Made by a program: the position numbers and the translations under genes
Origin: Aggregatibacter kilianii
GTDB lineage: Bacteria; Pseudomonadota; Gammaproteobacteria; Enterobacterales; Pasteurellaceae
Reading direction: 5' to 3'
Assembly: GCF_003129965.1 (NCBI RefSeq)
Contig: NZ_NRCJ01000006.1
Coordinates: forward strand, 1-64,000
Length of the DNA: 64,000 nucleotides
In this document: piece after piece, positions 1 through 64,000 of the stretch
Layout: each line of letters opens with the position of its first letter
Numbering within the stretch: the stretch's first letter is position 1
Notes under the pieces: generated by a model
The model's database searches: none
Told to the model about the DNA's origin: nothing
Seen by the model: only the letters and a program-made list of their open reading frames with translations

Positions 1-77
1 GAACCCACCGAGAGTAGCCCACGCAAAGCGGGGGAGCTAGTAGGAATCCCCGTCCTTTAGGGCGGGGAGGATGTCAA
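1..77 (+). mobile_element. Right end of an IS200/IS605-family element with omega-RNA-like fold
   Basis: This is the terminal part of an insertion sequence whose body lies left of the window. A hairpin with arms at 48-55 and 60-67 (CCCCGTCC / GGGCGGGG, one G-T pair, loop TTTA) is followed by GGATG and TCAA (74-77). TCAA is the right-end cleavage tetranucleotide known for IS608-type elements. A second imperfect hairpin lies at 18-24/28-34. This arrangement is characteristic of the 3' end of tnpB-carrying elements, where the same DNA encodes the TnpB guide RNA scaffold and the bases just after TCAA act as the guide. No transposase is visible here, so the exact element type is inferred. Confidence 0.7.
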
Positions 78-92
78 AAAGGTTACTAAACT

Positions 93-1619
93 ATGAAAAA
101 TAACAAACTTGTTAAATTCAGTCTAACATTAATCTGTTCAGCGGTACTAGCGGCTTGTGGTTCAAGTGGCGGTGGTGATGATTCAGCAGCTAAAGCAGCG
201 GCTGAACAACAAGCTCAACAGCAAGCAGCTCAACAACAAGCAGCTCAAGAAGCGGCTGCTAAAGCTGCTGCAGAAAAAGCAGCAGCTGACAAAGCAGCTC
301 AAACAACTACTCGCGAATCCAACCCAGGTTATTTGCTTTCTAAAAGAGAAAAATCTGATTTTATCGTAAATACAGTAAATGCAGATAAAACTGACTCTAC
401 TCAATCTAAACCGTTAGCAATGACTGTTCAAGATTTAGACCCTCGTTTAGATACTATCGTTGTAGCTTATCCACATGATGGAGCTGAGTCTAAAGCAATC
501 GCTTATGTTGAAGATTTCCAATTTGTAGGTAATACAGCTCAAAATGGTACATTCACCCTAACAGGTGTTTACGACGACTCAACAGAACGTAATACAACTA
601 ATGGTGTTTCACGTGCAGAAACCCGCACCAAAACTAATACACGAGGTACAGAAAGCGGTACTGCTTTAGTTTACGAAAAAGATCGTGTTAAATATTTTGA
701 CCGTGCAGATCTTAATAATCGTGTAGAAGGCAAGGATACATTAGCAGAAGTTTACGGCTTGAGAACTAACTCTAGAGAAGCTACAAATGGTAACTTAGAA
801 GATAACAACGCAAATAATTTACCATTAGTAAAAGAAACTAATAAATTAGCCTCTAAACAAGATGGTCAATTACGTTTTGTCCAATACGGTCGTGTAACAA
901 CTAAATTACACAACCTTACAGAGAACGATTTAAACGTATTCAAAAAAGGTTTATTGGATGATCAAAACAGTAACGTAACAAGTAATGTTATTGGTTTTGC
1001 TCACTATGGCGAAGAAGGTACCGAGAACTCTTACTTCTATCGTGGTTTAAACAATACTACCGGTGCTGAATTAGCTAAACTTTCTGGTGAGCTTGAATAT
1101 CATGGTCATGCAGTAGCTTACGGTTTAGATAATAACTACCGTGGTGTAGTTGAAGCGAAGAAAACTGATGCTCCAAATGCTATCGGTGTAGTAAAAGAAG
1201 CTGATCCTACACTTAAAAGTGGTTACCATGTTATTGCAAAAGTTAACTTAGATAACAAAAATGTTACTGGTTCTATCTATAACACTTGGAGTGATAACAA
1301 AAATACTGATTTCGACGTTAACTTAGTTAACTTCAACGGTAAATTAGATAACTACGGTAACATTGCAGGTAACTCTGAATTAGCCTATGACAGTGCAAAT
1401 AAAGCAGGCTCATTCAATGCAACTTTATTTGGTTCTCAAGCCACTGAGTTAGGTGGTAACGTTGCAGGTAATAAAAATGCTGATACTACTGTAACACAAT
1501 GGGGTGCTGTATTTGGTGCAAAAGCATACGTAACTGATCCAGTCGTAACTCAAGAACCTATCCGCAACAAACCTTGGGCGGCTCGTGCTGATGAAAATAC
1601 AGCTGGTCAAGTAAAATAA
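93..1619 (+). CDS. Slam-dependent surface lipoprotein (TbpB-like barrel)
   Basis: Predicted surface-exposed lipoprotein of 508 aa. A type II signal peptide ends in the lipobox LAAC, with Cys22 as the lipidation site, followed by a Gly/Ser linker. Residues 32-70 are almost only Ala, Gln, Lys and Glu, probably a helical tether. The rest is rich in Asn, Thr and Gly with alternating beta strands. The C-terminal third (about 330-490) has the pattern of the small barrel found in transferrin-binding-protein-B-like and other Slam substrates, including the segment WGAVFGAKAYV. The gene for its likely exporter lies directly downstream. The ligand is unknown; heme, hemoglobin or metal-protein binding would fit the family. 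The start is set by AAAAAGG about 10 bases upstream, just past the IS end, so the promoter must lie in or beyond the IS. Confidence 0.8.
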   Translation: MKNNKLVKFSLTLICSAVLAACGSSGGGDDSAAKAAAEQQAQQQAAQQQAAQEAAAKAAAEKAAADKAAQTTTRESNPGYLLSKREKSDFIVNTVNADKTDSTQSKPLAMTVQDLDPRLDTIVVAYPHDGAESKAIAYVEDFQFVGNTAQNGTFTLTGVYDDSTERNTTNGVSRAETRTKTNTRGTESGTALVYEKDRVKYFDRADLNNRVEGKDTLAEVYGLRTNSREATNGNLEDNNANNLPLVKETNKLASKQDGQLRFVQYGRVTTKLHNLTENDLNVFKKGLLDDQNSNVTSNVIGFAHYGEEGTENSYFYRGLNNTTGAELAKLSGELEYHGHAVAYGLDNNYRGVVEAKKTDAPNAIGVVKEADPTLKSGYHVIAKVNLDNKNVTGSIYNTWSDNKNTDFDVNLVNFNGKLDNYGNIAGNSELAYDSANKAGSFNATLFGSQATELGGNVAGNKNADTTVTQWGAVFGAKAYVTDPVVTQEPIRNKPWAARADENTAGQVK

Positions 1620-1647
1620 TTTCATAAGTTTGAAATTTAAATACTAA

Positions 1648-1680
1648 AAAACAGCCTGCACTGCGTGGGCTGTTTTAATT
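1648..1680 (+). terminator. Hairpin and T-rich tract between lipoprotein and Slam genes
   Basis: Arms AAAACAGCC (1648-1656) and GGCTGTTTT (1668-1676) form a 9-bp stem followed by a T-rich run. It sits inside the probable two-gene operon. It could act as a partial terminator that keeps the exporter at lower level than its abundant substrate. Confidence 0.6.
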
Positions 1681-1706
1681 TTTAGAAGCTAAATTAGGGA
1701 CATAAC

Positions 1707-3185
1707 ATGAAACAATCTCTTCTTTATGGCATTGTATTTTCATTGCTTACACAGCAGTATGTTTATGCCAATGAACAAAATGATCATGATCAAGCAAAAC
1801 TTAATCAAGTAATTAAAACAGAGCAACAAACATTGCAAAAAGCGCTTTTAAATAAACAAAGTTTAGAAGGATCAAATACAAACCATAAGGATGATTACAT
1901 ACGTTTTACAGGGAAATACTTAACTGAGCATCCAGAGGTGTTAGAAAAAATTCTTGTAGAATCGCTTGTTAATACAAATAAACAAGTAATTCCTACACTT
2001 ATAGCTTTATATAAACGCGTCCCTAATAGGGATGAATCTCTAATCGAATGGGGAAATGCAATCTTATTAACTGATACGAATCTAAATGATTCGGTTGCAG
2101 AATATAGAAAACTTCTTGCTAATTTTCCAGAAAATAATTTTATTCGTTTCCAGTTAGCTAGAGTTTTATTTTTTAATCAGGAATTTGATGCATCAAAAAA
2201 TCAATTTGAAAAACTAAGAGCAGCAGACAGTGTGTCAATGCAGGATAGAGAAGTTTTCGATCAATTTATCAAAGCAATTAATGAAAAAAGCCAATGGACT
2301 TATTCTTTTGGTTTAACTTATCTTAATGATAAAAACTTAAGTAATTCTGCAAAAGAAGGTACAGTCATTGTTTTACCTAATGGTAATACTGCAGTTTATC
2401 GAACTCCGCGTCAGAAAGGTAATGGCGTAGGTATTTCTCTTGGAGCTAATAAACAGTGGGCATTATCAGGAGGAAGTTACATTGTATTGAATACTGGAAT
2501 TAATACCAAATATTACTGGAATAATAAAAAATATAATGAGTTAACGGGTATGTTTGGTCTTGGTCTAGGATATTCTGATGCCCGCTTTAACATAGAATTA
2601 CTACCTTACGTGAATAAGCGCTGGTATTCAGGGGGAGTGAATGCCTCAGAGAGTCTGAAGCAATATTATAATACCTATGGTATATCACTTTCATCATCTT
2701 ATTGGTTAAATCAAAACTTTAAGTATTCGTTCTACTACGATTATGGATATGAAAAATATTACCAAGAAAGTTACGCATCCCAATATCAAGGTGGAACGCA
2801 TTTAGTGAGTAATAGCATAATGTATGTGCCTGGTCCAACTCAATATTGGTCATTATCTTTCGATTTGATGACAAAAAATGCAAGAGATAAAAGTAATTCA
2901 TTTCTGAGAAAGGGGGTGAGATTAGGGTGGGGACAAGAATGGCCACTAGGTATTTCTACTAATACCTCTTTAGGTATTGCTAAAAGAGATTATAAAGAAG
3001 CCTCTTTTTTAGGAAAACAAGAGAATAATGAATATAATGGCTCTATCTCTATATGGCATAAAAAAATTCACTATGGTGGATTTACACCTCGTTTGACTTG
3101 GACTTACACTAAAACTAAGAGTAACATTCCGCTTTACAGTTATGATAAAAATCAAACATTCATAGAGATCAGCAAAACATTCTAA
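1707..3185 (+). CDS. Slam-family surface lipoprotein assembly modifier (DUF560)
   Basis: Outer-membrane protein of 492 aa that by family moves a partner lipoprotein across the outer membrane to the cell surface. It has an N-terminal signal peptide (about residues 1-21). A helical region with a TPR-like repeat (about 105-190) includes the stretch FQLARVLFFNQEFDASKNQF, typical of the family. About 300 residues of alternating amphipathic strands follow, rich in aromatic residues and ending in ISKTF; a terminal Phe is the usual Bam-recognition signal. Size and layout fit Slam (TPR domain plus 14-strand barrel). AGGGA lies about 7 bases before the ATG. Its position 87 bases after a lipoprotein gene supports a dedicated pair. 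Confidence 0.85.
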   Translation: MKQSLLYGIVFSLLTQQYVYANEQNDHDQAKLNQVIKTEQQTLQKALLNKQSLEGSNTNHKDDYIRFTGKYLTEHPEVLEKILVESLVNTNKQVIPTLIALYKRVPNRDESLIEWGNAILLTDTNLNDSVAEYRKLLANFPENNFIRFQLARVLFFNQEFDASKNQFEKLRAADSVSMQDREVFDQFIKAINEKSQWTYSFGLTYLNDKNLSNSAKEGTVIVLPNGNTAVYRTPRQKGNGVGISLGANKQWALSGGSYIVLNTGINTKYYWNNKKYNELTGMFGLGLGYSDARFNIELLPYVNKRWYSGGVNASESLKQYYNTYGISLSSSYWLNQNFKYSFYYDYGYEKYYQESYASQYQGGTHLVSNSIMYVPGPTQYWSLSFDLMTKNARDKSNSFLRKGVRLGWGQEWPLGISTNTSLGIAKRDYKEASFLGKQENNEYNGSISIWHKKIHYGGFTPRLTWTYTKTKSNIPLYSYDKNQTFIEISKTF

Positions 3186-3205
3186 AAAATTCAATTTACA
3201 TGCAT

Positions 3206-3239
3206 AGAGTGGTAATCATTTGTATTATCACTCTTTTTG
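3206..3239 (+). terminator. Intrinsic terminator after Slam gene
   Basis: An 11-bp stem pairs 3206-3216 with 3224-3234 (one G-T pair) and is followed by TTTTTGT. It closes the lipoprotein-Slam transcription unit. Confidence 0.8.
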
Positions 3240-3338
3240 TTACAATCTAACGGTGGGTCTAATTTGTAACAACTTAACTTTCTGCAACACCTCAAAGACA
3301 GTTTGATAAACCCATTAAAACCAGCAGAAGGAAACAGC

Positions 3339-4136
3339 ATGACCAAACTCTTTAGTCCACAATTCACCACAATGCATTGATTTAGTGCTTAAACAAAATC
3401 ACACACTCTCTCAAATCAGCAAAATAATGTAGGTTAGCACATCGGCACTACAGCATTGGCGGATTCAGTATCTCAATGAACAACAAGGTTCTCCCCCTAA
3501 ACAACCTACCATTATAGCCGAGCAACGGGAAATTCAACGTCTACGGGCTGAAAATGAACAGCTGTGCAGTGATAACGTGTTGCTAAAAAAGGTCTCGCCT
3601 TCTTGATAGACAAACAATAAAACGTTTGGCTTTGAAGTTTCATTAAGAAGGCGCTTATTCTCAACAAGTCGGACGTTGTTTTGACATTCGCCGCTCAACT
3701 CTTTTCCGTTGGAAGCAAACCAAATCGAATTGGATCCTATTAAGTATTCAGGTGGAAATCACCCGTCTATTTTTGGAAAGTGGACAAGCTTACGGCTTAC
3801 GTCGATTAAGTTTGACGTTATGGCAGATAGGTTGGGAAATCGGGCGATATAATACCCGTAAACTGATGACGGAATTACAGCTAAAACCCTGTTATCCGCT
3901 GAAGTTTTACGGTAAATCGACCAAATTCTTTGGAGAATTGGTTAAATTAACAATTTGAGAATTACGTGACCAAAACTGCCGCACTACTGGGTATTACAGA
4001 ATATATTGAGGATTTTTACAATCCGAAACGGCTTCATTCAACATTGGGGAATTTATCACCGATGATGTTTGAAGCGAAACAAATGTGTTTAACACATTAC
4101 ATCTGTCACCACAACGGAATACCGTTTTTCATCTAA
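3339..4136 (+). pseudogene. Decayed IS3-family (IS150-like) transposase, orfA and orfB remnants
   Basis: Remnant of an insertion sequence. An orfA start at 3339 (MTKLFSPQF) with a good ribosome site hits a stop after 13 codons. Further on, another frame carries the leucine-zipper piece EIQRLRAENEQL (about 3530-3565). orfB pieces follow: the helix-turn-helix part with YGLRRLSLTLWQIG and RKLMTELQL (about 3752-3900), then a jump to the extreme C-terminus YNPKRLHSTLGNLSPMMFE (about 4014-4076). The catalytic DDE core between them is missing, so the element cannot move. Its stop (4134-4136) overlaps the end of ybhA on the other strand, and I see no right inverted repeat. I did not define the left end. 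Confidence 0.75.
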
Positions 4137-4951
4137 TCAAGCATCTCTCCAATCAACTGCGCGATGCTGTCTTCATCATTCGATCCGATAGCCCGTTTTG
4201 CTTTGGCTTTTACTGCCTCTTCCGCATTGCCCATGGCGATGCCTAACCCGACGGAGGTGATCATGCTGATGTCGTTGTGGTTATCACCGAAGGCGATGAC
4301 GTTTTGCGGGTCGATGTCCCATAATTTCAGCAAATCCAGTAAACGTCCGCCTTTGCTGTTGCCGTTATTGGCGACATCGACGCGATCGATCCATGACCAT
4401 TCGCAGCTAAATTCCGATTTGGGCAGGGAGTTGACCGCACTTTCCATGGCTTGGCGGTCGGGGGAGCTAATGACGAATTTCCAAATATTTTCCTTTGGAT
4501 TATCTATAATTTCTTTGAAATCATTTACTTTGCATACATTCGGGCGCACTTCCGGCGGACAACTCATGACCCATTGGGTGAATTTTTCCATGTGCGGATT
4601 TAAGCGGGTGTAATTCATGGCGTCGCGGCTATACATTAGCAAATGGGTGTCGAATCGGTTCGCGATGTCAATGACTTTATGGCATTGTTCGGCAGAAAGC
4701 GGGTTAGCGAATTTGATTTCATCGGTTTGCGGATAGTAAAGATAAGTCCCGTTACAGCAAATAATCGGCGTGTCCAAATTCACTTCGTGATAATACGGCT
4801 TCACGGCGGTGTGGTGGCGTCCGGTCACGAAAACTATTTTGATGCCTTGTTCGCGCGCACGTTGTATAGCGCGTTTATTGGCGGGGAGGATGTTGCCTTG
4901 GCTGTTTAACAGCGTGCCGTCGAGATCAAATGCAATAACTTGGTATGCCAT
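4133..4951 (-). CDS. ybhA: HAD-superfamily pyridoxal phosphate phosphatase YbhA
   Basis: Cytoplasmic HAD-fold phosphatase of 272 aa, Cof-type (class IIB). The nucleophile motif DLDGT is at residues 9-13 (Asp9, Asp11), a VTGRHH segment near 42-47 is motif II, and GDNHNDISM near the C-terminus is motif IV. The segments ICCNGTYLY and CEWSW..VD with NSKG match what I recall of E. coli YbhA, which dephosphorylates pyridoxal 5'-phosphate and other sugar phosphates. The exact substrate cannot be read from sequence. The start is the first ATG and gives the usual length. The 3' end meets the IS3 remnant tail to tail but appears intact (…DSIAQLIGEMLD). Confidence 0.88.
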   Translation of the reverse strand: MAYQVIAFDLDGTLLNSQGNILPANKRAIQRAREQGIKIVFVTGRHHTAVKPYYHEVNLDTPIICCNGTYLYYPQTDEIKFANPLSAEQCHKVIDIANRFDTHLLMYSRDAMNYTRLNPHMEKFTQWVMSCPPEVRPNVCKVNDFKEIIDNPKENIWKFVISSPDRQAMESAVNSLPKSEFSCEWSWIDRVDVANNGNSKGGRLLDLLKLWDIDPQNVIAFGDNHNDISMITSVGLGIAMGNAEEAVKAKAKRAIGSNDEDSIAQLIGEMLD

Positions 4952-5022
4952 AAGATGTCCTTTGTAGAGAAATGTGAAACGAATGGATTGCCGTAGTATA
5001 GAGCGAAGTGCGTGAAAAAACT

Positions 5023-5077
5023 ACCGCACTTTTGTTCCTCGTTTTAGGCGTGGCGGCGTAAAAGTGCGGTCATTTTT
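5023..5077. repeat. Inverted pair of DNA uptake signals between ybhA and glnB
   Basis: ACCGCACTTTT at 5023-5033 and AAAAGTGCGGT at 5060-5070 are inverted copies of the Haemophilus-type uptake signal, followed by CATTTTTT. They could form an 11-bp stem. They sit between divergent genes, so a terminator role is not obvious. Confidence 0.7.
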
Positions 5078-5156
5078 TGCGGTGTTTTTATGGTTTCCGG
5101 TGTTCTTCACGGGCAAGATCTGATAAAGTCTGCGCTCATAGCAGCCTGCTTTTTAA

Positions 5157-5519
<363 letters not shown>

Positions 5520-5522
5520 TTG

Positions 5523-6578
5523 ATGGAAAATCAGTCTTCTTTAGTAAAAGCCTTGGTAGCGGCGGCTTCCATCGTGATTATTTTAGCCGGTGTGAAAGCC
5601 GCATCGGAAATTGTGGTGCCGTTTTTGTTGTCGCTATTTATTGCGATTATTTGTTCGCCGTCGCTGAATTATCTAACCAAGAAAAAAGTGCCTTACGGGC
5701 TTGCCATCGGTTTATTATTGGTATTTATTTTAATCGTGTTTTTCTTCCTGTTCGGATTAATTAACAACACGATCCAGGAATTTAGCCAATCTATCCCGCA
5801 ATATCGCCAATTATTGGGCGAACGTGTGAATAGTTTGGTTGCGTTTGCACAAAGCATGAAAATCCCGTTGGATATTTCCGAAAAAAGTATTATGGAGAAT
5901 TTCGACCCGAGCGTGATCATGAATTTTGTGCGCCGCGTCTTCCTGAGTTTTTCCGGCGTTGTGACGAATACGTTCGTGCTACTGTTAGTGGTCATTTTTA
6001 TGTTGTTGGAAGCGCCTTATGCCAAACATAAATTTGCTGTGGTGCTGAGCAGCAACGCCAATGAAATCGGGCAGCAGGAACGTTATTTGGATCGCATGTT
6101 GCAAGGTGTGATCAGCTATCTCGGCGTGAAAACCATGATGAGCTTGCTCACCGGCGTGTGCATTTGGTTGTTGCTGGAAATTCTCGGCGTGCAATACCCG
6201 ATTTTATGGGCGACTTTGAGTTTCCTGCTCAATTATATTCCGAACATCGGTTCCATTATCGCCGCTATTCCGATTATCGTTCAAGCCTTGTTGCTGAACG
6301 GATTTGTGGTGGGGTTAGAGGTGATTATCGGCGTGGTCGCCATTAACATGGTGATTGGTAATGTGCTGGAGCCTCGTCTGATGGGCAAAAAACTGGGGCT
6401 TTCTACCTTGGTGGTGTTCCTGTCTTTATTATTCTGGGGATGGTTGCTCGGCACGGTGGGGATGTTGCTGTCCGTGCCGTTGACTATGGCACTAAAAATT
6501 GCCTTGGAAGCCGGCGCGACAACGGCGAAATATGCGCTGTTACTCGGCGATTCGGATAACCCCACCGAAAAAGAATAA
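5523..6578 (+). CDS. tqsA: AI-2E family transporter (TqsA-like)
   Basis: Polytopic inner-membrane protein of about 351 aa in the AI-2 exporter / UPF0118 family. It has paired hydrophobic helices at the N-terminus, a soluble stretch (about 75-140), then a dense set of helices. The C-terminal block NYIPNIGS…NVLEPRLMG…STLVVFLSLLFWGWLLG is the family hallmark and closely resembles E. coli TqsA, which exports the quorum-sensing signal autoinducer-2. Members have other substrates too (some are Na+/H+ antiporters), so the substrate is an inference. I chose ATG at 5523; an in-frame TTG at 5520 directly after the glnB stop is possible. It is probably co-transcribed with glnB. Confidence 0.8.
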   Translation: MENQSSLVKALVAAASIVIILAGVKAASEIVVPFLLSLFIAIICSPSLNYLTKKKVPYGLAIGLLLVFILIVFFFLFGLINNTIQEFSQSIPQYRQLLGERVNSLVAFAQSMKIPLDISEKSIMENFDPSVIMNFVRRVFLSFSGVVTNTFVLLLVVIFMLLEAPYAKHKFAVVLSSNANEIGQQERYLDRMLQGVISYLGVKTMMSLLTGVCIWLLLEILGVQYPILWATLSFLLNYIPNIGSIIAAIPIIVQALLLNGFVVGLEVIIGVVAINMVIGNVLEPRLMGKKLGLSTLVVFLSLLFWGWLLGTVGMLLSVPLTMALKIALEAGATTAKYALLLGDSDNPTEKE

Positions 6579-6587
6579 TGCTAAATA

Positions 6588-6615
6588 GAGCCTTGTTGCG
6601 GCAAGGCTCATTTTC
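6588..6615 (+). terminator. Intrinsic terminator after tqsA-like gene
   Basis: GAGCCTTG (6588-6595) pairs with CAAGGCTC (6602-6609), an 8-bp perfect stem followed by ATTTTCTT. Confidence 0.85.
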
Positions 6616-6631
6616 TTAAATAGGCGATCTT

Positions 6632-6641
6632 ATGCTATAAT
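6632..6641 (+). promoter_or_regulatory. Extended -10 promoter of mltG operon
   Basis: ATGCTATAAT at 6632-6641 combines an extended -10 (TGn) with a perfect TATAAT (6636-6641). The -35 at 17 bp spacing (TTCTTA) is poor, as is common for extended -10 promoters. It lies 57 bases before the mltG start. Confidence 0.6.
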
Positions 6642-6698
6642 CCCGCCACTTTTTGTCATGATTTTGACAAACCATTTCATTACCTTACGATAACGCTT

Positions 6699-7742
6699 AT
6701 GAAAAAATTTTGTTTATTTCTTTTATTCTTACTCGTGCTTTTTGCCGCCGCCGGATTTTGGGGATACCAACAGTTGCAACAATTTGTACAACAACCGGTG
6801 AATGTACAAAAAGATCAATTACTCACGGTGGAGCGCGGCACCACGGGCAATAAGCTGGTGACATTGCTGGAACAAGAGCACATTTTAGACAATGCCGCCT
6901 TATTGCCTTGGGTGTTAAAAATTCATCCTGAATTTAACAAAGTGAAAGCGGGCACTTACGCGTTAGATAACGTTAAAACCGTGGAGGATTTGCTGAAACT
7001 GCTGAATTCCGGCAAAGAGGCGCAGTTTAACGTGCAATTCATCGAAGGTAATACTTTCAAAACCTGGCGAAAACGCCTTGAAAACGCACCGCACTTAAAA
7101 CAGACCTTAAAAGACAAATCCGAGCAGGAGATTTTTCATTTACTGGCGATTCCGGAAGCTTCGAAAGAGGTGTATGAATGGCTGAAAATCGAAGGCTGGT
7201 TGTATCCCGACACCTATAATTACACGCCGAATTCCACCGATTTGGAACTCTTACAACGTTCCGCAGAACGCATGAAAAAAGCCTTGGATAAAGCGTGGAA
7301 CGGGCGTGATAAAGATCTGCCGTTGGCGAACCCTTACGAAATGTTGATTCTCGCTTCTATTGTGGAAAAGGAAACCGGTATCGCGTCGGAACGCCCACAG
7401 GTGGCGTCGGTGTTTATTAATCGCTTAAAAGCTAAAATGAAACTGCAAACCGACCCGACGGTGATTTATGGCATGGGTGATGACTACAACGGCAATATTC
7501 GTAAAAAAGATTTAGAAGCACCGACACCTTATAACACCTATGTGATTGACGGCTTACCGCCGACACCGATCGCCATGCCGAGCGAAAGCGCGTTACAGGC
7601 GGTAGCGCACCCGGCACAAACGGACTTTTATTATTTTGTGGCGGACGGCACGGGCGGTCACAAATTCAGCCGCAACCTAAATGAACATAACAAAGCGGTG
7701 CAAGACTATTTACGCTGGTATCGCCAACAAAACGGAAAATAA
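6699..7742 (+). CDS. mltG: Endolytic murein transglycosylase MltG
   Basis: Inner-membrane lytic transglycosylase of 347 aa that cuts nascent glycan strands and so sets their length. One N-terminal membrane helix (about 3-22) anchors a periplasmic YceG domain. The catalytic region is ASIVEKETG (219-227), whose Glu is required, followed by VASVFINRL and [10 protein letters not shown], all conserved in the family. It is first gene of mltG-tmk-holB-ycfH, an order shared with E. coli; tmk starts 1 base after its stop. Confidence 0.95.
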
Positions 7743-7743
7743 T

Positions 7744-8376
7744 ATGGCAGGCAAATTTATTGTCATTGAAGGCTTGGAGGGCGCGGGCAAAAGCACCGCC
7801 CACCAATGTGTCGTGGATACCCTAAAAGAACTGGGTATTCAAAATGTCATTTTCACCCGCGAGCCGGGCGGTACGCCTTTAGCGGAAAAACTCCGTCAGC
7901 TCATCAAACATGAAAATGAAGAGCCGGTGACTGATAAAGCGGAGTTACTCATGCTTTATGCGGCGCGCGTGCAGTTGGTGGAAAATGTCATCAAGCCTGC
8001 GTTGGCGCAAGGTAAATGGGTTGTCGGTGATCGACATGATATGTCCTCGCAGGCATATCAAGGCGGCGGTCGTCAGTTAGGTCATGCCTTTCTAAGTAAT
8101 TTAAAGCAAACCGTATTGGACGATTTTGAACCGGATTTAACCCTGTATCTGGACATCGATCCCACCGTCGGTTTGGCACGCGCTCGCGGACGCGGCGAAC
8201 TGGATCGTATCGAACAGCAAAATTTGGATTTTTTCCACCGCACCCGCGCCCGTTATCTGGAATTGGTGAAAGACAATCCGAAGGCGGTCATGATTAATGC
8301 GGAGCAGCCTGTTGAGAAGGTGCAGGCGGACATCCAAAGTGCGGTCAAAAATTGGTGGATTTCGCTGTCAAAATGA
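7744..8376 (+). CDS. tmk: Thymidylate kinase
   Basis: Phosphorylates dTMP to dTDP with ATP, an essential step of dTTP synthesis. The P-loop GLEGAGKST is at residues 10-18. The TREPGGTP segment (DRY-type dTMP site) and [15 protein letters not shown] follow, then a lid region [12 protein letters not shown]. The protein is 210 aa, the usual length. The reading frame is open upstream to 7681, but ATG 7744, one base after the mltG stop, gives the conserved N-terminus. The stop overlaps the holB start (ATGA). Confidence 0.97.
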
Positions 8377-9356
8377 CGTCTTTATACCCCTGGCTTTCCC
8401 CCGTTTATCAGAAAATCACTCAGGCTTTTGAGGAGGCCTTAGGGCATCATGCCCTGCTGATTCGTGCCGATAACGGTTTGGGAGCGGAGCAGCTTTGTAC
8501 CCTTTTGGCACAACGTTTGATGTGCTTAACGCCGAAGGGCGCGGCGCCTTGCGGTACGTGCCATGCTTGTCATTTAATGCAGGCCTCCAGTCACCCGGAT
8601 TTTCATCTTATTGCGTCCATTGAAAACAAAGACATCGGTGTGGATCAAATTCGCGCCATGAACGAACAAGCGACTCAGCACGCGCAACAAAACGGCAATA
8701 AGGTGATTTATATCGAACAGGCGCACCGTTTAACGGAAGCCGCCGCCAACGCCATTTTGAAAACCTTGGAAGAGCCCCGCCCGAATACCTATTTTATTTT
8801 GCAATGCGATATGCAAAAAGCCTTGTTGCCGACCATTTACAGCCGCTGTCAGGTGTGGAATATTCTGCCGCCGGAAACGGCGGTTGCCGTGCAGTGGTTG
8901 CAATCTCAGACGTCCGCAGAAACGTCGGAAATTTCAACCGCACTTCGCGTGAATTATGGTCGCCCGCTGTTGGCGCTTGCTATGTTGGAGCAAAATCTAT
9001 TGGAACAACGACGGGAATTTTTACGCCAATTCTGGTTGTTTTATCGTCGCTGTTCGCCGTTGGCATTATTGCCGTTTTTTAATAAAGAGATTGTGTTGCA
9101 GCAACTGGATTGGCTGTCGGCGTTTTTGAGCGATAGTCTGAAAAACAAACTTAATATTCGTGAAGATTGGATCTGTCAGGATATTGAACGCGGCGTGGTG
9201 CAATTTAGCCAAGGGCTTTCCGCGCAGGCGTTGTTAAAAGCGACGCAAATTGTCGGCAAAGTGCGGTCGGATTTGGCGGCGAATTCCACGTTGAATTTGG
9301 AGTTGATTTTACTGGACGGGCTGACCCGTTTAATTACCGAAGTATTTGAAGGATAA
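8373..9356 (+). CDS. holB: DNA polymerase III subunit delta'
   Basis: Subunit of the clamp loader that places the beta sliding clamp on DNA. It is a 327-aa AAA+-fold protein. The P-loop position reads ADNGLGAEQ without the GKT lysine, as expected for delta', which does not hydrolyse ATP. Four cysteines (LMC…CGTCHAC) form the zinc site, and [10 protein letters not shown] plus the SRC motif (YSRCQVW) are present. ATG 8373 overlaps the tmk stop by four bases and yields TSLYPWL, matching the family N-terminus. An open-frame extension to 8352 is less likely. Confidence 0.95.
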
Positions 9357-9359
9357 GAT

Positions 9360-10142
9360 ATGTTTATTGTGGATTCCCATTGCCATTTGGATGCCTTGGA
9401 TTACGAAAAATTACATGAAAATATCGCTGATGTGGTGGCGAAAGCCAAGGCGCGGGATGTGAAGCATTTGCTGGCAATCGGCGTGACTTTGAGCCGTTTT
9501 GAAAAAGCCTATCCGGCATTGGCGCAATTTGACAACGTTTCTCTTGCGTGCGGCGTGCACCCGTTGGATTTTGAAGAAGAACCTTATGATGCCGCGCGTT
9601 TACTGCGTTTGGCGCAAGATCCGAAAGTGGTCGCCATCGGCGAAATCGGGCTGGATTATTATTACAGTGCGGAAAATAAAGCGGCGCAACAGGCGGTGTT
9701 TGCCAGCCAGATTGAGGTTGCCAATCAGTTAAATAAACCGGTGATTATTCATACCCGCGAGGCGCGCGAAGACACGATCCGTATGTTACGTGACAATCAC
9801 GCGGAAAAGTGCGGTGGGGTTTTGCATTGTTTTACGGAGAACGACGACATGGCAAAACAAGCCTTGGATCTGGGCTTTTATATTTCCATTTCCGGCATTA
9901 TTACCTTTAAAAATGCCGAGGAGATTCGCGATGTGGTGCGTAAATTGCCGTTAGATCGTTTATTGGTGGAAACCGATTCGCCATATTTGGCGCCGGTGCC
10001 TTATCGCGGTAAACAAAACCAACCGGCTTACACCCGCGAAGTGTGCGAATACGTGGCGGCGTTGAAAGGTGTGTCGGCGGAAGAGATGGCGCAAATCACC
10101 ACGCAAAACTTCGAGCGTTTATTTAAAATTCAGGTACAATGA
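9360..10142 (+). CDS. ycfH: TatD-family metal-dependent hydrolase YcfH
   Basis: A 260-aa TIM-barrel hydrolase of the TatD family, proposed Mg2+-dependent 3'-5' DNase or D-aminoacyl-tRNA deacylase. The metal-binding DSHCHLD is at residues 5-11 (His7, His9). [23 protein letters not shown] and ETDSPYLAP are the standard blocks. It starts 3 bases after holB and ends the conserved mltG-tmk-holB-ycfH unit. The physiological substrate of YcfH is not settled. Confidence 0.9.
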
Positions 10143-10173
10143 GGCTCAATCGAGTTGGAAAAAGGACGGAATA

Positions 10174-10698
10174 ATGCGTAAATTTTTTAAATATTTTTTC
10201 ATTACGGTGATTTTTGTGTTTCACCTGTTTTTGTTTGCCACCGTGCATTATGTTTTCCCGCGCTATGACGTGACGCAGGTTACCGGTGTAGAAGTGAAGC
10301 GTATGGACAAAGACGGTTTGATTACCAAAACCAACCCGGCGGATGGCCCGACCCGTGACGTGTATTTCATCAACACCCAACATCCCGACGGCAAAGTGCG
10401 GGTGTATCGCAACGAAGACACCGGCTGGGGCTTTCCGTTCTATTTCAAATTCGGTTCGGCAAACCTTCAGGCGGAAGCGCAAGCATTAGGCAACGAACAA
10501 AAAACCGTGCAAATGAAATACTACGGCTGGCGTATTACCATGTTTAACGAGTTTCCGAATGCTTTATCCGTGAAAGCCGTGGCGGAAGGTGAATCGCCAA
10601 GCCATCCGATTTTTGCCTACATTTTCTATGTGATTTTGCTGTTCACCTTATTCTTCTCCGTGCAGTTTGTGCGCGGCTGGTTCGACAGCGAAAACTAA
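10174..10698 (+). CDS. DUF1523-family membrane protein
   Basis: A 174-aa protein of unknown function with a membrane helix at each end (about 5-25 and 147-167) and a periplasmic or cytoplasmic middle domain. The block with TNPADGPTRDVYFINTQ and a later ED..WGFPFYFKF matches what I recall of the DUF1523 family, found in many Gram-negatives. ATG 10174 follows AAAAGGACGG at good distance. It is 31 bases after ycfH and may belong to that operon. Confidence 0.75.
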   Translation: MRKFFKYFFITVIFVFHLFLFATVHYVFPRYDVTQVTGVEVKRMDKDGLITKTNPADGPTRDVYFINTQHPDGKVRVYRNEDTGWGFPFYFKFGSANLQAEAQALGNEQKTVQMKYYGWRITMFNEFPNALSVKAVAEGESPSHPIFAYIFYVILLFTLFFSVQFVRGWFDSEN

Positions 10699-10716
10699 CC
10701 TTTTCCTTTCTCTTTT

Positions 10717-10759
10717 AAGTGCGGTTGAAAAACGTTTTAAAAAACGACCGCACTTTTTC
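10717..10759 (+). terminator. Uptake-signal pair acting as terminator
   Basis: AAGTGCGGT (10717-10725) and ACCGCACTT (10747-10755) form an inverted pair, and the second copy runs into TTTTT. This dual use as terminator is well known in Pasteurellaceae. Confidence 0.7.
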
Positions 10760-10788
10760 TTTATTGACATCAATGAATTGAGAACGTT

Positions 10789-12102
10789 ATGAGTTTACTT
10801 ACCGCAATTTTAGTTTTAATTCTGCTGATTATTATCAGTGCCGTGGTTTCCGCCGCCGAAATTTCCCTGGCGGGCGCAAGACGCATTAAATTGCAGAATA
10901 TGGTCAACGAAGGCAACGTCAAGGCTGCCATGGTGCTCAAATTACAAGCACAGCCGGGGCGATTTATCACCGTCGTGCAAATCGGCTTGAACATGGTCGC
11001 CGTGTTGGGCGGGGTGATCGGCGAAGCGACCATTCGCGTGCATTTACAAAGTTTTATTCATCAATATACTGATGCCGCTTGGGTGGAAAGCGCGGCGTCC
11101 TGGTTGGCGTTTTTTATCGTCACTGCGTCCTTTATTTTGCTTGCGGATTTAATGCCGAAACGTTTGGCAATGACCAATCCTGAAACGGTGGCGCTGCGTA
11201 CGGTGCGGATTATGCAAATCTGTATCTTCCTGTTAAAACCTATTGTGTGGGTGTTTGATTCCATCGCCAATTTCATTTTCCGTCTGTTCAAAGTCTCCAC
11301 CGTGCGCGAAGAAAGCATGACGCCGGAAGACATCGTGGCGGTGGTAGATGCGGGCGCGGAAGCGGGCGTGTTAAAAGCACAGGAGCATTATCTGATTGAG
11401 AACATTTTCGATATGCAGCAACGCACGGTCACCTCTACCATGACCACCCGTGAAAACATCATTTTTTTAGACCGCACTTTTACCCGTAAGCAGGTGCTGG
11501 ATACCCTCACCCAAAACGCCCATTCCAAACTGCTCATTTGCGATCAGGGCTTGGATCATATTCTAGGCTATGTGGAATCCCACAGTTTGCTGACCTTATT
11601 TCTCAAAGAAGAACAGGTGCAACTCACCGATAACCGTTTATTGCGCAAACCGTTGTTCGTGCCGGATACGTTATCTTTATATGAAGTGTTGGAGCTATTT
11701 AAATCCACCGGCGAGGATTTTGCCGTGATCGTCAATGAATACGCCTTGGTGGTCGGCATCGTCACCTTAAATGACGTGATGAGCATCGTGATGGGCGAAC
11801 TGGTTTCCAGCGAAGAAGAGCAAATTATCCGCCGTGACGAAGATTCCTGGCTGGTGGACGGCGCCACGCCGTTGGAAGACGTCAAACGCGCGTTGGACAT
11901 CGAAACCTTCCCGCACGACGAAAATTATGAAACCATCGCCGGTTTTATGATGTATATGCTACGCAAAATCCCGAAAAAAACCGATTTCGTGCTCTACGAC
12001 CGCTATAAATTTGAAATCATCGACACCGAGAATTTTAAAATCGATCAGCTGATGGTGTCGTTTAGGAAGGATTTAGCGATGGCGGAGAAGAGTGAGGGGT
12101 GA
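10789..12102 (+). CDS. paeA: CNNM/CorC-type transporter, PaeA (YtfL) orthologue
   Basis: Inner-membrane protein of 437 aa. A DUF21 domain with about four helices (1-195) is followed by two CBS domains (about 205-335) and a CorC/HlyC C-terminal domain (about 350-430). The sequence aligns by eye with E. coli YtfL across its length, for example the FVVGIVTL-type CBS block, NYETIAGFMMYMLRKIPK and RIKLQNM. YtfL was renamed PaeA and exports putrescine and cadaverine. Older annotation calls the family 'hemolysin', which is misleading. Polyamine export here is inferred from that similarity. Confidence 0.8.
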   Translation: MSLLTAILVLILLIIISAVVSAAEISLAGARRIKLQNMVNEGNVKAAMVLKLQAQPGRFITVVQIGLNMVAVLGGVIGEATIRVHLQSFIHQYTDAAWVESAASWLAFFIVTASFILLADLMPKRLAMTNPETVALRTVRIMQICIFLLKPIVWVFDSIANFIFRLFKVSTVREESMTPEDIVAVVDAGAEAGVLKAQEHYLIENIFDMQQRTVTSTMTTRENIIFLDRTFTRKQVLDTLTQNAHSKLLICDQGLDHILGYVESHSLLTLFLKEEQVQLTDNRLLRKPLFVPDTLSLYEVLELFKSTGEDFAVIVNEYALVVGIVTLNDVMSIVMGELVSSEEEQIIRRDEDSWLVDGATPLEDVKRALDIETFPHDENYETIAGFMMYMLRKIPKKTDFVLYDRYKFEIIDTENFKIDQLMVSFRKDLAMAEKSEG

Positions 12103-12154
12103 TTTATTCACCCTTCGTAACCATTGGTAAAGCGAACATTCACATTGCCATTTC

Positions 12155-12676
12155 TTAGCCCTCAATCGGGAATGCCAACATACGGGCAATTTCTAACACT
12201 CGAAATTCGGCTGCTTTTCGGCAAATTAAGAAAAGGGTTTCATCGCCACCGGTGTCAACATCCAATAAGGTGTAATCCGTTTCGTTTTCGACTTTGGCTT
12301 TAATCGGTTCAAATTCGTGTTCAGCTTCTTCAAAGGTAATCTCAAAAGGTTTGCCTGTGCTTGCCGAAATAAAATCACTTAGGGCTTCGTAGTCTATTTT
12401 CCAGTCATCGTTATAATGGTTGAAATAAACCTTTAAAAAGAAAAGCTTGACGGAATTTTCAAAGGCATCTTCTTCATAAGCAAAATCGTTTCTAACAAGT
12501 TCGGCAAAAAGTTTTTTAGGATCTTCATTAAACCGTTGATAACGTTGTTTGGCTTCTGCAAGATATTCCGGCTCAATATATTTAGGGCTTTCCAATAAAG
12601 TTAGTAATTCATCAAAGCGGGCATTTTTGTCAATAACTTCTTCTTTTCCGTCATTTTCAATGAAATTATTGACCAC
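12155..12676 (-). CDS. Uncharacterised acidic protein, DUF6630-like
   Basis: A 173-aa soluble, strongly acidic protein of unknown function. Its C-terminal part (YTLLDVDTGGDETLFLICRK) resembles my memory of DUF6630 proteins, which I cannot verify. The start is GTG (no in-frame ATG until near the end), 2 bases after the stop of the upstream membrane-protein gene, so the two are surely co-transcribed. Small acidic proteins of this kind often turn up as immunity or accessory proteins, but nothing here proves that. It converges on paeA. Confidence 0.7.
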   Translation of the reverse strand: MVNNFIENDGKEEVIDKNARFDELLTLLESPKYIEPEYLAEAKQRYQRFNEDPKKLFAELVRNDFAYEEDAFENSVKLFFLKVYFNHYNDDWKIDYEALSDFISASTGKPFEITFEEAEHEFEPIKAKVENETDYTLLDVDTGGDETLFLICRKAAEFRVLEIARMLAFPIEG

Positions 12677-12678
12677 AT

Positions 12679-13467
12679 TTAGCGCCTGTTTAAATAGAGT
12701 AAATCGTGGCTCATTTTCATTAAGCGGTTTGGCATAAAGAATGGTTTCAAAAAAATCGGTGGTATATAAGGTTTTTTCGTATCAAATAGCAAGTAAGGCT
12801 GATTTACATAAGGTGCGTAGGCAATAAAATCTACCGGAAAGGAGTGAATGCCGGATTTTCGGGTTTCTTTATCGGCATAAAAATAAAAGCTGAAATGCAT
12901 GATTTCATACCCGATATTTTGGTTAAATTCCGCTTCGCTAATCGGCGCGGCATTTGCCAGAGCGAAGAATTGCTGTTGTAAATCATAAGGTGTGCCGTCA
13001 AAATCCAGCCCGTTAAATAATTCCTTATTTTCTTCAAAACATTCAAATATATCTTTACTAAAATTGATTTTATTGATTTTGATGTTCGATAGAAATGTGT
13101 AATTTTTGACCGCTAAACTAACTATCTCAAGTTTATCCATATAAGTGGCGATATTGGATAATTGTTGATTAACTACGATAACATCTTTCGGCATAATTAA
13201 TTTCCTGATAGTCCAAACCAACAGTTTTCCGCTGATATAAAACAGCGTTAAACCGCCCATTATCACGCCCCAAAACGTAGGGAATTTTCGCCAGAAAAGC
13301 CAAGCGGTGGTGATTTTATCCGCGCAAGCCTCAAGGCTTTCCATTCCGTCGCAATAGCCCCATCTTTCCCAATCCGATATGGATTGAAAGGGGTGCATAC
13401 CTAAAAACCAAGTCACCGGCAACGCCAGTAAAAAAGCAATGATGGCAAGTACAACGAAACGTCGCAT
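12679..13467 (-). CDS. Uncharacterised two-helix membrane protein
   Basis: Not recognised. A 262-aa protein with one membrane helix at residues 3-22 and another at about 60-82. A loop with Cys residues (WGYCDGMESLEACAD) lies between them and faces the periplasm if the termini are cytoplasmic. A soluble C-terminal domain of about 180 residues is rich in Phe, Asn and Lys. I chose the ATG at 13467 because AAAGGA precedes it; an in-frame ATG at 13494 lacks a ribosome site and would add MKIIKEKNQ. It is first gene of a two-gene leftward unit with the acidic protein. Confidence 0.7.
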   Translation of the reverse strand: MRRFVVLAIIAFLLALPVTWFLGMHPFQSISDWERWGYCDGMESLEACADKITTAWLFWRKFPTFWGVIMGGLTLFYISGKLLVWTIRKLIMPKDVIVVNQQLSNIATYMDKLEIVSLAVKNYTFLSNIKINKINFSKDIFECFEENKELFNGLDFDGTPYDLQQQFFALANAAPISEAEFNQNIGYEIMHFSFYFYADKETRKSGIHSFPVDFIAYAPYVNQPYLLFDTKKPYIPPIFLKPFFMPNRLMKMSHDLLYLNRR

Positions 13468-13620
13468 CTGATTTTTTTCCTTTATTATTTTCATAAAAAT
13501 AAGCGTCGAATCCTACCGCACTTTCTTAGCATTAGAAATAGCTAAGTGTTTTATTTAGGTATTTTTTTAATTTAATCGCAGTGCTAGAATTCATCGCCTA
13601 TTCCAATATTAAGGGCGTTT

Positions 13621-14163
13621 ATGCGTAAACTATTATTTTCCGCTTCATTTTTGATACCGCTATTATTTATGGCACCCGTTGCACAAGCGGATATTCAATC
13701 GGTGGGTTTGTTTAGCTGTGTTTTGGCGGATAAATCCGAATTAGATCTTTCCGTGCAAAAAACCGATGAAATACCAAGCCGGATTTATTTTTCCCGTACT
13801 TATTCGGATAAATTAGTCCCGGGAACAGAAAAGCCCGAAGAATATCATCACGAAGTGAAATACTATCTTCAGGACATTCCCCTTGAACAAGCCTATATTT
13901 CGCATTTTTCTAATGGCAGTGAGTTTATTGTGCCAAAAGGCAATCATTGGTATGTTTTTGAAGAGGTCGGTTTAGCGGATGAGAAAGACGTCATTGAGGT
14001 GAATGCGAAGATTTTAAGCCGTAAAACGGGTAGATTGGTTGAGCATTTCGAGTGTGAAAGCAAGGTAAAATCGCTCATTCGGCAGATTGATGAAGAACAG
14101 GTTACGCCATTACCAAAAGAATTAAGCGACTGGTTTATCGATCACCCGGAAATTAGTCTTTAA
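13621..14163 (+). CDS. Uncharacterised secreted protein
   Basis: Not recognised. A 180-aa protein with a clear Sec signal peptide (MRKLLFSASFLIPLLF…APVAQA, cleavage after about residue 23), so periplasmic or exported. The mature part has two Cys (FSCVLAD near 34 and HFECESK near 143) that could form a disulfide. Start ATG follows TTAAGGGCGTTT. It is transcribed away from the two-gene unit at 12155-13467 and ends at its own terminator. No homologue comes to mind. Confidence 0.75.
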   Translation: MRKLLFSASFLIPLLFMAPVAQADIQSVGLFSCVLADKSELDLSVQKTDEIPSRIYFSRTYSDKLVPGTEKPEEYHHEVKYYLQDIPLEQAYISHFSNGSEFIVPKGNHWYVFEEVGLADEKDVIEVNAKILSRKTGRLVEHFECESKVKSLIRQIDEEQVTPLPKELSDWFIDHPEISL

Positions 14164-14168
14164 AACAC

Positions 14169-14210
14169 AACGACCGCACTGTTTTGGCTAAAAGTGCGGT
14201 CGTTTTTTTT
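14169..14210 (+). terminator. Uptake-signal pair terminator
   Basis: AACGACCGCACT (14169-14180) and AGTGCGGTCGTT (14193-14204) form a 12-bp perfect stem followed by eight T in a row. Confidence 0.85.
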
Positions 14211-14299
14211 CGTGTTTTTTATATCGGGCAGGACGCGTGTTTTTATAAATGTTAAATATAAAAAACATCCTTAAAACCTACCGCACTTTTACACAAAAA

Positions 14300-14785
14300 C
14301 TATCCCTTCCGCACCAACACCAAAAAACGGCAATCATAAGGATTTTGTTCGTCGGCAGGGCGGTGTTGTTCAAATTTGAGATGCCAGTCATTCCAATCTA
14401 TTTGCGGGAAGAAGGTGTCGCCGTCCAGTTCCGTTTGGATTTCGGTGAGGTAAAGGCGGGTGGCTTGGGGTAAATATTGTTTGAATAGCTGACCGCCGCC
14501 GATAAGCATGATTTCGTCCGAATCGCGCACAAAATCCACCGCACTTTCCAAGCTGTCTTTCCAAATCACGCCGTCATGCTCGAAAGGTTGGCGCGAGAGT
14601 ACGATGTTGGTGCGTTTCGGGAGCGGGCGTCCGATACTTTCAAAGGTTTTGCGTCCCATGATGACGGGTTTGCCGGTGGTGTTTTGGCGGAACCAGGCGA
14701 GGTCGGCGGGCAGGTGCCACGGCATTTGGTTATCTTTGCCGATGACACGGTTTTTCGTCATGGCGACAATCAGGCTTAAGCTCAT
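14300..14785 (-). CDS. folA: Dihydrofolate reductase
   Basis: Reduces dihydrofolate to tetrahydrofolate with NADPH. It is 161 aa, the usual length. Conserved blocks are SLIVAMTKNRVIGKDNQMPW at the N-terminus (Met20-loop region), VIMGRKTFESIGRPLP, and IMLIGGGQLFKQYLP (the NADPH GG motif). DLAWFRQNT carries the acidic and hydrophobic pocket. It is the target of trimethoprim; I see nothing that would clearly indicate resistance. Confidence 0.97.
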   Translation of the reverse strand: MSLSLIVAMTKNRVIGKDNQMPWHLPADLAWFRQNTTGKPVIMGRKTFESIGRPLPKRTNIVLSRQPFEHDGVIWKDSLESAVDFVRDSDEIMLIGGGQLFKQYLPQATRLYLTEIQTELDGDTFFPQIDWNDWHLKFEQHRPADEQNPYDCRFLVLVRKG

Positions 14786-14824
14786 GTATTTTCCTAATGC
14801 ATTTAACGGGTTAAAGTGCGGTTA

Positions 14825-15289
14825 CTATACCACAGGTTTTTCCCGATAGAACAGTAAGCCGGGCAATGCCAAGCCGAAAACCAGCGCGCCGAGAATAAAG
14901 GTGGTGCTGATGAAGGAAGCGATCATCTGTTCAAATAAGGCGTCGGAGAAGCCGTAATGGTGAATTTGCACGATGGCGATCATCGCTTTATATGCCTGCA
15001 CGCCGGGGATCATGGGAATAATCGCGGCGACGGTGAACACTTTCGGGTGCGCCAAATAGCGATGGGATAAATGCACGCCGATAAAGCCGATGAGTGCTGC
15101 GCCCACCAAGGTGGCGAACACGATGGGCACGCCGCACTGAATTAAAATGGTGCGGGTGACGTGCCCTAGCGCACCGAGCAGGGCGCAATATTTCAAGGCT
15201 TTCGGCGGTACGTTAAACACCAAGGCAAAGCCCACCGCCGGGATGGCGGCGAAAAACATATCATCCAGTAATAAAAGTAACCAATCCAT
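14825..15289 (-). CDS. yjjB: YjjB, small subunit of threonine/serine exporter-type transporter
   Basis: A 154-aa inner-membrane protein with about five helices, the ThrE_2 half of a split ThrE-type exporter. Blocks AAIPAVGFALVFNVP and HPKVFTVAAIIPMIPG match E. coli YjjB closely. In E. coli YjjP and YjjB together export succinate, while fused relatives export threonine and serine. The start is one base after the yjjP stop, so the two subunits are made together. Confidence 0.88.
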   Translation of the reverse strand: MDWLLLLLDDMFFAAIPAVGFALVFNVPPKALKYCALLGALGHVTRTILIQCGVPIVFATLVGAALIGFIGVHLSHRYLAHPKVFTVAAIIPMIPGVQAYKAMIAIVQIHHYGFSDALFEQMIASFISTTFILGALVFGLALPGLLFYREKPVV

Positions 15290-15290
15290 T

Positions 15291-16073
15291 TTAATGCCCC
15301 CAAGTGGTGATGTTGAGTACGCTCAAGGCGAAGACGATGCCGAGACAGGCGCCGAAAGTGAGAATGGTGGCGATTGTCCAGCGCCCGATGCCCATGTTCA
15401 CATAACCTTTTAAAATATCCGCCAGAGAATTGATTAACGGAAAGCCCGGCACCAACAATAACACGCTGGAGGCTAAAGCAATTTGCGGATCGTTGCCGAG
15501 CTGATATTTCAGGCTGACGCCGGCGATGAGGGAGGCGACGAAGGCGGTGACGGCGAATACGATAACCGGATTGTAGTGCCGTTTGGAGAGTTCCTGACGC
15601 ACGAACATGGCGACGGATGCGGCTAAGAAGGTAATGAGCGAAATCAACGCATTGCCACCCGATAAATGGGCAAAAGAGGCGCAGGATAAGCCGATCATCA
15701 AGACCACAAAATAGCGGTTATATTTTAACGGCTTGAGTTGTGCGAGTTTTTTCTTCACCAAGTGAATATCGTAGATTTTATGTTCGGCGGATATCACAAT
15801 GCGCTGGACGTCCGTCACCATTTGCATATTAATACCTTTATCGGTGCTTTTGCGGGCAGTGGTAATACAGTGACCGTTCGCTAAGGTGGTGATAATAACG
15901 GCGTTGGCGGTGAGGGCGCATTCGACGCTTTCCACCCCTAACGCTAACCCAAGCCGTTGCGCCATTTGCGCCACAACGGTGCTTTCCGCACCATGTTGCA
16001 GCAACAACAGTGCCGTTTGCACGCATAAACGCGTGATTTCCCGCTGATAGTCGGGGATAGTTTTTGTTTCCAT
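15291..16073 (-). CDS. yjjP: YjjP, large subunit of threonine/serine exporter-type transporter
   Basis: A 260-aa partner of YjjB (ThrE / DUF1212 family). The first ~115 residues are soluble with a conserved region around LLLQHGAESTVV, and five membrane helices follow (about 120-260). LVPGFPLINSLADIL is a family signature. The assignment as dicarboxylate or amino-acid exporter rests on E. coli data; the substrate here is not visible. Starts at the first ATG, divergent from proB across 161 bases. Confidence 0.86.
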   Translation of the reverse strand: METKTIPDYQREITRLCVQTALLLLQHGAESTVVAQMAQRLGLALGVESVECALTANAVIITTLANGHCITTARKSTDKGINMQMVTDVQRIVISAEHKIYDIHLVKKKLAQLKPLKYNRYFVVLMIGLSCASFAHLSGGNALISLITFLAASVAMFVRQELSKRHYNPVIVFAVTAFVASLIAGVSLKYQLGNDPQIALASSVLLLVPGFPLINSLADILKGYVNMGIGRWTIATILTFGACLGIVFALSVLNITTWGH

Positions 16074-16179
16074 GATGAATCTACCTAAAATTAACTAGAC
16101 GTATTATAGATCTTTCCCATTGAACAAAAAACGCTTAATGGAATAAGCCTAAAATAGGCTTAAAAGTGCGGTGGGATTT

Positions 16180-16209
16180 TTGGATAAATTTCAGGATTTA
16201 TGCTAAGTT
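16180..16209 (+). promoter_or_regulatory. Probable sigma-70 promoter of proB
   Basis: TTGGAT (16180-16185) and TAAGTT (16204-16209) at 18 bp spacing, with an extended TGC before the -10. It lies 25 bases upstream of the proB ATG. The -10 is a weak match. Confidence 0.4.
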
Positions 16210-16234
16210 AAGCGCATTTTTGAGAGGAGTCAGT

Positions 16235-17341
16235 ATGCAACAGAATAACAAAACCATTGTGGTGAAATTCGGCACCAGCACGCTTACACAAGGCACACCG
16301 AAACTGAATTTAGCCTATATGATGGAAATCGTCCGCCAGTTGGCGCAATTACATCAGGCGGGCTTTCGCTTGGTGATCGTCACTTCCGGCGCCATTGCCG
16401 CAGGTCGTCATTATTTAAACCACCCGTCATTGCCGCCCACCGTAGCGTCCAAACAATTATTGGCGGCGGTGGGGCAGAGTCAGCTGATTCAAACCTGGGA
16501 AAAGTTGTTCGCCATTTATGATATCCATATCGGGCAACTGTTGCTGACCCGTGCCGATATTGAAGATCGCGAGCGTTTTCTGAATGCGCGCGACACCTTG
16601 CACGCGTTGTTGGACAATCACATTATCCCCGTGATTAACGAAAATGACGCCGTGGCGACGGCGGAAATTAAAGTGGGCGATAATGACAATTTATCGGCGC
16701 TGGTGGCGATTTTGGTGCAGGCGGAACAGCTATATTTATTGACCGATCAACAAGGCTTGTTTGACAGCGATCCGCGCAAAAATCCGCAAGCGAAGCTGAT
16801 TCCGGTGGTGGAGAAAATCACCGATCAGATTCGTGCTATCGCGGGCGGCAGCGGCACGAATTTGGGCACGGGAGGTATGTCCACCAAAATTACGGCGGCG
16901 GACGTGGCGACCCGTTCGGGCATCGAAACCATTATCGCGCCGGGCAATCAAGCCAATGTGATCGTGGATTTGGCGTATGACCAAGCAATCGGCACCAAAT
17001 TCACGGTGCAGGCGGATTGTTTGGAAAGTCGCAAACAATGGCTTTTCGCCGCACCGTCCGCCGGCGTGCTGACCATTGATGACGGGGCGCAAAGTGCGGT
17101 GCTTATTCAGCATAAATCTTTGCTGCCGGCGGGGATTGTTCAGGTGAGTGGGCGTTTCTCGCGGGGCGAAGTGGTGCGTATTCGTAATGCGCAAGGCAAG
17201 GACATCGCCCTTGGTATGCCGCGCTATAACAGTGATGCGTTGGCGTTAATCAAAGGCAAACAATCTCATGATATTGAGCAACTGCTGGGCTACGAATACG
17301 GCGCGGTAGCGATTCATCGGGACGATATGATCGTGTTGTAA
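16235..17341 (+). CDS. proB: Glutamate 5-kinase
   Basis: First enzyme of proline synthesis, making gamma-glutamyl phosphate from glutamate and ATP. It is 368 aa: an amino-acid kinase domain (about 1-255) with [17 protein letters not shown] and GTGGMSTKI, then a PUA domain (about 275-360) as in E. coli ProB. AGAGGAG lies 7 bases before ATG 16235; the frame is open further upstream but without a ribosome site. proA is not adjacent, unlike in E. coli. Confidence 0.96.
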
Positions 17342-17345
17342 AAAG

Positions 17346-17375
17346 AAAAACGGCGTTATCACTAACGCCGTTTTT
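17346..17375. terminator. Bidirectional terminator between proB and fklB
   Basis: A 9-bp GC-rich stem (17350-17358 with 17363-17371) is flanked by A and T runs on both sides, so it can serve both converging genes. Confidence 0.88.
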
Positions 17376-17393
17376 ATCGGATGATTTGTCGGA

Positions 17394-18026
17394 TTAAAGA
17401 ATATCCAATAATTCCACTTCAAACACTAACGGGCTGAATGGCGGAATTGCCGCACCGGCACCGCGTTCGCCATAAGCCAGTTCGTGAGGAATCGCCAAAC
17501 GCCATTTGGAGCCCACCGGCATCATGGAAAGGGCTTCCACCCAACCTTTGATGACACCGTTGACCGGGAATTCTGCCGGTTGACCGCGTGTGACGGAGCT
17601 GTCGAATACGGTGCCGTCCGGTAGCGTGCCGGTGTAGTGTACACGGACTTTGTCCGTTGGAGAAGGGATATTGCCGTTGCCTTCAACCAATACTTCATAT
17701 TGCAAGCCGGAGTCGGTAACTTTCACACCGTCTTTTTGTTTGTTGGCTTCTAAGAAAGCGTTGCCTGCCGCTTCAATTTCTTTGAATTGCGCTTGTTGCG
17801 CTTCCGCCGCTTGTTGTTGCAGCTGTTGCAACGCTTGGCTGATTTCGTTGAAATCCAATGCCGGCGTTTGTTGATTTAATACATCATAAATGCCTTTTGC
17901 CACGGCTTCCGCTTTCACTGCCAATTGGCTTTCCAATAATTGCTGACCGATTTGTAAACCGATACCGTAGCTGCCTTTGGCTTGGGTATCGTCTAATTTC
18001 ACTTGATTGAAAAATTCTGCTGTCAT
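17394..18026 (-). CDS. fklB: FKBP-type peptidyl-prolyl isomerase FklB (FKBP22)
   Basis: Folding helper of 210 aa. The N-terminal dimerisation domain (about 1-90) carries SYGIGLQIGQQL and a Gln/Ala-rich helix. The FKBP domain (about 105-210) carries VRVHYTGTLPDGTVFDSS, VIKGWVEAL and ERGAGAAIPPFS, with the residues for isomerase activity and FK506 binding. There is no signal peptide, so cytoplasmic like E. coli FklB rather than FkpA. ATG 18026 gives the conserved start and has AAGGAAAAC ahead of it; the longer frame runs into psd and is rejected. Confidence 0.92.
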   Translation of the reverse strand: MTAEFFNQVKLDDTQAKGSYGIGLQIGQQLLESQLAVKAEAVAKGIYDVLNQQTPALDFNEISQALQQLQQQAAEAQQAQFKEIEAAGNAFLEANKQKDGVKVTDSGLQYEVLVEGNGNIPSPTDKVRVHYTGTLPDGTVFDSSVTRGQPAEFPVNGVIKGWVEALSMMPVGSKWRLAIPHELAYGERGAGAAIPPFSPLVFEVELLDIL

Positions 18027-18051
18027 GTTGTTTTCCTTTCTGTTGATAAAA

Positions 18052-18921
18052 CTAGTTGATGGTGGCGAGGATTTCACCCATTCTTACGGGCACGTCCACC
18101 TGTAAATGTTCCGCTAATGTCACGCGATCGGCAGGGAATAAGTTAATGACCGTAGAGCCTAATTGGAACGCGCCCATTTCCTGACCTTTGGTTAATTTCA
18201 CCGCGTTTTCCCCTTGGTAAGTCCACACTTTCACTTCATTGGCGCGCGGCGGATTAATTACGCCCGCCCATACGGTGCTCATGCTGGCGGTGATGGTGGC
18301 GCCTACCAGAATTTGCACCATCGGGCCGAATTCCGTATCGAACAGGCAAATTACCCGCTCGTTGCGGGCAAACAAATTCGGCACATGTTCTGCCAAGAAC
18401 GGATTCACGGAGAACAAATCGCCCGGCACATAAATCATTTTACGCAAAGTGGCGTCACACGGCATGTGCACGCGGTGATAGTCGCGCGGTGATAAGTAGA
18501 TAGTGGCGAACTCGCCGTTTTTAAAGGTGTTGACTAATTCTTCATCGCCCGCCAACAAATCGGACAGGCTGAAAAAATGCCCTTTGGCTTGTAATAATAA
18601 GTCGTCTTCAATGTGTCCGATTTGGCTTACGCGGCCGTCTGCCGGCAAGCAAAGTGCGGTAGGATTTTCCGTTATTTTTCGTGCGTCGTCTTTCAGTTCA
18701 CGAATAAAAAATTGGTTGAAACTTTCGTAGTCACTGAAGTGTTGTTTTTTCGCTTCGCTCATGTCCACGTTGTATTTCTTGGCGAAGAGTTTGATCACAA
18801 AATGCGTCACTGCGCCCCATTTTTGTTTGGCGAACCAGCCCGCCAGTTGGGTGAGAGACAGTTGCGGCATAACGTATTGAAAAGCAACTTTCAGACGTTG
18901 CCAATAGCTAAATTTATTCAT
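18052..18921 (-). CDS. psd: Phosphatidylserine decarboxylase
   Basis: Converts phosphatidylserine to phosphatidylethanolamine at the inner membrane. It is 289 aa. The proenzyme cleaves itself within LGST (254-257), and Ser256 becomes the pyruvoyl group of the alpha chain. [11 protein letters not shown] and FNQFFIREL are further family blocks. fklB follows 25 bases downstream on the same strand. It is divergent from the ynbC operon, itself linked to phospholipids in E. coli. Confidence 0.96.
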
Positions 18922-19024
18922 AATGGTTATTTTTTCTACAAAATTAAATGAATGAGGGGTGATTATAACAACTTATTCGGCTTGTGCAATGACGAGCCTT
19001 TTTGTGCGTTTGGTACGGCTAGGG

Positions 19025-19080
19025 GGAAAATTTTCCGATTTTGTGACAAAATCGACAAAAATGCATCGCATTCGCAATGC
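19025..19080. promoter_or_regulatory. Three stacked palindromes between psd and ynbC
   Basis: Within 56 bases lie GGAAAATTTTCC (19025-19036), a 19-base palindrome with 9-base arms CGATTTTGT/ACAAAATCG around one G (19036-19054), and GCATT-CGC-AATGC (19068-19080). They sit upstream of the TATAAT at 19101 in the divergent control region, and the long one looks like a repressor or activator operator. I do not recognise the regulator. Confidence 0.5.
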
Positions 19081-19100
19081 TTAGCAACGGTGATGTTGAG

Positions 19101-19106
19101 TATAAT
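19101..19106 (+). promoter_or_regulatory. Perfect -10 element for ynbC
   Basis: TATAAT at 19101-19106, 60 bases before the ynbC ATG. No good -35 exists at 16-18 bp, which suggests activator dependence through the palindromes upstream. Confidence 0.5.
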
Positions 19107-19166
19107 CGACGGGAAAAATACCCAAAATTTCCACCGCACTTTTAACCTAATAAGAAGGAAGCAACT

Positions 19167-20906
19167 ATGGAACAAGAAAAATATTTTCGCGGTAGTGATG
19201 ATACCGAGCTTTTTTATCGTTATCGTCCGGCAAAAGACGGCAGTTGTGATAAGGCGATTGTGCTGTTTCATCGCGGACACGAACATTCCGGACGCATGAT
19301 GTTTGTGGCGGATGAACTCGGTTTTGAAGATTTCGCTTATTTTGCCTGGGATGCGCGCGGACACGGCTTAAGCCCGGGAGAGCGCGGCGACAGCCCGAGT
19401 TTGGGCACTTCCGTTGCCGATATTCAGGCGTTTATGCAGCATATTGAACGGGAATACGGCATTAAGGCGGAAAATATCTGCGTAATCGCGCAAAGTGTGG
19501 GGGCGGTGTTGGTTTCCTCCTGGTTACATGATTATGCGCCGAAAATTCGTTGTGCGGTGTTGGCGTCGCCCGCCTTTAAAGTGAAACTGTATGTACCTTT
19601 TGCCCGCGCGGGGTTGAAGCTGATGTACCGTCTGCGCGGTAATTTCTTCGTCAACAGCTATGTGAAAGCCCATTACCTCACCCATAATAAAGCCCGTCAG
19701 GACAGTTACAATAACGATAAACTCATTGCCCGTGCCATTTCCGTGCGCATTTTGCTCGGTTTATATGAAGCGGCGGATCGCGTGGTGGCGGACGCACAGG
19801 CGATTACTACACCGATTCAGTTATTGATTTCCGGCAGCGACTGGGTGGTGCATCACAAACCGCAACATGATTTTTATAATCACTTGGGCAGCCACATTAA
19901 AGAACGTCATGTGCTGCCCGGTTTTTATCACGATACGTTGGGCGAAGAAAATCGGGAGCTGGCGTTTACAGAAATACGTCGTTTCATTCGTCAGCGTTTT
20001 GCCGAGCCGCTACAAAGCGTGGATGTGACCAACGCGCATATTCATAGTGCCAGCCGTATTGAGGCTGATGAACTGGCAACACCGCTTTCGCCTTTTAGCC
20101 TGCGCGGCGCGTTTTGGGCGGCTTATCGAAGCTTGATGAAACTTGGCGCAAATTGGAGCGAGGGGCTGAAAATCGGTAAGGAAACCGGCTATGATTCCGG
20201 CAGCACGCTGGATTATGTGTATCGTAACCAACCGCAAGGCACCAATAAATTCGGTGTATTAGTGGATAAGAATTACTTAAATGCCATCGGTTGGCGCGGC
20301 ATTCGTCAGCGTAAAGTGAATATCGGCAAGGCGATTAAGCTGGCAATGGAAAAATTACGCGCAGCGGGCAAACCCGTGCATGTTCTGGACATCGCTTCAG
20401 GGCACGGGCGTTATGTGCTGGATGCATTAACTGCGGACAAGCTGCCCGATTCCGTACGGTTGCGTGATTACAGCCCGATTAACGTAGAAGCGGGACATAA
20501 GCTGATTGAAGAACGTCGGTTACAAGAGGTGGTCAGTTTTGATCAAGTGAATGCTTACGATCGCAATAATTACCAAAATCTTGATCCGCGCCCGACGCTG
20601 GGGATCGTGTCGGGGTTGCATGAACTGTTTGCCGACAACGATTTGATCATGCATTCTTTATACGGTTTCGGCGATGCCATTGAAACGGGCGGCTATCTAA
20701 TTTATACGGGGCAGCCTTGGCATCCGCAACTGGAGCTTATTGCCCGTTGTTTAACCAGCCATAAAGCCGGCAGCCCCGATTGGGTCATGCGTCGCCGTAG
20801 CCAGCAGGAAATGGATCAACTGGTGGAAAAAGCCGGGTTTGAGAAAATCCATCAATGGATTGATGAAGACGGCATTTTTACCGTGAGTTTGGCGCTGAAA
20901 AAATAG
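19167..20906 (+). CDS. ynbC: Bifunctional alpha/beta hydrolase - SAM methyltransferase YnbC
   Basis: A 579-aa fusion. The N-terminal alpha/beta hydrolase (about 1-285) carries FHRGHEHSGR, the nucleophile elbow AQSVGA and a catalytic His in GFYHDTLGE. A linker follows, then a class I SAM-dependent methyltransferase (about 330-579) with glycine-rich VLDIASGHGRYVLDAL. It aligns with E. coli YnbC over the full length. Hydrolase similarity to monoacylglycerol lipase and its neighbours suggest lipid or phospholipid work, but no reaction has been assigned that I know of. It is the first of three same-strand genes; ynbD starts 7 bases downstream. Confidence 0.88.
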   Translation: MEQEKYFRGSDDTELFYRYRPAKDGSCDKAIVLFHRGHEHSGRMMFVADELGFEDFAYFAWDARGHGLSPGERGDSPSLGTSVADIQAFMQHIEREYGIKAENICVIAQSVGAVLVSSWLHDYAPKIRCAVLASPAFKVKLYVPFARAGLKLMYRLRGNFFVNSYVKAHYLTHNKARQDSYNNDKLIARAISVRILLGLYEAADRVVADAQAITTPIQLLISGSDWVVHHKPQHDFYNHLGSHIKERHVLPGFYHDTLGEENRELAFTEIRRFIRQRFAEPLQSVDVTNAHIHSASRIEADELATPLSPFSLRGAFWAAYRSLMKLGANWSEGLKIGKETGYDSGSTLDYVYRNQPQGTNKFGVLVDKNYLNAIGWRGIRQRKVNIGKAIKLAMEKLRAAGKPVHVLDIASGHGRYVLDALTADKLPDSVRLRDYSPINVEAGHKLIEERRLQEVVSFDQVNAYDRNNYQNLDPRPTLGIVSGLHELFADNDLIMHSLYGFGDAIETGGYLIYTGQPWHPQLELIARCLTSHKAGSPDWVMRRRSQQEMDQLVEKAGFEKIHQWIDEDGIFTVSLALKK

Positions 20907-20913
20907 GCTGCCT

Positions 20914-22203
20914 ATGAAAAAAACGGTTTGGCATCGGCTTGCTTATTTAGCTGCCGTGGGTGTGCTGTTCTATGCCACTTACGGCTTCAGTAACTGGTTT
21001 AGCGCCCAGCGGGAAAATGTGGCGGAAATCGCCTTTGCTTGGGAAAGCAATATTCCTTTTTGGGCGTGGACGATAGTGCCTTATTGGTCGCTCAATGTCA
21101 TGTATGCACTGGCGTTTTTTCTGGCGCGTGACGAGCGGGAATTACGGCGTTATGTGGCGCAGTTATTGGCGGCACAATTGATAGCCGTTAGCTGTTTTCT
21201 TCTGTTTCCGTTGCAATTTAGTTGGCAAAAGCCGCCTGCGGACGGACTTTCGGGGCTGTTGTTTACTTCCTTGGCGACCTTTGATCAACCGTATAACCAA
21301 GCGCCGTCGTTACATATTATTCTGACGATGATCGTCGGCACTTTTTATTGGTGCTATTTGTCGAAAATCTGGCGTTTTCCTTTGATCATTTGGTTGGGTT
21401 TAATTGCGCTATCCGTGCTGACGACGTACCAACACCATTTTATTGATATGCCTACCGGCGCGTTGGTGGGCTGTTTGATTCTCTGGGCATTGCCTTATGA
21501 TAGGGCTAGCCCGTTACGCGGCAAAAAAGCCGATAGATTTCGCCTTAAGCTCGCCTGCTATTACTTCACCGGCGCACTCATCGTTCTTTTGCCGGCATTG
21601 CTTGGCGGCGTATATCTTTGGTGTATTTGGATAAGCGTTGCTTTGTTGTTGGTGGCGTATGCTTACGCCCGGTCGGGAGCAATACTGTTTCAAAAGCAGG
21701 TGAACGGCAGACATAGCATGGCTGCAACCCTTTTGTTGTTACCATATCTGCTCGGCGTGAGACTGAATATTTTCTATTGGTTACGACATCAACCGAAAGC
21801 GTCGCAAGTGTTGCCGGGCGTGTTTATCGGTAGCATTACGCAAGCGGAAAAATTTGAGGCGGTGCTGGATTTGTGTGCCGAATATCCCTGCATGAATCCG
21901 CCCAAGGAGTATGTTTCCGTGCCGCTGTTAGATATGGTACCGCCCGAATCGAGCGATCTTGCACGGGCGGCACAGGAAATACAACGTTTGCACAATACTT
22001 GTCAATCGGTGTTGGTTTGCTGTGCTTTAGGATATGGGCGCAGTGCCGCTGCGATGTTGGTTTGGCTGGCGGTTTATGGCGATTGTGAAAATTTAACCGA
22101 AGCCTTACGACAATTACGCGTTGCGCGTCCGCATATGGTACTGCCCGCAGCAACGGAGCAAAAGGTGTTGGATGCGATTCAACTCCTGCAAAAAACGCCC
22201 TGA
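20914..22203 (+). CDS. ynbD: PAP2 phosphatase / dual-specificity phosphatase fusion YnbD
   Basis: A 429-aa membrane protein with two phosphatase modules. The N-terminal part (about 1-195) has membrane helices and PAP2-type motifs APSLHIIL and HHFIDMPTGA, typical of lipid phosphatases. More helices follow (about 210-265). The C-terminal part has the Cys-phosphatase loop CALGYGRSA (C-x5-R), with Cys instead of the usual His just before the catalytic Cys. The layout matches E. coli YnbD. A lipid phosphate such as phosphatidylglycerol phosphate or phosphatidylinositol-like phosphate is a reasonable guess for the substrate. Confidence 0.87.
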   Translation: MKKTVWHRLAYLAAVGVLFYATYGFSNWFSAQRENVAEIAFAWESNIPFWAWTIVPYWSLNVMYALAFFLARDERELRRYVAQLLAAQLIAVSCFLLFPLQFSWQKPPADGLSGLLFTSLATFDQPYNQAPSLHIILTMIVGTFYWCYLSKIWRFPLIIWLGLIALSVLTTYQHHFIDMPTGALVGCLILWALPYDRASPLRGKKADRFRLKLACYYFTGALIVLLPALLGGVYLWCIWISVALLLVAYAYARSGAILFQKQVNGRHSMAATLLLLPYLLGVRLNIFYWLRHQPKASQVLPGVFIGSITQAEKFEAVLDLCAEYPCMNPPKEYVSVPLLDMVPPESSDLARAAQEIQRLHNTCQSVLVCCALGYGRSAAAMLVWLAVYGDCENLTEALRQLRVARPHMVLPAATEQKVLDAIQLLQKTP

Positions 22204-22230
22204 AAAACAACCGCACTTTTAGGAGGAATT

Positions 22231-22596
22231 ATGTCCGCTCAAGCCCGTTTAACCGCTCATCTGCTTGCTACGGCACGTTACGTCGCCGTGTTGAATCTGG
22301 TGATTTTTGCCTTGTCCTCCCGCTTTGGTTTGGGGTTCTTTTGTTTACAGATTTTACTTTGCGTTGCCTTGCTTTATTTGCACATTCGTCTTTATTTTGA
22401 CCAAATGCTATTTCAGGATTTGGCACAACAGCACATTACCACGGAAGAATTGGATAATGCGCTTGAGGCGTTAAAGCTGAAAATGTCGCAAGGTGATCGT
22501 CATATTGGGGAACGTATACAGGGGACTTTAACATTGTGGAAATATGTCTTATACGGCACAGGAATGCAATTCTTGTTACTGTTTTTTGCCGCTTGA
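22231..22596 (+). CDS. Small three-helix membrane protein in the ynb operon
   Basis: Not recognised. A 121-aa protein with hydrophobic segments at about 16-32, 34-52 and 104-121. A soluble stretch with an amphipathic helix (ITTEELDNALEALKLKMSQ) lies between the second and third. AGGAGG precedes the ATG and the gene starts 27 bases after ynbD, so it is part of that operon. E. coli has no counterpart next to ynbD that I recall. It may work with the YnbC/YnbD lipid enzymes. Confidence 0.7.
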   Translation: MSAQARLTAHLLATARYVAVLNLVIFALSSRFGLGFFCLQILLCVALLYLHIRLYFDQMLFQDLAQQHITTEELDNALEALKLKMSQGDRHIGERIQGTLTLWKYVLYGTGMQFLLLFFAA

Positions 22597-22606
22597 TTTG
22601 GTTTTC

Positions 22607-22662
22607 TGTAACAATGTGTAACTTTATGTAACCCTATGTAATTCAGTGTAAATTCCTTGTAA
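22607..22662 (+). repeat. Phased TGTAA direct repeats, 10-bp period
   Basis: TGTAA occurs at 22607, 22617, 22627, 22637 and 22647, exactly 10 bases apart, and again at 22658 after 11. All copies therefore face nearly the same side of the helix. The array fills the gap between the ynb operon and bioC and ends about 30 bases before TAGAAT (22691-22696), a possible -10. It looks like a cooperative binding site array; the protein is unknown. Confidence 0.6.
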
Positions 22663-22712
22663 AGCCTAAAATGTGTAGGGATTTTTCATGTAGAATAGTG
22701 CCCTGATTTCTC

Positions 22713-22757
22713 CTATCACTAACCTAAGGACCATTTATTTAGTGATGGTGTTTTTTT
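22713..22757 (+). terminator. Terminator or attenuator in bioC leader
   Basis: A 10-bp stem pairs 22713-22722 with 22739-22748 (including ATCACTAA/TTAGTGAT), with a 16-base loop and seven T at 22751-22757. It may end the ynb operon or, if TAGAAT at 22691 is a promoter, attenuate bioC. Confidence 0.6.
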
Positions 22758-22793
22758 ATTAAATAACTAACAACGCGCTTTTCATAAAACATC

Positions 22794-23552
22794 ATGGTGA
22801 TTAATAAACAGCGGGTTGCTCAATTTTTTTCTGAAGCATTGGAAAGTTATGAACAAAATGCTATCGCTCAGCAGGAAATTGGGCAACATTTACTTCAAAT
22901 CTTATTAAAAAATCAATTAACCGGTTTTCAAAATGTGTTGGAAATCGGCTGTGGCACAGGGATTTTCACCCGTCTCTTAATGCAGAACATTCACCCGAAA
23001 AATTGGGACCTGAATGATTTGTGTGATGTTTCCGAACAATTAAAAAAGAATCTTCCTCATCAAAATTATGCGTTTTATCAGGCAGACGGCGAAAATTTGG
23101 CGTTCACCGAGAAAAAATACGATTTGATTGTGTCTTGTTCCACCGTGCAATGGTTTGAAAATCAACAGCAATTTATTCAATCTTGTTTAGATCGCTTAAA
23201 TCCCAACGGTGTCTTGTTATTTAGTACTTTTACACCGGAAAATCTTACCGAAGTAAGAAAATTAAGCGGCATCGGTTTGGATTACCCGCATTTATGTCAG
23301 TGGTACAGCTGGTTGTTGGAGGCATTTCATCTAACGCATTTGGAACAAACGCAAATCCAGTTAAAATTCGATTCTCCGTTATTGGTGTTAAGACATTTAA
23401 AAGAAACCGGCGTCACGGCAACCAATAACCAGATTTGGAGTCGGGATAAAATCGTGCAATTTTGCGATCAGTATCGTCGACGCTATGCGGATTATTCGGG
23501 CAAAGTCAGCTTAACTTATACCCCGATTTTTGTGTTGGTGAGAAAGAAATAA
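22794..23552 (+). CDS. bioC: Malonyl-ACP O-methyltransferase BioC
   Basis: Starts biotin synthesis by methylating malonyl-ACP so that the fatty-acid enzymes can extend it to pimeloyl-ACP methyl ester. It is a 252-aa class I methyltransferase with the SAM loop VLEIGCGTGIFT (about 46-57) and the order and length of BioC. The N-terminal QRVAQFFSEALESYEQNA region is also BioC-like. It stands alone rather than in a bio operon, but just upstream of fatty-acid genes that supply and extend its substrate. ATG 22794 is used; GTG 22797 is possible. Confidence 0.82.
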   Translation: MVINKQRVAQFFSEALESYEQNAIAQQEIGQHLLQILLKNQLTGFQNVLEIGCGTGIFTRLLMQNIHPKNWDLNDLCDVSEQLKKNLPHQNYAFYQADGENLAFTEKKYDLIVSCSTVQWFENQQQFIQSCLDRLNPNGVLLFSTFTPENLTEVRKLSGIGLDYPHLCQWYSWLLEAFHLTHLEQTQIQLKFDSPLLVLRHLKETGVTATNNQIWSRDKIVQFCDQYRRRYADYSGKVSLTYTPIFVLVRKK

Positions 23553-23614
23553 AAAATTGTGCGACGGAGTGAGATTTCCACACGGTTTTTTAAGTAAAAG
23601 GGTAATAATTTCCT

Positions 23615-23643
23615 TTGACTATTTTATTCCCAAAGGGTAATAT
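23615..23643 (+). promoter_or_regulatory. Sigma-70 promoter of yceD, start point next to the ATG
   Basis: TTGACT (23615-23620) and TAATAT (23638-23643) are spaced 17 bp, a strong match. Transcription should begin near 23649-23651, only 2-4 bases before the yceD ATG at 23653, predicting an almost leaderless message. Confidence 0.65.
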
Positions 23644-23652
23644 GCGCTCCCT

Positions 23653-24177
23653 ATGCAAAAGGTAAAACTACCCCTCACTGTTGATCCGGTGAAAGACGCA
23701 CAACGAAGATTGGATTATCAGGGTTATTACTCCGTTAATCAATTAACCCGTCTTGCCGAATCGGTCAGTAAAGTGCTCAGCGATGCACAGGTTACATTAT
23801 CGTTCTTTATTGATCCGCAAAAATTGGTTGTCATGAAAGGTCATGCCAATGTTGATGTTGAGTTGAATTGTCAGCGTTGTGGTGAGCCGTTTACTTACAC
23901 CATCGATTGTGAATTTTGTTACAGTCCGGTGGCTAATTTGGATCAAATTGATGTATTGCCGGAAATCTATGAGCCAATTGAATTCAATGAATTCGGTGAA
24001 ATAGATTTACTCGGTACGATTGAAGACGAATTAATTTTAAGTCTGCCGATTGTGCCAATGCATTCATCTGAACACTGTGAAGTGTCCGTGGCTGAACAGG
24101 TTTTTGGCGAATTGCCGGAAGAACTGGCAAAAAAACCGAACCCGTTCGCTGTATTAGCTAATTTAAAGCAAAAATAA
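23653..24177 (+). CDS. yceD: 23S rRNA accumulation protein YceD (DUF177)
   Basis: A 174-aa protein needed for normal 23S rRNA levels in plants and E. coli. Conserved features are [19 protein letters not shown] at the start, a Cys pair CQRCGEPF, the acidic block [17 protein letters not shown] and the C-terminal PNPFAVLA. The conserved N-terminus fixes the ATG, yet there is no Shine-Dalgarno sequence in the expected window, and the likely promoter sits immediately in front. rpmF follows 16 bases downstream, the classic pairing. Confidence 0.92.
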
Positions 24178-24193
24178 TTTAGGAGTATAGCCA

Positions 24194-24364
24194 ATGGCTG
24201 TTCAACAAAATAAAAAATCCCGTTCACGTCGTGATATGCGTCGTTCACACGATGCGTTAACCACAGCTGCAGTCTCTGTTGATAAAGCAAGTGGTGAAAC
24301 TCATTTGCGTCACCATGTAACCGCTGACGGTTACTATCGTGGTCGTAAAGTGATTAACAAGTAA
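24194..24364 (+). CDS. rpmF: 50S ribosomal protein L32
   Basis: A 56-aa ribosomal protein with the typical N-terminus [20 protein letters not shown] and a C-terminal [15 protein letters not shown]. It is of the Cys-free type, so it does not bind zinc. AGGAG precedes the ATG. It lies between yceD and plsX as in most gammaproteobacteria, linking ribosome and lipid synthesis genes. Confidence 0.97.
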
Positions 24365-24389
24365 TTATCCATTACAAAAAGGTAATCAC

Positions 24390-25409
24390 TTGAGTCGTCT
24401 AACCCTTGCGTTAGATGCGATGGGCGGGGACATAGGTCCCCGTATTACTATCCCAGCATCCATATTAGCCTTGGAGCGTGATCCAACGCTTTCTCTTGTA
24501 CTGTTCGGCGATCGCCAACAAATCCTTCCGCTTTTATCCGCAGCCCCTAATTCTATTCGACAACGTTGCGATATTGTTCATTGCGCTCGTGTTATTGATA
24601 ATCGGCAAGGTATTTCCTATGCTTTACGTCACAGCAAAGATACGTCAATGCGTCTGGCGATCGAAGCTGTGCAAAAAGGAATGGCGCAAGCTTGTGTCAG
24701 CGCCGGAGACACGGCTTCGTTAATGGGACTGTCAAAAATTTTATTGCAACCGCTGGAAGGCATCCATCGCCCTGCGTTGATTTCTACCATTCCTACCATC
24801 ACCGGCGGGCGCACCATCATGCTTGATCTGGGTGCCAACGTAGAATGTGATGCGGAAAATTTATATCAATTTGCCTTAATGGGCGCCATTTTCGCCGAAA
24901 ATACCTTGGATTTGGTCTATCCGCGCATTGCTTTGTTAAATATCGGCATTGAGGCGGTGAAAGGCTACAAATCTTTGCGCGACGCCGCCGATTTACTGCA
25001 AAAAGACACCGCACTTAATTACGTCGGTTTTATCGAAGGGAATTTCCTGTTAAACGGCATGGTGGATGTGATTGTCAGTGACGGTTTCGCCGGTAATGTC
25101 GCCCTAAAAACTTTGGAAGGCGCCGCGAAGAATGTGATTTCACTACTGAAAAGTGAAAAGAAAAATAGTATATTAAGTACCGTTTTCGGCTGCTTAATCC
25201 GATCTTTATTTAAAGACAGATACCAACGCTTAAAAAAAATCAATCCGGATCAATATAATGGCGCTTCTTTGATTGGTTTAACTTCCGTCGTGGTGAAAAG
25301 CCACGGCAGTGCAAATATCGAGGCTTTTGCCAATGCCATTGCCGATGCGGCGCTACAAGCCCGCCGTCAAATTCCGCAAAAAATTTTAGCGGGTTTAAAT
25401 AAGAATTAA
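24390..25409 (+). CDS. plsX: Phosphate acyltransferase PlsX
   Basis: Makes acyl-phosphate from acyl-ACP, feeding PlsY in phospholipid synthesis. It is 339 aa with [14 protein letters not shown] at the N-terminus, a family signature, plus [13 protein letters not shown] and [13 protein letters not shown]. The start is TTG at 24390, with AAAAAGG about 7 bases upstream; no ATG gives the conserved N-terminus. It is followed by fabH after 47 bases. Confidence 0.95.
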
Positions 25410-25456
25410 ATATCAATAGGTTAGTGAGTTTCCTTGCTATTTTTAACGAGATGACT

Positions 25457-26407
25457 ATGTTTAGCAAAATTTTATCCACCGGTAGCTATTTGCCCAAAAA
25501 TATCCGCACCAACGCCGATTTAGAAAAAATGGTAGATACTTCAGATGAATGGATTGTAACCCGTTCCGGTATTCGTGAACGCCGTATTGCCGGTCCTGAT
25601 GAAACCGTCTCCACCATGGGCCTTGAAGCGGCAAAAAAAGCCATTGAAGCGGCTGATATTGACCCGCAGGAAATCGAATTGGTATTAGTCGCTACCACCA
25701 GTAATTCTCATGCTTATCCAAGTGCTGCTTGCCAGATTCAAGGTATGTTGGAAATTGATGATGCCATTTCTTTCGATATTGCCGCCGCCTGTACAGGCTT
25801 TGTGTATGCCTTAGGCATTGCGGATCAATTTATTCGTAGCGGCAAAGTGAAAAAAGCCTTGGTTATCGGTTCTGATTTAAATTCCCGTAAATTAGATGAA
25901 ACGGATCGTAGCACGGTGGTGTTATTTGGTGACGGCGCAGGTGCGGTGATTTTGCAAACTTCCGAACAAGAAGGCATTATTTCTACCCATTTACACGCTT
26001 CGGCAGATAAAAATGCTGCGTTAGTGCTTCCGCAACCTGAGCGTGGTGAAGCCAAATCCGGTTATATCGAAATGCAAGGCAACGAAACCTTTAAACTTGC
26101 CGTGCGTGAGCTTTCCAACGTGGTGGAAGAAACCCTGGCTGCCAATAACTTAGATAAAAAAGACATTGACTGGTTGGTGCCGCATCAGGCGAATTTACGC
26201 ATTATCACGGCAACGGCGAAAAAACTGGAAATGGATATGTCGCAAGTGGTGGTAACGCTCGATCGTTATGCCAATAACAGCGCGGCAACGGTGCCGGTGG
26301 CGTTGGATGAAGCGGTGCGCGACGGACGTATTCAACGAGGGCAACTGTTGTTGCTGGAAGCCTTCGGCGGTGGTTGGACTTGGGGATCCGCACTGGTTAG
26401 GTTCTAA
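25457..26407 (+). CDS. fabH: Beta-ketoacyl-ACP synthase III
   Basis: Begins fatty-acid synthesis by condensing acetyl-CoA with malonyl-ACP. It is 316 aa, thiolase fold. The catalytic triad is visible: Cys112 in AAACTGF, His in VPHQANLRI and Asn in [26 protein letters not shown] is a strongly conserved block. ATG 25457 gives the known N-terminus [13 protein letters not shown]; an ATG two codons earlier is possible. Confidence 0.97.
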
Positions 26408-26431
26408 TAACAAAAATTTAATGGATTTTAT

Positions 26432-26476
26432 GACCGCACTTTTTAGGTATTGACACTTAAAGTGCGGTCGGTTTTT
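26432..26476 (+). terminator. Uptake-signal pair between fabH and fabD
   Basis: GACCGCACTT (26432-26441) and AAGTGCGGTC (26460-26469) form a 10-bp stem followed by GGTTTTT. It lies inside the fab cluster, so it may only reduce readthrough. Confidence 0.65.
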
Positions 26477-26503
26477 CTCACATTTTTAAGTAGGAAAAAA
26501 AGT

Positions 26504-27442
26504 ATGAAAAAATTTGCAATGGTTTTCCCGGGGCAAGGCTCACAAGCCGTGGGTATGCTTGCTGAATTGGCGGCGGATTATCCTGTGGTGCAGGACACTT
26601 TCAAACTGGCATCCGAGGTATTGGGCTATGATTTGTGGCAATTGGTGCAACAAGGCCCGGCGGAAGAGTTGAATAAAACCTGGCAAACTCAGCCTGCGTT
26701 GTTAACTGCGTCTGTGGCGATTTATCGTGTGTGGCAGGAAAAATACCCGCAGTTCAAACCTGATGTGATGGCAGGGCATAGCTTGGGTGAATATTCCGCC
26801 CTAGTGTGTGCCGGTGTGTTAGATTTCCAAGACGCCGTTAAGTTGGTGGAATTGCGCGGCAAGCTTATGCAACAAGCTGTACCTGAAGGCACGGGCGCTA
26901 TGTATGCGATTATCGGCTTGGATAACGAAGCGATTATTAACGCTTGTAAACAAGCGGAGCAGGGCGAGGTGGTTTCTGCGGTGAACTTTAACTCGCCGGG
27001 ACAAGTGGTGATAGCAGGTAGCAAAGCGGCGGTAGAACGTGCGGCGGCATTATGTAAAGAAGCTGGCGCCAAACGCGCGTTACCGTTAGCGGTGAGCGTG
27101 CCTTCCCACTGTGCTTTAATGAAGCCGGCGGCGGATCAATTGTCCGTTTCTTTAGAAAGCATTACGTTAAAAGAACCGACGGTTTCTGTTCTGAACAACG
27201 TAGATGTGAAAGGGGAAAGTGAAGCCGAGGCTATCCGTCACGCGTTGGTTCGTCAACTTTACAGCCCTGTGCGTTGGACGGAAACGGTAGAAAAAATGGC
27301 GCACAACGGTGTAGAAGTGTTGGTGGAAATCGGCCCGGGCAAAGTGTTAAACGGGTTAACCAAGCGTATTGTAGATTCATTGCAGGCGGTGTCTGTTAAT
27401 GACGTGAAATCCTTGGATTCAATCGAAGAAGTATTAGCATAA
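26504..27442 (+). CDS. fabD: Malonyl-CoA:ACP transacylase
   Basis: Transfers malonate from CoA to ACP for chain extension. It is 312 aa with FPGQGSQAVGM near the N-terminus, the active serine Ser93 in AGHSLGEYSAL, and the catalytic His in VSVPSHCALM. ATG 26504 after TAGGAAAAAAAG gives the conserved start; the open frame upstream overlaps an uptake signal and is not coding. Confidence 0.97.
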   Translation: MKKFAMVFPGQGSQAVGMLAELAADYPVVQDTFKLASEVLGYDLWQLVQQGPAEELNKTWQTQPALLTASVAIYRVWQEKYPQFKPDVMAGHSLGEYSALVCAGVLDFQDAVKLVELRGKLMQQAVPEGTGAMYAIIGLDNEAIINACKQAEQGEVVSAVNFNSPGQVVIAGSKAAVERAAALCKEAGAKRALPLAVSVPSHCALMKPAADQLSVSLESITLKEPTVSVLNNVDVKGESEAEAIRHALVRQLYSPVRWTETVEKMAHNGVEVLVEIGPGKVLNGLTKRIVDSLQAVSVNDVKSLDSIEEVLA

Positions 27443-27466
27443 TAAGGACGAAAAAGGAGTAAACCT

Positions 27467-28195
27467 ATGCAAGGCAAAATTGCATTAGTGACAGGCGCAA
27501 CGCGCGGTATCGGTCGTGCGGTAGCGGAAGAATTGGCATCCAAAGGTGCGTTCGTAATTGGTACGGCGACCTCCGAAAAAGGCGCTGAAAGCATTTCTGT
27601 CTATTTGGGCGAAAAAGGCAGAGGATTGGTGCTAAACGTCGCCGATCAAGCCTCTATCGAAGCGGTATTGGAATACATCAAAAAAGAATTCGGTGACATC
27701 GATATTTTGGTCAACAACGCCGGCATTACCCGCGACAATTTGTTAATGCGTATGAAAGATGAGGAATGGTTCGATATTTTACAAACCAACTTAAGCTCCG
27801 TTTATCACCTTTCCAAAGCCATGTTACGCAGTATGATGAAAAAACGTTTTGGGCGCATCATTAACATCGGTTCTGTCGTAGGCTCTTCCGGTAACCCGGG
27901 ACAAAGTAACTACTGTGCGGCAAAAGCGGGTTTAATCGGTTTTAGTAAAGCCTTGGCAAAAGAAGTGGCATCACGCGGCATTACCGTAAACGTCGTTGCA
28001 CCGGGTTTTATTGCCACCGACATGACGGAAGTGTTAAGTGAAGAATTAAAAAACAACCTGTTAACTCAAATTCCGGCAGGGCGTTTAGGCGAGCCGAAAG
28101 ACATTGCCAAAGCGGTGGCATTTTTGGCTTCGGACGATGCGGCATACATCAACGGCACAACGTTGCACGTTAACGGCGGCATGTACATGAGCTAA
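27467..28195 (+). CDS. fabG: 3-oxoacyl-ACP reductase
   Basis: NADPH-dependent reduction of beta-ketoacyl-ACP in every elongation cycle. It is a 242-aa short-chain dehydrogenase. The nucleotide-binding TGATRGIGRAVA is at 9-20, NNAG at 83-86, and the catalytic Tyr149/Lys153 in SNYCAAKAG. HVNGGMYM at the C-terminus is typical. An AAAAAGGAG ribosome site precedes the ATG. It is 24 bases after fabD. Confidence 0.97.
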   Translation: MQGKIALVTGATRGIGRAVAEELASKGAFVIGTATSEKGAESISVYLGEKGRGLVLNVADQASIEAVLEYIKKEFGDIDILVNNAGITRDNLLMRMKDEEWFDILQTNLSSVYHLSKAMLRSMMKKRFGRIINIGSVVGSSGNPGQSNYCAAKAGLIGFSKALAKEVASRGITVNVVAPGFIATDMTEVLSEELKNNLLTQIPAGRLGEPKDIAKAVAFLASDDAAYINGTTLHVNGGMYMS

Positions 28196-28391
28196 GCGGC
28201 GTTAGCCAAAGGTTCCATGCGGCAAATCGGAGAAAAGCAATAGCCAAACGTTCGGCTTAGTGTTAAAATCCCCTCCGCAATGTAACTTGGTTAGGTCATT
28301 CAAGGGTTCGTGAAAGACGTAACTATTTTTTCACTGTATGTTGTTGTGAAAATTCAATGTTTTTTTGAGGTTTGACCTCTCACCGGAAACG

Positions 28392-28419
28392 TTGCAAATT
28401 TTTTGCAAATACATACACT
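28392..28419 (+). promoter_or_regulatory. Probable acpP promoter with 11-bp direct repeat
   Basis: TTGCAA (28392-28397) and TACACT (28414-28419) at 16 bp spacing, 47 bases before the acpP ATG. TTGCAAAT occurs twice, 11 bases apart (28392 and 28403), across the -35 and spacer. The fabG-acpP gap (271 bases) otherwise holds no gene that I can see. Confidence 0.45.
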
Positions 28420-28466
28420 ACGTAACTTATCGCAGTAAGCGAAAACTTAAACATAGGAAGAAACAA

Positions 28467-28697
28467 ATGAGCATTGAAGAACGCGTAAAAAAAATCATCG
28501 TTGAACAATTAGGCGTGAAAGAAGAAGATGTAAAACCTGAAGCGTCTTTCGTTGAAGATTTAGGTGCGGATTCTTTAGATACTGTTGAATTGGTGATGGC
28601 TTTAGAAGAAGAATTCGATATCGAAATTCCTGACGAAGAAGCAGAAAAAATCACAACAGTTCAATCAGCGATTGATTACGTTCAAAACAATCAATAA
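28467..28697 (+). CDS. acpP: Acyl carrier protein
   Basis: Carries growing acyl chains on phosphopantetheine. It is a 76-aa acidic four-helix protein. Ser36 in [18 protein letters not shown] is the attachment site. ATAGGAAGAAAC precedes the ATG. The 271-base gap after fabG contains its own likely promoter, so it can be made in excess over the enzymes. A strong terminator follows. ACP is also substrate for BioC and LipB, both encoded in this window. Confidence 0.98.
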
Positions 28698-28707
28698 TTG
28701 ATTTTCT

Positions 28708-28740
28708 AATTTAGGCGGTTTTCATAACCGCCTAAATTTT
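28708..28740 (+). terminator. Intrinsic terminator after acpP
   Basis: AATTTAGGCGGTT (28708-28720) pairs with AACCGCCTAAATT (28726-28738), running into TTT. A perfect 13-bp stem. Confidence 0.9.
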
Positions 28741-28930
28741 ATCTGCCGATCCCATTTCTGCTATAAAAAAACACATCTAAAAACGACCGCACTTTTATCC
28801 TTCTTTGTTGAAATTTTTCCTGAAAGCAGTAAACTAGCGCACAATTTTTTAGCCTTGTTTACACAGCCTAAGAAATCCTTTCTCTCTCAACTTTAAATGT
28901 TACCTGTGAGTAACAGAAGGACAATTCAAA

Positions 28931-30166
28931 ATGACAACAAAAGTAAATAGCTATGGCTGGAAAGCCTTGCTGGGTTCCGCCGTGGGTTATGCCATGGACG
29001 GTTTCGATCTTCTCATCCTCGGTTTCATGTTAAGTGCCATTTCCGCCGATTTAGGGTTAACCCCGGCTCAAGGCGGCTCTTTGGTAACTTGGACCTTAGT
29101 GGGCGCGGTTTTCGGCGGTATCGTCTTTGGTGCGCTGAGTGACAAATACGGACGTGTTCGCGTACTCACTTGGACAATCATCTTATTCGCCGTTTTCACC
29201 GGTTTATGTGCGCTGGCGCAGGGCTACTGGGATCTGCTGATTTATCGTACCATCGCCGGTATCGGTTTGGGCGGTGAGTTCGGTATCGGTATGGCGTTGG
29301 CGGCAGAAGCCTGGCCGGCCCGTCATCGTGCCAAAGCGGCATCTTATGTAGCGCTCGGTTGGCAGGTGGGCGTACTGGGCGCGGCATTACTGACGCCGGT
29401 ATTGCTGCCGCACATCGGTTGGCGCGGCATGTTTGTGGTGGGGATCTTCCCGGCGTTTGTGGCGTGGTATTTACGCGCACATTTGCATGAGCCGGAAATT
29501 TTCGTACAAAAACAGACCGCACTTTCCCAAGCTAAACCGGAAAAAAGCCGTTGGTCGTCTAAATTACAATCGTTCAAACTCTTGGTGAAAGACAAAGCCA
29601 CCACCAAAATCAGCTTGGGCGTGGTGGTGTTGACTTCCGTGCAAAACTTCGGTTATTACGGCATTATGATTTGGATGCCGAATTTTCTCTCCAAACGACT
29701 TGGCTTCAGCCTGACCAAATCCGGTATTTGGACTGCGGTTACCGTGTGCGGAATGATGGTCGGCATCTGGATTTTCGGCCGCTTGGCGGATCATATCGGG
29801 CGCAAACCAAGCTTCCTATTATTCCAAGCGGGCGCGGTGGTGAGCATTTTCGCCTATTCCCAATTAACGGATCCGACCGCCATGTTGATTGCCGGCGCGT
29901 TTTTAGGGATGTTCGTGAACGGCATGATGGGCGGTTATGGTGCTTTAATGGCGGAAGCCTACCCGACCCAAGCCCGTGCTACCGCACAAAATGTCTTGTT
30001 TAACTTAGGGCGTGCGGTCGGTGGATTCGGCCCGATCGTGGTAGGCGCCGTAGTGTCCGCCTATTCCTTCCAAACCGCTATTGCCTTATTGGCGGTGATT
30101 TATGTCATTGATATGTTGGCAACGGTGTTCCTTGTACCGGAGTTGAAGGGCAAAGAATTGCATTAA
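28931..30166 (+). CDS. MFS transporter, metabolite:proton symporter type
   Basis: A 411-aa inner-membrane carrier with 12 predicted helices. The helix 2-3 loop motif reads GALSDKYGRVRVL, its repeat in the second half GRLADHIGRKPSF, and helix 4 carries RTIAGIGLGGEFGIG. This pattern fits the sialate / aromatic-acid / general metabolite symporter branch. The substrate cannot be read from the sequence. It has its own leader (233 bases after acpP) with AGAAGGA before the ATG, and converges on rho. Confidence 0.8.
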   Translation: MTTKVNSYGWKALLGSAVGYAMDGFDLLILGFMLSAISADLGLTPAQGGSLVTWTLVGAVFGGIVFGALSDKYGRVRVLTWTIILFAVFTGLCALAQGYWDLLIYRTIAGIGLGGEFGIGMALAAEAWPARHRAKAASYVALGWQVGVLGAALLTPVLLPHIGWRGMFVVGIFPAFVAWYLRAHLHEPEIFVQKQTALSQAKPEKSRWSSKLQSFKLLVKDKATTKISLGVVVLTSVQNFGYYGIMIWMPNFLSKRLGFSLTKSGIWTAVTVCGMMVGIWIFGRLADHIGRKPSFLLFQAGAVVSIFAYSQLTDPTAMLIAGAFLGMFVNGMMGGYGALMAEAYPTQARATAQNVLFNLGRAVGGFGPIVVGAVVSAYSFQTAIALLAVIYVIDMLATVFLVPELKGKELH

Positions 30167-30231
30167 TGCAAGAAAGTACGGTCTAAAAACGGCGTGTTTT
30201 TTCACCGCACTTTTGCTGATGAACCAATAAC

Positions 30232-30268
30232 AAAAAACCGCTGTTAAGATTATCAACAGCGGCTTTTT
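30232..30268 (-). terminator. Terminator of rho (bidirectional)
   Basis: CCGCTGTT (30238-30245) and AACAGCGG (30255-30262) with A and T runs on either side. Serves rho leftward and possibly the MFS gene rightward. A degenerate uptake-signal pair (30173-30182 / 30204-30214) lies next to it. Confidence 0.85.
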
Positions 30269-30288
30269 CATGGAAAGTGCGGTAAGAA

Positions 30289-31551
30289 TTACGAGCGTTT
30301 CATGATCTCAAAAAACTCTTCGTTGGTTTTCGCCACGGCGAGTTTGTCGATAAGGAATTCCATCGCTTCCACTTCGCCCATCGGGTTAAGGATTTTGCGC
30401 AGAATCCACATTTTTTGCAACTCGTCAGGTGTGGTAAGCAAGTCTTCCTTACGTGTGCCTGAACGGTTGAAATCGATTGCCGGGAATACGCGTTTTTCCG
30501 CGATTTTACGGGAAAGGTGCAATTCCATGTTACCGGTGCCTTTAAATTCTTCGAAGATCACTTCGTCCATTTTTGAACCGGTATCCACTAAGGCGGTGGC
30601 GATAATGGTCAGGCTGCCGCCTTCTTCCACGTTACGCGCCGCACCGAAGAAACGTTTCGGACGATGTAAGGCGTTGGCGTCCACACCACCGGATAAGATT
30701 TTGCCGGATGCTGGGGTCACGGTATTGTAAGCGCGCGCTAAACGGGTGATGGAGTCGAGCAAAATCACCACGTCTTTTTTGTGTTCGACGGAACGTTTGG
30801 CTTTTTCAATCACCATTTCCGCGACCTGAACGTGACGGGTCGCCGGTTCGTCAAAGGTGGACGCAATCACTTCGCCTTTTACCGAGCGTTGCATTTCCGT
30901 TACCTCTTCCGGACGTTCGTCGATCAGTAACACGATAAGTTCGACGTCAGGGTAATTGTGGGTAATGCTTTGCGCGATATTTTGCAGCAACATGGTTTTA
31001 CCCGCTTTCGGCGGCGCCACGATTAAGCCGCGCTGACCTTTCCCGATAGGGGAGGCTAAATCTAAAATACGGGCGGTTAAATCTTCGGTAGAGCCGTTGC
31101 CGCGTTCCATTCTTAAACGGGAGTTGGCGTGTAATGGGGTTAAGTTTTCGAAAAGGATCTTGCTGCGGGAGACTTCCGGTTTGTCGTCATTGACTTGGTC
31201 AACTTTGAGGAGGGCAAAATAGCGTTCGCCTTCTTTCGGCGGTCGAATTTTCCCTTCGATTTTATCCCCCGTCTGCAAATTGAAACGACGAATTTGGCTT
31301 GGGCTCACATAAATATCATCCGGACCGGCTAAATAGGAGCTATCCGCCGAACGGAGGAAGCCGAAGCCGTCCGGTAAGATTTCCAATACGCCGCCGCCGA
31401 AAATATCTTCCCCACCTTTGGCGTGCTGTTTCAAAATCGCAAAAACAATGTCTTGTTTGCGTAAACGGGCTAAATTCTCCAAGCCCATTTGATCTTCGCC
31501 AAGTCTCACCAGATCGGAAACCGGCATATTTTTAAGTTCTGTAAGATGCAT
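30289..31551 (-). CDS. rho: Transcription termination factor Rho
   Basis: Hexameric RNA-dependent ATPase that ends transcription at unstructured C-rich sites. It is 420 aa, as in E. coli. The N-terminal helix domain and RNA-binding cold-shock fold ([20 protein letters not shown]) come first. The ATPase core follows with P-loop [10 protein letters not shown] and Walker [14 protein letters not shown], and the Q- and R-loops after it. No insertion domain is present. It lies divergent from rhlB, as in related genomes. Confidence 0.98.
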
Positions 31552-31853
31552 AGTTAATTTGAAGTTTGTTTAGAGTTGAATGTTTAGAAATAAATGAATG
31601 GAAGTGAATTTGAAATTGGTGCGTAAATTAGCATTAAATTTAGGCACTGTCTAGTTTTTAGCGGATTTTTTCTGATTTTGTTCGGTTTCGCCGGGATGTT
31701 GCCGGAAAAGTGCGGTGGTTTTTACAGGCGTTTTTTCGTTTTCCTCTTTAATCTTTGTTTACAAAATTCCCTCAATTAATTGCGTGTAATTTTTGGGGAT
31801 TTGCCTTGTTCGTGCTATCCTTAGCGGCAATTTTTTACGATGAATTTAAGATT
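31552..31853. other. rho-rhlB divergent intergenic region
   Basis: A 302-base region with no gene that I can support. On the minus strand TAGACA (31648-31653) and TAATTT (31625-31630) at 17 bp spacing could be the rho promoter, leaving a leader of about 65-70 bases; E. coli rho is autoregulated through a leader. One uptake signal lies at 31708-31716. For rhlB, TTGGGG and TATCCT at 17 bp just upstream is a weak candidate. Confidence 0.4.
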
Positions 31854-33110
31854 ATGCAACAGAATTATTTAAGCTCGGCGCGTTTCGCCGATTTCCCGTT
31901 ACATCCTTTGGTTTTACAGGCGTTAAACGACAAAGGATTTGATTTTTGTACGCCCATTCAGGCGCTTTCATTGCCGGTGACTTTACAAGGCAAAGACGTT
32001 GCCGGGCAGGCGCAAACCGGCACAGGAAAAACGATCGCATTTTTGACCGCACTTTTTCACCATTTATTGACCTATCCGAAGCAAACGGAAGGCAACCAGC
32101 CACGCGCCTTGATTTTGGCGCCGACCCGCGAATTGGCGGTGCAAATCGAACATGACGCACAGATTTTCTTAAAAACGACAAAATTTAAGACCGCACTTGC
32201 TTACGGCGGCGACGGTTACGATAAGCAATTAAAAGCCATTGAAAACGGCGTGGATGTGTTGATCGGCACCACGGGGCGGGTAATTGATTATGTGAAACAG
32301 GGCATTATCCGCTTGGATCAGATTCAAACGGTGGTGTTGGACGAGGCGGATCGTATGTTCGATTTGGGCTTTATTCGCGATATTCGCTATTTACTGCGCA
32401 AATGTCCGCCGCCACAACAACGGCTGACCATGTTGTTCTCGGCGACCTTGTCTTACAAAGTGCGTGAGCTTGCCTTTGAAGATATGAACGATCCGGAATA
32501 TGTGGAAATTGAGCCGGAACAAAAAACCGGGCAGCAAATTAAAGAAGAATTATTTTACCCCTCCAACCACGACAAAATCCCACTGTTGCTGACGTTGCTG
32601 GAAGAAGAATGGCCGGAGCGTTGCATTATCTTCGCCAATACCAAACATAAATGTGAAGAAATCTGGGGCTATTTGGCGGCGGACGGACATCGCGTGGGTT
32701 TATTAACGGGCGATGTGGCGCAGAAAAAACGTCTGTCTTTATTGAAACAATTTACCGACGGCGACTTGGATATTTTGGTGGCGACGGATGTGGCGGCGCG
32801 CGGGTTGCATATTGCCGAAGTGACCCATGTGTTCAACTACGATTTGCCGGATGATCGGGAAGATTATGTACATCGCATCGGGCGTACCGGGCGTGCCGGT
32901 GAAAGCGGCATTTCCATCAGCTTTGCCTGTGAACAATACGCTATGAATTTACCGGCGATCGAAGAATATATCGGGCACAACATTCCCGTCAGCCAATACG
33001 ATCCGAACGCGTTGTTGCAGGACATTCCGAAGCCTTATCGATTGAAACGGCAAAGCAATTTCAACGCGCAGAATAACAATCGTCGCAAGCCGTTTCGGGC
33101 AAAACGCTAG
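31854..33110 (+). CDS. rhlB: DEAD-box RNA helicase RhlB
   Basis: ATP-dependent RNA helicase that in E. coli works in the RNase E degradosome. It is 418 aa. Q-motif [12 protein letters not shown]-loop AQTGTGKT (53-60), DEAD (163-166), SAT, and [10 protein letters not shown] in the second RecA domain are all present. The C-terminal tail is basic and Asn/Arg-rich. ATG 31854 matches the family start; the upstream open frame contains promoter-like sequence and is not used. The ribosome site is weak. Confidence 0.95.
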
Positions 33111-33176
33111 TCAAAAGATTGGCGTGAATTTTATTCAATGTTAAAATTCGCGCCTTTTGTCAATTGAGGAAAAATA

Positions 33177-33485
33177 ATGTCATTAGTCGATTTCGTCGTC
33201 AATAAATTAGACGATTTAAAAGCCACCGATATTTTACCGTTAAATGTGAAGGGCAAATCTTCCATTACCGATACCATGATTTTGTGCACAGGCACGTCAT
33301 CCCGTCATGTGTCTTCCTTGGCGCAGAAACTCATTACCGAATGCAAACTTGCCGGCATTGACGTGTTCGGCGATGAAGGCAAAGACACCGCTGATTGGGT
33401 GGTGGTGGATTTGGGCGACGCCATCGTGCATATCATGCAGGCGGAAAGCCGTGAAATGTATCAGTTGGAAAAACTTTGGGCGTAA
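33177..33485 (+). CDS. rsfS: Ribosomal silencing factor RsfS
   Basis: Binds L14 and blocks joining of ribosomal subunits in starvation. It is 102 aa with [26 protein letters not shown] and [15 protein letters not shown], the family core. GAGGAAAAATA precedes the ATG. It is first of the rsfS-rlmH-mrdA-mrdB-rlpA-dacA cluster, the order also found in E. coli. Confidence 0.96.
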
Positions 33486-33512
33486 GCGCCATAAAAGTGC
33501 GGTCACAAAAAA

Positions 33513-33580
33513 CAACGTTTTTTGAACGTTGGCTTTGCCAACGGCCCCGCAGGGGCGAATAAATCACTCCAGTGATTTAT
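33513..33580 (+). repeat. Three abutting hairpins plus a competing stem, before rlmH
   Basis: Stem A: CGTTGGC/GCCAACG (33527-33533, 33537-33543). Stem B: GCCCC/GGGGC (33544-33548, 33552-33556). Stem C: ATAAATCACT/AGTGATTTAT (33559-33568, 33571-33580). A fourth stem, CAACGTT/AACGTTG (33513-33519, 33525-33531), uses part of stem A and so excludes it. There is no T run after it. It may be an mRNA-processing or switching element, or a dispersed REP-like repeat. Confidence 0.7.
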
Positions 33581-33626
33581 GAGTAATTTTCCAAGTGTTT
33601 TTAAAGGTGTTTTTTAGGAGCGAAAG

Positions 33627-34094
33627 GTGAAAATTCAGTTGATTGCGGTAGGAACCAAAATGCCGGCGTGGGTCACCACGGGTTTTGAGGAATACCAACG
33701 CCGCTTTCCGAAAGACATGCCTTTTGAACTGATTGAAATCCCCGCCGGGAAACGGGGCAAAAATGCCGATATTAAACGCATTTTGGAACAAGAAGGCAAA
33801 GCCATGTTAGCGGCGGCGGGAAAAGGCAAAATCGTCACCTTGGACATTCCCGGTAAACCTTGGACCACAGAACAATTATCGCAACAATTAGAAGGTTGGA
33901 AAAACGACGGACGCGATGTTTGTCTGCTTATTGGCGGGCCAGAAGGACTGTCGCCGGAATGTAAGGTTGCCGCCGAACAAAGTTGGTCGTTATCGCCGCT
34001 TACCTTACCACATCCGTTAGTACGTGTGGTCGTGGCGGAAAGTCTGTATCGCGCCTGGTCACTCACCACTAACCATCCGTATCATCGAGAATAA
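33627..34094 (+). CDS. rlmH: 23S rRNA pseudouridine-1915 N3-methyltransferase RlmH
   Basis: SPOUT-family enzyme that methylates pseudouridine 1915 in helix 69 of 23S rRNA. It is 155 aa with [10 protein letters not shown] at the N-terminus, [12 protein letters not shown] forming the SAM knot, and the C-terminal [10 protein letters not shown]. The start is GTG with TAGGAGCGAAA in front. It lies 12 bases before mrdA. Confidence 0.96.
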
Positions 34095-34106
34095 ATCAAT
34101 TACAAG

Positions 34107-36053
34107 ATGAGCTTAAAGAAATTATTAAATCAACCGCAATACGATCCGATTCGTGATAAAAAAGCCGAACGCAATTTGTTTGCCCGTCGTGCTTTGGTGT
34201 CGTTTATCGGCGTGTTGGTGTTGTCGGTGGTGTTGATTTTAAACTTGTATGATTTGCAGGTGGTTAATTACGATGGCTATCAAACCCGTTCCAACGGCAA
34301 TCGTATCAAGTTGTTGCCGTTGCCGCCGACACGCGGGCTGATTTACGATCGCAACGGTAAATTATTGGCGGAAAATTTAACTTTCTTCGGTTTATATATC
34401 GTACCTGAAAAGGTGGAAAATTTAGACCGCACTTTTGAAGAATTAAAAGTGCTGGTGGGGTTGACCGATGAAGACATTGAGAACTTTAAAAAGGAACGCC
34501 GCCGTTCTTCCCGCTATACGCCGATTATGTTGAAACCGAATTTGACGGAAGAGCAAATCGCCCGTTTTGCGGTGAACCAATACAATTTCCCGAGTTTGGA
34601 CGTGAAGCCGTATTTTAAACGGCATTATTTGTACGGTGAGCCGCTGACCCATATTCTAGGTTATGTGTCGAAAATTAACGATCGTGATGTGGAACGTCTG
34701 AAAAAAGAGGAAAAATACGCCAATTATTCCGGCACGCACGATTGGGGCAAACTCGGCATTGAGCGTTATTATGAGGATTCCCTGCACGGCACAACCGGTT
34801 TTGAAGAAGTGGAAGTGAACAGTCGCGGCAAAGTCATTCGCAAATTACGCGAGCAGCCGGCGATTGCTGGCAAAAGCATTCATTTAACCATTGATTTGGA
34901 TTTGCAGCTGTATGTGACCGATTTATTGGCGGGGCATAAAGGCGCCGTGGTGGTAATGGATCCGAAAGATAACAGCATCTTGGCAATGGTTTCCGTACCA
35001 AGTTATGACAATAATCTCTTTGTGGACGGGATTTCCGGGGCGGATTATCGCCGTTTGTTGAATGATCCGAATCGTCCGTTGTATAGCCGTGTGACGCAAG
35101 GGGCGTATCCGCCGGCTTCTACCGTTAAACCTTTCATTGCCGTTTCCGCCTTGCAGGAAAATGTAATCACGCCGAATATGACCATTTATGATCCGGGATA
35201 TTGGATGTTGCCGAACAGCACCAAACGTTTCCGTGACTGGCGTAAAGGCGGGCACGGCATGACCAATTTAAACAAAGCCATTACCGAATCTTCCGATACT
35301 TATTTTTATCAAACCGCCTACAATCTGGGCATCGATCGCCTGTCAGAGTGGATGAAGCGTTTCGGTTTCGGCGTGCCGACGGGGATTGATATTCAGGAAG
35401 AAACCAGCGCCAATATGCCGACCCGTGAATGGAAGCAAAAGCGTTATAAAAAAGCCTGGGTGCAGGGCGATACCATTTCCGTAGGGATCGGACAAGGCTA
35501 TTGGACAGCGACGCCGTTGCAGTTAGCGAAAGCTACCAGTATTTTGGTGAATAACGGTAAGGTAAACACACCGCACTTAATGAAAAGCGTGGAAGGTTCC
35601 GTAATGGAGCCTTATAAAGATCCGTTGTTATACGAAGATATTACCGAACCGAAACAGTTTTTCTGGGATGAGGCAAAACGCGGTATGTATAACGTGGTGA
35701 ACGGCGCCGGCGGAACGGGGCGTAAGGCCTTTATCGGCACGCCTTATCGCGTTGCCGGAAAATCCGGTACGGCGCAGGTATTCAGTCTGAAAGAAAACCA
35801 GACCTATAATGCCGGAAGCCTTAAAAAAGAATTGCACGATCATGCCTGGTTTACCGCGTTTGCGCCTTATGATAATCCGCAGATTGTGGTGTCGATGATT
35901 TTGGAAAATGCCGGTGGCGGCTCCAGTAATGCGGCACCGATCGTGAGAAAAATTATGGATTACTATTTTAAGCAGAACACACCGCAAACGGAGGTGCCGG
36001 CATTGCCGGAAGCCGAACCTGAAATGGGAGACGAGCCGAATGAAAATGAATGA
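34107..36053 (+). CDS. mrdA: Penicillin-binding protein 2
   Basis: Transpeptidase of the elongasome, paired with RodA, that makes the rod-shape side wall. It is 648 aa. One membrane helix (about 28-50) is followed by a periplasmic dimerisation/pedestal domain and the transpeptidase domain. The catalytic SxxK is Ser338-T-V-Lys341 in [15 protein letters not shown] (SxN-like SSD) and KSGTAQVF follow, as in other PBP2s. The C-terminal tail is Glu/Pro-rich. The mrdB start overlaps the end of this gene. Target of mecillinam. Confidence 0.97.
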
Positions 36054-37161
36054 TCGTAATATTTGGCTGGAACTGTGGCGACGTTTGCACATTGATTTGT
36101 GGTTGTTTATCGGATTGGTGGTGATTACCGGTTACGGTATGTTGGTGTTATATAGCGCCTCTGGTGCCAACGAAGCCATGTTTCGTAGCCGTATTGTCCA
36201 AGTGGCGCTCGGATTTGCCGTGATGTTGGTCATGGCGCAATTCCCGCCGAAATTTTATAAGCGCATTGCGCCGTATTTATTTGGTGCCGGCATCGTTTTG
36301 CTGATTTTGGTGGATCTCATCGGCGCGACCAGTAAAGGAGCGCAACGTTGGTTGGATTTGGGCGTCGTGCGTTTTCAGCCGTCGGAAATCGTGAAACTGG
36401 CGGTGCCGTTAATGGTGGCGGTCTATTTAGGCAATCGTCCGCAGCCGATTAAATTAAAAGAAACTTTTATTGCCCTGATCATTATTATTGTGCCGACCTT
36501 GTTAGTGGCGATTCAGCCCGACTTAGGCACATCAATTTTGGTTAGCGGTTCTGGCTTATTTGTGGTATTTTTAGCCGGCATGAGTTGGTGGCTCATTTTA
36601 ATTGCCATTGTCGCTCTCGCCGGGTTTATCCCGATTATGTGGTTTTACCTCATGCACGATTATCAAAGAACCCGCGTGCTAACCTTGTTTGATCCGGAAA
36701 AAGACTTATTGGGCGCGGGTTATCATATTTGGCAATCTAAAATTGCTATCGGCTCCGGCGGTATGTGGGGCAAGGGTTGGCTACAAGGCACGCAATCCCA
36801 GCTGGAATTTTTACCCGAGCCGCATACGGATTTCATTTTCGCCGTGTTGAGTGAGGAATACGGCATGATTGGCTTCCTGATTTTATTAGCCATTTATTTA
36901 TTTATTGTTGCGCGCGGTTTAATGATTGGTGTTAATGCGCAAAGTGCCTTCGGGCGCATTTTAGTGGGGGCGTTAACGTTAATTTTCTTCGTTTATGTCT
37001 TTGTTAACATCGGCATGGTGAGCGGCATTTTACCCGTTGTGGGCGTGCCTTTACCATTGGTGAGTTATGGCGGCACGTCTTATGTGGCGATTATGGCGGG
37101 CTTCGGTTTGGTCATGTCAATCCATACTCACAAAGAACACTTTCTGAAAGGAACTAATTAA
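36040..37161 (+). CDS. mrdB: Rod shape-determining SEDS glycosyltransferase RodA
   Basis: SEDS-family peptidoglycan polymerase of the elongasome, 373 aa with about ten membrane helices. The family blocks [21 protein letters not shown] and QPDLGTSIL are present, as are [12 protein letters not shown] and [13 protein letters not shown] near the C-terminus. The ATG at 36040 overlaps mrdA by 14 bases (an ATG at 36046 is an alternative), so the two are translationally coupled, fitting their 1:1 complex. Confidence 0.97.
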
Positions 37162-37210
37162 GTTTTCAGTTTTCTTAATTGTGTGCTTTACAGAGGGGGA
37201 GAAAAACTCA

Positions 37211-38077
37211 ATGAATTTAAAGCAAACTGTAAAATATATGATGATTTTGTTTTCATTTTGCACCGCACTTTCCGTGCAAGCCGAAACAAAAAAATTATAT
37301 GGCATTGAAGGACCGTCGTTGACCTATCGTCCGATGTCCGATAAAGCGCAAACCTATAATGTAAAAGGGGAAACCTACACCACAAAGCCGCACCAAACGG
37401 CAAAAAATTATTCCAAACAAGGTATTGCCAGCTATTACCATCATAAGTTTAACGGACGCAAAACCTCTAACGGCGATATTTACGATTCCACTTTATATAC
37501 GGCGGCGCACAAAACCCTGCCGTTGAATTCTTATGCGGTCGTCACTAATATGTACAATCAACGTAAAGTGATTGTGCGTATCAATGACAGAGGTCCGTTC
37601 GCCAAAGATCGTATTATTGATTTGTCCCATGCGGCGGCGAAGGAAATCGGCATCGTCAATTACGGCATGGGATTGGTTAAAGTTGAAGCGTTACATGTGG
37701 ATGCCAAAGGCGAGCTTTCCGGCGCGGGTACTTCTACCTTGGCACAGACCAGCAGAACGGAAGAAGGGTTAAAACGCCTGGCCGATAATGAAACTGCTTC
37801 TGCGTCGGCGACGACTAAGACGCGACAAAGCCGTAAGGCTACAAATGCCGAACGCTATGAAATTAAAATGGTCAATGTCGCCAGTAAGAAAAATGCCGAG
37901 CGAATCATTCAGGATCTGGCGTTAAGTAACGTGAAAGCGGAAATTGCCGCACATGGTAAAAAATACCATATCCATTTGGGGCCTTTTAGTTCAAAACAAG
38001 AAATTAGCGAATTGAAGACACAATTAAGACGGCTCAATCATTCCGAACCGCTGATTGTGTATTCTTATAATCAATAA
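37211..38077 (+). CDS. rlpA: RlpA, septal-ring lytic transglycosylase family
   Basis: Periplasmic protein of 288 aa. It has a Sec signal peptide (cleavage after VQA, about 24), a double-psi beta-barrel (about 75-165) with GIASYYHHKFNGRKTSNG and NDRGPFAKDRIIDLSHAA, and a SPOR domain (about 215-288) that binds denuded glycan at the septum. Unlike E. coli RlpA, I see no lipobox; Cys17 sits in FSFC, a poor match, so the protein is probably soluble in the periplasm. ATG 37211 is supported by GGGGGAG upstream. Confidence 0.92.
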   Translation: MNLKQTVKYMMILFSFCTALSVQAETKKLYGIEGPSLTYRPMSDKAQTYNVKGETYTTKPHQTAKNYSKQGIASYYHHKFNGRKTSNGDIYDSTLYTAAHKTLPLNSYAVVTNMYNQRKVIVRINDRGPFAKDRIIDLSHAAAKEIGIVNYGMGLVKVEALHVDAKGELSGAGTSTLAQTSRTEEGLKRLADNETASASATTKTRQSRKATNAERYEIKMVNVASKKNAERIIQDLALSNVKAEIAAHGKKYHIHLGPFSSKQEISELKTQLRRLNHSEPLIVYSYNQ

Positions 38078-38107
38078 CAATTACATAATTGTAGGATATT
38101 CAATATT

Positions 38108-39301
38108 ATGTTTAACAAAGCAGTAAAAAACAGCAAGATTGCGGTAGTTGCAGGCGCATTGGCAATGTCGCTCGGCGCAATGGCGGCGGAAGACGTGCAA
38201 TTTAACATTGCCGTACCGGAAATTAATGCGCAAACCTATGTCTTAATGGATTATAACTCCGGCGCCATTTTGGCGTCTCTTAACCCGGACCAACGTCAAT
38301 ATCCCGCTTCTTTGACTAAAATGATGACCAGCTATGTAGTAGGTCAGGCGCTTAAACAGGGCAAAATTCATAATACGGACATGGTGACCATCACCGAAAG
38401 TTCTTGGAGCCAGAAATTCCCGGGCTCGTCCAAAATGTTCTTAAATCTAAATCAACAGGTTTCCGTTGCCGATTTAAATCGCGGCATCATCATCGTTTCC
38501 GGTAATGATGCTTGTGTGGCAATGGCGGAGCACGTTTCCGGCACGGTAATGAACTTCGTTGATACCATGAATAAATATGTAGAACAGTTCGGTTTGAAAA
38601 ATACCCATTTCACCACCGTGCATGGTTTAGATGAAGATAATCAGTATTCCTCCGCCCGCGATATGGCGATTATCGGCGCCCATATTATTCGTGATTTGCC
38701 GGATGAATATAAAATTTATGCCGAAAAAGATTTTACCTTTAACAAAATCAAACAGCCGAATCGTAACGGTTTGTTATGGGACAAAACCATCAACGTGGAC
38801 GGCATGAAAACCGGTCACACCGATAAAGCAGGTTACAACCTCGTAGCATCCGCAACCAATCCGAACAATATGCGTTTGATTTCCGTGGTGATGGGCGTGC
38901 CGACTTATAAAGGCCGCGAAGTGGAAAGCAAGAAATTATTACAATGGGGCTTTGCCAACTTTGAAACCTTCAAAACACTGGAACCTGGTGGTAAACCTGT
39001 TTCCGAACAGCGCGTGTATTATGGGGATGAGAGCAATGTGCAGTTAGGGGTATTGCAAGACGCATTCATCACTATTCCGAAGGGCAAAAGCGCCGAACTT
39101 AAAGCACGCTATGAATTGGAGAAAAAATACCTTGAAGCGCCGCTTGCCAAAGGGCAGGTTGTGGGTAAAGTGATTTACCAACTGGATGGCAAAGACATCG
39201 CCAGCGTGAACTTGCAAGTCCTGCAGGAAGTGAAAGAAGGCGGTATCTTCGGCAAAATCTGGGACTGGTTAGTGCTCACCATCAAAAGTTTATTTGACTA
39301 G
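38108..39301 (+). CDS. dacA: D-alanyl-D-alanine carboxypeptidase (PBP5/6)
   Basis: Trims the terminal D-Ala from peptidoglycan stem peptides. It is 397 aa. The signal peptide is cleaved near GAMAAED. Active-site motifs are Ser68-L-T-Lys71 in YPASLTKMM, SGN in VSGNDACV, and KTG in DGMKTGHTD. A PBP5_C beta domain follows and a C-terminal amphipathic helix (GKIWDWLVLTIKSLFD) anchors it to the inner membrane. Placement after rlpA matches E. coli. Confidence 0.97.
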   Translation: MFNKAVKNSKIAVVAGALAMSLGAMAAEDVQFNIAVPEINAQTYVLMDYNSGAILASLNPDQRQYPASLTKMMTSYVVGQALKQGKIHNTDMVTITESSWSQKFPGSSKMFLNLNQQVSVADLNRGIIIVSGNDACVAMAEHVSGTVMNFVDTMNKYVEQFGLKNTHFTTVHGLDEDNQYSSARDMAIIGAHIIRDLPDEYKIYAEKDFTFNKIKQPNRNGLLWDKTINVDGMKTGHTDKAGYNLVASATNPNNMRLISVVMGVPTYKGREVESKKLLQWGFANFETFKTLEPGGKPVSEQRVYYGDESNVQLGVLQDAFITIPKGKSAELKARYELEKKYLEAPLAKGQVVGKVIYQLDGKDIASVNLQVLQEVKEGGIFGKIWDWLVLTIKSLFD

Positions 39302-39325
39302 CCTTTAAAAAACATTTGAAAAACC

Positions 39326-39360
39326 GACCGCACTTTTTTCGGAGAGTGCGGTTAAATTTT
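39326..39360 (+). terminator. Uptake-signal pair between dacA and ybeD
   Basis: ACCGCACT (39327-39334) and AGTGCGGT (39345-39352) form a short stem followed by TAAATTTTTT. Confidence 0.65.
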
Positions 39361-39373
39361 TTAGGAAAATACC

Positions 39374-39676
39374 ATGACTGATAAAAAAACGGTAAATTTA
39401 ACCGACATGGCACAAGATAAAAAATTAAAAGATCTGCTTGAATTCCCCTGTGATTTCACCTTCAAAGTGGTAGGCGCCGCCCGTCCCGATTTAGTGGACG
39501 ACGTGGTTCAGGTGGTGCATAAAACCATCAAAGACGATTACAACCCAAGTATGAAAGAAAGCGGCAAGGGTACCTATCACTCCGTCTCTATCACCGTACG
39601 CGCCGAGAACATCGAACAAATCGAGAAGCTGTATAAAGAATTGGCGGAGATTGAAGGTGTGCGGATGGTGTTGTAA
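39374..39676 (+). CDS. ybeD: DUF493-family protein YbeD
   Basis: A 100-aa cytoplasmic protein with the ACT-like YbeD fold. Conserved LLEFPCDFTFKVVG and YHSVSITVRAEN are present. Its function is unknown; its constant position between dacA and lipB suggests a link to lipoate metabolism or envelope growth, which remains inference. TTAGGAAAATACC precedes the ATG. Confidence 0.93.
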   Translation: MTDKKTVNLTDMAQDKKLKDLLEFPCDFTFKVVGAARPDLVDDVVQVVHKTIKDDYNPSMKESGKGTYHSVSITVRAENIEQIEKLYKELAEIEGVRMVL

Positions 39677-39721
39677 CCATCAAAGTGCGGTCATAAAAAA
39701 TAATATTTTTAGGAAACCATC

Positions 39722-40360
39722 ATGCAACCCGAATTAATTGTACGACAACTTGGTATTCGTGATTACGAGGCGGTCTGGCACGAGATGCAGGCGTTCACCG
39801 ATAATCGTACGGAAGAGACGCCTGACGAAATCTGGCTGGTGCAACATCCGTCAGTGTTTACCCAAGGTCAGGCGGGCAAACCGGAGCATTTATTGCAGCA
39901 CACATCTATTCCTGTGGTGCAATCGGATCGCGGCGGGCAGATTACCTATCACGGGTTGGGGCAGCAAATTATGTATGTCCTGATTGATGTGAAGCGCCAT
40001 CAGGATTTAAATGTGCGCCAATTAGTTACCGCACTTGAGCAATCAGTGGTGCGAACGCTGGCGGATTACGACATTGAAGGCTACCCGAAACCCGATGCGC
40101 CGGGTGTGTATATTGACGGTAAAAAGATTTGTTCCCTTGGTTTACGCATTCGACACGGGCGTTCTTTCCACGGCTTGGCATTTAACATTAATATGGACTT
40201 GGCGCCGTTTCATCAAATCAATCCTTGTGGCTACGCAGGCCTAGAAATGTGCCAACTGGTGGATTTTATTCCCGCATCGGATGCCGACTGCGATAAGGTT
40301 TCCCCACAATTAGTTAAACATTTCGCCGAGCAATTGGGGTATAATGTAACAACTCGTTAA
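39722..40360 (+). CDS. lipB: Octanoyl-ACP:protein N-octanoyltransferase LipB
   Basis: Moves octanoate from ACP to the lipoyl domains of 2-oxoacid dehydrogenases. It is 212 aa. The [12 protein letters not shown] block, the catalytic Lys in [11 protein letters not shown] and the catalytic Cys in [10 protein letters not shown] are visible. It works with LipA, encoded 62 bases downstream, and uses ACP made by acpP in this window. Confidence 0.96.
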
Positions 40361-40422
40361 CATCGACAACTCGTTTTTTATCTCATTATCTCTGCAAATC
40401 TGCAAAAAATTAAGGAATATCA

Positions 40423-41385
40423 ATGGGAACACCTTTTAAAATGGAGCGCGGCGTAAAATATCGCGATGCCGCCAAAACCTCCATTATTCCGGTGAAAAAT
40501 ATCGATCCTGAGCAAGAACTGCTCAAAAAACCGGAATGGATGAAAATCAAAATTCCGGCAAACGGCGCGCGCATTCAAAGCATTAAATCCGGTATGCGTC
40601 GTCACGGTTTACATTCCGTCTGCGAAGAGGCGTCCTGTCCGAATCTGCACGAATGTTTTAACCACGGCACGGCAACTTTCATGATTCTCGGCGCTATTTG
40701 TACCCGTCGTTGCCCGTTCTGTGATGTGGCGCACGGCAAACCGTTGCCGCCTGATCCGGAAGAACCGCGTAAATTGGCGGAAACCATTCAAGACATGAAA
40801 CTGCGTTATGTGGTTATTACCTCTGTTGACCGTGACGATTTACCTGATCGCGGAGCAGGGCATTTTGCCGATTGCGTGCGTGAAATCCGCGCGTTAAATC
40901 CGAACATTAAAATTGAAATTTTGGTGCCGGATTTCCGTGGGCGTATTGAATTGGCATTGGAAAAATTAAAAGATAATCCGCCGGATGTGTTCAACCACAA
41001 TTTGGAAAATGTACCGCGTTTATACCGCGAAATTCGTCCGGGCGCCGATTATCAGTGGTCACTGCGTTTATTGAAAGCGTTCAAAGCCATGTTCCCGAAC
41101 ATCCCGACCAAATCCGGTCTGATGGTGGGCTTAGGCGAAACCAACGAAGAAATTCTGGATGTTATGCAGGATCTACGCGACCACGGCGTAACGATGCTGA
41201 CCCTCGGACAATATTTGCAACCGAGCCGTCACCATTTGCCGGTTGCGCGTTATGTCCCGCCGACAGAATTCGACATGTTCCGCGAAAAAGCCCAAAACAT
41301 GGGCTTCGAACATGCCGCCTGCGGCCCGTTCGTCCGTTCTTCCTACCACGCCGATTTACAGGCGAGCGGTGGATTGGTGAAGTAA
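40423..41385 (+). CDS. lipA: Lipoyl synthase
   Basis: Radical-SAM enzyme that inserts two sulfurs into octanoyl groups. It is 320 aa. It carries both iron-sulfur sites: the auxiliary cluster Cys in [12 protein letters not shown] and the radical-SAM CTRRCPFCD (CxxxCxxC). The C-terminal RSSYHA serine also belongs to the auxiliary cluster. TTAAGGAATATC precedes the ATG. It ends the cluster and converges on eda. Confidence 0.98.
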
Positions 41386-41396
41386 AAGTTTGAGAT

Positions 41397-41440
41397 AAAA
41401 GTGCGGTCGAAAATTTAAGTGTTTTTTGACCGCACTTTTT
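41397..41440. terminator. Bidirectional uptake-signal terminator between lipA and eda
   Basis: AAAAGTGCGGTC (41397-41408) and GACCGCACTTTT (41428-41439) form a 12-bp stem with A and T runs at both ends, serving both converging genes. Confidence 0.8.
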
Positions 41441-41451
41441 GTTGCTGACGA

Positions 41452-42093
41452 TTACGAATTGACCCAATCAACCACTTCTTTGGTTAACCGACCGATTTCC
41501 TGCCAGTTTTTTTCGTTAATTAATTTTTTCTCTACAAACCAAGAGCCGCCGCATGCCAGCACATTGGGAACGGCGAGGTAGTCTTTAATGTTCTGCATAC
41601 CGATGCCGCCTGTCGGCATGATTTGTAGCTGTGCATAAGGCCCTAATAACGCCTTGATCATTTTCACACCGCCGGTGGCTTCTGCCGGGAAAAGTTTCAC
41701 GGTATCAATGCCGAATTCCAGCGCCGCTTCAATTGCCATGGGATTATTTACGCCCGGTGTAATCGGCAAATTTAAGTCCTGACATAATTGCACGATTTTG
41801 GGGTTAAACCCCGGTGTGACCACAAAATCCGCGCCGCTGTTTTTGGCGGCAACCACTTGCTCGGCAGTTAATACCGTTCCTGCCGCAATCAGAAAATCAG
41901 GGCGTTGTCGGCGCAATAAACGAATCGCTTCTTCTGCGGCAGATGAGCGGAAAGTGATTTCTGCCACCGGCAGCCCGTTGTTTGCCAAGGTTTCTGCCAG
42001 CGGTAAAATGTCTTCCGCCTGTTCTAAAGCAATCACCGGCACGACTTTAAGTCGGCGGAGTTGCGTGGTAATTTGTTCTAATGTTACGGACAT
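41452..42093 (-). CDS. eda: KDPG/KHG aldolase
   Basis: Cleaves 2-keto-3-deoxy-6-phosphogluconate to pyruvate and glyceraldehyde 3-phosphate (Entner-Doudoroff and hexuronate routes) and also handles 4-hydroxy-2-oxoglutarate. It is 213 aa. The catalytic Glu in LPVAEITFRS, Schiff-base Lys in TVKLFPAE and MPTGGIGMQN phosphate site are seen. I chose the second of two adjacent ATGs (42093) because AGGAG is then 5 bases away. It starts 34 bases after dauA and is probably co-transcribed. edd is not adjacent. Confidence 0.9.
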   Translation of the reverse strand: MSVTLEQITTQLRRLKVVPVIALEQAEDILPLAETLANNGLPVAEITFRSSAAEEAIRLLRRQRPDFLIAAGTVLTAEQVVAAKNSGADFVVTPGFNPKIVQLCQDLNLPITPGVNNPMAIEAALEFGIDTVKLFPAEATGGVKMIKALLGPYAQLQIMPTGGIGMQNIKDYLAVPNVLACGGSWFVEKKLINEKNWQEIGRLTKEVVDWVNS

Positions 42094-42127
42094 CATTTCT
42101 CCTTTTTCATCTCTTTTTGTTGTCATG

Positions 42128-43876
42128 CTATTGTGCGATCTCAATGCCCTCAAACTCCCGAATCTTATTCAGTGCTTCCGTTAAATCCGTCGCGAAATTG
42201 ATTTTTTTGATTTCCGGCAGGCTACCGGATTTTACGATAGTACGTAGCGGTTGGAATTGCATGTTACACATATAAAGTTGTTGATGCGGGAGCATGTGTT
42301 GCACGAAGCGGGTAAGCGCGTGAATGCCGCCGGTATCGAGCACGGTCACGGCGTCGCATTGTAAGACAATGTGCTTGATTTCGTGATCGGTGTGTACGGT
42401 TTTGTCATGCAAATCGGCGAACAGATTATCCGCCGCAGCGAAAAAGAGCGGTCCACTAATCCGGTAAATTAATACATCGTCCAAATCCTCCGGCACGGCA
42501 ATACTGATGGATTTGGTCATTTCGGCGATGGTGCGGATAAACAGCAGACTTGCCAGTAGTACGCCGACGGAGATGGCAATCACCATGTCGAACAACACGG
42601 TAAGTACCAAACAAACCAGTAGCACTGTGATTTCATTGCGTCCGGAGCGGCGAATCAGTTGAATGATTTGCGGTAAGTCCGCCATATGCCAGGCAACCAC
42701 CAACAATAACGCCGCCATGGATGATAGCGGCAAATAGGACAGTGCCGGAGCGAAGAATAACAAGGCGAACAGCACCAATAGCGCATGCACTACGCCGGCA
42801 AACGGCGATACCGCGCCGGATTTGACGTTCACCGCAGAACGCGCGATGGCGGCGGTTGCCGTGATACCGCCGAAGAACGGCGAAGCAATGTTACCTAAAC
42901 CTTGCGCTAATAATTCGTTATTGGAATGGTGTTTGGTGTCGGTCATATTATCTAATACAACGGCACATAACAGGGATTCGATGGCGCCTAATACCGCCAT
43001 GGAAAACGCGGCGGGGAGCAGGCTTTGAATGGTGTCGAAGTTCCAGTCAATTAGATTACCTTGTGCATTAGGTATATTCCACGGTAAGGCAAATTCAGGC
43101 AGAACGCTCGGAATGCCGAAGCCGGTGGTGCCGTCGGACAGAGTATATTGAAATTGCGAACCGATGGTTGCCACGGAAAAGCCGAAATGCGCCAAACCTA
43201 AGGATAATAAGGTGGCGATAATCACTGCCGGTAAGTGTCCGGGAATGGGCAGACGGAGTTTATGCCATTGGGTTAGCACAATGAGTGTAACGATGCCGAC
43301 GCCCGTATCCGCCCAGTTGATAGTTGGAAGTGCGGTCAAAATTACCTGTACTTTTTCGAGGTAGTGAGATGGCATTTGTTCGATGGTTAAGCCGAGAAAA
43401 TCCTTAATTTGCAAAGTGGCGATAACGATGCCGATACCTGAAGTAAAGCCGAGCGTGACAGGCAACGGGATATATTCGATTAATCGCCCTAAACGGAACA
43501 GCGCCATCAAGACCAAAATAACCCCTGACAGCAATGTTGCCATGAGCAACCCGCTTAGCCCGAATTGTTGGGTGACGGGGTATAAAATCACCACAAAGGC
43601 GGCGGTCGGACCGGAAATATTAAATCGGGAGCCGCCGGTTAACGCAATAATAATTCCCGCCACAATCGCAGTGTATAGACCATGCTGCGGCGGCACACCA
43701 CTGGCAATAGCCAATGCCATGGAAAGGGGAATGGCGATAATGCCGACGGTTAACCCCGCGATAATATCTTTAACCAAATGACGCGAGGTATAACCCGCAC
43801 GGAAGCTGTCTTTTAGCGCGCTGAAAGGTTTAACCGCCAGAAAAACATTTTTAGAAAGAAACCATTTTTTTAACAT
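42128..43876 (-). CDS. dauA: SulP/SLC26 transporter, DauA-like C4-dicarboxylate carrier
   Basis: A 582-aa inner-membrane protein. The SulP core (about 30-440, some 12-14 helices) carries [39 protein letters not shown] and [20 protein letters not shown] cytoplasmic STAS domain (about 460-570) with LDTGGIHAL follows. It aligns with E. coli DauA (YchM), an aerobic succinate/fumarate/aspartate transporter. Substrate in this organism is inferred. It is followed by eda. Confidence 0.85.
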
Positions 43877-43984
43877 AATTAATAGAAGATGTGAGATTGA
43901 ATGGAATAGCCCTTGAATGAACGCGTATTTTACCCGATTATTGGCGAAATTTTTATCGTCTAATCAGACAAATTGCAAAAATAC

Positions 43985-44013
43985 TTGACGAGGCTCAATG
44001 AAATCCTTATAGT
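43985..44013 (+). promoter_or_regulatory. Sigma-70 promoter of tRNA-Ser
   Basis: TTGACG (43985-43990) and TATAGT (44008-44013) at the ideal 17 bp spacing. GCGCAAG follows, a GC-rich discriminator typical of stringently controlled stable-RNA promoters. Confidence 0.8.
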
Positions 44014-44030
44014 GCGCAAGTCCTAATCAC

Positions 44031-44120
44031 GGTGAGATGTCCGAGTGGTTGAAGGAGCACGCCTGGAAAGCGTGTATGTGGGAAACTGCATCGGGGGTTC
44101 GAATCCCCCTCTCACCGCCA
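44031..44120 (+). tRNA. tRNA-Ser (anticodon GGA)
   Basis: A 90-base class II tRNA. The acceptor GGTGAGA (44031-44037) pairs with TCTCACC (44110-44116), followed by discriminator G and an encoded CCA. The anticodon loop CTGGAAA gives GGA, reading UCC/UCU serine codons. The long variable arm and GGTTCGAATCC T-loop are present. Confidence 0.97.
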
Positions 44121-44248
44121 TTCTTAATATATTTTCTTTTTATTTTGCCTTACCCCAATCGATTTCGGTTATACTGACTGCCATTCCAACAATAAAAAAC
44201 ATTTTAAAAAACGACCGCACTTTGTGTGTCGGCGCCTCTGTTTTAGGT

Positions 44249-44276
44249 CTTGAATTTACATAATATATCCCAATAT
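44249..44276 (+). promoter_or_regulatory. Heat-shock (sigma-32) promoter of lon
   Basis: CTTGAA (44249-44254) and CCCAATAT (44269-44276) with 14 bases between, resembling the RpoH consensus CTTGAAA / CCCCATnT. It lies 36 bases before the lon ATG; E. coli lon is also under RpoH. Confidence 0.65.
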
Positions 44277-44311
44277 TAAGCCAAATCAGCGGAATTTAGA
44301 TAAGAGAGTAC

Positions 44312-46729
44312 ATGATGAGAGCAAAAAAATCAGAATTACAAACGATACCGGTATTGCCATTGCGCGATGTTGTCGTGTTTCCTTTTATGGTCATGCCGTT
44401 ATTTGTCGGTAGACCAAGATCCATTAGCAGCCTTGATGAAGCCATGAATAACGGAAAACAGTTGTTATTGGTTTCGCAAAAACAGGCGGAGTTGGAAGAG
44501 CCGTCCATTGAGGATTTATATGATGTCGGCACCATTGCCAACATCATTCAATTACTGAAATTGCCGGACGGCACAGTGAAAGTGTTGGTGGAAGGACAAC
44601 AACGCGCCAAAATTCATCATATTGAGGATTCCGGTGAGCATTTTCAGGCACAGGTTGAACCGCTTGGTAGCACGCTTGGTAATAAAAAAGAACTTCAAGT
44701 GGTGCATAAAGCCGCGTTGGATGAATTCCAAAATTATGTGAATTTAAATAAGAAAGTGCAGCCTGACATTCTTTCCGCGCTGCAACAAATTGAAAATCTT
44801 GAGCAATTGAGCGATACCTTGGCGTCACATTTGCCGGTTTCCGTTGCGCAAAAACAAGCGGTATTGGAAATGACAAATGTGGTGGAACGTTTTGAATATT
44901 TGCTCGGTTTAATGCAATCGGAAGCGGATTTGTTGCAGGTGGAAAAACGTATTCGCGGTCGCGTGAAAAAGCAAATGGAAAAAAGCCAACGCGATTATTA
45001 TTTGAACGAGCAAATTAAAGCCATTCAAAAAGAATTGGGCGAAGAAGAAAATACTGTCAGTGAAATTGAACAACTTCGTCAAAAAATTGCAGACGCGAAA
45101 ATGCCTCAGGAAGCCCGTGAAAAAACGGAAGCCGAACTGCAAAAACTGAAAATGATGTCGCCGATGTCGGCGGAAGCCACGGTGGTACGCAGTTATATCG
45201 ACTGGATGTTGCAGGTGCCTTGGCATAAACGCACGAAGGTGAAAAAGGACATTGCCAAAGCGCAGGAAATTCTGGATGCCGATCATTATGGTTTGGAACG
45301 CGTGAAAGAGCGTATTTTGGAATACCTTGCGGTACAAACCCGTTTGAATCAATTGAAAGGCCCGATTCTTTGTTTGGTGGGCCCTCCCGGCGTAGGGAAA
45401 ACCTCTTTGGGGCAATCCATTGCGAACGCAACAGGGCGTAAATATGTGCGTATGGCGTTAGGCGGCGTGCGTGACGAAGCGGAAATTCGCGGCCACCGTA
45501 AAACTTATATCGGATCGTTGCCGGGTAAACTGATTCAGAAAATGGCGAAAGTCGGCGTGAAAAACCCGCTTTTCCTGTTGGATGAAATCGATAAAATGTC
45601 CTCCGATATGCGTGGCGATCCGGCATCTGCTTTGCTGGAAGTGTTGGATCCGGAACAAAATGCCCATTTCAACGATCATTATTTGGAAGTGGATTACGAT
45701 TTGTCTGATGTCATGTTTGTGGCGACCTCAAACTCCATGCACATTCCGACACCATTGCTCGATCGTATGGAAGTGATTCGTTTATCCGGCTATACGGAAG
45801 ATGAAAAACTGAATATCGCCACCCGTCATTTAATCGCCAAACAAATGGAGCGTAACGGCTTAAAAGCGGGTGAGTTAACCATTGACGACAGTGCCATTGT
45901 GGACATTATCCGCTATTACACCCGTGAAGCCGGTGTGCGTAATTTGGAACGTGAAATTTCTAAAATCTGCCGTAAAGCGGTGAAAACCTTATTGTTAGAT
46001 AAGAAATTAAAATCTATCAAAGTCAGTGCGAAAAACCTGCACGACTACCTTGGCGTAAAACGTTTTGAATTTGGTCGTGCGGATACGCAAAACCGCGTGG
46101 GTGAAGTGACCGGTTTGGCGTGGACGGAAGTGGGCGGTGATTTACTCACCATTGAAACCGCTTCCGTACCGGGCAAAGGCAAACTCAGTTATACAGGTTC
46201 TCTTGGCGACGTCATGAAAGAATCCATTCAGGCGGCAATGACCGTGGTGCGTTCCCGTGCGGATAAATTGGGCATTAACCCGGAATTCCACGAAAAACGT
46301 GATATTCACATTCACGTGCCGGATGGCGCAACACCGAAAGACGGCCCGAGTGCGGGGATTGCCATGTGCACTGCGTTAGTGTCCTGTTTAACCGGTAATC
46401 CGGTGAAATCGGAAGTGGCGATGACCGGTGAAATCAGCTTGCGCGGCAAAGTATTGCCAATCGGCGGGTTAAAAGAGAAATTACTGGCGGCGCATCGCGG
46501 CGGCATTAAGACCGTGATTATTCCGAAAGATAACGTGAAGGATTTGGAAGATATTCCGGAAAATGCTAAACGGGATCTGAAGATTCACGCGGTGGAAACT
46601 ATTGATGAGGTGTTGAGCCTGGCGTTGGAAAATCCGCCGTTGGGTGTCGAATTCGTCAAATTGGATCCGATTTCGGCAGTGAAAACCAACCGTCGTAAGA
46701 AAACCGTTACCAGAAGTGCGGTCAATTAA
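44312..46729 (+). CDS. lon: ATP-dependent protease Lon
   Basis: Cytoplasmic hexameric protease that removes damaged and regulatory proteins. It is 805 aa, slightly longer than E. coli's 784. It has an N-terminal substrate domain (about 10-205), a coiled coil with EKSQRDYYLNEQIKAIQKEL, an AAA+ module with P-loop GPPGVGKTS (from about 356), and a serine-lysine protease domain with Ser680 in DGPSAG and Lys723 in GGLKEK. Two start ATGs are adjacent. Downstream is ppiD directly; the hupB gene found between them in E. coli is absent. Confidence 0.98.
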   Translation: MMRAKKSELQTIPVLPLRDVVVFPFMVMPLFVGRPRSISSLDEAMNNGKQLLLVSQKQAELEEPSIEDLYDVGTIANIIQLLKLPDGTVKVLVEGQQRAKIHHIEDSGEHFQAQVEPLGSTLGNKKELQVVHKAALDEFQNYVNLNKKVQPDILSALQQIENLEQLSDTLASHLPVSVAQKQAVLEMTNVVERFEYLLGLMQSEADLLQVEKRIRGRVKKQMEKSQRDYYLNEQIKAIQKELGEEENTVSEIEQLRQKIADAKMPQEAREKTEAELQKLKMMSPMSAEATVVRSYIDWMLQVPWHKRTKVKKDIAKAQEILDADHYGLERVKERILEYLAVQTRLNQLKGPILCLVGPPGVGKTSLGQSIANATGRKYVRMALGGVRDEAEIRGHRKTYIGSLPGKLIQKMAKVGVKNPLFLLDEIDKMSSDMRGDPASALLEVLDPEQNAHFNDHYLEVDYDLSDVMFVATSNSMHIPTPLLDRMEVIRLSGYTEDEKLNIATRHLIAKQMERNGLKAGELTIDDSAIVDIIRYYTREAGVRNLEREISKICRKAVKTLLLDKKLKSIKVSAKNLHDYLGVKRFEFGRADTQNRVGEVTGLAWTEVGGDLLTIETASVPGKGKLSYTGSLGDVMKESIQAAMTVVRSRADKLGINPEFHEKRDIHIHVPDGATPKDGPSAGIAMCTALVSCLTGNPVKSEVAMTGEISLRGKVLPIGGLKEKLLAAHRGGIKTVIIPKDNVKDLEDIPENAKRDLKIHAVETIDEVLSLALENPPLGVEFVKLDPISAVKTNRRKKTVTRSAVN

Positions 46730-46742
46730 TTAAACGTTTTTC

Positions 46743-46779
46743 AAAAGCCAAATTATCATCGAATAATTTGGCTTTTTTT
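46743..46779 (+). terminator. Intrinsic terminator after lon
   Basis: AAAAGCCAAATTAT (46743-46756) pairs with ATAATTTGGCTTTT (46763-46776), followed by TTT. A perfect 14-bp stem. Confidence 0.92.
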
Positions 46780-46856
46780 ATTTTGCTAGTGCGTGCAAAC
46801 GCGCTTTAGATTATAATCGTGCAAATTTTTGCGTCATTTTTATAGGATACATTTCA

Positions 46857-48704
46857 ATGGTAATGGAAAAACTGCACGGAGCCTCAAATAACTGGGCTTC
46901 CAAGTTTCTTTTTGGTTTTATTACTGTCACGTTCGTTATCAGTTCTATGGCAGGTTATCTTTACAGCAGAACCGATAGTTCGGCGGCGACAGTGAATGGG
47001 GAAGAAATTTCGCAGCAAGCTTTTCAAAATCAATACAATATTGCCTCTCAAAATCTGAGCCCACAGGAAGCGGATTCCCCGTCTGTGGTGGCAAATCTGA
47101 AAAGACAGGTTTTATCTTCCTTAATCGATCAGGAATTATTACGTCAATACGTTAAAGATCTCAAATTGGGTGTTAGCGATGAACGCATTAAGCAGGAAAT
47201 CGTCACTACTCCGAGTTTCCAAAGTAACGGTAAATTTGATAATGCGTTATATCAGCAGGTATTGCAAAGTAACGGCATCAGTGCAGAAACCTATGCCGGT
47301 TATGTACGCGAAGCCTTACGTTTGGAACAATTACAAAGCGGTTTAGGGGTTACCGCCTTCACTGTGCCGGTACAGCAGGACGAATTGGCGAAACTGTTCT
47401 TTCAACGTCGCGATGTCCGTTTGGCGAAATTGTCCTTAGCTGATGAAATCGCCAAACAAACCGTCAGTGCAGAAGAAATTCAGGCTTACTACGATGGACA
47501 CAAAGCCGAATTTACCCTACCGGAATCGGTGAAAGTACAATATCTTGATTTATCCGACGCCAATATGGAGAAAAACATCAATATTACCGATGTGGAAATT
47601 GCTCAATATTATCAAGACAATAAATCTCAATTCATGACGCAAGGTCAGCAACGTTTGGCGCATATTCAAGTGAAAACCGAACAACAGGCACAGGACTTGT
47701 ATCAACAGCTACAAAACGGTGCGGATTTTGCCATCTTAGCGAAAAATCATTCCATTGATCCGATTACCGCAGAAAAAGGCGGTGATTTAAGTTGGGTAAG
47801 TGCGGGTGAATTTCCAAAAGTTTTTGAAGATGCCGCCAATGCGTTAGCTGTCGGCAAATTCAGCCAACCGATTAAACTGGATAACAGTTATCACATTATT
47901 TTGGTGGAAGAGCGTAAAGAGCCTGCCGTATTGCCGTTGGAAAACGTTAGAGCGCAAATTATTGCGCAAATTCGTCAAAACTTGGTGAGTAATCAATTCT
48001 ATTCTGTTGAAAAACGCGTGGCGGAAAAAGCCTTTGAGGACTCCTCCTCATTGCAAGCCGCAGCGGAAGCCGGTGGGGTGAAAGTGCAGGAAACCGGCTA
48101 TTTTTCCCGTAAGGATATTCCGGCAGCACTAAATTACCCGAATGTGATTTCAGCGATTTTTGACTCCGATATTTCTCAAGGCGGTAGCAATTCCGAACCG
48201 ATGAACGTGGGTGATCAACATTCCGTTGTGATTCGTGTGTTAGAGCATAAAGCGGAAAGCGTGAAGTCATTAGATGAAGCGAAAAATGAGATTACGACAC
48301 GCTTAAAACGTCAAAAAGCAGAGGCGGTGGTGTTAGCGGAAGCAAATAAATTAGTGCAGGAATTAGATTCCGGAAAGACCATTGAACGCCTGAAATTTGG
48401 TTCTCAACAACGTTTGGTCTTTGCCGAAAATAACGATCCGATGTTGCACAATGCCGTGTTTGCTATGCCGAAACCGGCGGAAGGTAAAACGGTTTATCAG
48501 GCCGCTAAAGAAAGCAAAGGCGACGTGGTGATTATCGCATTGGATAAAGTCGTCGACGGCGCATTAAGCGAGCAGGAGCAACAACAATTTGCCGTACAAC
48601 TTGAACGTGCCGCTCAAATGGCATTGCAAAATGATTTGTTAAATGCTTTGCGTGCAAAAGCCAAAATTGAAATTAACGATTCGTTTATGAATCAGGAGCA
48701 ATAA
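46857..48704 (+). CDS. ppiD: Periplasmic folding chaperone PpiD
   Basis: A 615-aa protein anchored by one helix (about 17-36), with its bulk in the periplasm next to the Sec translocon. The SurA-like chaperone part (about 38-200) surrounds a parvulin domain (about 265-360) with HIQVKTEQQA, ILAKNHSIDP and GGDLSWV. The C-terminal half is helical. Its translocon partner YfgM is encoded at 52164-52778. TATAAT at 46812-46817 is a likely -10. An alternative ATG lies two codons in. Confidence 0.93.
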   Translation: MVMEKLHGASNNWASKFLFGFITVTFVISSMAGYLYSRTDSSAATVNGEEISQQAFQNQYNIASQNLSPQEADSPSVVANLKRQVLSSLIDQELLRQYVKDLKLGVSDERIKQEIVTTPSFQSNGKFDNALYQQVLQSNGISAETYAGYVREALRLEQLQSGLGVTAFTVPVQQDELAKLFFQRRDVRLAKLSLADEIAKQTVSAEEIQAYYDGHKAEFTLPESVKVQYLDLSDANMEKNINITDVEIAQYYQDNKSQFMTQGQQRLAHIQVKTEQQAQDLYQQLQNGADFAILAKNHSIDPITAEKGGDLSWVSAGEFPKVFEDAANALAVGKFSQPIKLDNSYHIILVEERKEPAVLPLENVRAQIIAQIRQNLVSNQFYSVEKRVAEKAFEDSSSLQAAAEAGGVKVQETGYFSRKDIPAALNYPNVISAIFDSDISQGGSNSEPMNVGDQHSVVIRVLEHKAESVKSLDEAKNEITTRLKRQKAEAVVLAEANKLVQELDSGKTIERLKFGSQQRLVFAENNDPMLHNAVFAMPKPAEGKTVYQAAKESKGDVVIIALDKVVDGALSEQEQQQFAVQLERAAQMALQNDLLNALRAKAKIEINDSFMNQEQ

Positions 48705-48709
48705 TTCAC

Positions 48710-48741
48710 ATAATGCCTATGAAATCATAGGCATTATTTTT
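48710..48741 (+). terminator. Intrinsic terminator after ppiD
   Basis: ATAATGCCTATGA (48710-48722) pairs with TCATAGGCATTAT (48725-48737), with a two-base loop in the drawn form, followed by TTTT. Confidence 0.9.
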
Positions 48742-48834
48742 GTCTGCGATGTGCTGTTCATCCATCACATTTTCATTTACAATTCCGCGATTTAATTTTT
48801 CGCGTCTAACTATCCAAGAAAAAGGAGACATACG

Positions 48835-49461
48835 ATGAAATTAGTAGAAGTTAAACATCCGTTAGTAAAGCATAAATTAGGTTTAATGCGCGCCGCTGAT
48901 ATTGATACTAAAAAATTCCGCGAGTTAGCTACCGAAGTAGGGAGCTTATTAACCTATGAAGCGACCTCCGATTTAGAAACGGAAAAAGTGATTATTGACG
49001 GTTGGTGCGGTCCGGTAGAAATCGATCGTATTAAAGGCAAAAAAGTGACCGTTGTGCCGATTTTGCGTGCCGGTCTCGGCATGATGGATGGCGTATTGGA
49101 ACATGTGCCGAGCGCGCGGATCAGTGTGGTGGGGATGTACCGTAATGAAGAAACCTTGGAACCGGTGCCGTATTTCCAAAAACTTGCCAGTGATTTGCAT
49201 GAACGTTTGGCAATCGTAGTGGATCCGATGTTAGCCACCGGCGGGTCCATGATTGCGACCATTGACTTGCTTAAACAAAAAGGCTGCCAGCATATTAAAG
49301 TATTGGTATTGGTTGCCGCACCGGAAGGGCTTGCCGCACTGGAAAAAGCCCATCCTGATATTGAGTTATATACTGCGTCTATTGACGATCACTTAAACGA
49401 AAACGGCTATATTATTCCGGGCTTGGGTGACGCTGGCGATAAGATTTTCGGTACGAAATAA
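48835..49461 (+). CDS. upp: Uracil phosphoribosyltransferase
   Basis: Salvages uracil to UMP with PRPP. It is 208 aa. The PRPP site [17 protein letters not shown] and the N-terminal [15 protein letters not shown] are family signatures. C-terminal [14 protein letters not shown] binds uracil. AAAAGGAGACATACG precedes the ATG. It is followed by the uracil permease gene, forming a salvage unit as in E. coli, though a hairpin lies between. Confidence 0.97.
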
Positions 49462-49482
49462 ACCTTATTTCAACCGAATTGA

Positions 49483-49508
49483 AGGCGGATTTTTATCCGC
49501 CTCTTTTG
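49483..49508 (+). terminator. Hairpin between upp and uraA
   Basis: AGGCGGAT (49483-49490) pairs with ATCCGCCT (49495-49502), loop TTTT, followed by CTTTTG. Likely a full or partial terminator between the two salvage genes. Confidence 0.75.
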
Positions 49509-49584
49509 TGGTTAGGCGATCTAAAAACGCTGAAAAAAACAACCGCACTTTTAAGTTAATTCAGACAGAGAGTTGAAACTTTAT

Positions 49585-50838
49585 ATGACAACAGAAACAC
49601 AATCAGGCGCGCCGGAAGCGCGTCAAAGCGTTGGTAAACAGGCGTTTGTCGGCTTACAAATGTTATTCGTCGCCTTCGGCGCATTGGTTTTAGTGCCTTT
49701 AATTACCGGCTTGGATGCGAATACCGCATTACTCACCGCAGGTATCGGAACCTTACTTTTCCAATTATGTACAGGCAAACAAGTGCCGATTTTTCTTGCC
49801 TCCTCCTTTGCCTTTATCGCACCGATTCAATACGGCGTCGCCACTTGGGGCATTCCGGTAACCATGGGCGGTTTAGCTTGTGCCGGTTTGGTTTATGTGG
49901 CATTAAGCGCGTTGGTCAAACTGCGCGGTGCGGCAGCACTGGAACGAATTTTCCCGCCGGTAGTGGTCGGCCCTGTAATCATTATCATCGGGATGGGCTT
50001 GGCGCCGGTCGCAGTGGATATGGCGCTAGGCAAGAACAGCGCGTATCAATACAACGATGCGGTGTTGGTTTCCATGGTGACCTTAATTACCACCTTATGT
50101 GTTGCCGTTTTCTCTAAAGGGTTGATGAAATTAATTCCGATTATGTTCGGTATTGCCGTGGGTTACATTTTATGTTTATTCATGGGGTTGATTAATTTCC
50201 AACCGGTATTGGACGCGCCTTGGTTCAGTATGCCGAATCTCACTGCGCCGGAATTCAAACTGGAAGCGATTTTGTATCTACTACCGATTGCCATCGCACC
50301 TGCCGTGGAGCATGTGGGCGGGATTATGGCAATCAGTTCGGTGACAGGTAAAGATTTCATTAAAAAACCGGGTTTACACCGTACTTTATTAGGTGACGGT
50401 ATCGCCACCAGCGCCGCGTCATTATTAGGCGGACCGCCGAATACTACTTATGCGGAAGTGACAGGTGCCGTCATGCTGACCCGTAACTTCAATCCGAATA
50501 TCATGACTTGGGCTGCGGTTTGGGCGATTGCTATTTCTTTCTGCGGCAAAGTAGGCGCGTTTTTATCCACCATTCCGACTATCGTCATGGGCGGTATCAT
50601 GATGTTGGTGTTCGGTTCTATTGCTGTGGTGGGCATGAGCACCTTAATCCGCGCCAAAGTGGATGTCACCGAAGCGCGTAATCTCTGCATTATTGCGGTG
50701 GTGATGACTTTCGGTATCGGCAATATGTTCGTTGATGTGGGCGGCGTCTCCTTAAAAGGTATCAGCTTGTGTGCCGTGGTTGCCATCATCTTAAATTTGG
50801 TGTTGCCGAAAGCGAAAAACGATACGCTTAAGGATTAA
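49585..50838 (+). CDS. uraA: Uracil permease UraA
   Basis: Uracil:proton symporter of the NCS2 family, 417 aa with about 14 helices. The substrate motif region carries PAVEHVGGIMAISSVTGKDF and LGGPPNTTYAEVTGA, both typical of UraA. I chose ATG 49585 (TTETQSG); an in-frame TTG at 49573 adds four residues but crowds the ribosome site. hda follows within about 100 bases. Confidence 0.95.
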   Translation: MTTETQSGAPEARQSVGKQAFVGLQMLFVAFGALVLVPLITGLDANTALLTAGIGTLLFQLCTGKQVPIFLASSFAFIAPIQYGVATWGIPVTMGGLACAGLVYVALSALVKLRGAAALERIFPPVVVGPVIIIIGMGLAPVAVDMALGKNSAYQYNDAVLVSMVTLITTLCVAVFSKGLMKLIPIMFGIAVGYILCLFMGLINFQPVLDAPWFSMPNLTAPEFKLEAILYLLPIAIAPAVEHVGGIMAISSVTGKDFIKKPGLHRTLLGDGIATSAASLLGGPPNTTYAEVTGAVMLTRNFNPNIMTWAAVWAIAISFCGKVGAFLSTIPTIVMGGIMMLVFGSIAVVGMSTLIRAKVDVTEARNLCIIAVVMTFGIGNMFVDVGGVSLKGISLCAVVAIILNLVLPKAKNDTLKD

Positions 50839-50943
50839 GATAAAATGTCATTGGTGGGGAGAAAAATATCCGCCAATGGCTTTCTAAATGAAAAAATTTC
50901 GTTTATTCTTACCGCACTTTATGTCAGCATTTCGGTATTTGAT

Positions 50944-51648
50944 TTGAGCGAGCAACATTTCCAACTTCCTTTGCCTATTCATCAATTGGATGATGATACT
51001 CTGGAAAATTTCCACGCAGAAAATAATCAGCTTCTGCTCAATTCCCTGCAAAAAAACTTCACTCATCTTCATCAGCAATTTTTCTATATTTGGGGTAATC
51101 GCGGCAGTGGCAAAAGTCATTTATTGAAAGCCGTTTACCGTCATTATTTAACCCGACAACGCCCAGCACTTTATGTGCCTTTAACCAAGGCGCAATACTT
51201 TTCACCTGCGGTGTTAGAGAATCTTGAGCAACAGGATGTGGTGTGTTTGGATGATGTGCAGGAAGTGATCGGCAATGCAGAATGGGAGTTGGCGATTTTT
51301 GATTTAATTAATCGCATTCGGGAGACCGGTAAAACGCTGTTGTTGATCAGCGCGGATCAGTCGCCGGCGAATTTGGCTGTGCGTTTGCCCGATTTACATT
51401 CCCGTTTAACCTGGGGTGAAGTGTATCAATTAATGCCGCTGGACGATGCGCAAAAAATTGCCGTGTTGCAGGAAAATGCCCATCAGCGCGGCATCGAATT
51501 GCCGGATGAAACGGCAAACTTCTTATTTAAGCGACTGGAACGGGATATGAAAACCCTGTTTGAAACTTTAGAAAAACTGGATCAGGCTTCTTTACAGGCA
51601 CAGCGCAAACTGACCATTCCGTTCGTCAAGGAAATCCTGTCCTTATAA
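50944..51648 (+). CDS. hda: DnaA regulatory inactivator Hda
   Basis: AAA+ protein that, with the DNA-loaded clamp, stimulates ATP hydrolysis by DnaA and so prevents re-initiation. The clamp-binding motif QLPLPI sits near the N-terminus, then IWGNRGSGKSHLL (P-loop), VCLDDVQEV (Walker B) and the C-terminal QRKLTIPFVKEIL. I place the start at TTG 50944, giving 234 aa, close to E. coli's 233. The frame is open to an ATG at 50845, but that stretch contains an uptake signal (50911 region) and has no homology that I recognise. The exact start is uncertain. Confidence 0.85.
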   Translation: MSEQHFQLPLPIHQLDDDTLENFHAENNQLLLNSLQKNFTHLHQQFFYIWGNRGSGKSHLLKAVYRHYLTRQRPALYVPLTKAQYFSPAVLENLEQQDVVCLDDVQEVIGNAEWELAIFDLINRIRETGKTLLLISADQSPANLAVRLPDLHSRLTWGEVYQLMPLDDAQKIAVLQENAHQRGIELPDETANFLFKRLERDMKTLFETLEKLDQASLQAQRKLTIPFVKEILSL

Positions 51649-51653
51649 CCGTC

Positions 51654-52106
51654 TTACAACCATCTGCGGGTGCGGCGACAATATGCCGTAAACGTCTCTC
51701 CAAAAATTTTTCTCAGACTTTCTTCTTCCCGTTTAATCTGAAATTCGGTGATGTACCACACGAATAACACAATGCCTAAAATTGCCGACAGGGAACCCAA
51801 ATAGCACATCCAAGCCAATAACACAAAAACTAAGCCTAAATACATGGGATTACGGGTGTATTTATAAATGCCGGTGGTGACTAATTGTGATGCCGTTTCT
51901 AATTGCAGTGGATTGACGGTGGTTCTTGCCAATAAGAATTGCAGAATGCTGCCCGAACCGATGAGACAGCCTAGGACGGCAAAAACAATGACTAATCCCC
52001 AAGAAATCGGAAACTGCCAAAGTGGCGGAAGGAGCTTCATCAGCAATGCGCAGAAAACAAAAATAAGCGGTGGTGGAACCGGTAGTTTGACTTTATTTGC
52101 CGACAT
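51654..52106 (-). CDS. Isoprenylcysteine carboxyl methyltransferase-family membrane protein
   Basis: A 150-aa inner-membrane protein with four or five helices. GIYKYTRNPMYLGLV is the SAM-binding RHPxYxG-type motif, and the C-terminal EEESLRKIFGETFTAYCRRTRRW is the ICMT/PEMT family ending. Bacterial members methylate unknown substrates, some perhaps lipids. It lies downstream of the hda end, convergent, and beyond the terminator of the yfgM operon. Confidence 0.82.
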   Translation of the reverse strand: MSANKVKLPVPPPLIFVFCALLMKLLPPLWQFPISWGLVIVFAVLGCLIGSGSILQFLLARTTVNPLQLETASQLVTTGIYKYTRNPMYLGLVFVLLAWMCYLGSLSAILGIVLFVWYITEFQIKREEESLRKIFGETFTAYCRRTRRWL

Positions 52107-52127
52107 GATTTTTCCCTTGTGCTATGA

Positions 52128-52158
52128 ATAAAAGAAAGGCTTGGAAAAACCAAGCCTT
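52128..52158 (-). terminator. Terminator of the rlmN-yfgM operon
   Basis: Read leftward, AAGGCTTGG and CCAAGCCTT (52136-52144 with 52150-52158) form a 9-bp stem followed by a T-rich tract. It ends the long leftward operon just past yfgM. Confidence 0.85.
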
Positions 52159-52163
52159 AAAAA

Positions 52164-52778
52164 CTATAAATTATTTAACCGCACTTGAATCAGTTGTTGC
52201 TCCAACGGACCCGCATTTTCCCGCGCCTGTTCATAGCTGGCTTTCGCTGCCGCTTTATCGCCTTTGGCTAATTGAATGTCGCCGGATAACAGATTTTTTG
52301 CGCTGTTCCAGGTTTGTTCTTTCACCAGTTTTAGGCTATCCAGCGCCGGATCCAATTGTCCTAATTGGAATTGTACCGAAGCTAAACGTAACGCGCTTAT
52401 GGAAGATAAAATATCATCGGTAGATTGCGCCACGGCTTGCTTTAAAGCCTCTTCAGCCAACGGGAAATCTTTATTTTCCACCGCAATTTTGGCTTTATCC
52501 AACAAGGCTAATACGGCATAGCTGGTTTTTTCATTATTTTTAATGAACTGATCAAATTGTTCCGCCTGTGTTTTCGGATCTTTTTGATAATTAAACAATG
52601 CTTGTTCATATTCTGCAGAGGCATTGTGTATTTTTTGCAGTTGGTGTGATTGCCAGTAATTCCAGCCGAATACGCCACCGAATGCAATGACGAAACACAG
52701 GATGATGAATTTATAGTTTTCGTTCCACCACGCCTTGATGGCACTCAGTTCTTGTTCTTCTTCAATGGTATAAGCCAT
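52164..52778 (-). CDS. yfgM: YfgM, TPR periplasmic ancillary SecYEG protein
   Basis: A 204-aa inner-membrane protein with one helix (about 21-40) and a periplasmic TPR domain (about 50-204). In E. coli it binds PpiD at the SecYEG translocon and helps hand over secreted proteins. MAYTIEEEQELSAIKAWW is the conserved N-terminus. The order hisS-yfgM is as in E. coli, but bamB, which normally follows, is not here. Confidence 0.92.
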   Translation of the reverse strand: MAYTIEEEQELSAIKAWWNENYKFIILCFVIAFGGVFGWNYWQSHQLQKIHNASAEYEQALFNYQKDPKTQAEQFDQFIKNNEKTSYAVLALLDKAKIAVENKDFPLAEEALKQAVAQSTDDILSSISALRLASVQFQLGQLDPALDSLKLVKEQTWNSAKNLLSGDIQLAKGDKAAAKASYEQARENAGPLEQQLIQVRLNNL

Positions 52779-52787
52779 GTTTTTTCC

Positions 52788-54065
52788 TTATTTGAACGTA
52801 TCTTGAATATGCTTTGTGATGTCGCTTAATGCCACAACCACTTGTTCGCTATGTTGCAACAAGTCTTTTACCACCACTTGTTGATTTTTCACTTCATCTT
52901 CACCGATAACGAGCGCTAATTTTGCCCCGCTTTTATCGGCACGTTTGAATTGTTTTTTGAAATTACCGCCGCTGCAATGCAATAGCGTGCGTAAGTGCGG
53001 TAATTCCGAGCGGAGTTTTTCCGCCAAAGCAAATGCCGCCACGGTAGTACCTTCGCCTTGATAAACGATGTAAATATCCACCGCACTTGGTAAAGAAATT
53101 TGTTTATTGACTTCTTGCACCAACAACACCAAGCGCTCCAAGCCCATGGCGAAACCCACACCAGAAGTCGCATGACCGCCAAGCTGTTCCACCAATCCGT
53201 CATAACGCCCGCCGCCGCATACGGTGCCTTGCGCGCCTAAGGCGGAAGTGACCCATTCAAACACGGTTTTGTTGTAATAATCTAAACCGCGAACCAGTTT
53301 TTGATTGATCTCGTATTGAATGCCTAAATTATCCAATAAGGCGCATAATTGCGCGAAATGTTCGCGGGAGTCGTCATCCAGGTAATCGTGTAATTTCGGC
53401 GCGTCGTTGAGCACTTGCTGAACGCGTTGATCTTTACTGTCCAAAATGCGCAACGGATTCGTGGTTAAACGGCGTTTGCTGTCTTCGTCTAAAATATCAA
53501 TATGATTTTGCAGGAAATCCAGCAACGCCTGACGATAATTTTTACGTGCTTCCAAGGAGCCGATAGAATTAAGTTGAAGCGTCACGTGCTCAAAAATGCC
53601 TAAATCTTTCCACAAGCGGGCAGTTAAGGCGATGAGCTCCGCATCGATTTCCGGATTCGGAATGCCGAAAATTTCCACGCCGACTTGATGGAATTGACGA
53701 TAACGGCCTTTCTGCGGACGTTCATAACGGAACATCGGTCCCATATACCACAAGCGCTGTTCTTGGTTGTATAACAAACCGTGTTCGATGCCTGCACGCA
53801 CGCAACCCGCCGTACCTTCCGGGCGTAGGGTTAAACTTTCTTCATCGCGGTCATCAAAGGTGAACATTTCTTTTTCCACCACATCGGTGACTTCGCCGAT
53901 AGCACGGGCGAACAACGGTGTGCTTTCCACAATCGGCATACGAATTTCGGCGTAACCATACGACTGTAAAACCGACCGCACTTTATTTTCAACCCACTGC
54001 CAAAGCGGGGTTTCCGTTGGTAAGCAATCGTTCATGCCACGAATTGCCTGAATAGTTTTTGCCAC
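52788..54065 (-). CDS. hisS: Histidyl-tRNA synthetase
   Basis: Charges tRNA-His. A class II synthetase of 425 aa: IRGMNDCLP near the start, motif 2 with [12 protein letters not shown] and [19 protein letters not shown], the histidine loops [15 protein letters not shown] and [14 protein letters not shown], motif 3 with GFAMGLERL, and a C-terminal anticodon-binding domain (about 330-425). It lies between ispG and yfgM. Confidence 0.98.
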
Positions 54066-54086
54066 AATAAATTCCTGTTATAACAA

Positions 54087-55190
54087 TTAAATAATTCGAT
54101 TTTTCGGATCTTGCTGCGCAACGCGGGCGCGAATTTTCGCTTCTAATTGATTGATTAAATCGTCGTTATCAAAACGTTCTTTCTGACGCTCGCCGGATAA
54201 ATAATAGCCGCTTTTCTTGTTACCGCCGGTCACGCCTAAATCGGATACTAATGCTTCGCCCGGGCCGTTGACTACGCAGCCGATAATGGACACATCCATC
54301 GGCGTGATAATGTCTTCAAGACGTTGTTCAAGGGCGTTGACCGTGCCGATGACATCAAATTCCTGACGGGAGCAGGTCGGGCAGGCGATAAAGTTAATGC
54401 CGCGCGAACGAATACGCAGCGATTTCAAAATATCGAAACCTACTTTGATTTCTTCCACCGGATCCGCCGCTAAGGACACACGCAGAGTATCGCCGATGCC
54501 TTCGTTTAATAACATGCCCAAGCCGATTGCGGATTTCACCGCACCGGCGCGGGCGCCGCCGGCTTCGGTAATGCCCAAATGTAACGGCTGCTTAATGGCT
54601 TTGGCGAGTAAACGATAAGATTCCACCGCCAAATGGACGTCGGAAGCTTTTACGCTCACTTTAAACTGATCAAAGTTCAAGCGATCTAAAATTTCCACAT
54701 GACGTAATGCGGATTCCAATAAGGCTTCCGGTGTCGGTTCGCCGTATTTTTCCTGAATATCTTTTTCCAGTGAACCGGCATTCACGCCGATACGAATCGG
54801 GATATTTTTATCTTTGGCGCAATCCACTACCGCGCGAATGCGATCTTCCCGTCCGATATTACCCGGGTTAATACGCAGGCAGTCCACACCGTATTCCGCC
54901 ACTTTCAGCGCGATGCGATAGTCGAAATGAATGTCCGCCACTAAAGGCACGTTGACTTGTTGTTTGATTAACTTGAAGGCTTCCGCCGCGTCCATGGTCG
55001 GCACCGACACGCGCACGATATCCGCGCCTACACGTTCCAGAGATTTAATTTGCGCCACCGTGGCTTCCACATCGGTGGTACGCGTATTGGTCATTGATTG
55101 TACGGCAATCGGCGCATCGCCGCCTACCGGTACGTTCCCCACATAAATTTTGGTTGATTCTCTACGCTGAATCTTTGGTTTTTCTAACAT
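54087..55190 (-). CDS. ispG: 4-hydroxy-3-methylbut-2-enyl diphosphate synthase IspG (GcpE)
   Basis: Penultimate enzyme of the MEP isoprenoid pathway. It is 367 aa. The TIM-barrel part contains [15 protein letters not shown] and [11 protein letters not shown]. The C-terminal iron-sulfur domain has CPTCSRQ and CVVNGPGEA, giving the three cluster Cys, plus the Glu ligand. Its 21-base gap to hisS marks one operon. Confidence 0.98.
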
Positions 55191-55201
55191 TCTTTAACTC
55201 A

Positions 55202-56269
55202 TTATTGAGGTAATTTGAATTTCGCCACACGCCCGTCAACGGTCAACGGGAAGGCTTGACCTTTATAGGTAATTCTGACATTGCCCGGTGCGCCGATAAT
55301 CAAAGAATAAGGCTCTTCTTCGTTGAAGCTTAATACATCGCCCTGTTTGTATTCTTTTTGGGCTAACACTTTACGATTTTTGTCTTTTACGCTGATCCAG
55401 CAGTTGCCGATGACTTCAATATGCAAATTATCATTTGTTGCTGCTGCAGAAACACTTGAATTTTCCACCGCACTTTGTGGCTCGGTGGTCGCTTGAACTT
55501 CACCTTGAGGGTTAGCCGGTTGTTCGTTACTGCCGATTTTATCCATCTCCGATTGCAAGACATTTGCGGTTGCCGGAGCCTCCGATGTTGGTGTTTGTGC
55601 TTGTGGCACAGGCGCTACAGGTGCCGTATTGACTGCAACCGGGGTGTCCGTTAAGGGTTTGGTCTCAATTTCGATATGTGTACCCTTCGGTGCGTTATCC
55701 GTTAAAGTGTTTTCGATTTTGGCTGTCGGTTGAGGAACCGGAACGTCGTTGCCATTCGTCTTCACCGGCACGGCATTCACTTCAGCGGTTGTCGGAGCGG
55801 AAGTGTAGGAATTGACCAATACATCCCGTTCCGCATTGGATTGCTGATGGCTTTCCCACCACCACATGCCGGTCATGCCGACGACAATTAAAATTACTAG
55901 GGCACTGAGGTAGCCGATCCAGTTATTGTGCGAGGAATATTGATTAACGGAACGGGTGGCGCGGGCATTTTTACCTAAATCATTTTTCTGTTCGCTACCG
56001 AAATTAATGACATTCACCCAATCGCTGTCCGGAATACGCAAAAATTTTGCATAACTACGCACATAGCCGCGCATGAAGGTGGCGGGGATGGTTTCGCTGA
56101 TAAACTGATTACTTTCAATGAGATGAACAAGGGCGGGACGCAGAGAAATTTCTTTTGCCACTTGTTCCGGCGTAAGATTCAGTGCTTCGCGGGCAAGGCG
56201 GAATTTATCCCCTAAAGTGGTTTGTTGTGCGGTGTTGGGTTGTGCTTCAGATGTATTTTGCATATTCAT
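55202..56269 (-). CDS. rodZ: Cytoskeletal protein RodZ
   Basis: Links MreB filaments to the elongasome. It is 355 aa. The cytoplasmic helix-turn-helix domain (about 17-85) carries LGDKFRLAREALNLTPEQVA. One membrane helix follows (about 118-135), then a Pro/Thr/Ala-rich periplasmic linker (about 150-265) and a C-terminal DUF4115 domain (about 275-355) with CWISVKDKNRKVL. An uptake signal lies inside the linker (about 55469), where low constraint allows it. It complements mrdA/mrdB elsewhere in the window. Confidence 0.94.
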   Translation of the reverse strand: MNMQNTSEAQPNTAQQTTLGDKFRLAREALNLTPEQVAKEISLRPALVHLIESNQFISETIPATFMRGYVRSYAKFLRIPDSDWVNVINFGSEQKNDLGKNARATRSVNQYSSHNNWIGYLSALVILIVVGMTGMWWWESHQQSNAERDVLVNSYTSAPTTAEVNAVPVKTNGNDVPVPQPTAKIENTLTDNAPKGTHIEIETKPLTDTPVAVNTAPVAPVPQAQTPTSEAPATANVLQSEMDKIGSNEQPANPQGEVQATTEPQSAVENSSVSAAATNDNLHIEVIGNCWISVKDKNRKVLAQKEYKQGDVLSFNEEEPYSLIIGAPGNVRITYKGQAFPLTVDGRVAKFKLPQ

Positions 56270-56410
56270 AACGGACGATATTTCTGGCTAAAATTGAGTG
56301 CTAAAGTTTAAGGTTGTAACGCCCGTTTTGCAACTGTTATATGGCGTTATTCTGCGATTGGAAGGAAATTTGTGAGTAAAAACGACCGCACTTTTGGCGG
56401 AGGGAAAAGA

Positions 56411-56962
56411 CTATTTTATCCCTTGCGGTAATTTTGCCGCGCGCTCAGGTGCGATTTTCGTCAACAATGCGAGATTTTGTTGGTAAACGGCATCATTTTT
56501 AGCGGATAAGGCACACAACGCCAGGTTTTCATAAGTGTCCGCCTGATGATAATAATTCGGGGTTTTAAGAGCGCGTTCAAATTGGATGTAGGCGTTGTCA
56601 AAATCTCCTTGCGCACAAAGAAACGCACCGTAATTATTCAAGACATCACCTTGTTTGTTATCTAATTTTATCGCCTTCAAATAGGTCTCCCGAGCCTGCT
56701 CCGTATCGCCTTGCTGCTGATAGAAATAGGCAAGTGCCGCCGATACCAAATAATAGTCGGGCGCATAGGACAGCGCTTTATCCAGATTCAGTTTTGCTTG
56801 CGTGGAATCCTGTTGTTGTAAATAGCCCAATGCCAGTTCTACGCGGGCTTTAGCGGCTTTTTGTTTGTCGAAATCTACGTTGTGTTGTTGGGTGACGCAG
56901 GCGGCAAGAAAAAATGGAAAAATAAACGGTATTGCACGGTTGAAAACTTGAGATTTGACCAT
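56411..56962 (-). CDS. pilF: Type IV pilus biogenesis lipoprotein PilF/PilW
   Basis: Outer-membrane lipoprotein of 183 aa with a lipobox LAAC (Cys22) and tandem TPR repeats, including ALAYFYQQQGDTEQARETY and NNYGAFLCAQGDFDNAYIQF. It acts as pilotin for the PilQ secretin, needed for type IV pili and so probably for DNA uptake, which fits the many uptake signals here. AGGAGGAAAAATAA precedes the ATG. It is about 140 bases upstream of rodZ. Confidence 0.88.
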   Translation of the reverse strand: MVKSQVFNRAIPFIFPFFLAACVTQQHNVDFDKQKAAKARVELALGYLQQQDSTQAKLNLDKALSYAPDYYLVSAALAYFYQQQGDTEQARETYLKAIKLDNKQGDVLNNYGAFLCAQGDFDNAYIQFERALKTPNYYHQADTYENLALCALSAKNDAVYQQNLALLTKIAPERAAKLPQGIK

Positions 56963-56983
56963 TTATTTTTCCTCCTAAACAGG

Positions 56984-58123
56984 TTATTGGACTTGAACGG
57001 CGATATTTTGCCCGAAACGTTTTTTCTGCGCGGTACGTTTAGTTCGGTCGATAACATCGCCCGCCAACTGTCCGCACGCCGCGTCAATATCATCGCCACG
57101 GGTTTTCCGTACGATCACGGTTAAGCCGTATTCCATCAGGGTTTTCTGGAAACGGTCGATGCGCGTGTTGGAGCTTTTGGCATAAGGCGCCTCCGGGAAC
57201 GGATTCCATGGAATTAGATTAATTTTGCACGGCGTATTTTTTAACACTGCCGCTAATTGGTGGGCGTGTTCCACATGATCGTTAATGTGATCCAACATCA
57301 CATATTCAATGGTCACTTTGCCGTGATTGGCGTTGGAGACGCTCAAATAACGGTTCACCGAATCAATTAAGGTTTTAATGTTGTATTTTTTGTTTAACGG
57401 CACGATTTCGTCGCGCAATTCGTCGTTCGGCGCGTGCAAGGAAATCGCCAATGCCACGTCGATCATTTTGCTTAAATTATCTAACGCCGGCACGACGCCT
57501 GACGTGGATAAGGTCACACGGCGTTTGGATAAGCCGTAAGCGAAATCATCCAACATAATTTCCATTGCCGGCACCACATTCGCCACGTTGAGCAACGGCT
57601 CGCCCATGCCCATCATCACCACATTGGTAATCGGACGCACGCCCGTTACGCCGAAATTGCCGATAATTTTTGAGGCACGCCACACCTGACCGATAATCTC
57701 CGATACCGTTAAATTGCGGTTAAACCCTTGCTGTGCGGTGGAGCAGAAGGTGCAAGCTAAAGCGCAGCCCACCTGCGAAGACACACATAAGGTGGCACGA
57801 TCCGCTTCGGGAATGTACACAGTTTCTACCTGCTGATCGCCTACTTGCATCGCCCATTTAATGGTACCGTCGGCAGAGCGTTGTTCCACCGCCACTTCCG
57901 GCGCTTTAATTTCCGCCACGGTTTTCAATTTTTCCCGTAACTGCTTGTTTAAATTGGTCATATTGTCGAAATTGTCTTCACCGAAATGGTAAATCCATTT
58001 CACCAACTGATCGGCGCGGAACGGTTTTTCGCCCAATTCGGCGAAAAATTCACGCATTTGCGCACGGGTTAAATTCATTAAATTGACTTTTTTTGCCGAT
58101 TCGGCAACAGGTTGTTCTAGCAT
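56984..58123 (-). CDS. rlmN: Dual-specificity RNA methyltransferase RlmN
   Basis: Radical-SAM enzyme that methylates C2 of A2503 in 23S rRNA and A37 of some tRNAs. The CxxxCxxC cluster motif is [39 protein letters not shown] and the methyl-carrying Cys in [15 protein letters not shown] follow. ATG 58123 (MLEQPV) has GAGG upstream; the open frame to 58144 adds seven residues. It is first gene of the leftward rlmN-pilF-rodZ-ispG-hisS-yfgM operon, the E. coli order. Confidence 0.96.
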
Positions 58124-58432
58124 GGGAGCCTCGTTATTACACATTGCGGCGGAAACCGAAATTCTCGTCGTTCCGAATGTTATTGACGCGACGAGAGGAT
58201 AAAAATAGGGTGCGATTGTACAGATTTCGGTCTTATTAAGCCAGCGATTTTACACGTGACGAAAAAACGTTGTAAAAAACGACCGCACTTTTTTGTGATC
58301 GGGATCGAAGAATTGGAAAAAAATTGACAGAATTTCGCTGAAATATCAGTAAATCGTACTGGTTGGTTCTTCTTTTCACTTCTTTATAAGTAGAATCAAA
58401 ACGGAGTTAAATGTTGATTAAGAGGAGTCATT

Positions 58433-59482
58433 ATGAAATTAAGAAAATTAGCCGCACTTACCGTATTCAGTTTAGCCTGTTCCGCCGCCTATGCGGCAAA
58501 TTTGCCGAACATTACCATTTTGGCAACCGGCGGAACCATCGCCGGCGGAGGGGAAACGGCGGTCAGTTCCGCTTATAAAGCAGGGCAGTTGACGGTAGAA
58601 CGTTTAATTGAAGCCGTACCGGAAATGAAAAATCTGGCGGAAATCAAGGGTGAACAAGTGGTGAATATCGGCTCGCAGGATATGAACGATGAGGTCTGGC
58701 TGAAATTAGCCAAAACCATCAATCAGCAATGTGCCGATACGGACGGCTTTGTGATTACCCACGGCACGGACACTATGGAAGAAACCGCGTATTTTCTGGA
58801 TTTAACCGTTAAATGTGACAAGCCGGTGGTGTTGGTGGGGGCAATGCGTCCGGCGACGGAAAAAAGCGCCGACGGTCCGTTGAATTTATACAATGCCGTG
58901 GTGGTGGCGACAGATAAAAAATCTGCCGGTCGCGGCGTGTTGGTGGCGATGAACGGCGAAGTGTTGGGCGCCCGTGATGTGACAAAAATGAGCACCACCG
59001 CAGTGCAAACCTTTGTGGCGCCGAATTTCGGTCCGCTGGGTTATATTCATAACAGTAAAGTAGATTACGAACGTTCGCCGGAAAGTAAACACACCACAAA
59101 TACGCCGTTTGATGTGTCGAAATTGGATGCGTTGCCAAAAGTAGGCATTGTGTATGCTTATTCCAATATGCCGACAGAACCGCTACAGGCCTTGTTGAGC
59201 GCAGGTTATCAGGGCGTGATTAGCGCGGGCGTGGGCAATGGCAATGTGAATCAGGCAAATTTAGATTTATTGGAAAAAGCGGCGAAAGACGGCGTGGTGG
59301 TAGTACGCTCTTCCCGCGTGCCGACCGGTTACACTACCCGCGATGCGGAAGTGGATGACAGCAAATACGGCTTCGTGACTTCAGGCTCATTGAATCCGCA
59401 AAAAGCCCGCGTGTTGTTGCAGTTGGCGTTAACCAAAACCAAAGATGTGAAAGAAATTCAGCAGTATTTTGATGATTTCTAA
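58433..59482 (+). CDS. ansB: Periplasmic L-asparaginase II
   Basis: Hydrolyses asparagine to aspartate and ammonia in the periplasm. It is 349 aa with a Sec signal peptide (cleavage after AAYAA, about 22-23). The first catalytic Thr lies in LATGGTIAGGG, the second Thr with Asp in THGTDTMEETAYFL, and Lys in the GAMRP region. This is the high-affinity type II enzyme. AGAGGAGTC precedes the ATG. TTGACA at 58324 could be a -35, but I cannot place a convincing -10. The 288-base gap to rlmN holds one uptake signal and no gene. Confidence 0.95.
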   Translation: MKLRKLAALTVFSLACSAAYAANLPNITILATGGTIAGGGETAVSSAYKAGQLTVERLIEAVPEMKNLAEIKGEQVVNIGSQDMNDEVWLKLAKTINQQCADTDGFVITHGTDTMEETAYFLDLTVKCDKPVVLVGAMRPATEKSADGPLNLYNAVVVATDKKSAGRGVLVAMNGEVLGARDVTKMSTTAVQTFVAPNFGPLGYIHNSKVDYERSPESKHTTNTPFDVSKLDALPKVGIVYAYSNMPTEPLQALLSAGYQGVISAGVGNGNVNQANLDLLEKAAKDGVVVVRSSRVPTGYTTRDAEVDDSKYGFVTSGSLNPQKARVLLQLALTKTKDVKEIQQYFDDF

Positions 59483-59510
59483 CGCGTTATCTTGGATTTT
59501 AAAGACGAAT

Positions 59511-59535
59511 AACCCCATACGTGAAGTATGGGGTT
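59511..59535. terminator. Hairpin between ansB and sdaA
   Basis: AACCCCATAC (59511-59520) pairs with GTATGGGGTT (59526-59535), a 10-bp perfect stem with a 5-base loop between converging genes. The T tract after it is weak. Confidence 0.65.
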
Positions 59536-59569
59536 ACATTTAAAAACGCCGAAAAAAACGACCGCACTT

Positions 59570-60934
59570 TTACGAGCAAACCACTTTAATCGCCAAGCCG
59601 CCTTGGGAGGTTTCGCGGTATTTGGCGTTCATGTCTTTACCGGTTTCGTACATGGTTTCGATGACTTTATCCAAGGTCACGCGCGGGCTGGTGGTGCGGC
59701 GTAATGCCATACGGCTGGCGTTAATGGCTTTGACGGAGGCGATGGCGTTACGTTCAATACACGGCACTTGCACTTGCCCGCCCACGGGATCGCAGGTTAG
59801 ACCGAGGTTATGTTCCATGGCGATTTCCGCCGCGATACACACCTGTTCCGGGCTGCCGCCGAGAATTTCCGATAAGCCTGCAGCCGCCATGGAGCAAGCG
59901 ACGCCCACTTCCCCTTGACAGCCCACTTCCGCGCCGGAAATGGAGGCGTTCATTTTGTACAACGATCCGATCATGCCGCAGGCGAGCAAATAGCGTTCGA
60001 CGATTTCGTCGGTTAGCGGGCCGACAAATTTTTCATAATATGCCAACACCGCAGGCACGATGCCGCAAGCGCCGTTAGTCGGCGCGGTGACCACCCGTCC
60101 GCCGGCGGCGTTTTCTTCATTTACCGCCAAGGCGAACATATTCACCCAGTCAATGACGCTCATGGGATCTTTGGACAGTTCACTGTTAGCCTTCAACATT
60201 CTATATAGCGTTGCGGCACGACGCGCCACTTTCAGCGGACCGGGTAACACGCCTTCTGTATGTAAACCGTGCTCAATGCAATCTTTCATGGTTTGCCACA
60301 CCTGGTGCAAATGGTTTTTTAACGCCTCTTTGCCATGTAGCGCCAATTCGTTTTGCATCATTAGACTGGAAATGGATAAGCCGCTTTCCTGGCAGTTGCG
60401 TAAAATATCCGCCGCGCTGCGGTATGGATAAGGCACTTGCACATCATTTTTTTCGGTTTGATGAAAATGCGCTTCGTCCACGATAAAACCGCCGCCGATG
60501 GAATAGTAGGTTTGTTTATACAATGCCTGATCGTGATGGAAGGCGGTAATGCTCATGCCGTTTTCGTGCAACGGCAGGAAAGTTTGGTGGAAAATCATGT
60601 CCGTTGCGGGATCGAATTTTGCCGTGCGTTTGCCTTCGGCAAGGGGCAGTAGTGCGGTTTTGTTCACCTCCGCAATAAAGCCGGGAATGCGTTCAATTTC
60701 CACGTTATGCGGCAAATAGCCCGCCAACCCCATAATAATCGCCGTATCGGTGCCATGCCCAAGACCCGTCATGGAGAGTGAACCGTACACATCCACTTGG
60801 ATCTTGTCCGTTTTTTCCAGCAGATGTTGCGCAATTAAATCATCAATAAACTGTTTTCCCGCCTTCATCGGACCGACCGTGTGAGAACTGGACGGACCGA
60901 TGCCGATTTTAAACATATCAAAAACACTGATCAT
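59570..60934 (-). CDS. sdaA: L-serine deaminase
   Basis: Iron-sulfur serine dehydratase converting serine to pyruvate and ammonia. It is 454 aa with SVFDMFKIGIGPSSSHTVGP at the N-terminus, then the beta part and the alpha part with TAPTNGACGIVPAVLAYY, the cluster Cys in GCQGEVGVACSM and CDPVGGQVQVPC. It is a single-chain type as in Proteobacteria. It lies 93 bases downstream of the serine transporter gene, forming a serine utilisation unit. Confidence 0.95.
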   Translation of the reverse strand: MISVFDMFKIGIGPSSSHTVGPMKAGKQFIDDLIAQHLLEKTDKIQVDVYGSLSMTGLGHGTDTAIIMGLAGYLPHNVEIERIPGFIAEVNKTALLPLAEGKRTAKFDPATDMIFHQTFLPLHENGMSITAFHHDQALYKQTYYSIGGGFIVDEAHFHQTEKNDVQVPYPYRSAADILRNCQESGLSISSLMMQNELALHGKEALKNHLHQVWQTMKDCIEHGLHTEGVLPGPLKVARRAATLYRMLKANSELSKDPMSVIDWVNMFALAVNEENAAGGRVVTAPTNGACGIVPAVLAYYEKFVGPLTDEIVERYLLACGMIGSLYKMNASISGAEVGCQGEVGVACSMAAAGLSEILGGSPEQVCIAAEIAMEHNLGLTCDPVGGQVQVPCIERNAIASVKAINASRMALRRTTSPRVTLDKVIETMYETGKDMNAKYRETSQGGLAIKVVCS

Positions 60935-60962
60935 ATTTCATTCATCATTTTTCATTATCAGA

Positions 60963-60988
60963 ATGCCTCACGCCTGAAAGTGAGGCAT
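60963..60988 (-). other. Hairpin between sdaC and sdaA
   Basis: ATGCCTCAC (60963-60971) and GTGAGGCAT (60980-60988) form a 9-bp stem in the 93-base gap. No T run follows on the minus strand, so it is more likely an mRNA processing or stability element than a terminator. Confidence 0.5.
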
Positions 60989-61027
60989 AGGGTTGAATTT
61001 TAAAGGAAGCGCATTCTACGCGAAATT

Positions 61028-62269
61028 TTAAAATAATCCATAGACCACGGCGGAAATCGCAATGGTGCCCATGACCACCACAAACACATTGCTGAGTCTG
61101 CCTCTGTAGCGTTGCATAGCAGGCACGTTACGAATGGCATACATCGGCATGATGAACAGAATCATAGCGATAATCGGACCGCCCAGGGATTCGATTAAAC
61201 CGAGAATACTCGGGTTACGAATCGCCACTAACCAAAGGGTGATAAGAAAGAAAAGTGCGGTGCCATAATTGAGTGTTTTACGATTGATGGTTTTGTTGTC
61301 GGTCATTTTCAAGTACAAGCCTTCCAAGCCTTCACGCGCCCCCAAATAATGCCCGAAGAAGGAGCTGGTGATGGCTAAAAACGCCACTAACGGACCAAAA
61401 TAGGAAATGTACGGATTATCAAATTTGTTGGCTAAATAAGACAGAATACTGATATTTTGTGCTTTGGCTTCGGCAAGTTCCGCCGGGGTTAAGGTGAGCA
61501 CGCAACTGAATACAAAGAACATCACGAAGAAAAGCAAGATTGTCGCCGTGCCTTTTAAGGTTTTGCCGGCATGTTTTTCCGCCAATATCGGGTCTTTGTA
61601 TTCCCGTTGTTGAGATTGTGAAAAGGCGGAAATGGCAGGCGAGTGGTTAAAAGAAAACACCAGCACCGGAATCGTGAGCCATAAAGTCACGATGAATCCC
61701 TGTGCCGTCGGCATTTCCTGCAACATGGACGTGTTCCAGTTCGGAATGAGATACACGGATAAGGCAAAAAGAATGATCACCAACGGATAAACCAGCAATT
61801 CGGTAATTTTCAGCATTACTTTTTCATTCATCAGCATAATGGAAATCAGCGTGGCGATGAGCACGAAAGAGAGCAGCACCCGATTCGGCGACGGCATCCC
61901 AAGTTGGTGCACAATGAATGAATCCACGGTGTTGGTAATGCCGTTACCATAAATGAGCAGAATCGGAAAGATCGCGAAAAAATACAATAAGGTAATGAGT
62001 TTCCCCGCCGTTTTCCCGAAATGTTCCTCCACCACTTCGGTAATATCGCTGCCCGGTTTGGCGGACGACAGTACAAAGCGGGAAAGACCGCGGTGCGCCA
62101 AATAGGTCATCGGTCCCACTAAAATCGCCATCACGATTAACGGCCAAAATCCTCCCATGCCGGCATTAATCGGCAAAAATAGCACGCCCGCGCCCACGGC
62201 AGTGCCGAACAAATTGAGCATCCAAACAATATCGAATTTACGCCATTTTTTTTCATTATAATTAGACAT
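61028..62269 (-). CDS. sdaC: Serine transporter SdaC
   Basis: Serine:proton symporter of the HAAAP family, 413 aa with about 11 helices. Typical blocks are [20 protein letters not shown] near the start, [17 protein letters not shown] and [20 protein letters not shown]. It is upstream of sdaA on the same strand, matching the sdaC-sdaB arrangement of E. coli. TTGTCTCC on the complementary strand gives GGAGACA as its ribosome site. Confidence 0.94.
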
Positions 62270-62425
62270 GTTGTCTCCTTTTATAAGTTATATTTATTCG
62301 GCGCGCATAGTAGTGCGGTTGAGGAGACGCTGCAAAAGGAATTTGGAAGATTTGTGATCGGCGTATAACTTTTACGGCGAATTTTGAGAGTTTTGTAACA
62401 AGTTTTTAATATAGCTTGTTAATAT

Positions 62426-62935
62426 TTAAACAACCCAATTCAATTGAGTTTTGCATTTGCGACAAAAATACACCGCACCGTCACGCTGAATTTTATTGTG
62501 GCGGCGAATGCTTAATTGATGGGTTTGGCAGGCGCAGCGATAAGTGAATGTTTTGCCTTGCACGGAAGTTAAATCGAACTGATGACGCACTTCCGCCGGT
62601 AAATGAAACACGTCCGTCATCACAGACTGCCATTCTTTGCCATGGGGATGCACTTTGCCGTAATGTTGATACACCACCAAATGCGCCAGTTCGTGCAAGA
62701 CCACTTGATGAATAAACTCTTCGGTGTTTTCCTGCAGTAAAGTTCGGTTAAATTTTATGGTGTTTTCTTGCAGATACGCCAGTCCCGCTTTGCTGCCCCT
62801 TAATTCATAATTAATTTGCGGCATGGAAAAAGGTTGTTTGAAATAGGCTTCCGCAAGCTGCAAACCATGTTGTAAACGGCGCAGAATCTGCATTTTCAGA
62901 ATACGGAAGTTATCGTCGGTTTGTTTATTTTGCAT
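62426..62935 (-). CDS. sprT: SprT-family zinc metalloprotease-like protein
   Basis: A 169-aa protein with a zinc-metalloprotease-like core: HELAH at 81-85 with a third ligand in the HPHGKEW region. The C-terminal zinc ribbon has CACQTHQ and CRKCKTQ. Bacterial SprT is largely uncharacterised; the eukaryotic relative Spartan cuts DNA-protein crosslinks. ATG 62935 is chosen because the frame upstream runs into an uptake signal. It lies next to metK, as sprT does in E. coli. Confidence 0.9.
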
Positions 62936-62937
62936 AG

Positions 62938-62984
62938 AAAAAAGTGCGGTCAAAAAACGCTTTATTTTTTAACCGCACTTTATC
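62938..62984 (-). terminator. Uptake-signal pair terminator of metK
   Basis: AAAGTGCGGT (62941-62950) and ACCGCACTTT (62972-62981), inverted, just past the metK stop. Read leftward, the stem runs into TTTTTT. Confidence 0.75.
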
Positions 62985-63005
62985 ACAAATTGATGATTTA
63001 AAGTA

Positions 63006-64000
63006 TTATTTTAATCCTGCCGCCGCACGCAAATCTGCCGCGCGATCGATTTTTTCCCATGGGAATTGCTCACGACCGAAGTGTCCGTAAGCTGCTGTTT
63101 GGCGATAAATCGGTTGGATTAAATCTAACATTTTGATTAAGCCATACGGACGCAAATCAAAGAATTCACGCACCAATTTCACCAATAATTCATCGGCAAC
63201 TTTGCCTGTGCCGAAAGTTTCGATCATGATGGAAGTTGGTTCGGCAACGCCGATGGCGTAGGAAAGTTGGATTTCGCAACGATCCGCAAGCCCTGCGGCA
63301 ACAATATTTTTCGCCACATAACGGGCGGCATAAGCGGCGGAACGGTCAACTTTAGACGGATCTTTGCCGGAGAACGCACCACCACCGTGACGTGCTGCGC
63401 CGCCGTAGGTATCCACAATGATTTTACGACCGGTTAAACCGCAGTCGCCCATCGGCCCACCGATAACGAAACGACCGGTCGGGTTGATGAAATATTTGGT
63501 CTCTTTGGACAACCATTGTGCCGGCAATACCGGCTTGATGATTTCTTCCATCACGCCTTCGTGCAGATCTTTTTGGCTGATGGCCTCGGAATGTTGCGTG
63601 GAAAGCACCACGGCATCAATACCGACGATGTTGTTATCCTCGTATTTGAAGGTTAATTGGCTTTTTGCATCAGGGCGCAACCAATCTAATTTTCCGCTTT
63701 TACGCACTTGTGCTTGGCGTTCCATTAAACGGTGGGCATAAGTGATGGCGGCGGGCATGAATACGTCGGTTTCATTAGTGGCGTAGCCGAACATAATACC
63801 TTGGTCGCCGGCGCCTTGATCTAACGGGCTTTCGCGATCGACACCTTGGTTAATGTCGGAAGATTGTTTACCGATGGCGTTTAACACCGCACAGGAACGA
63901 CCGTCAAAGCCCATTTCGGAGCTGGTGTAGCCGATGTCGCAAATCACTTCGCGGGCTAAATTTTCAATATCCACCCAAGCGGATGTGGTGATTTCACCGC
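63006..64000 (-). CDS. metK: S-adenosylmethionine synthetase (partial, start outside window)
   Basis: Makes S-adenosylmethionine from methionine and ATP. The visible 331 codons cover all but about the first 54 residues; the frame runs off the window at 64000 and the protein there reads [13 protein letters not shown]. Conserved blocks are [33 protein letters not shown] and the [19 protein letters not shown] phosphate loop. SAM made here feeds the many methyltransferases and radical-SAM enzymes of this window. Confidence 0.98.

What the first reader, a model, noticed from the sequence alone, without database searches (positions are those of the whole stretch)
1..110. IS200/IS605 end abuts the start of a surface lipoprotein gene, and its guide position covers the ribosome site
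The element ends at TCAA (74-77), 15 bases before the ATG at 93. In tnpB elements the bases right after the right end act as the guide of the omega RNA. Here those bases are the ribosome site and start codon of the lipoprotein gene. Insertion has probably replaced the native promoter, so expression may depend on the IS, and a TnpB (or a nuclease-dead relative) could act on uninserted alleles or on this gene. The fold and TCAA are seen; guide use is inferred.
Basis: partly seen in the sequence, partly recalled or inferred. Interest (0 to 1): 0.62.

Follow-up and report, generated by a model that had tools for sequence, protein, structure and literature searches.

The report
Jumping gene parked at lipoprotein gene start
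The first 77 bases are the right end of an ordinary IS200/IS605 jumping gene (at least eight copies in this genome) that landed exactly between a surface-lipoprotein gene's own leader and its ribosome site, so the gene is cut off from its normal control region and the ribosome site sits where this element's guide RNA would read its guide.

Summary
Observation confirmed; interpretation partly right. Bases 1-77 are the right end (RE) of a multicopy IS200/IS605-type element. The same 77 bases sit at eight contig ends of this genome, and the matching left end at eight more, every left end preceded by TTTAT. The 77-base length is an assembly artefact: the contigs overlap by exactly 77 bases. A relative (G072) carries the empty site, ...AATTTTAT|AAAGGTTA...ATG, so the junction is exact, without target duplication, and window 78-92 (ribosome site) is native. 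The left neighbour is the end of contig C4.

Full-length relatives (~1.82 kb) carry divergent tnpA and tnpB with all RuvC residues (D/E/D). Their RE folds into a strongly covarying omega-RNA-like structure. The own copy's interior cannot be seen, because contigs under 3 kb are withheld. A guide starting at base 78 would match TTTAT + AAAGGTTACTAAACTATG, the uninserted allele. The inserted gene lacks the motif (GTCAA), so self-targeting is unlikely, and a nuclease-dead TnpB has no support.

The native promoter is displaced, not destroyed. With it goes a conserved structured leader, apparently undescribed, found in Pasteurellaceae only upstream of this lipoprotein family. The insertion is ordinary in kind; the leader is the more interesting lead.

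The parts
1..77 (+). Right end of an IS200/IS605-type element (3' part of the omega-RNA scaffold); also the 77-base assembly overlap at the contig end
   Evidence: 8 identical copies at contig ends; homologous ends behind tnpB in relatives
13..38 (+). Internal stem of the right-end RNA/ssDNA (helix 5 of alignment A2)
   Evidence: 9 of 10 pairs with changes on both sides
47..68 (+). Terminal hairpin CCCCGTCC-TTTA-GGGCGGGG, the subterminal hairpin of the right end
   Evidence: helix 6
74..77 (+). TCAA, last bases of the element
   Evidence: invariant in all 28 related ends read; junction equals the empty site of G072
78..92 (+). Native 5' untranslated bases with ribosome site AAAGG (78-82)
   Evidence: aligned to the uninserted locus of G072
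78..97 (+). Position of the omega-RNA guide (16-20 nt) if a TnpB uses this copy; covers ribosome site and start codon
   Evidence: inferred from position, as described for ISDra2 (PMC8612924); no RNA data here
93..1619 (+). Surface lipoprotein gene (lipobox LAAC, TbpB_B_D C-terminal barrel), intact, 508 aa
1707..3185 (+). Slam (surface lipoprotein assembly modulator) gene, 492 aa
   Evidence: Pfam SlipAM 1.1e-80, TPR_Slam 3.1e-27

Best explanation
An IS200/IS605-type element inserted by single-strand peel-and-paste immediately 3' of a TTTAT in the 5' untranslated region of a lipoprotein-slam operon. It kept the native ribosome site and start codon but moved the native promoter and a conserved structured leader away by the length of the element (about 1.8 kb if full length). 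Expression now depends on transcripts crossing or starting inside the element (inferred). If a copy makes TnpB, the transcript across this right end would yield an omega RNA whose guide is AAAGGTTACTAAACTATG.... Its target would be the uninserted allele (TTTAT + guide), which TnpB would cut so that repair copies the element back. The inserted allele is protected because TTTAT is no longer next to the match. Shown: element end, exact junction, empty site, target TTTAT in 8/8 copies, covarying right-end structure, intact tnpB in relatives. Inferred: tnpB in this genome, guide use, effect on expression.
For: Eight right ends and eight left ends in the genome; all eight left junctions read TTTAT|CCAACGTG, chance about 6e-21 from the window's TTTAT frequency. 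Empty site in G072 continues exactly from the C4 end to window 78. Relatives carry divergent tnpA-like and tnpB ORFs of 381 aa with PF01385, PF07282 and NCBIfam guided_TnpB for TnpB and invariant D181/E265/D361 (ISDra2 TnpB structure 8bf8 matched at 5e-49). Covarying right-end RNA. Full-length relatives are 1818-1832 bases including TTTAT; a withheld contig C26 is 1822 bases. No terminator-like site in the element end on the + strand and no promoter-like site between it and the gene.
Against: The interior of the own element is not readable, so its tnpA and tnpB may be mutated or absent; no match to TnpB was found in the readable contigs, which is uninformative because contigs under 3 kb are masked. 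No expression or RNA data. The G072 empty site differs from the guide after 8 bases (a 2-base gap), so that relative's allele is not a perfect target. No conspecific strain without the insertion was available.
Confidence: 0.88

Rival explanations
1. The copy is a non-autonomous or tnpB-less derivative: only the ends are intact, so there is no local TnpB and the guide is silent unless another copy acts in trans.
For: Such derivatives exist in relatives: a lone right end without tnpB (L043/L015), an element with a broken tnpA region and intact tnpB (L038), one with an incomplete interior (L044). The own interior is unread.
Against: Contig C26 (1822 bases, withheld) has the length expected of a full-length collapsed copy.
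Confidence: 0.25
2. A nuclease-dead TnpB (TldR-like repressor) uses the guide over the ribosome site to silence the lipoprotein gene.
For: Guide position covers ribosome site and start codon; TldRs repress genes for surface structures in other bacteria (PMC13418256).
Against: All 15 related TnpBs keep the three catalytic residues; the inserted allele lacks the TTTAT motif; the element is still a multicopy transposon with both ends.
Confidence: 0.02
3. The 77 bases are native leader sequence of the lipoprotein gene.
For: Only their position next to the start codon.
Against: Eight dispersed identical copies; absent from the orthologous locus in G072.
Confidence: 0.01

Closest known systems
ISDra2 (Deinococcus radiodurans), IS200/IS605 family with tnpA and tnpB
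   Same: Hairpin ends, insertion 3' of a fixed pentanucleotide without duplication, right end followed by the guide, TnpB of about 380-410 aa alignable over its length
   Different: Target TTTAT instead of TTGAT; own TnpB and TnpA not read; no activity data
Slam/surface-lipoprotein pairs such as PmSLP-Slam of Pasteurella multocida
   Same: Lipoprotein with lipobox and TbpB-like barrel directly upstream of a slam gene
   Different: Direct homology to PmSLP was not tested; here the pair is separated from its leader by an IS
TldR (nuclease-dead TnpB repressors)
   Same: Guide position next to a surface-protein gene
   Different: Catalytic residues intact in the related TnpBs; still a transposon; no motif at the inserted site

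Membership tests
IS200/IS605 insertion sequences | Insertion 3' of a short fixed target, no target duplication | tested here: met
   TTTAT at 8/8 left junctions; empty site aligned base for base
IS200/IS605 insertion sequences | Subterminal hairpins at both ends | tested here: met
   Left CTCCGTCC-TTCA-GGGCGGAG and right CCCCGTCC-TTTA-GGGCGGGG
IS200/IS605 insertion sequences | Y1 (HUH) TnpA | not testable with these tools
   Divergent tnpA-like ORFs in relatives, named from their sequence and not scanned against a family library; own interior withheld
TnpB-omega RNA (OMEGA) system | TnpB with RuvC D/E/D | tested here: inconclusive
   Met in 15 relatives; own copy not readable
TnpB-omega RNA (OMEGA) system | Structured RNA ending at the right end | tested here: met
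   38 pairs, 21 with changes on both sides, in 25 sequences
TnpB-omega RNA (OMEGA) system | Guide taken from the bases after the right end and used for cleavage | not testable with these tools
   Needs RNA and activity data
TldR repressors | Inactivated RuvC | tested here: not met
   Intact in all 15 related proteins; own copy unread
Slam-dependent surface lipoproteins | Lipobox, TbpB-like barrel, adjacent slam gene | tested here: met
   LAAC in the signal region, PF01298 6e-14, PF04575 1.1e-80 for the neighbour

The most novel reading that the evidence does not exclude
The insertion acts as a reversible switch of surface-lipoprotein expression: footprint-free excision by TnpA would rejoin the gene to its promoter and conserved leader, while TnpB, guided by the ribosome-site sequence, cuts the restored allele and restores the separated state, so that an RNA-guided nuclease holds a surface antigen's control state.
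Probability: 0.07. Interest if true: 0.75.

Novelty: new member of a known kind. Interest (0 to 1): 0.38.

Why it matters
It is a clean, testable case in which the guide of a TnpB element would be the ribosome site and start codon of a surface-antigen gene, so element retention and antigen control share one sequence. The comparison also exposed a conserved structured leader restricted, as far as searched, to this Slam-associated lipoprotein family, a candidate new cis-regulatory element that the insertion has split from its gene.

Tried and rejected
Own-genome searches for TnpB by family and protein were empty but uninformative, since contigs under 3 kb read N. The first genome-contig scan with the lipoprotein found nothing; the slam scan gave named Pasteurellaceae relatives but at most 54% identity. 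Solved structures: no match for the lipoprotein. Rfam has no match at the right end (gathering threshold) and none at the native leader (its hits there are sub-threshold microRNA families on palindromic DNA). RNAalifold on the whole leader alignment recovers only the first hairpin because the aligner cannot align the second one, so that one was counted by hand-set arms. Ribosome-site sequestration in the native leader was considered and dropped as a claim: the predicted stems are weak, and the site's predicted pairing is similar before and after insertion. Being next to a gene start is not special to this copy: 9 of 36 right ends have a same-strand ORF of 100 aa or more starting within 60 bases, one of them with its ribosome site directly at the element end (L024).

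Full report
What is there. Window position 1 is the first base of contig C36 of a 39-contig genome. Its first 77 bases occur eight times at 100% identity, each time as the outermost 77 bases of a contig. Grouping all readable contig ends by their outer 77 bases gives the same picture for other repeats (groups of 8, 8, 6 and 5, plus several pairs), so the assembly breaks at repeats with a 77-base overlap. The number 77 is therefore an artefact, but the break point is informative: it is where the eight copies stop being identical, that is, the end of the element.

The element. Among 140 genomes of the family, 26 carry this right end. Intact relatives have a tnpB of about 381 aa upstream of it and a divergent tnpA-like ORF, with total length 1818-1832 bases including the target. 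Their left end, used as a query, finds eight left ends in the own genome, again at contig ends. All eight read TTTAT|CCAACGTGCCG. Left and right ends each form a GC-rich hairpin as single-stranded DNA. The TnpBs match PF01385, PF07282 and NCBIfam guided_TnpB and ISDra2 TnpB structures; D181, E265 and D361 are invariant in 15 proteins. Aligning 25 right ends over 150 bases gives a six-helix structure with 21 of 38 pairs changed on both sides, 97.5% of cells paired, and no shuffle as good. This is what is expected of the omega RNA described for ISDra2, which ends at the right end and continues about 16 nt into flanking DNA (PMC8612924), and which TnpB can process from its own mRNA (PMC10278001).

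The junction. The closest relative of the lipoprotein gene (G072, 79% identity over most of the protein) lacks the element. Its sequence matches contig C4 up to and including TTTAT and then the window from base 78, with no base lost or duplicated at the junction. So C4 end is the left neighbour, the ribosome site AAAGG (78-82) is native, and the element sits between the untranslated leader and the ribosome site.

What it most likely does. Shown: the gene and its slam partner are intact and separated from their native upstream region. Inferred: transcription of the operon now has to cross the element or come from it. No terminator-like site lies in the element end on the coding strand, and no promoter-like site lies between it and the gene. 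If TnpB is made, the guide begins at base 78 and its perfect target is TTTAT+AAAGGTTACTAAACTATG, the uninserted allele. In this genome the only near match is the inserted site itself, preceded by GTCAA. The model proposed for ISDra2, cutting the restored donor joint so that repair copies the element back (PMC8612924), needs nothing more.

Limits. The interior of the own element is not visible: contigs under 3 kb are held as N. Contig C26 has 1822 bases, as expected for the collapsed element, but this is circumstantial. Only one genome per species is held, so no conspecific empty site could be tested.

The leader left behind. Reading the native upstream region of homologs showed a shared element: a hairpin GAAAGGC...GCCTTTT, overlapping a perfect palindrome CCTTTTGTATACAAAAGG (the two folds are mutually exclusive), then a second hairpin whose sequence differs between species while its pairing is kept. 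That second hairpin has 96 of 100 pairs standard in 10 sequences from 9 genomes and 3-5 pair types per position; random re-pairing of arms gave a mean of 51 and never 96 in 10,000 trials (arms delimited by hand). The palindrome with at most one mismatch occurs in 10 of 140 family genomes, always upstream of this lipoprotein family, and in none of the other genomes of 369 drawn from the class (that draw includes the own genome and one relative). A covariance model adds one decayed copy before what looks like a lipoprotein remnant in G066. Rfam has no such family. By eye, a -10-like hexamer lies just upstream in most species, so the element is probably the 5' end of the mRNA; whether it acts as RNA (attenuator or stabilising leader) or as a DNA operator is open. 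In the own genome it is intact at the end of contig C4 (79020-79058) but now separated from its gene.

Verdict. The insertion is a new member of a known kind; regulatory consequences are plausible but untested.

Noticed in passing
contig C4:79020-79058 (L212; end of L093) and upstream of homologs in L190, L191, L193-L199, L204: Conserved structured leader GAAAGGC..GCCTTTTGTATACAAAAGGGG plus a covarying second hairpin, found only upstream of this Slam-associated lipoprotein family; no Rfam match. Candidate new cis-regulatory RNA or operator.
   Followed up: partly
L060 and L064, upstream of the lipoprotein homologs of G132 and G022: Long poly-G tracts between -35-like and -10-like hexamers, as in phase-variable promoters, in place of the conserved leader.
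   Followed up: no
L195 (G117), leader region: The palindromic leader is duplicated in inverted arrangement, two CTTTTGTATACAAAAGGG copies 48 bases apart.
   Followed up: no
L043/L015 (G008:C2): A lone right end of about 145 bases without tnpB or left end nearby: an orphan omega-RNA-like remnant.
   Followed up: partly
L004 and L008 (own contigs C11 and C1): Other copies of the same element end inside a second lipoprotein-like gene and inside a YadA-like adhesin gene (named by eye from the sequence).
   Followed up: no
window 33497-33594: Full-length match to Rfam AaHKsRNA22 (Aggregatibacter sRNA 22), 100.9 bits, suggesting Aggregatibacter or a close relative.
   Followed up: no
window 3752-3958: Short ORF resembling an IS3-type transposase fragment downstream of slam (judged by eye).
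   Followed up: no
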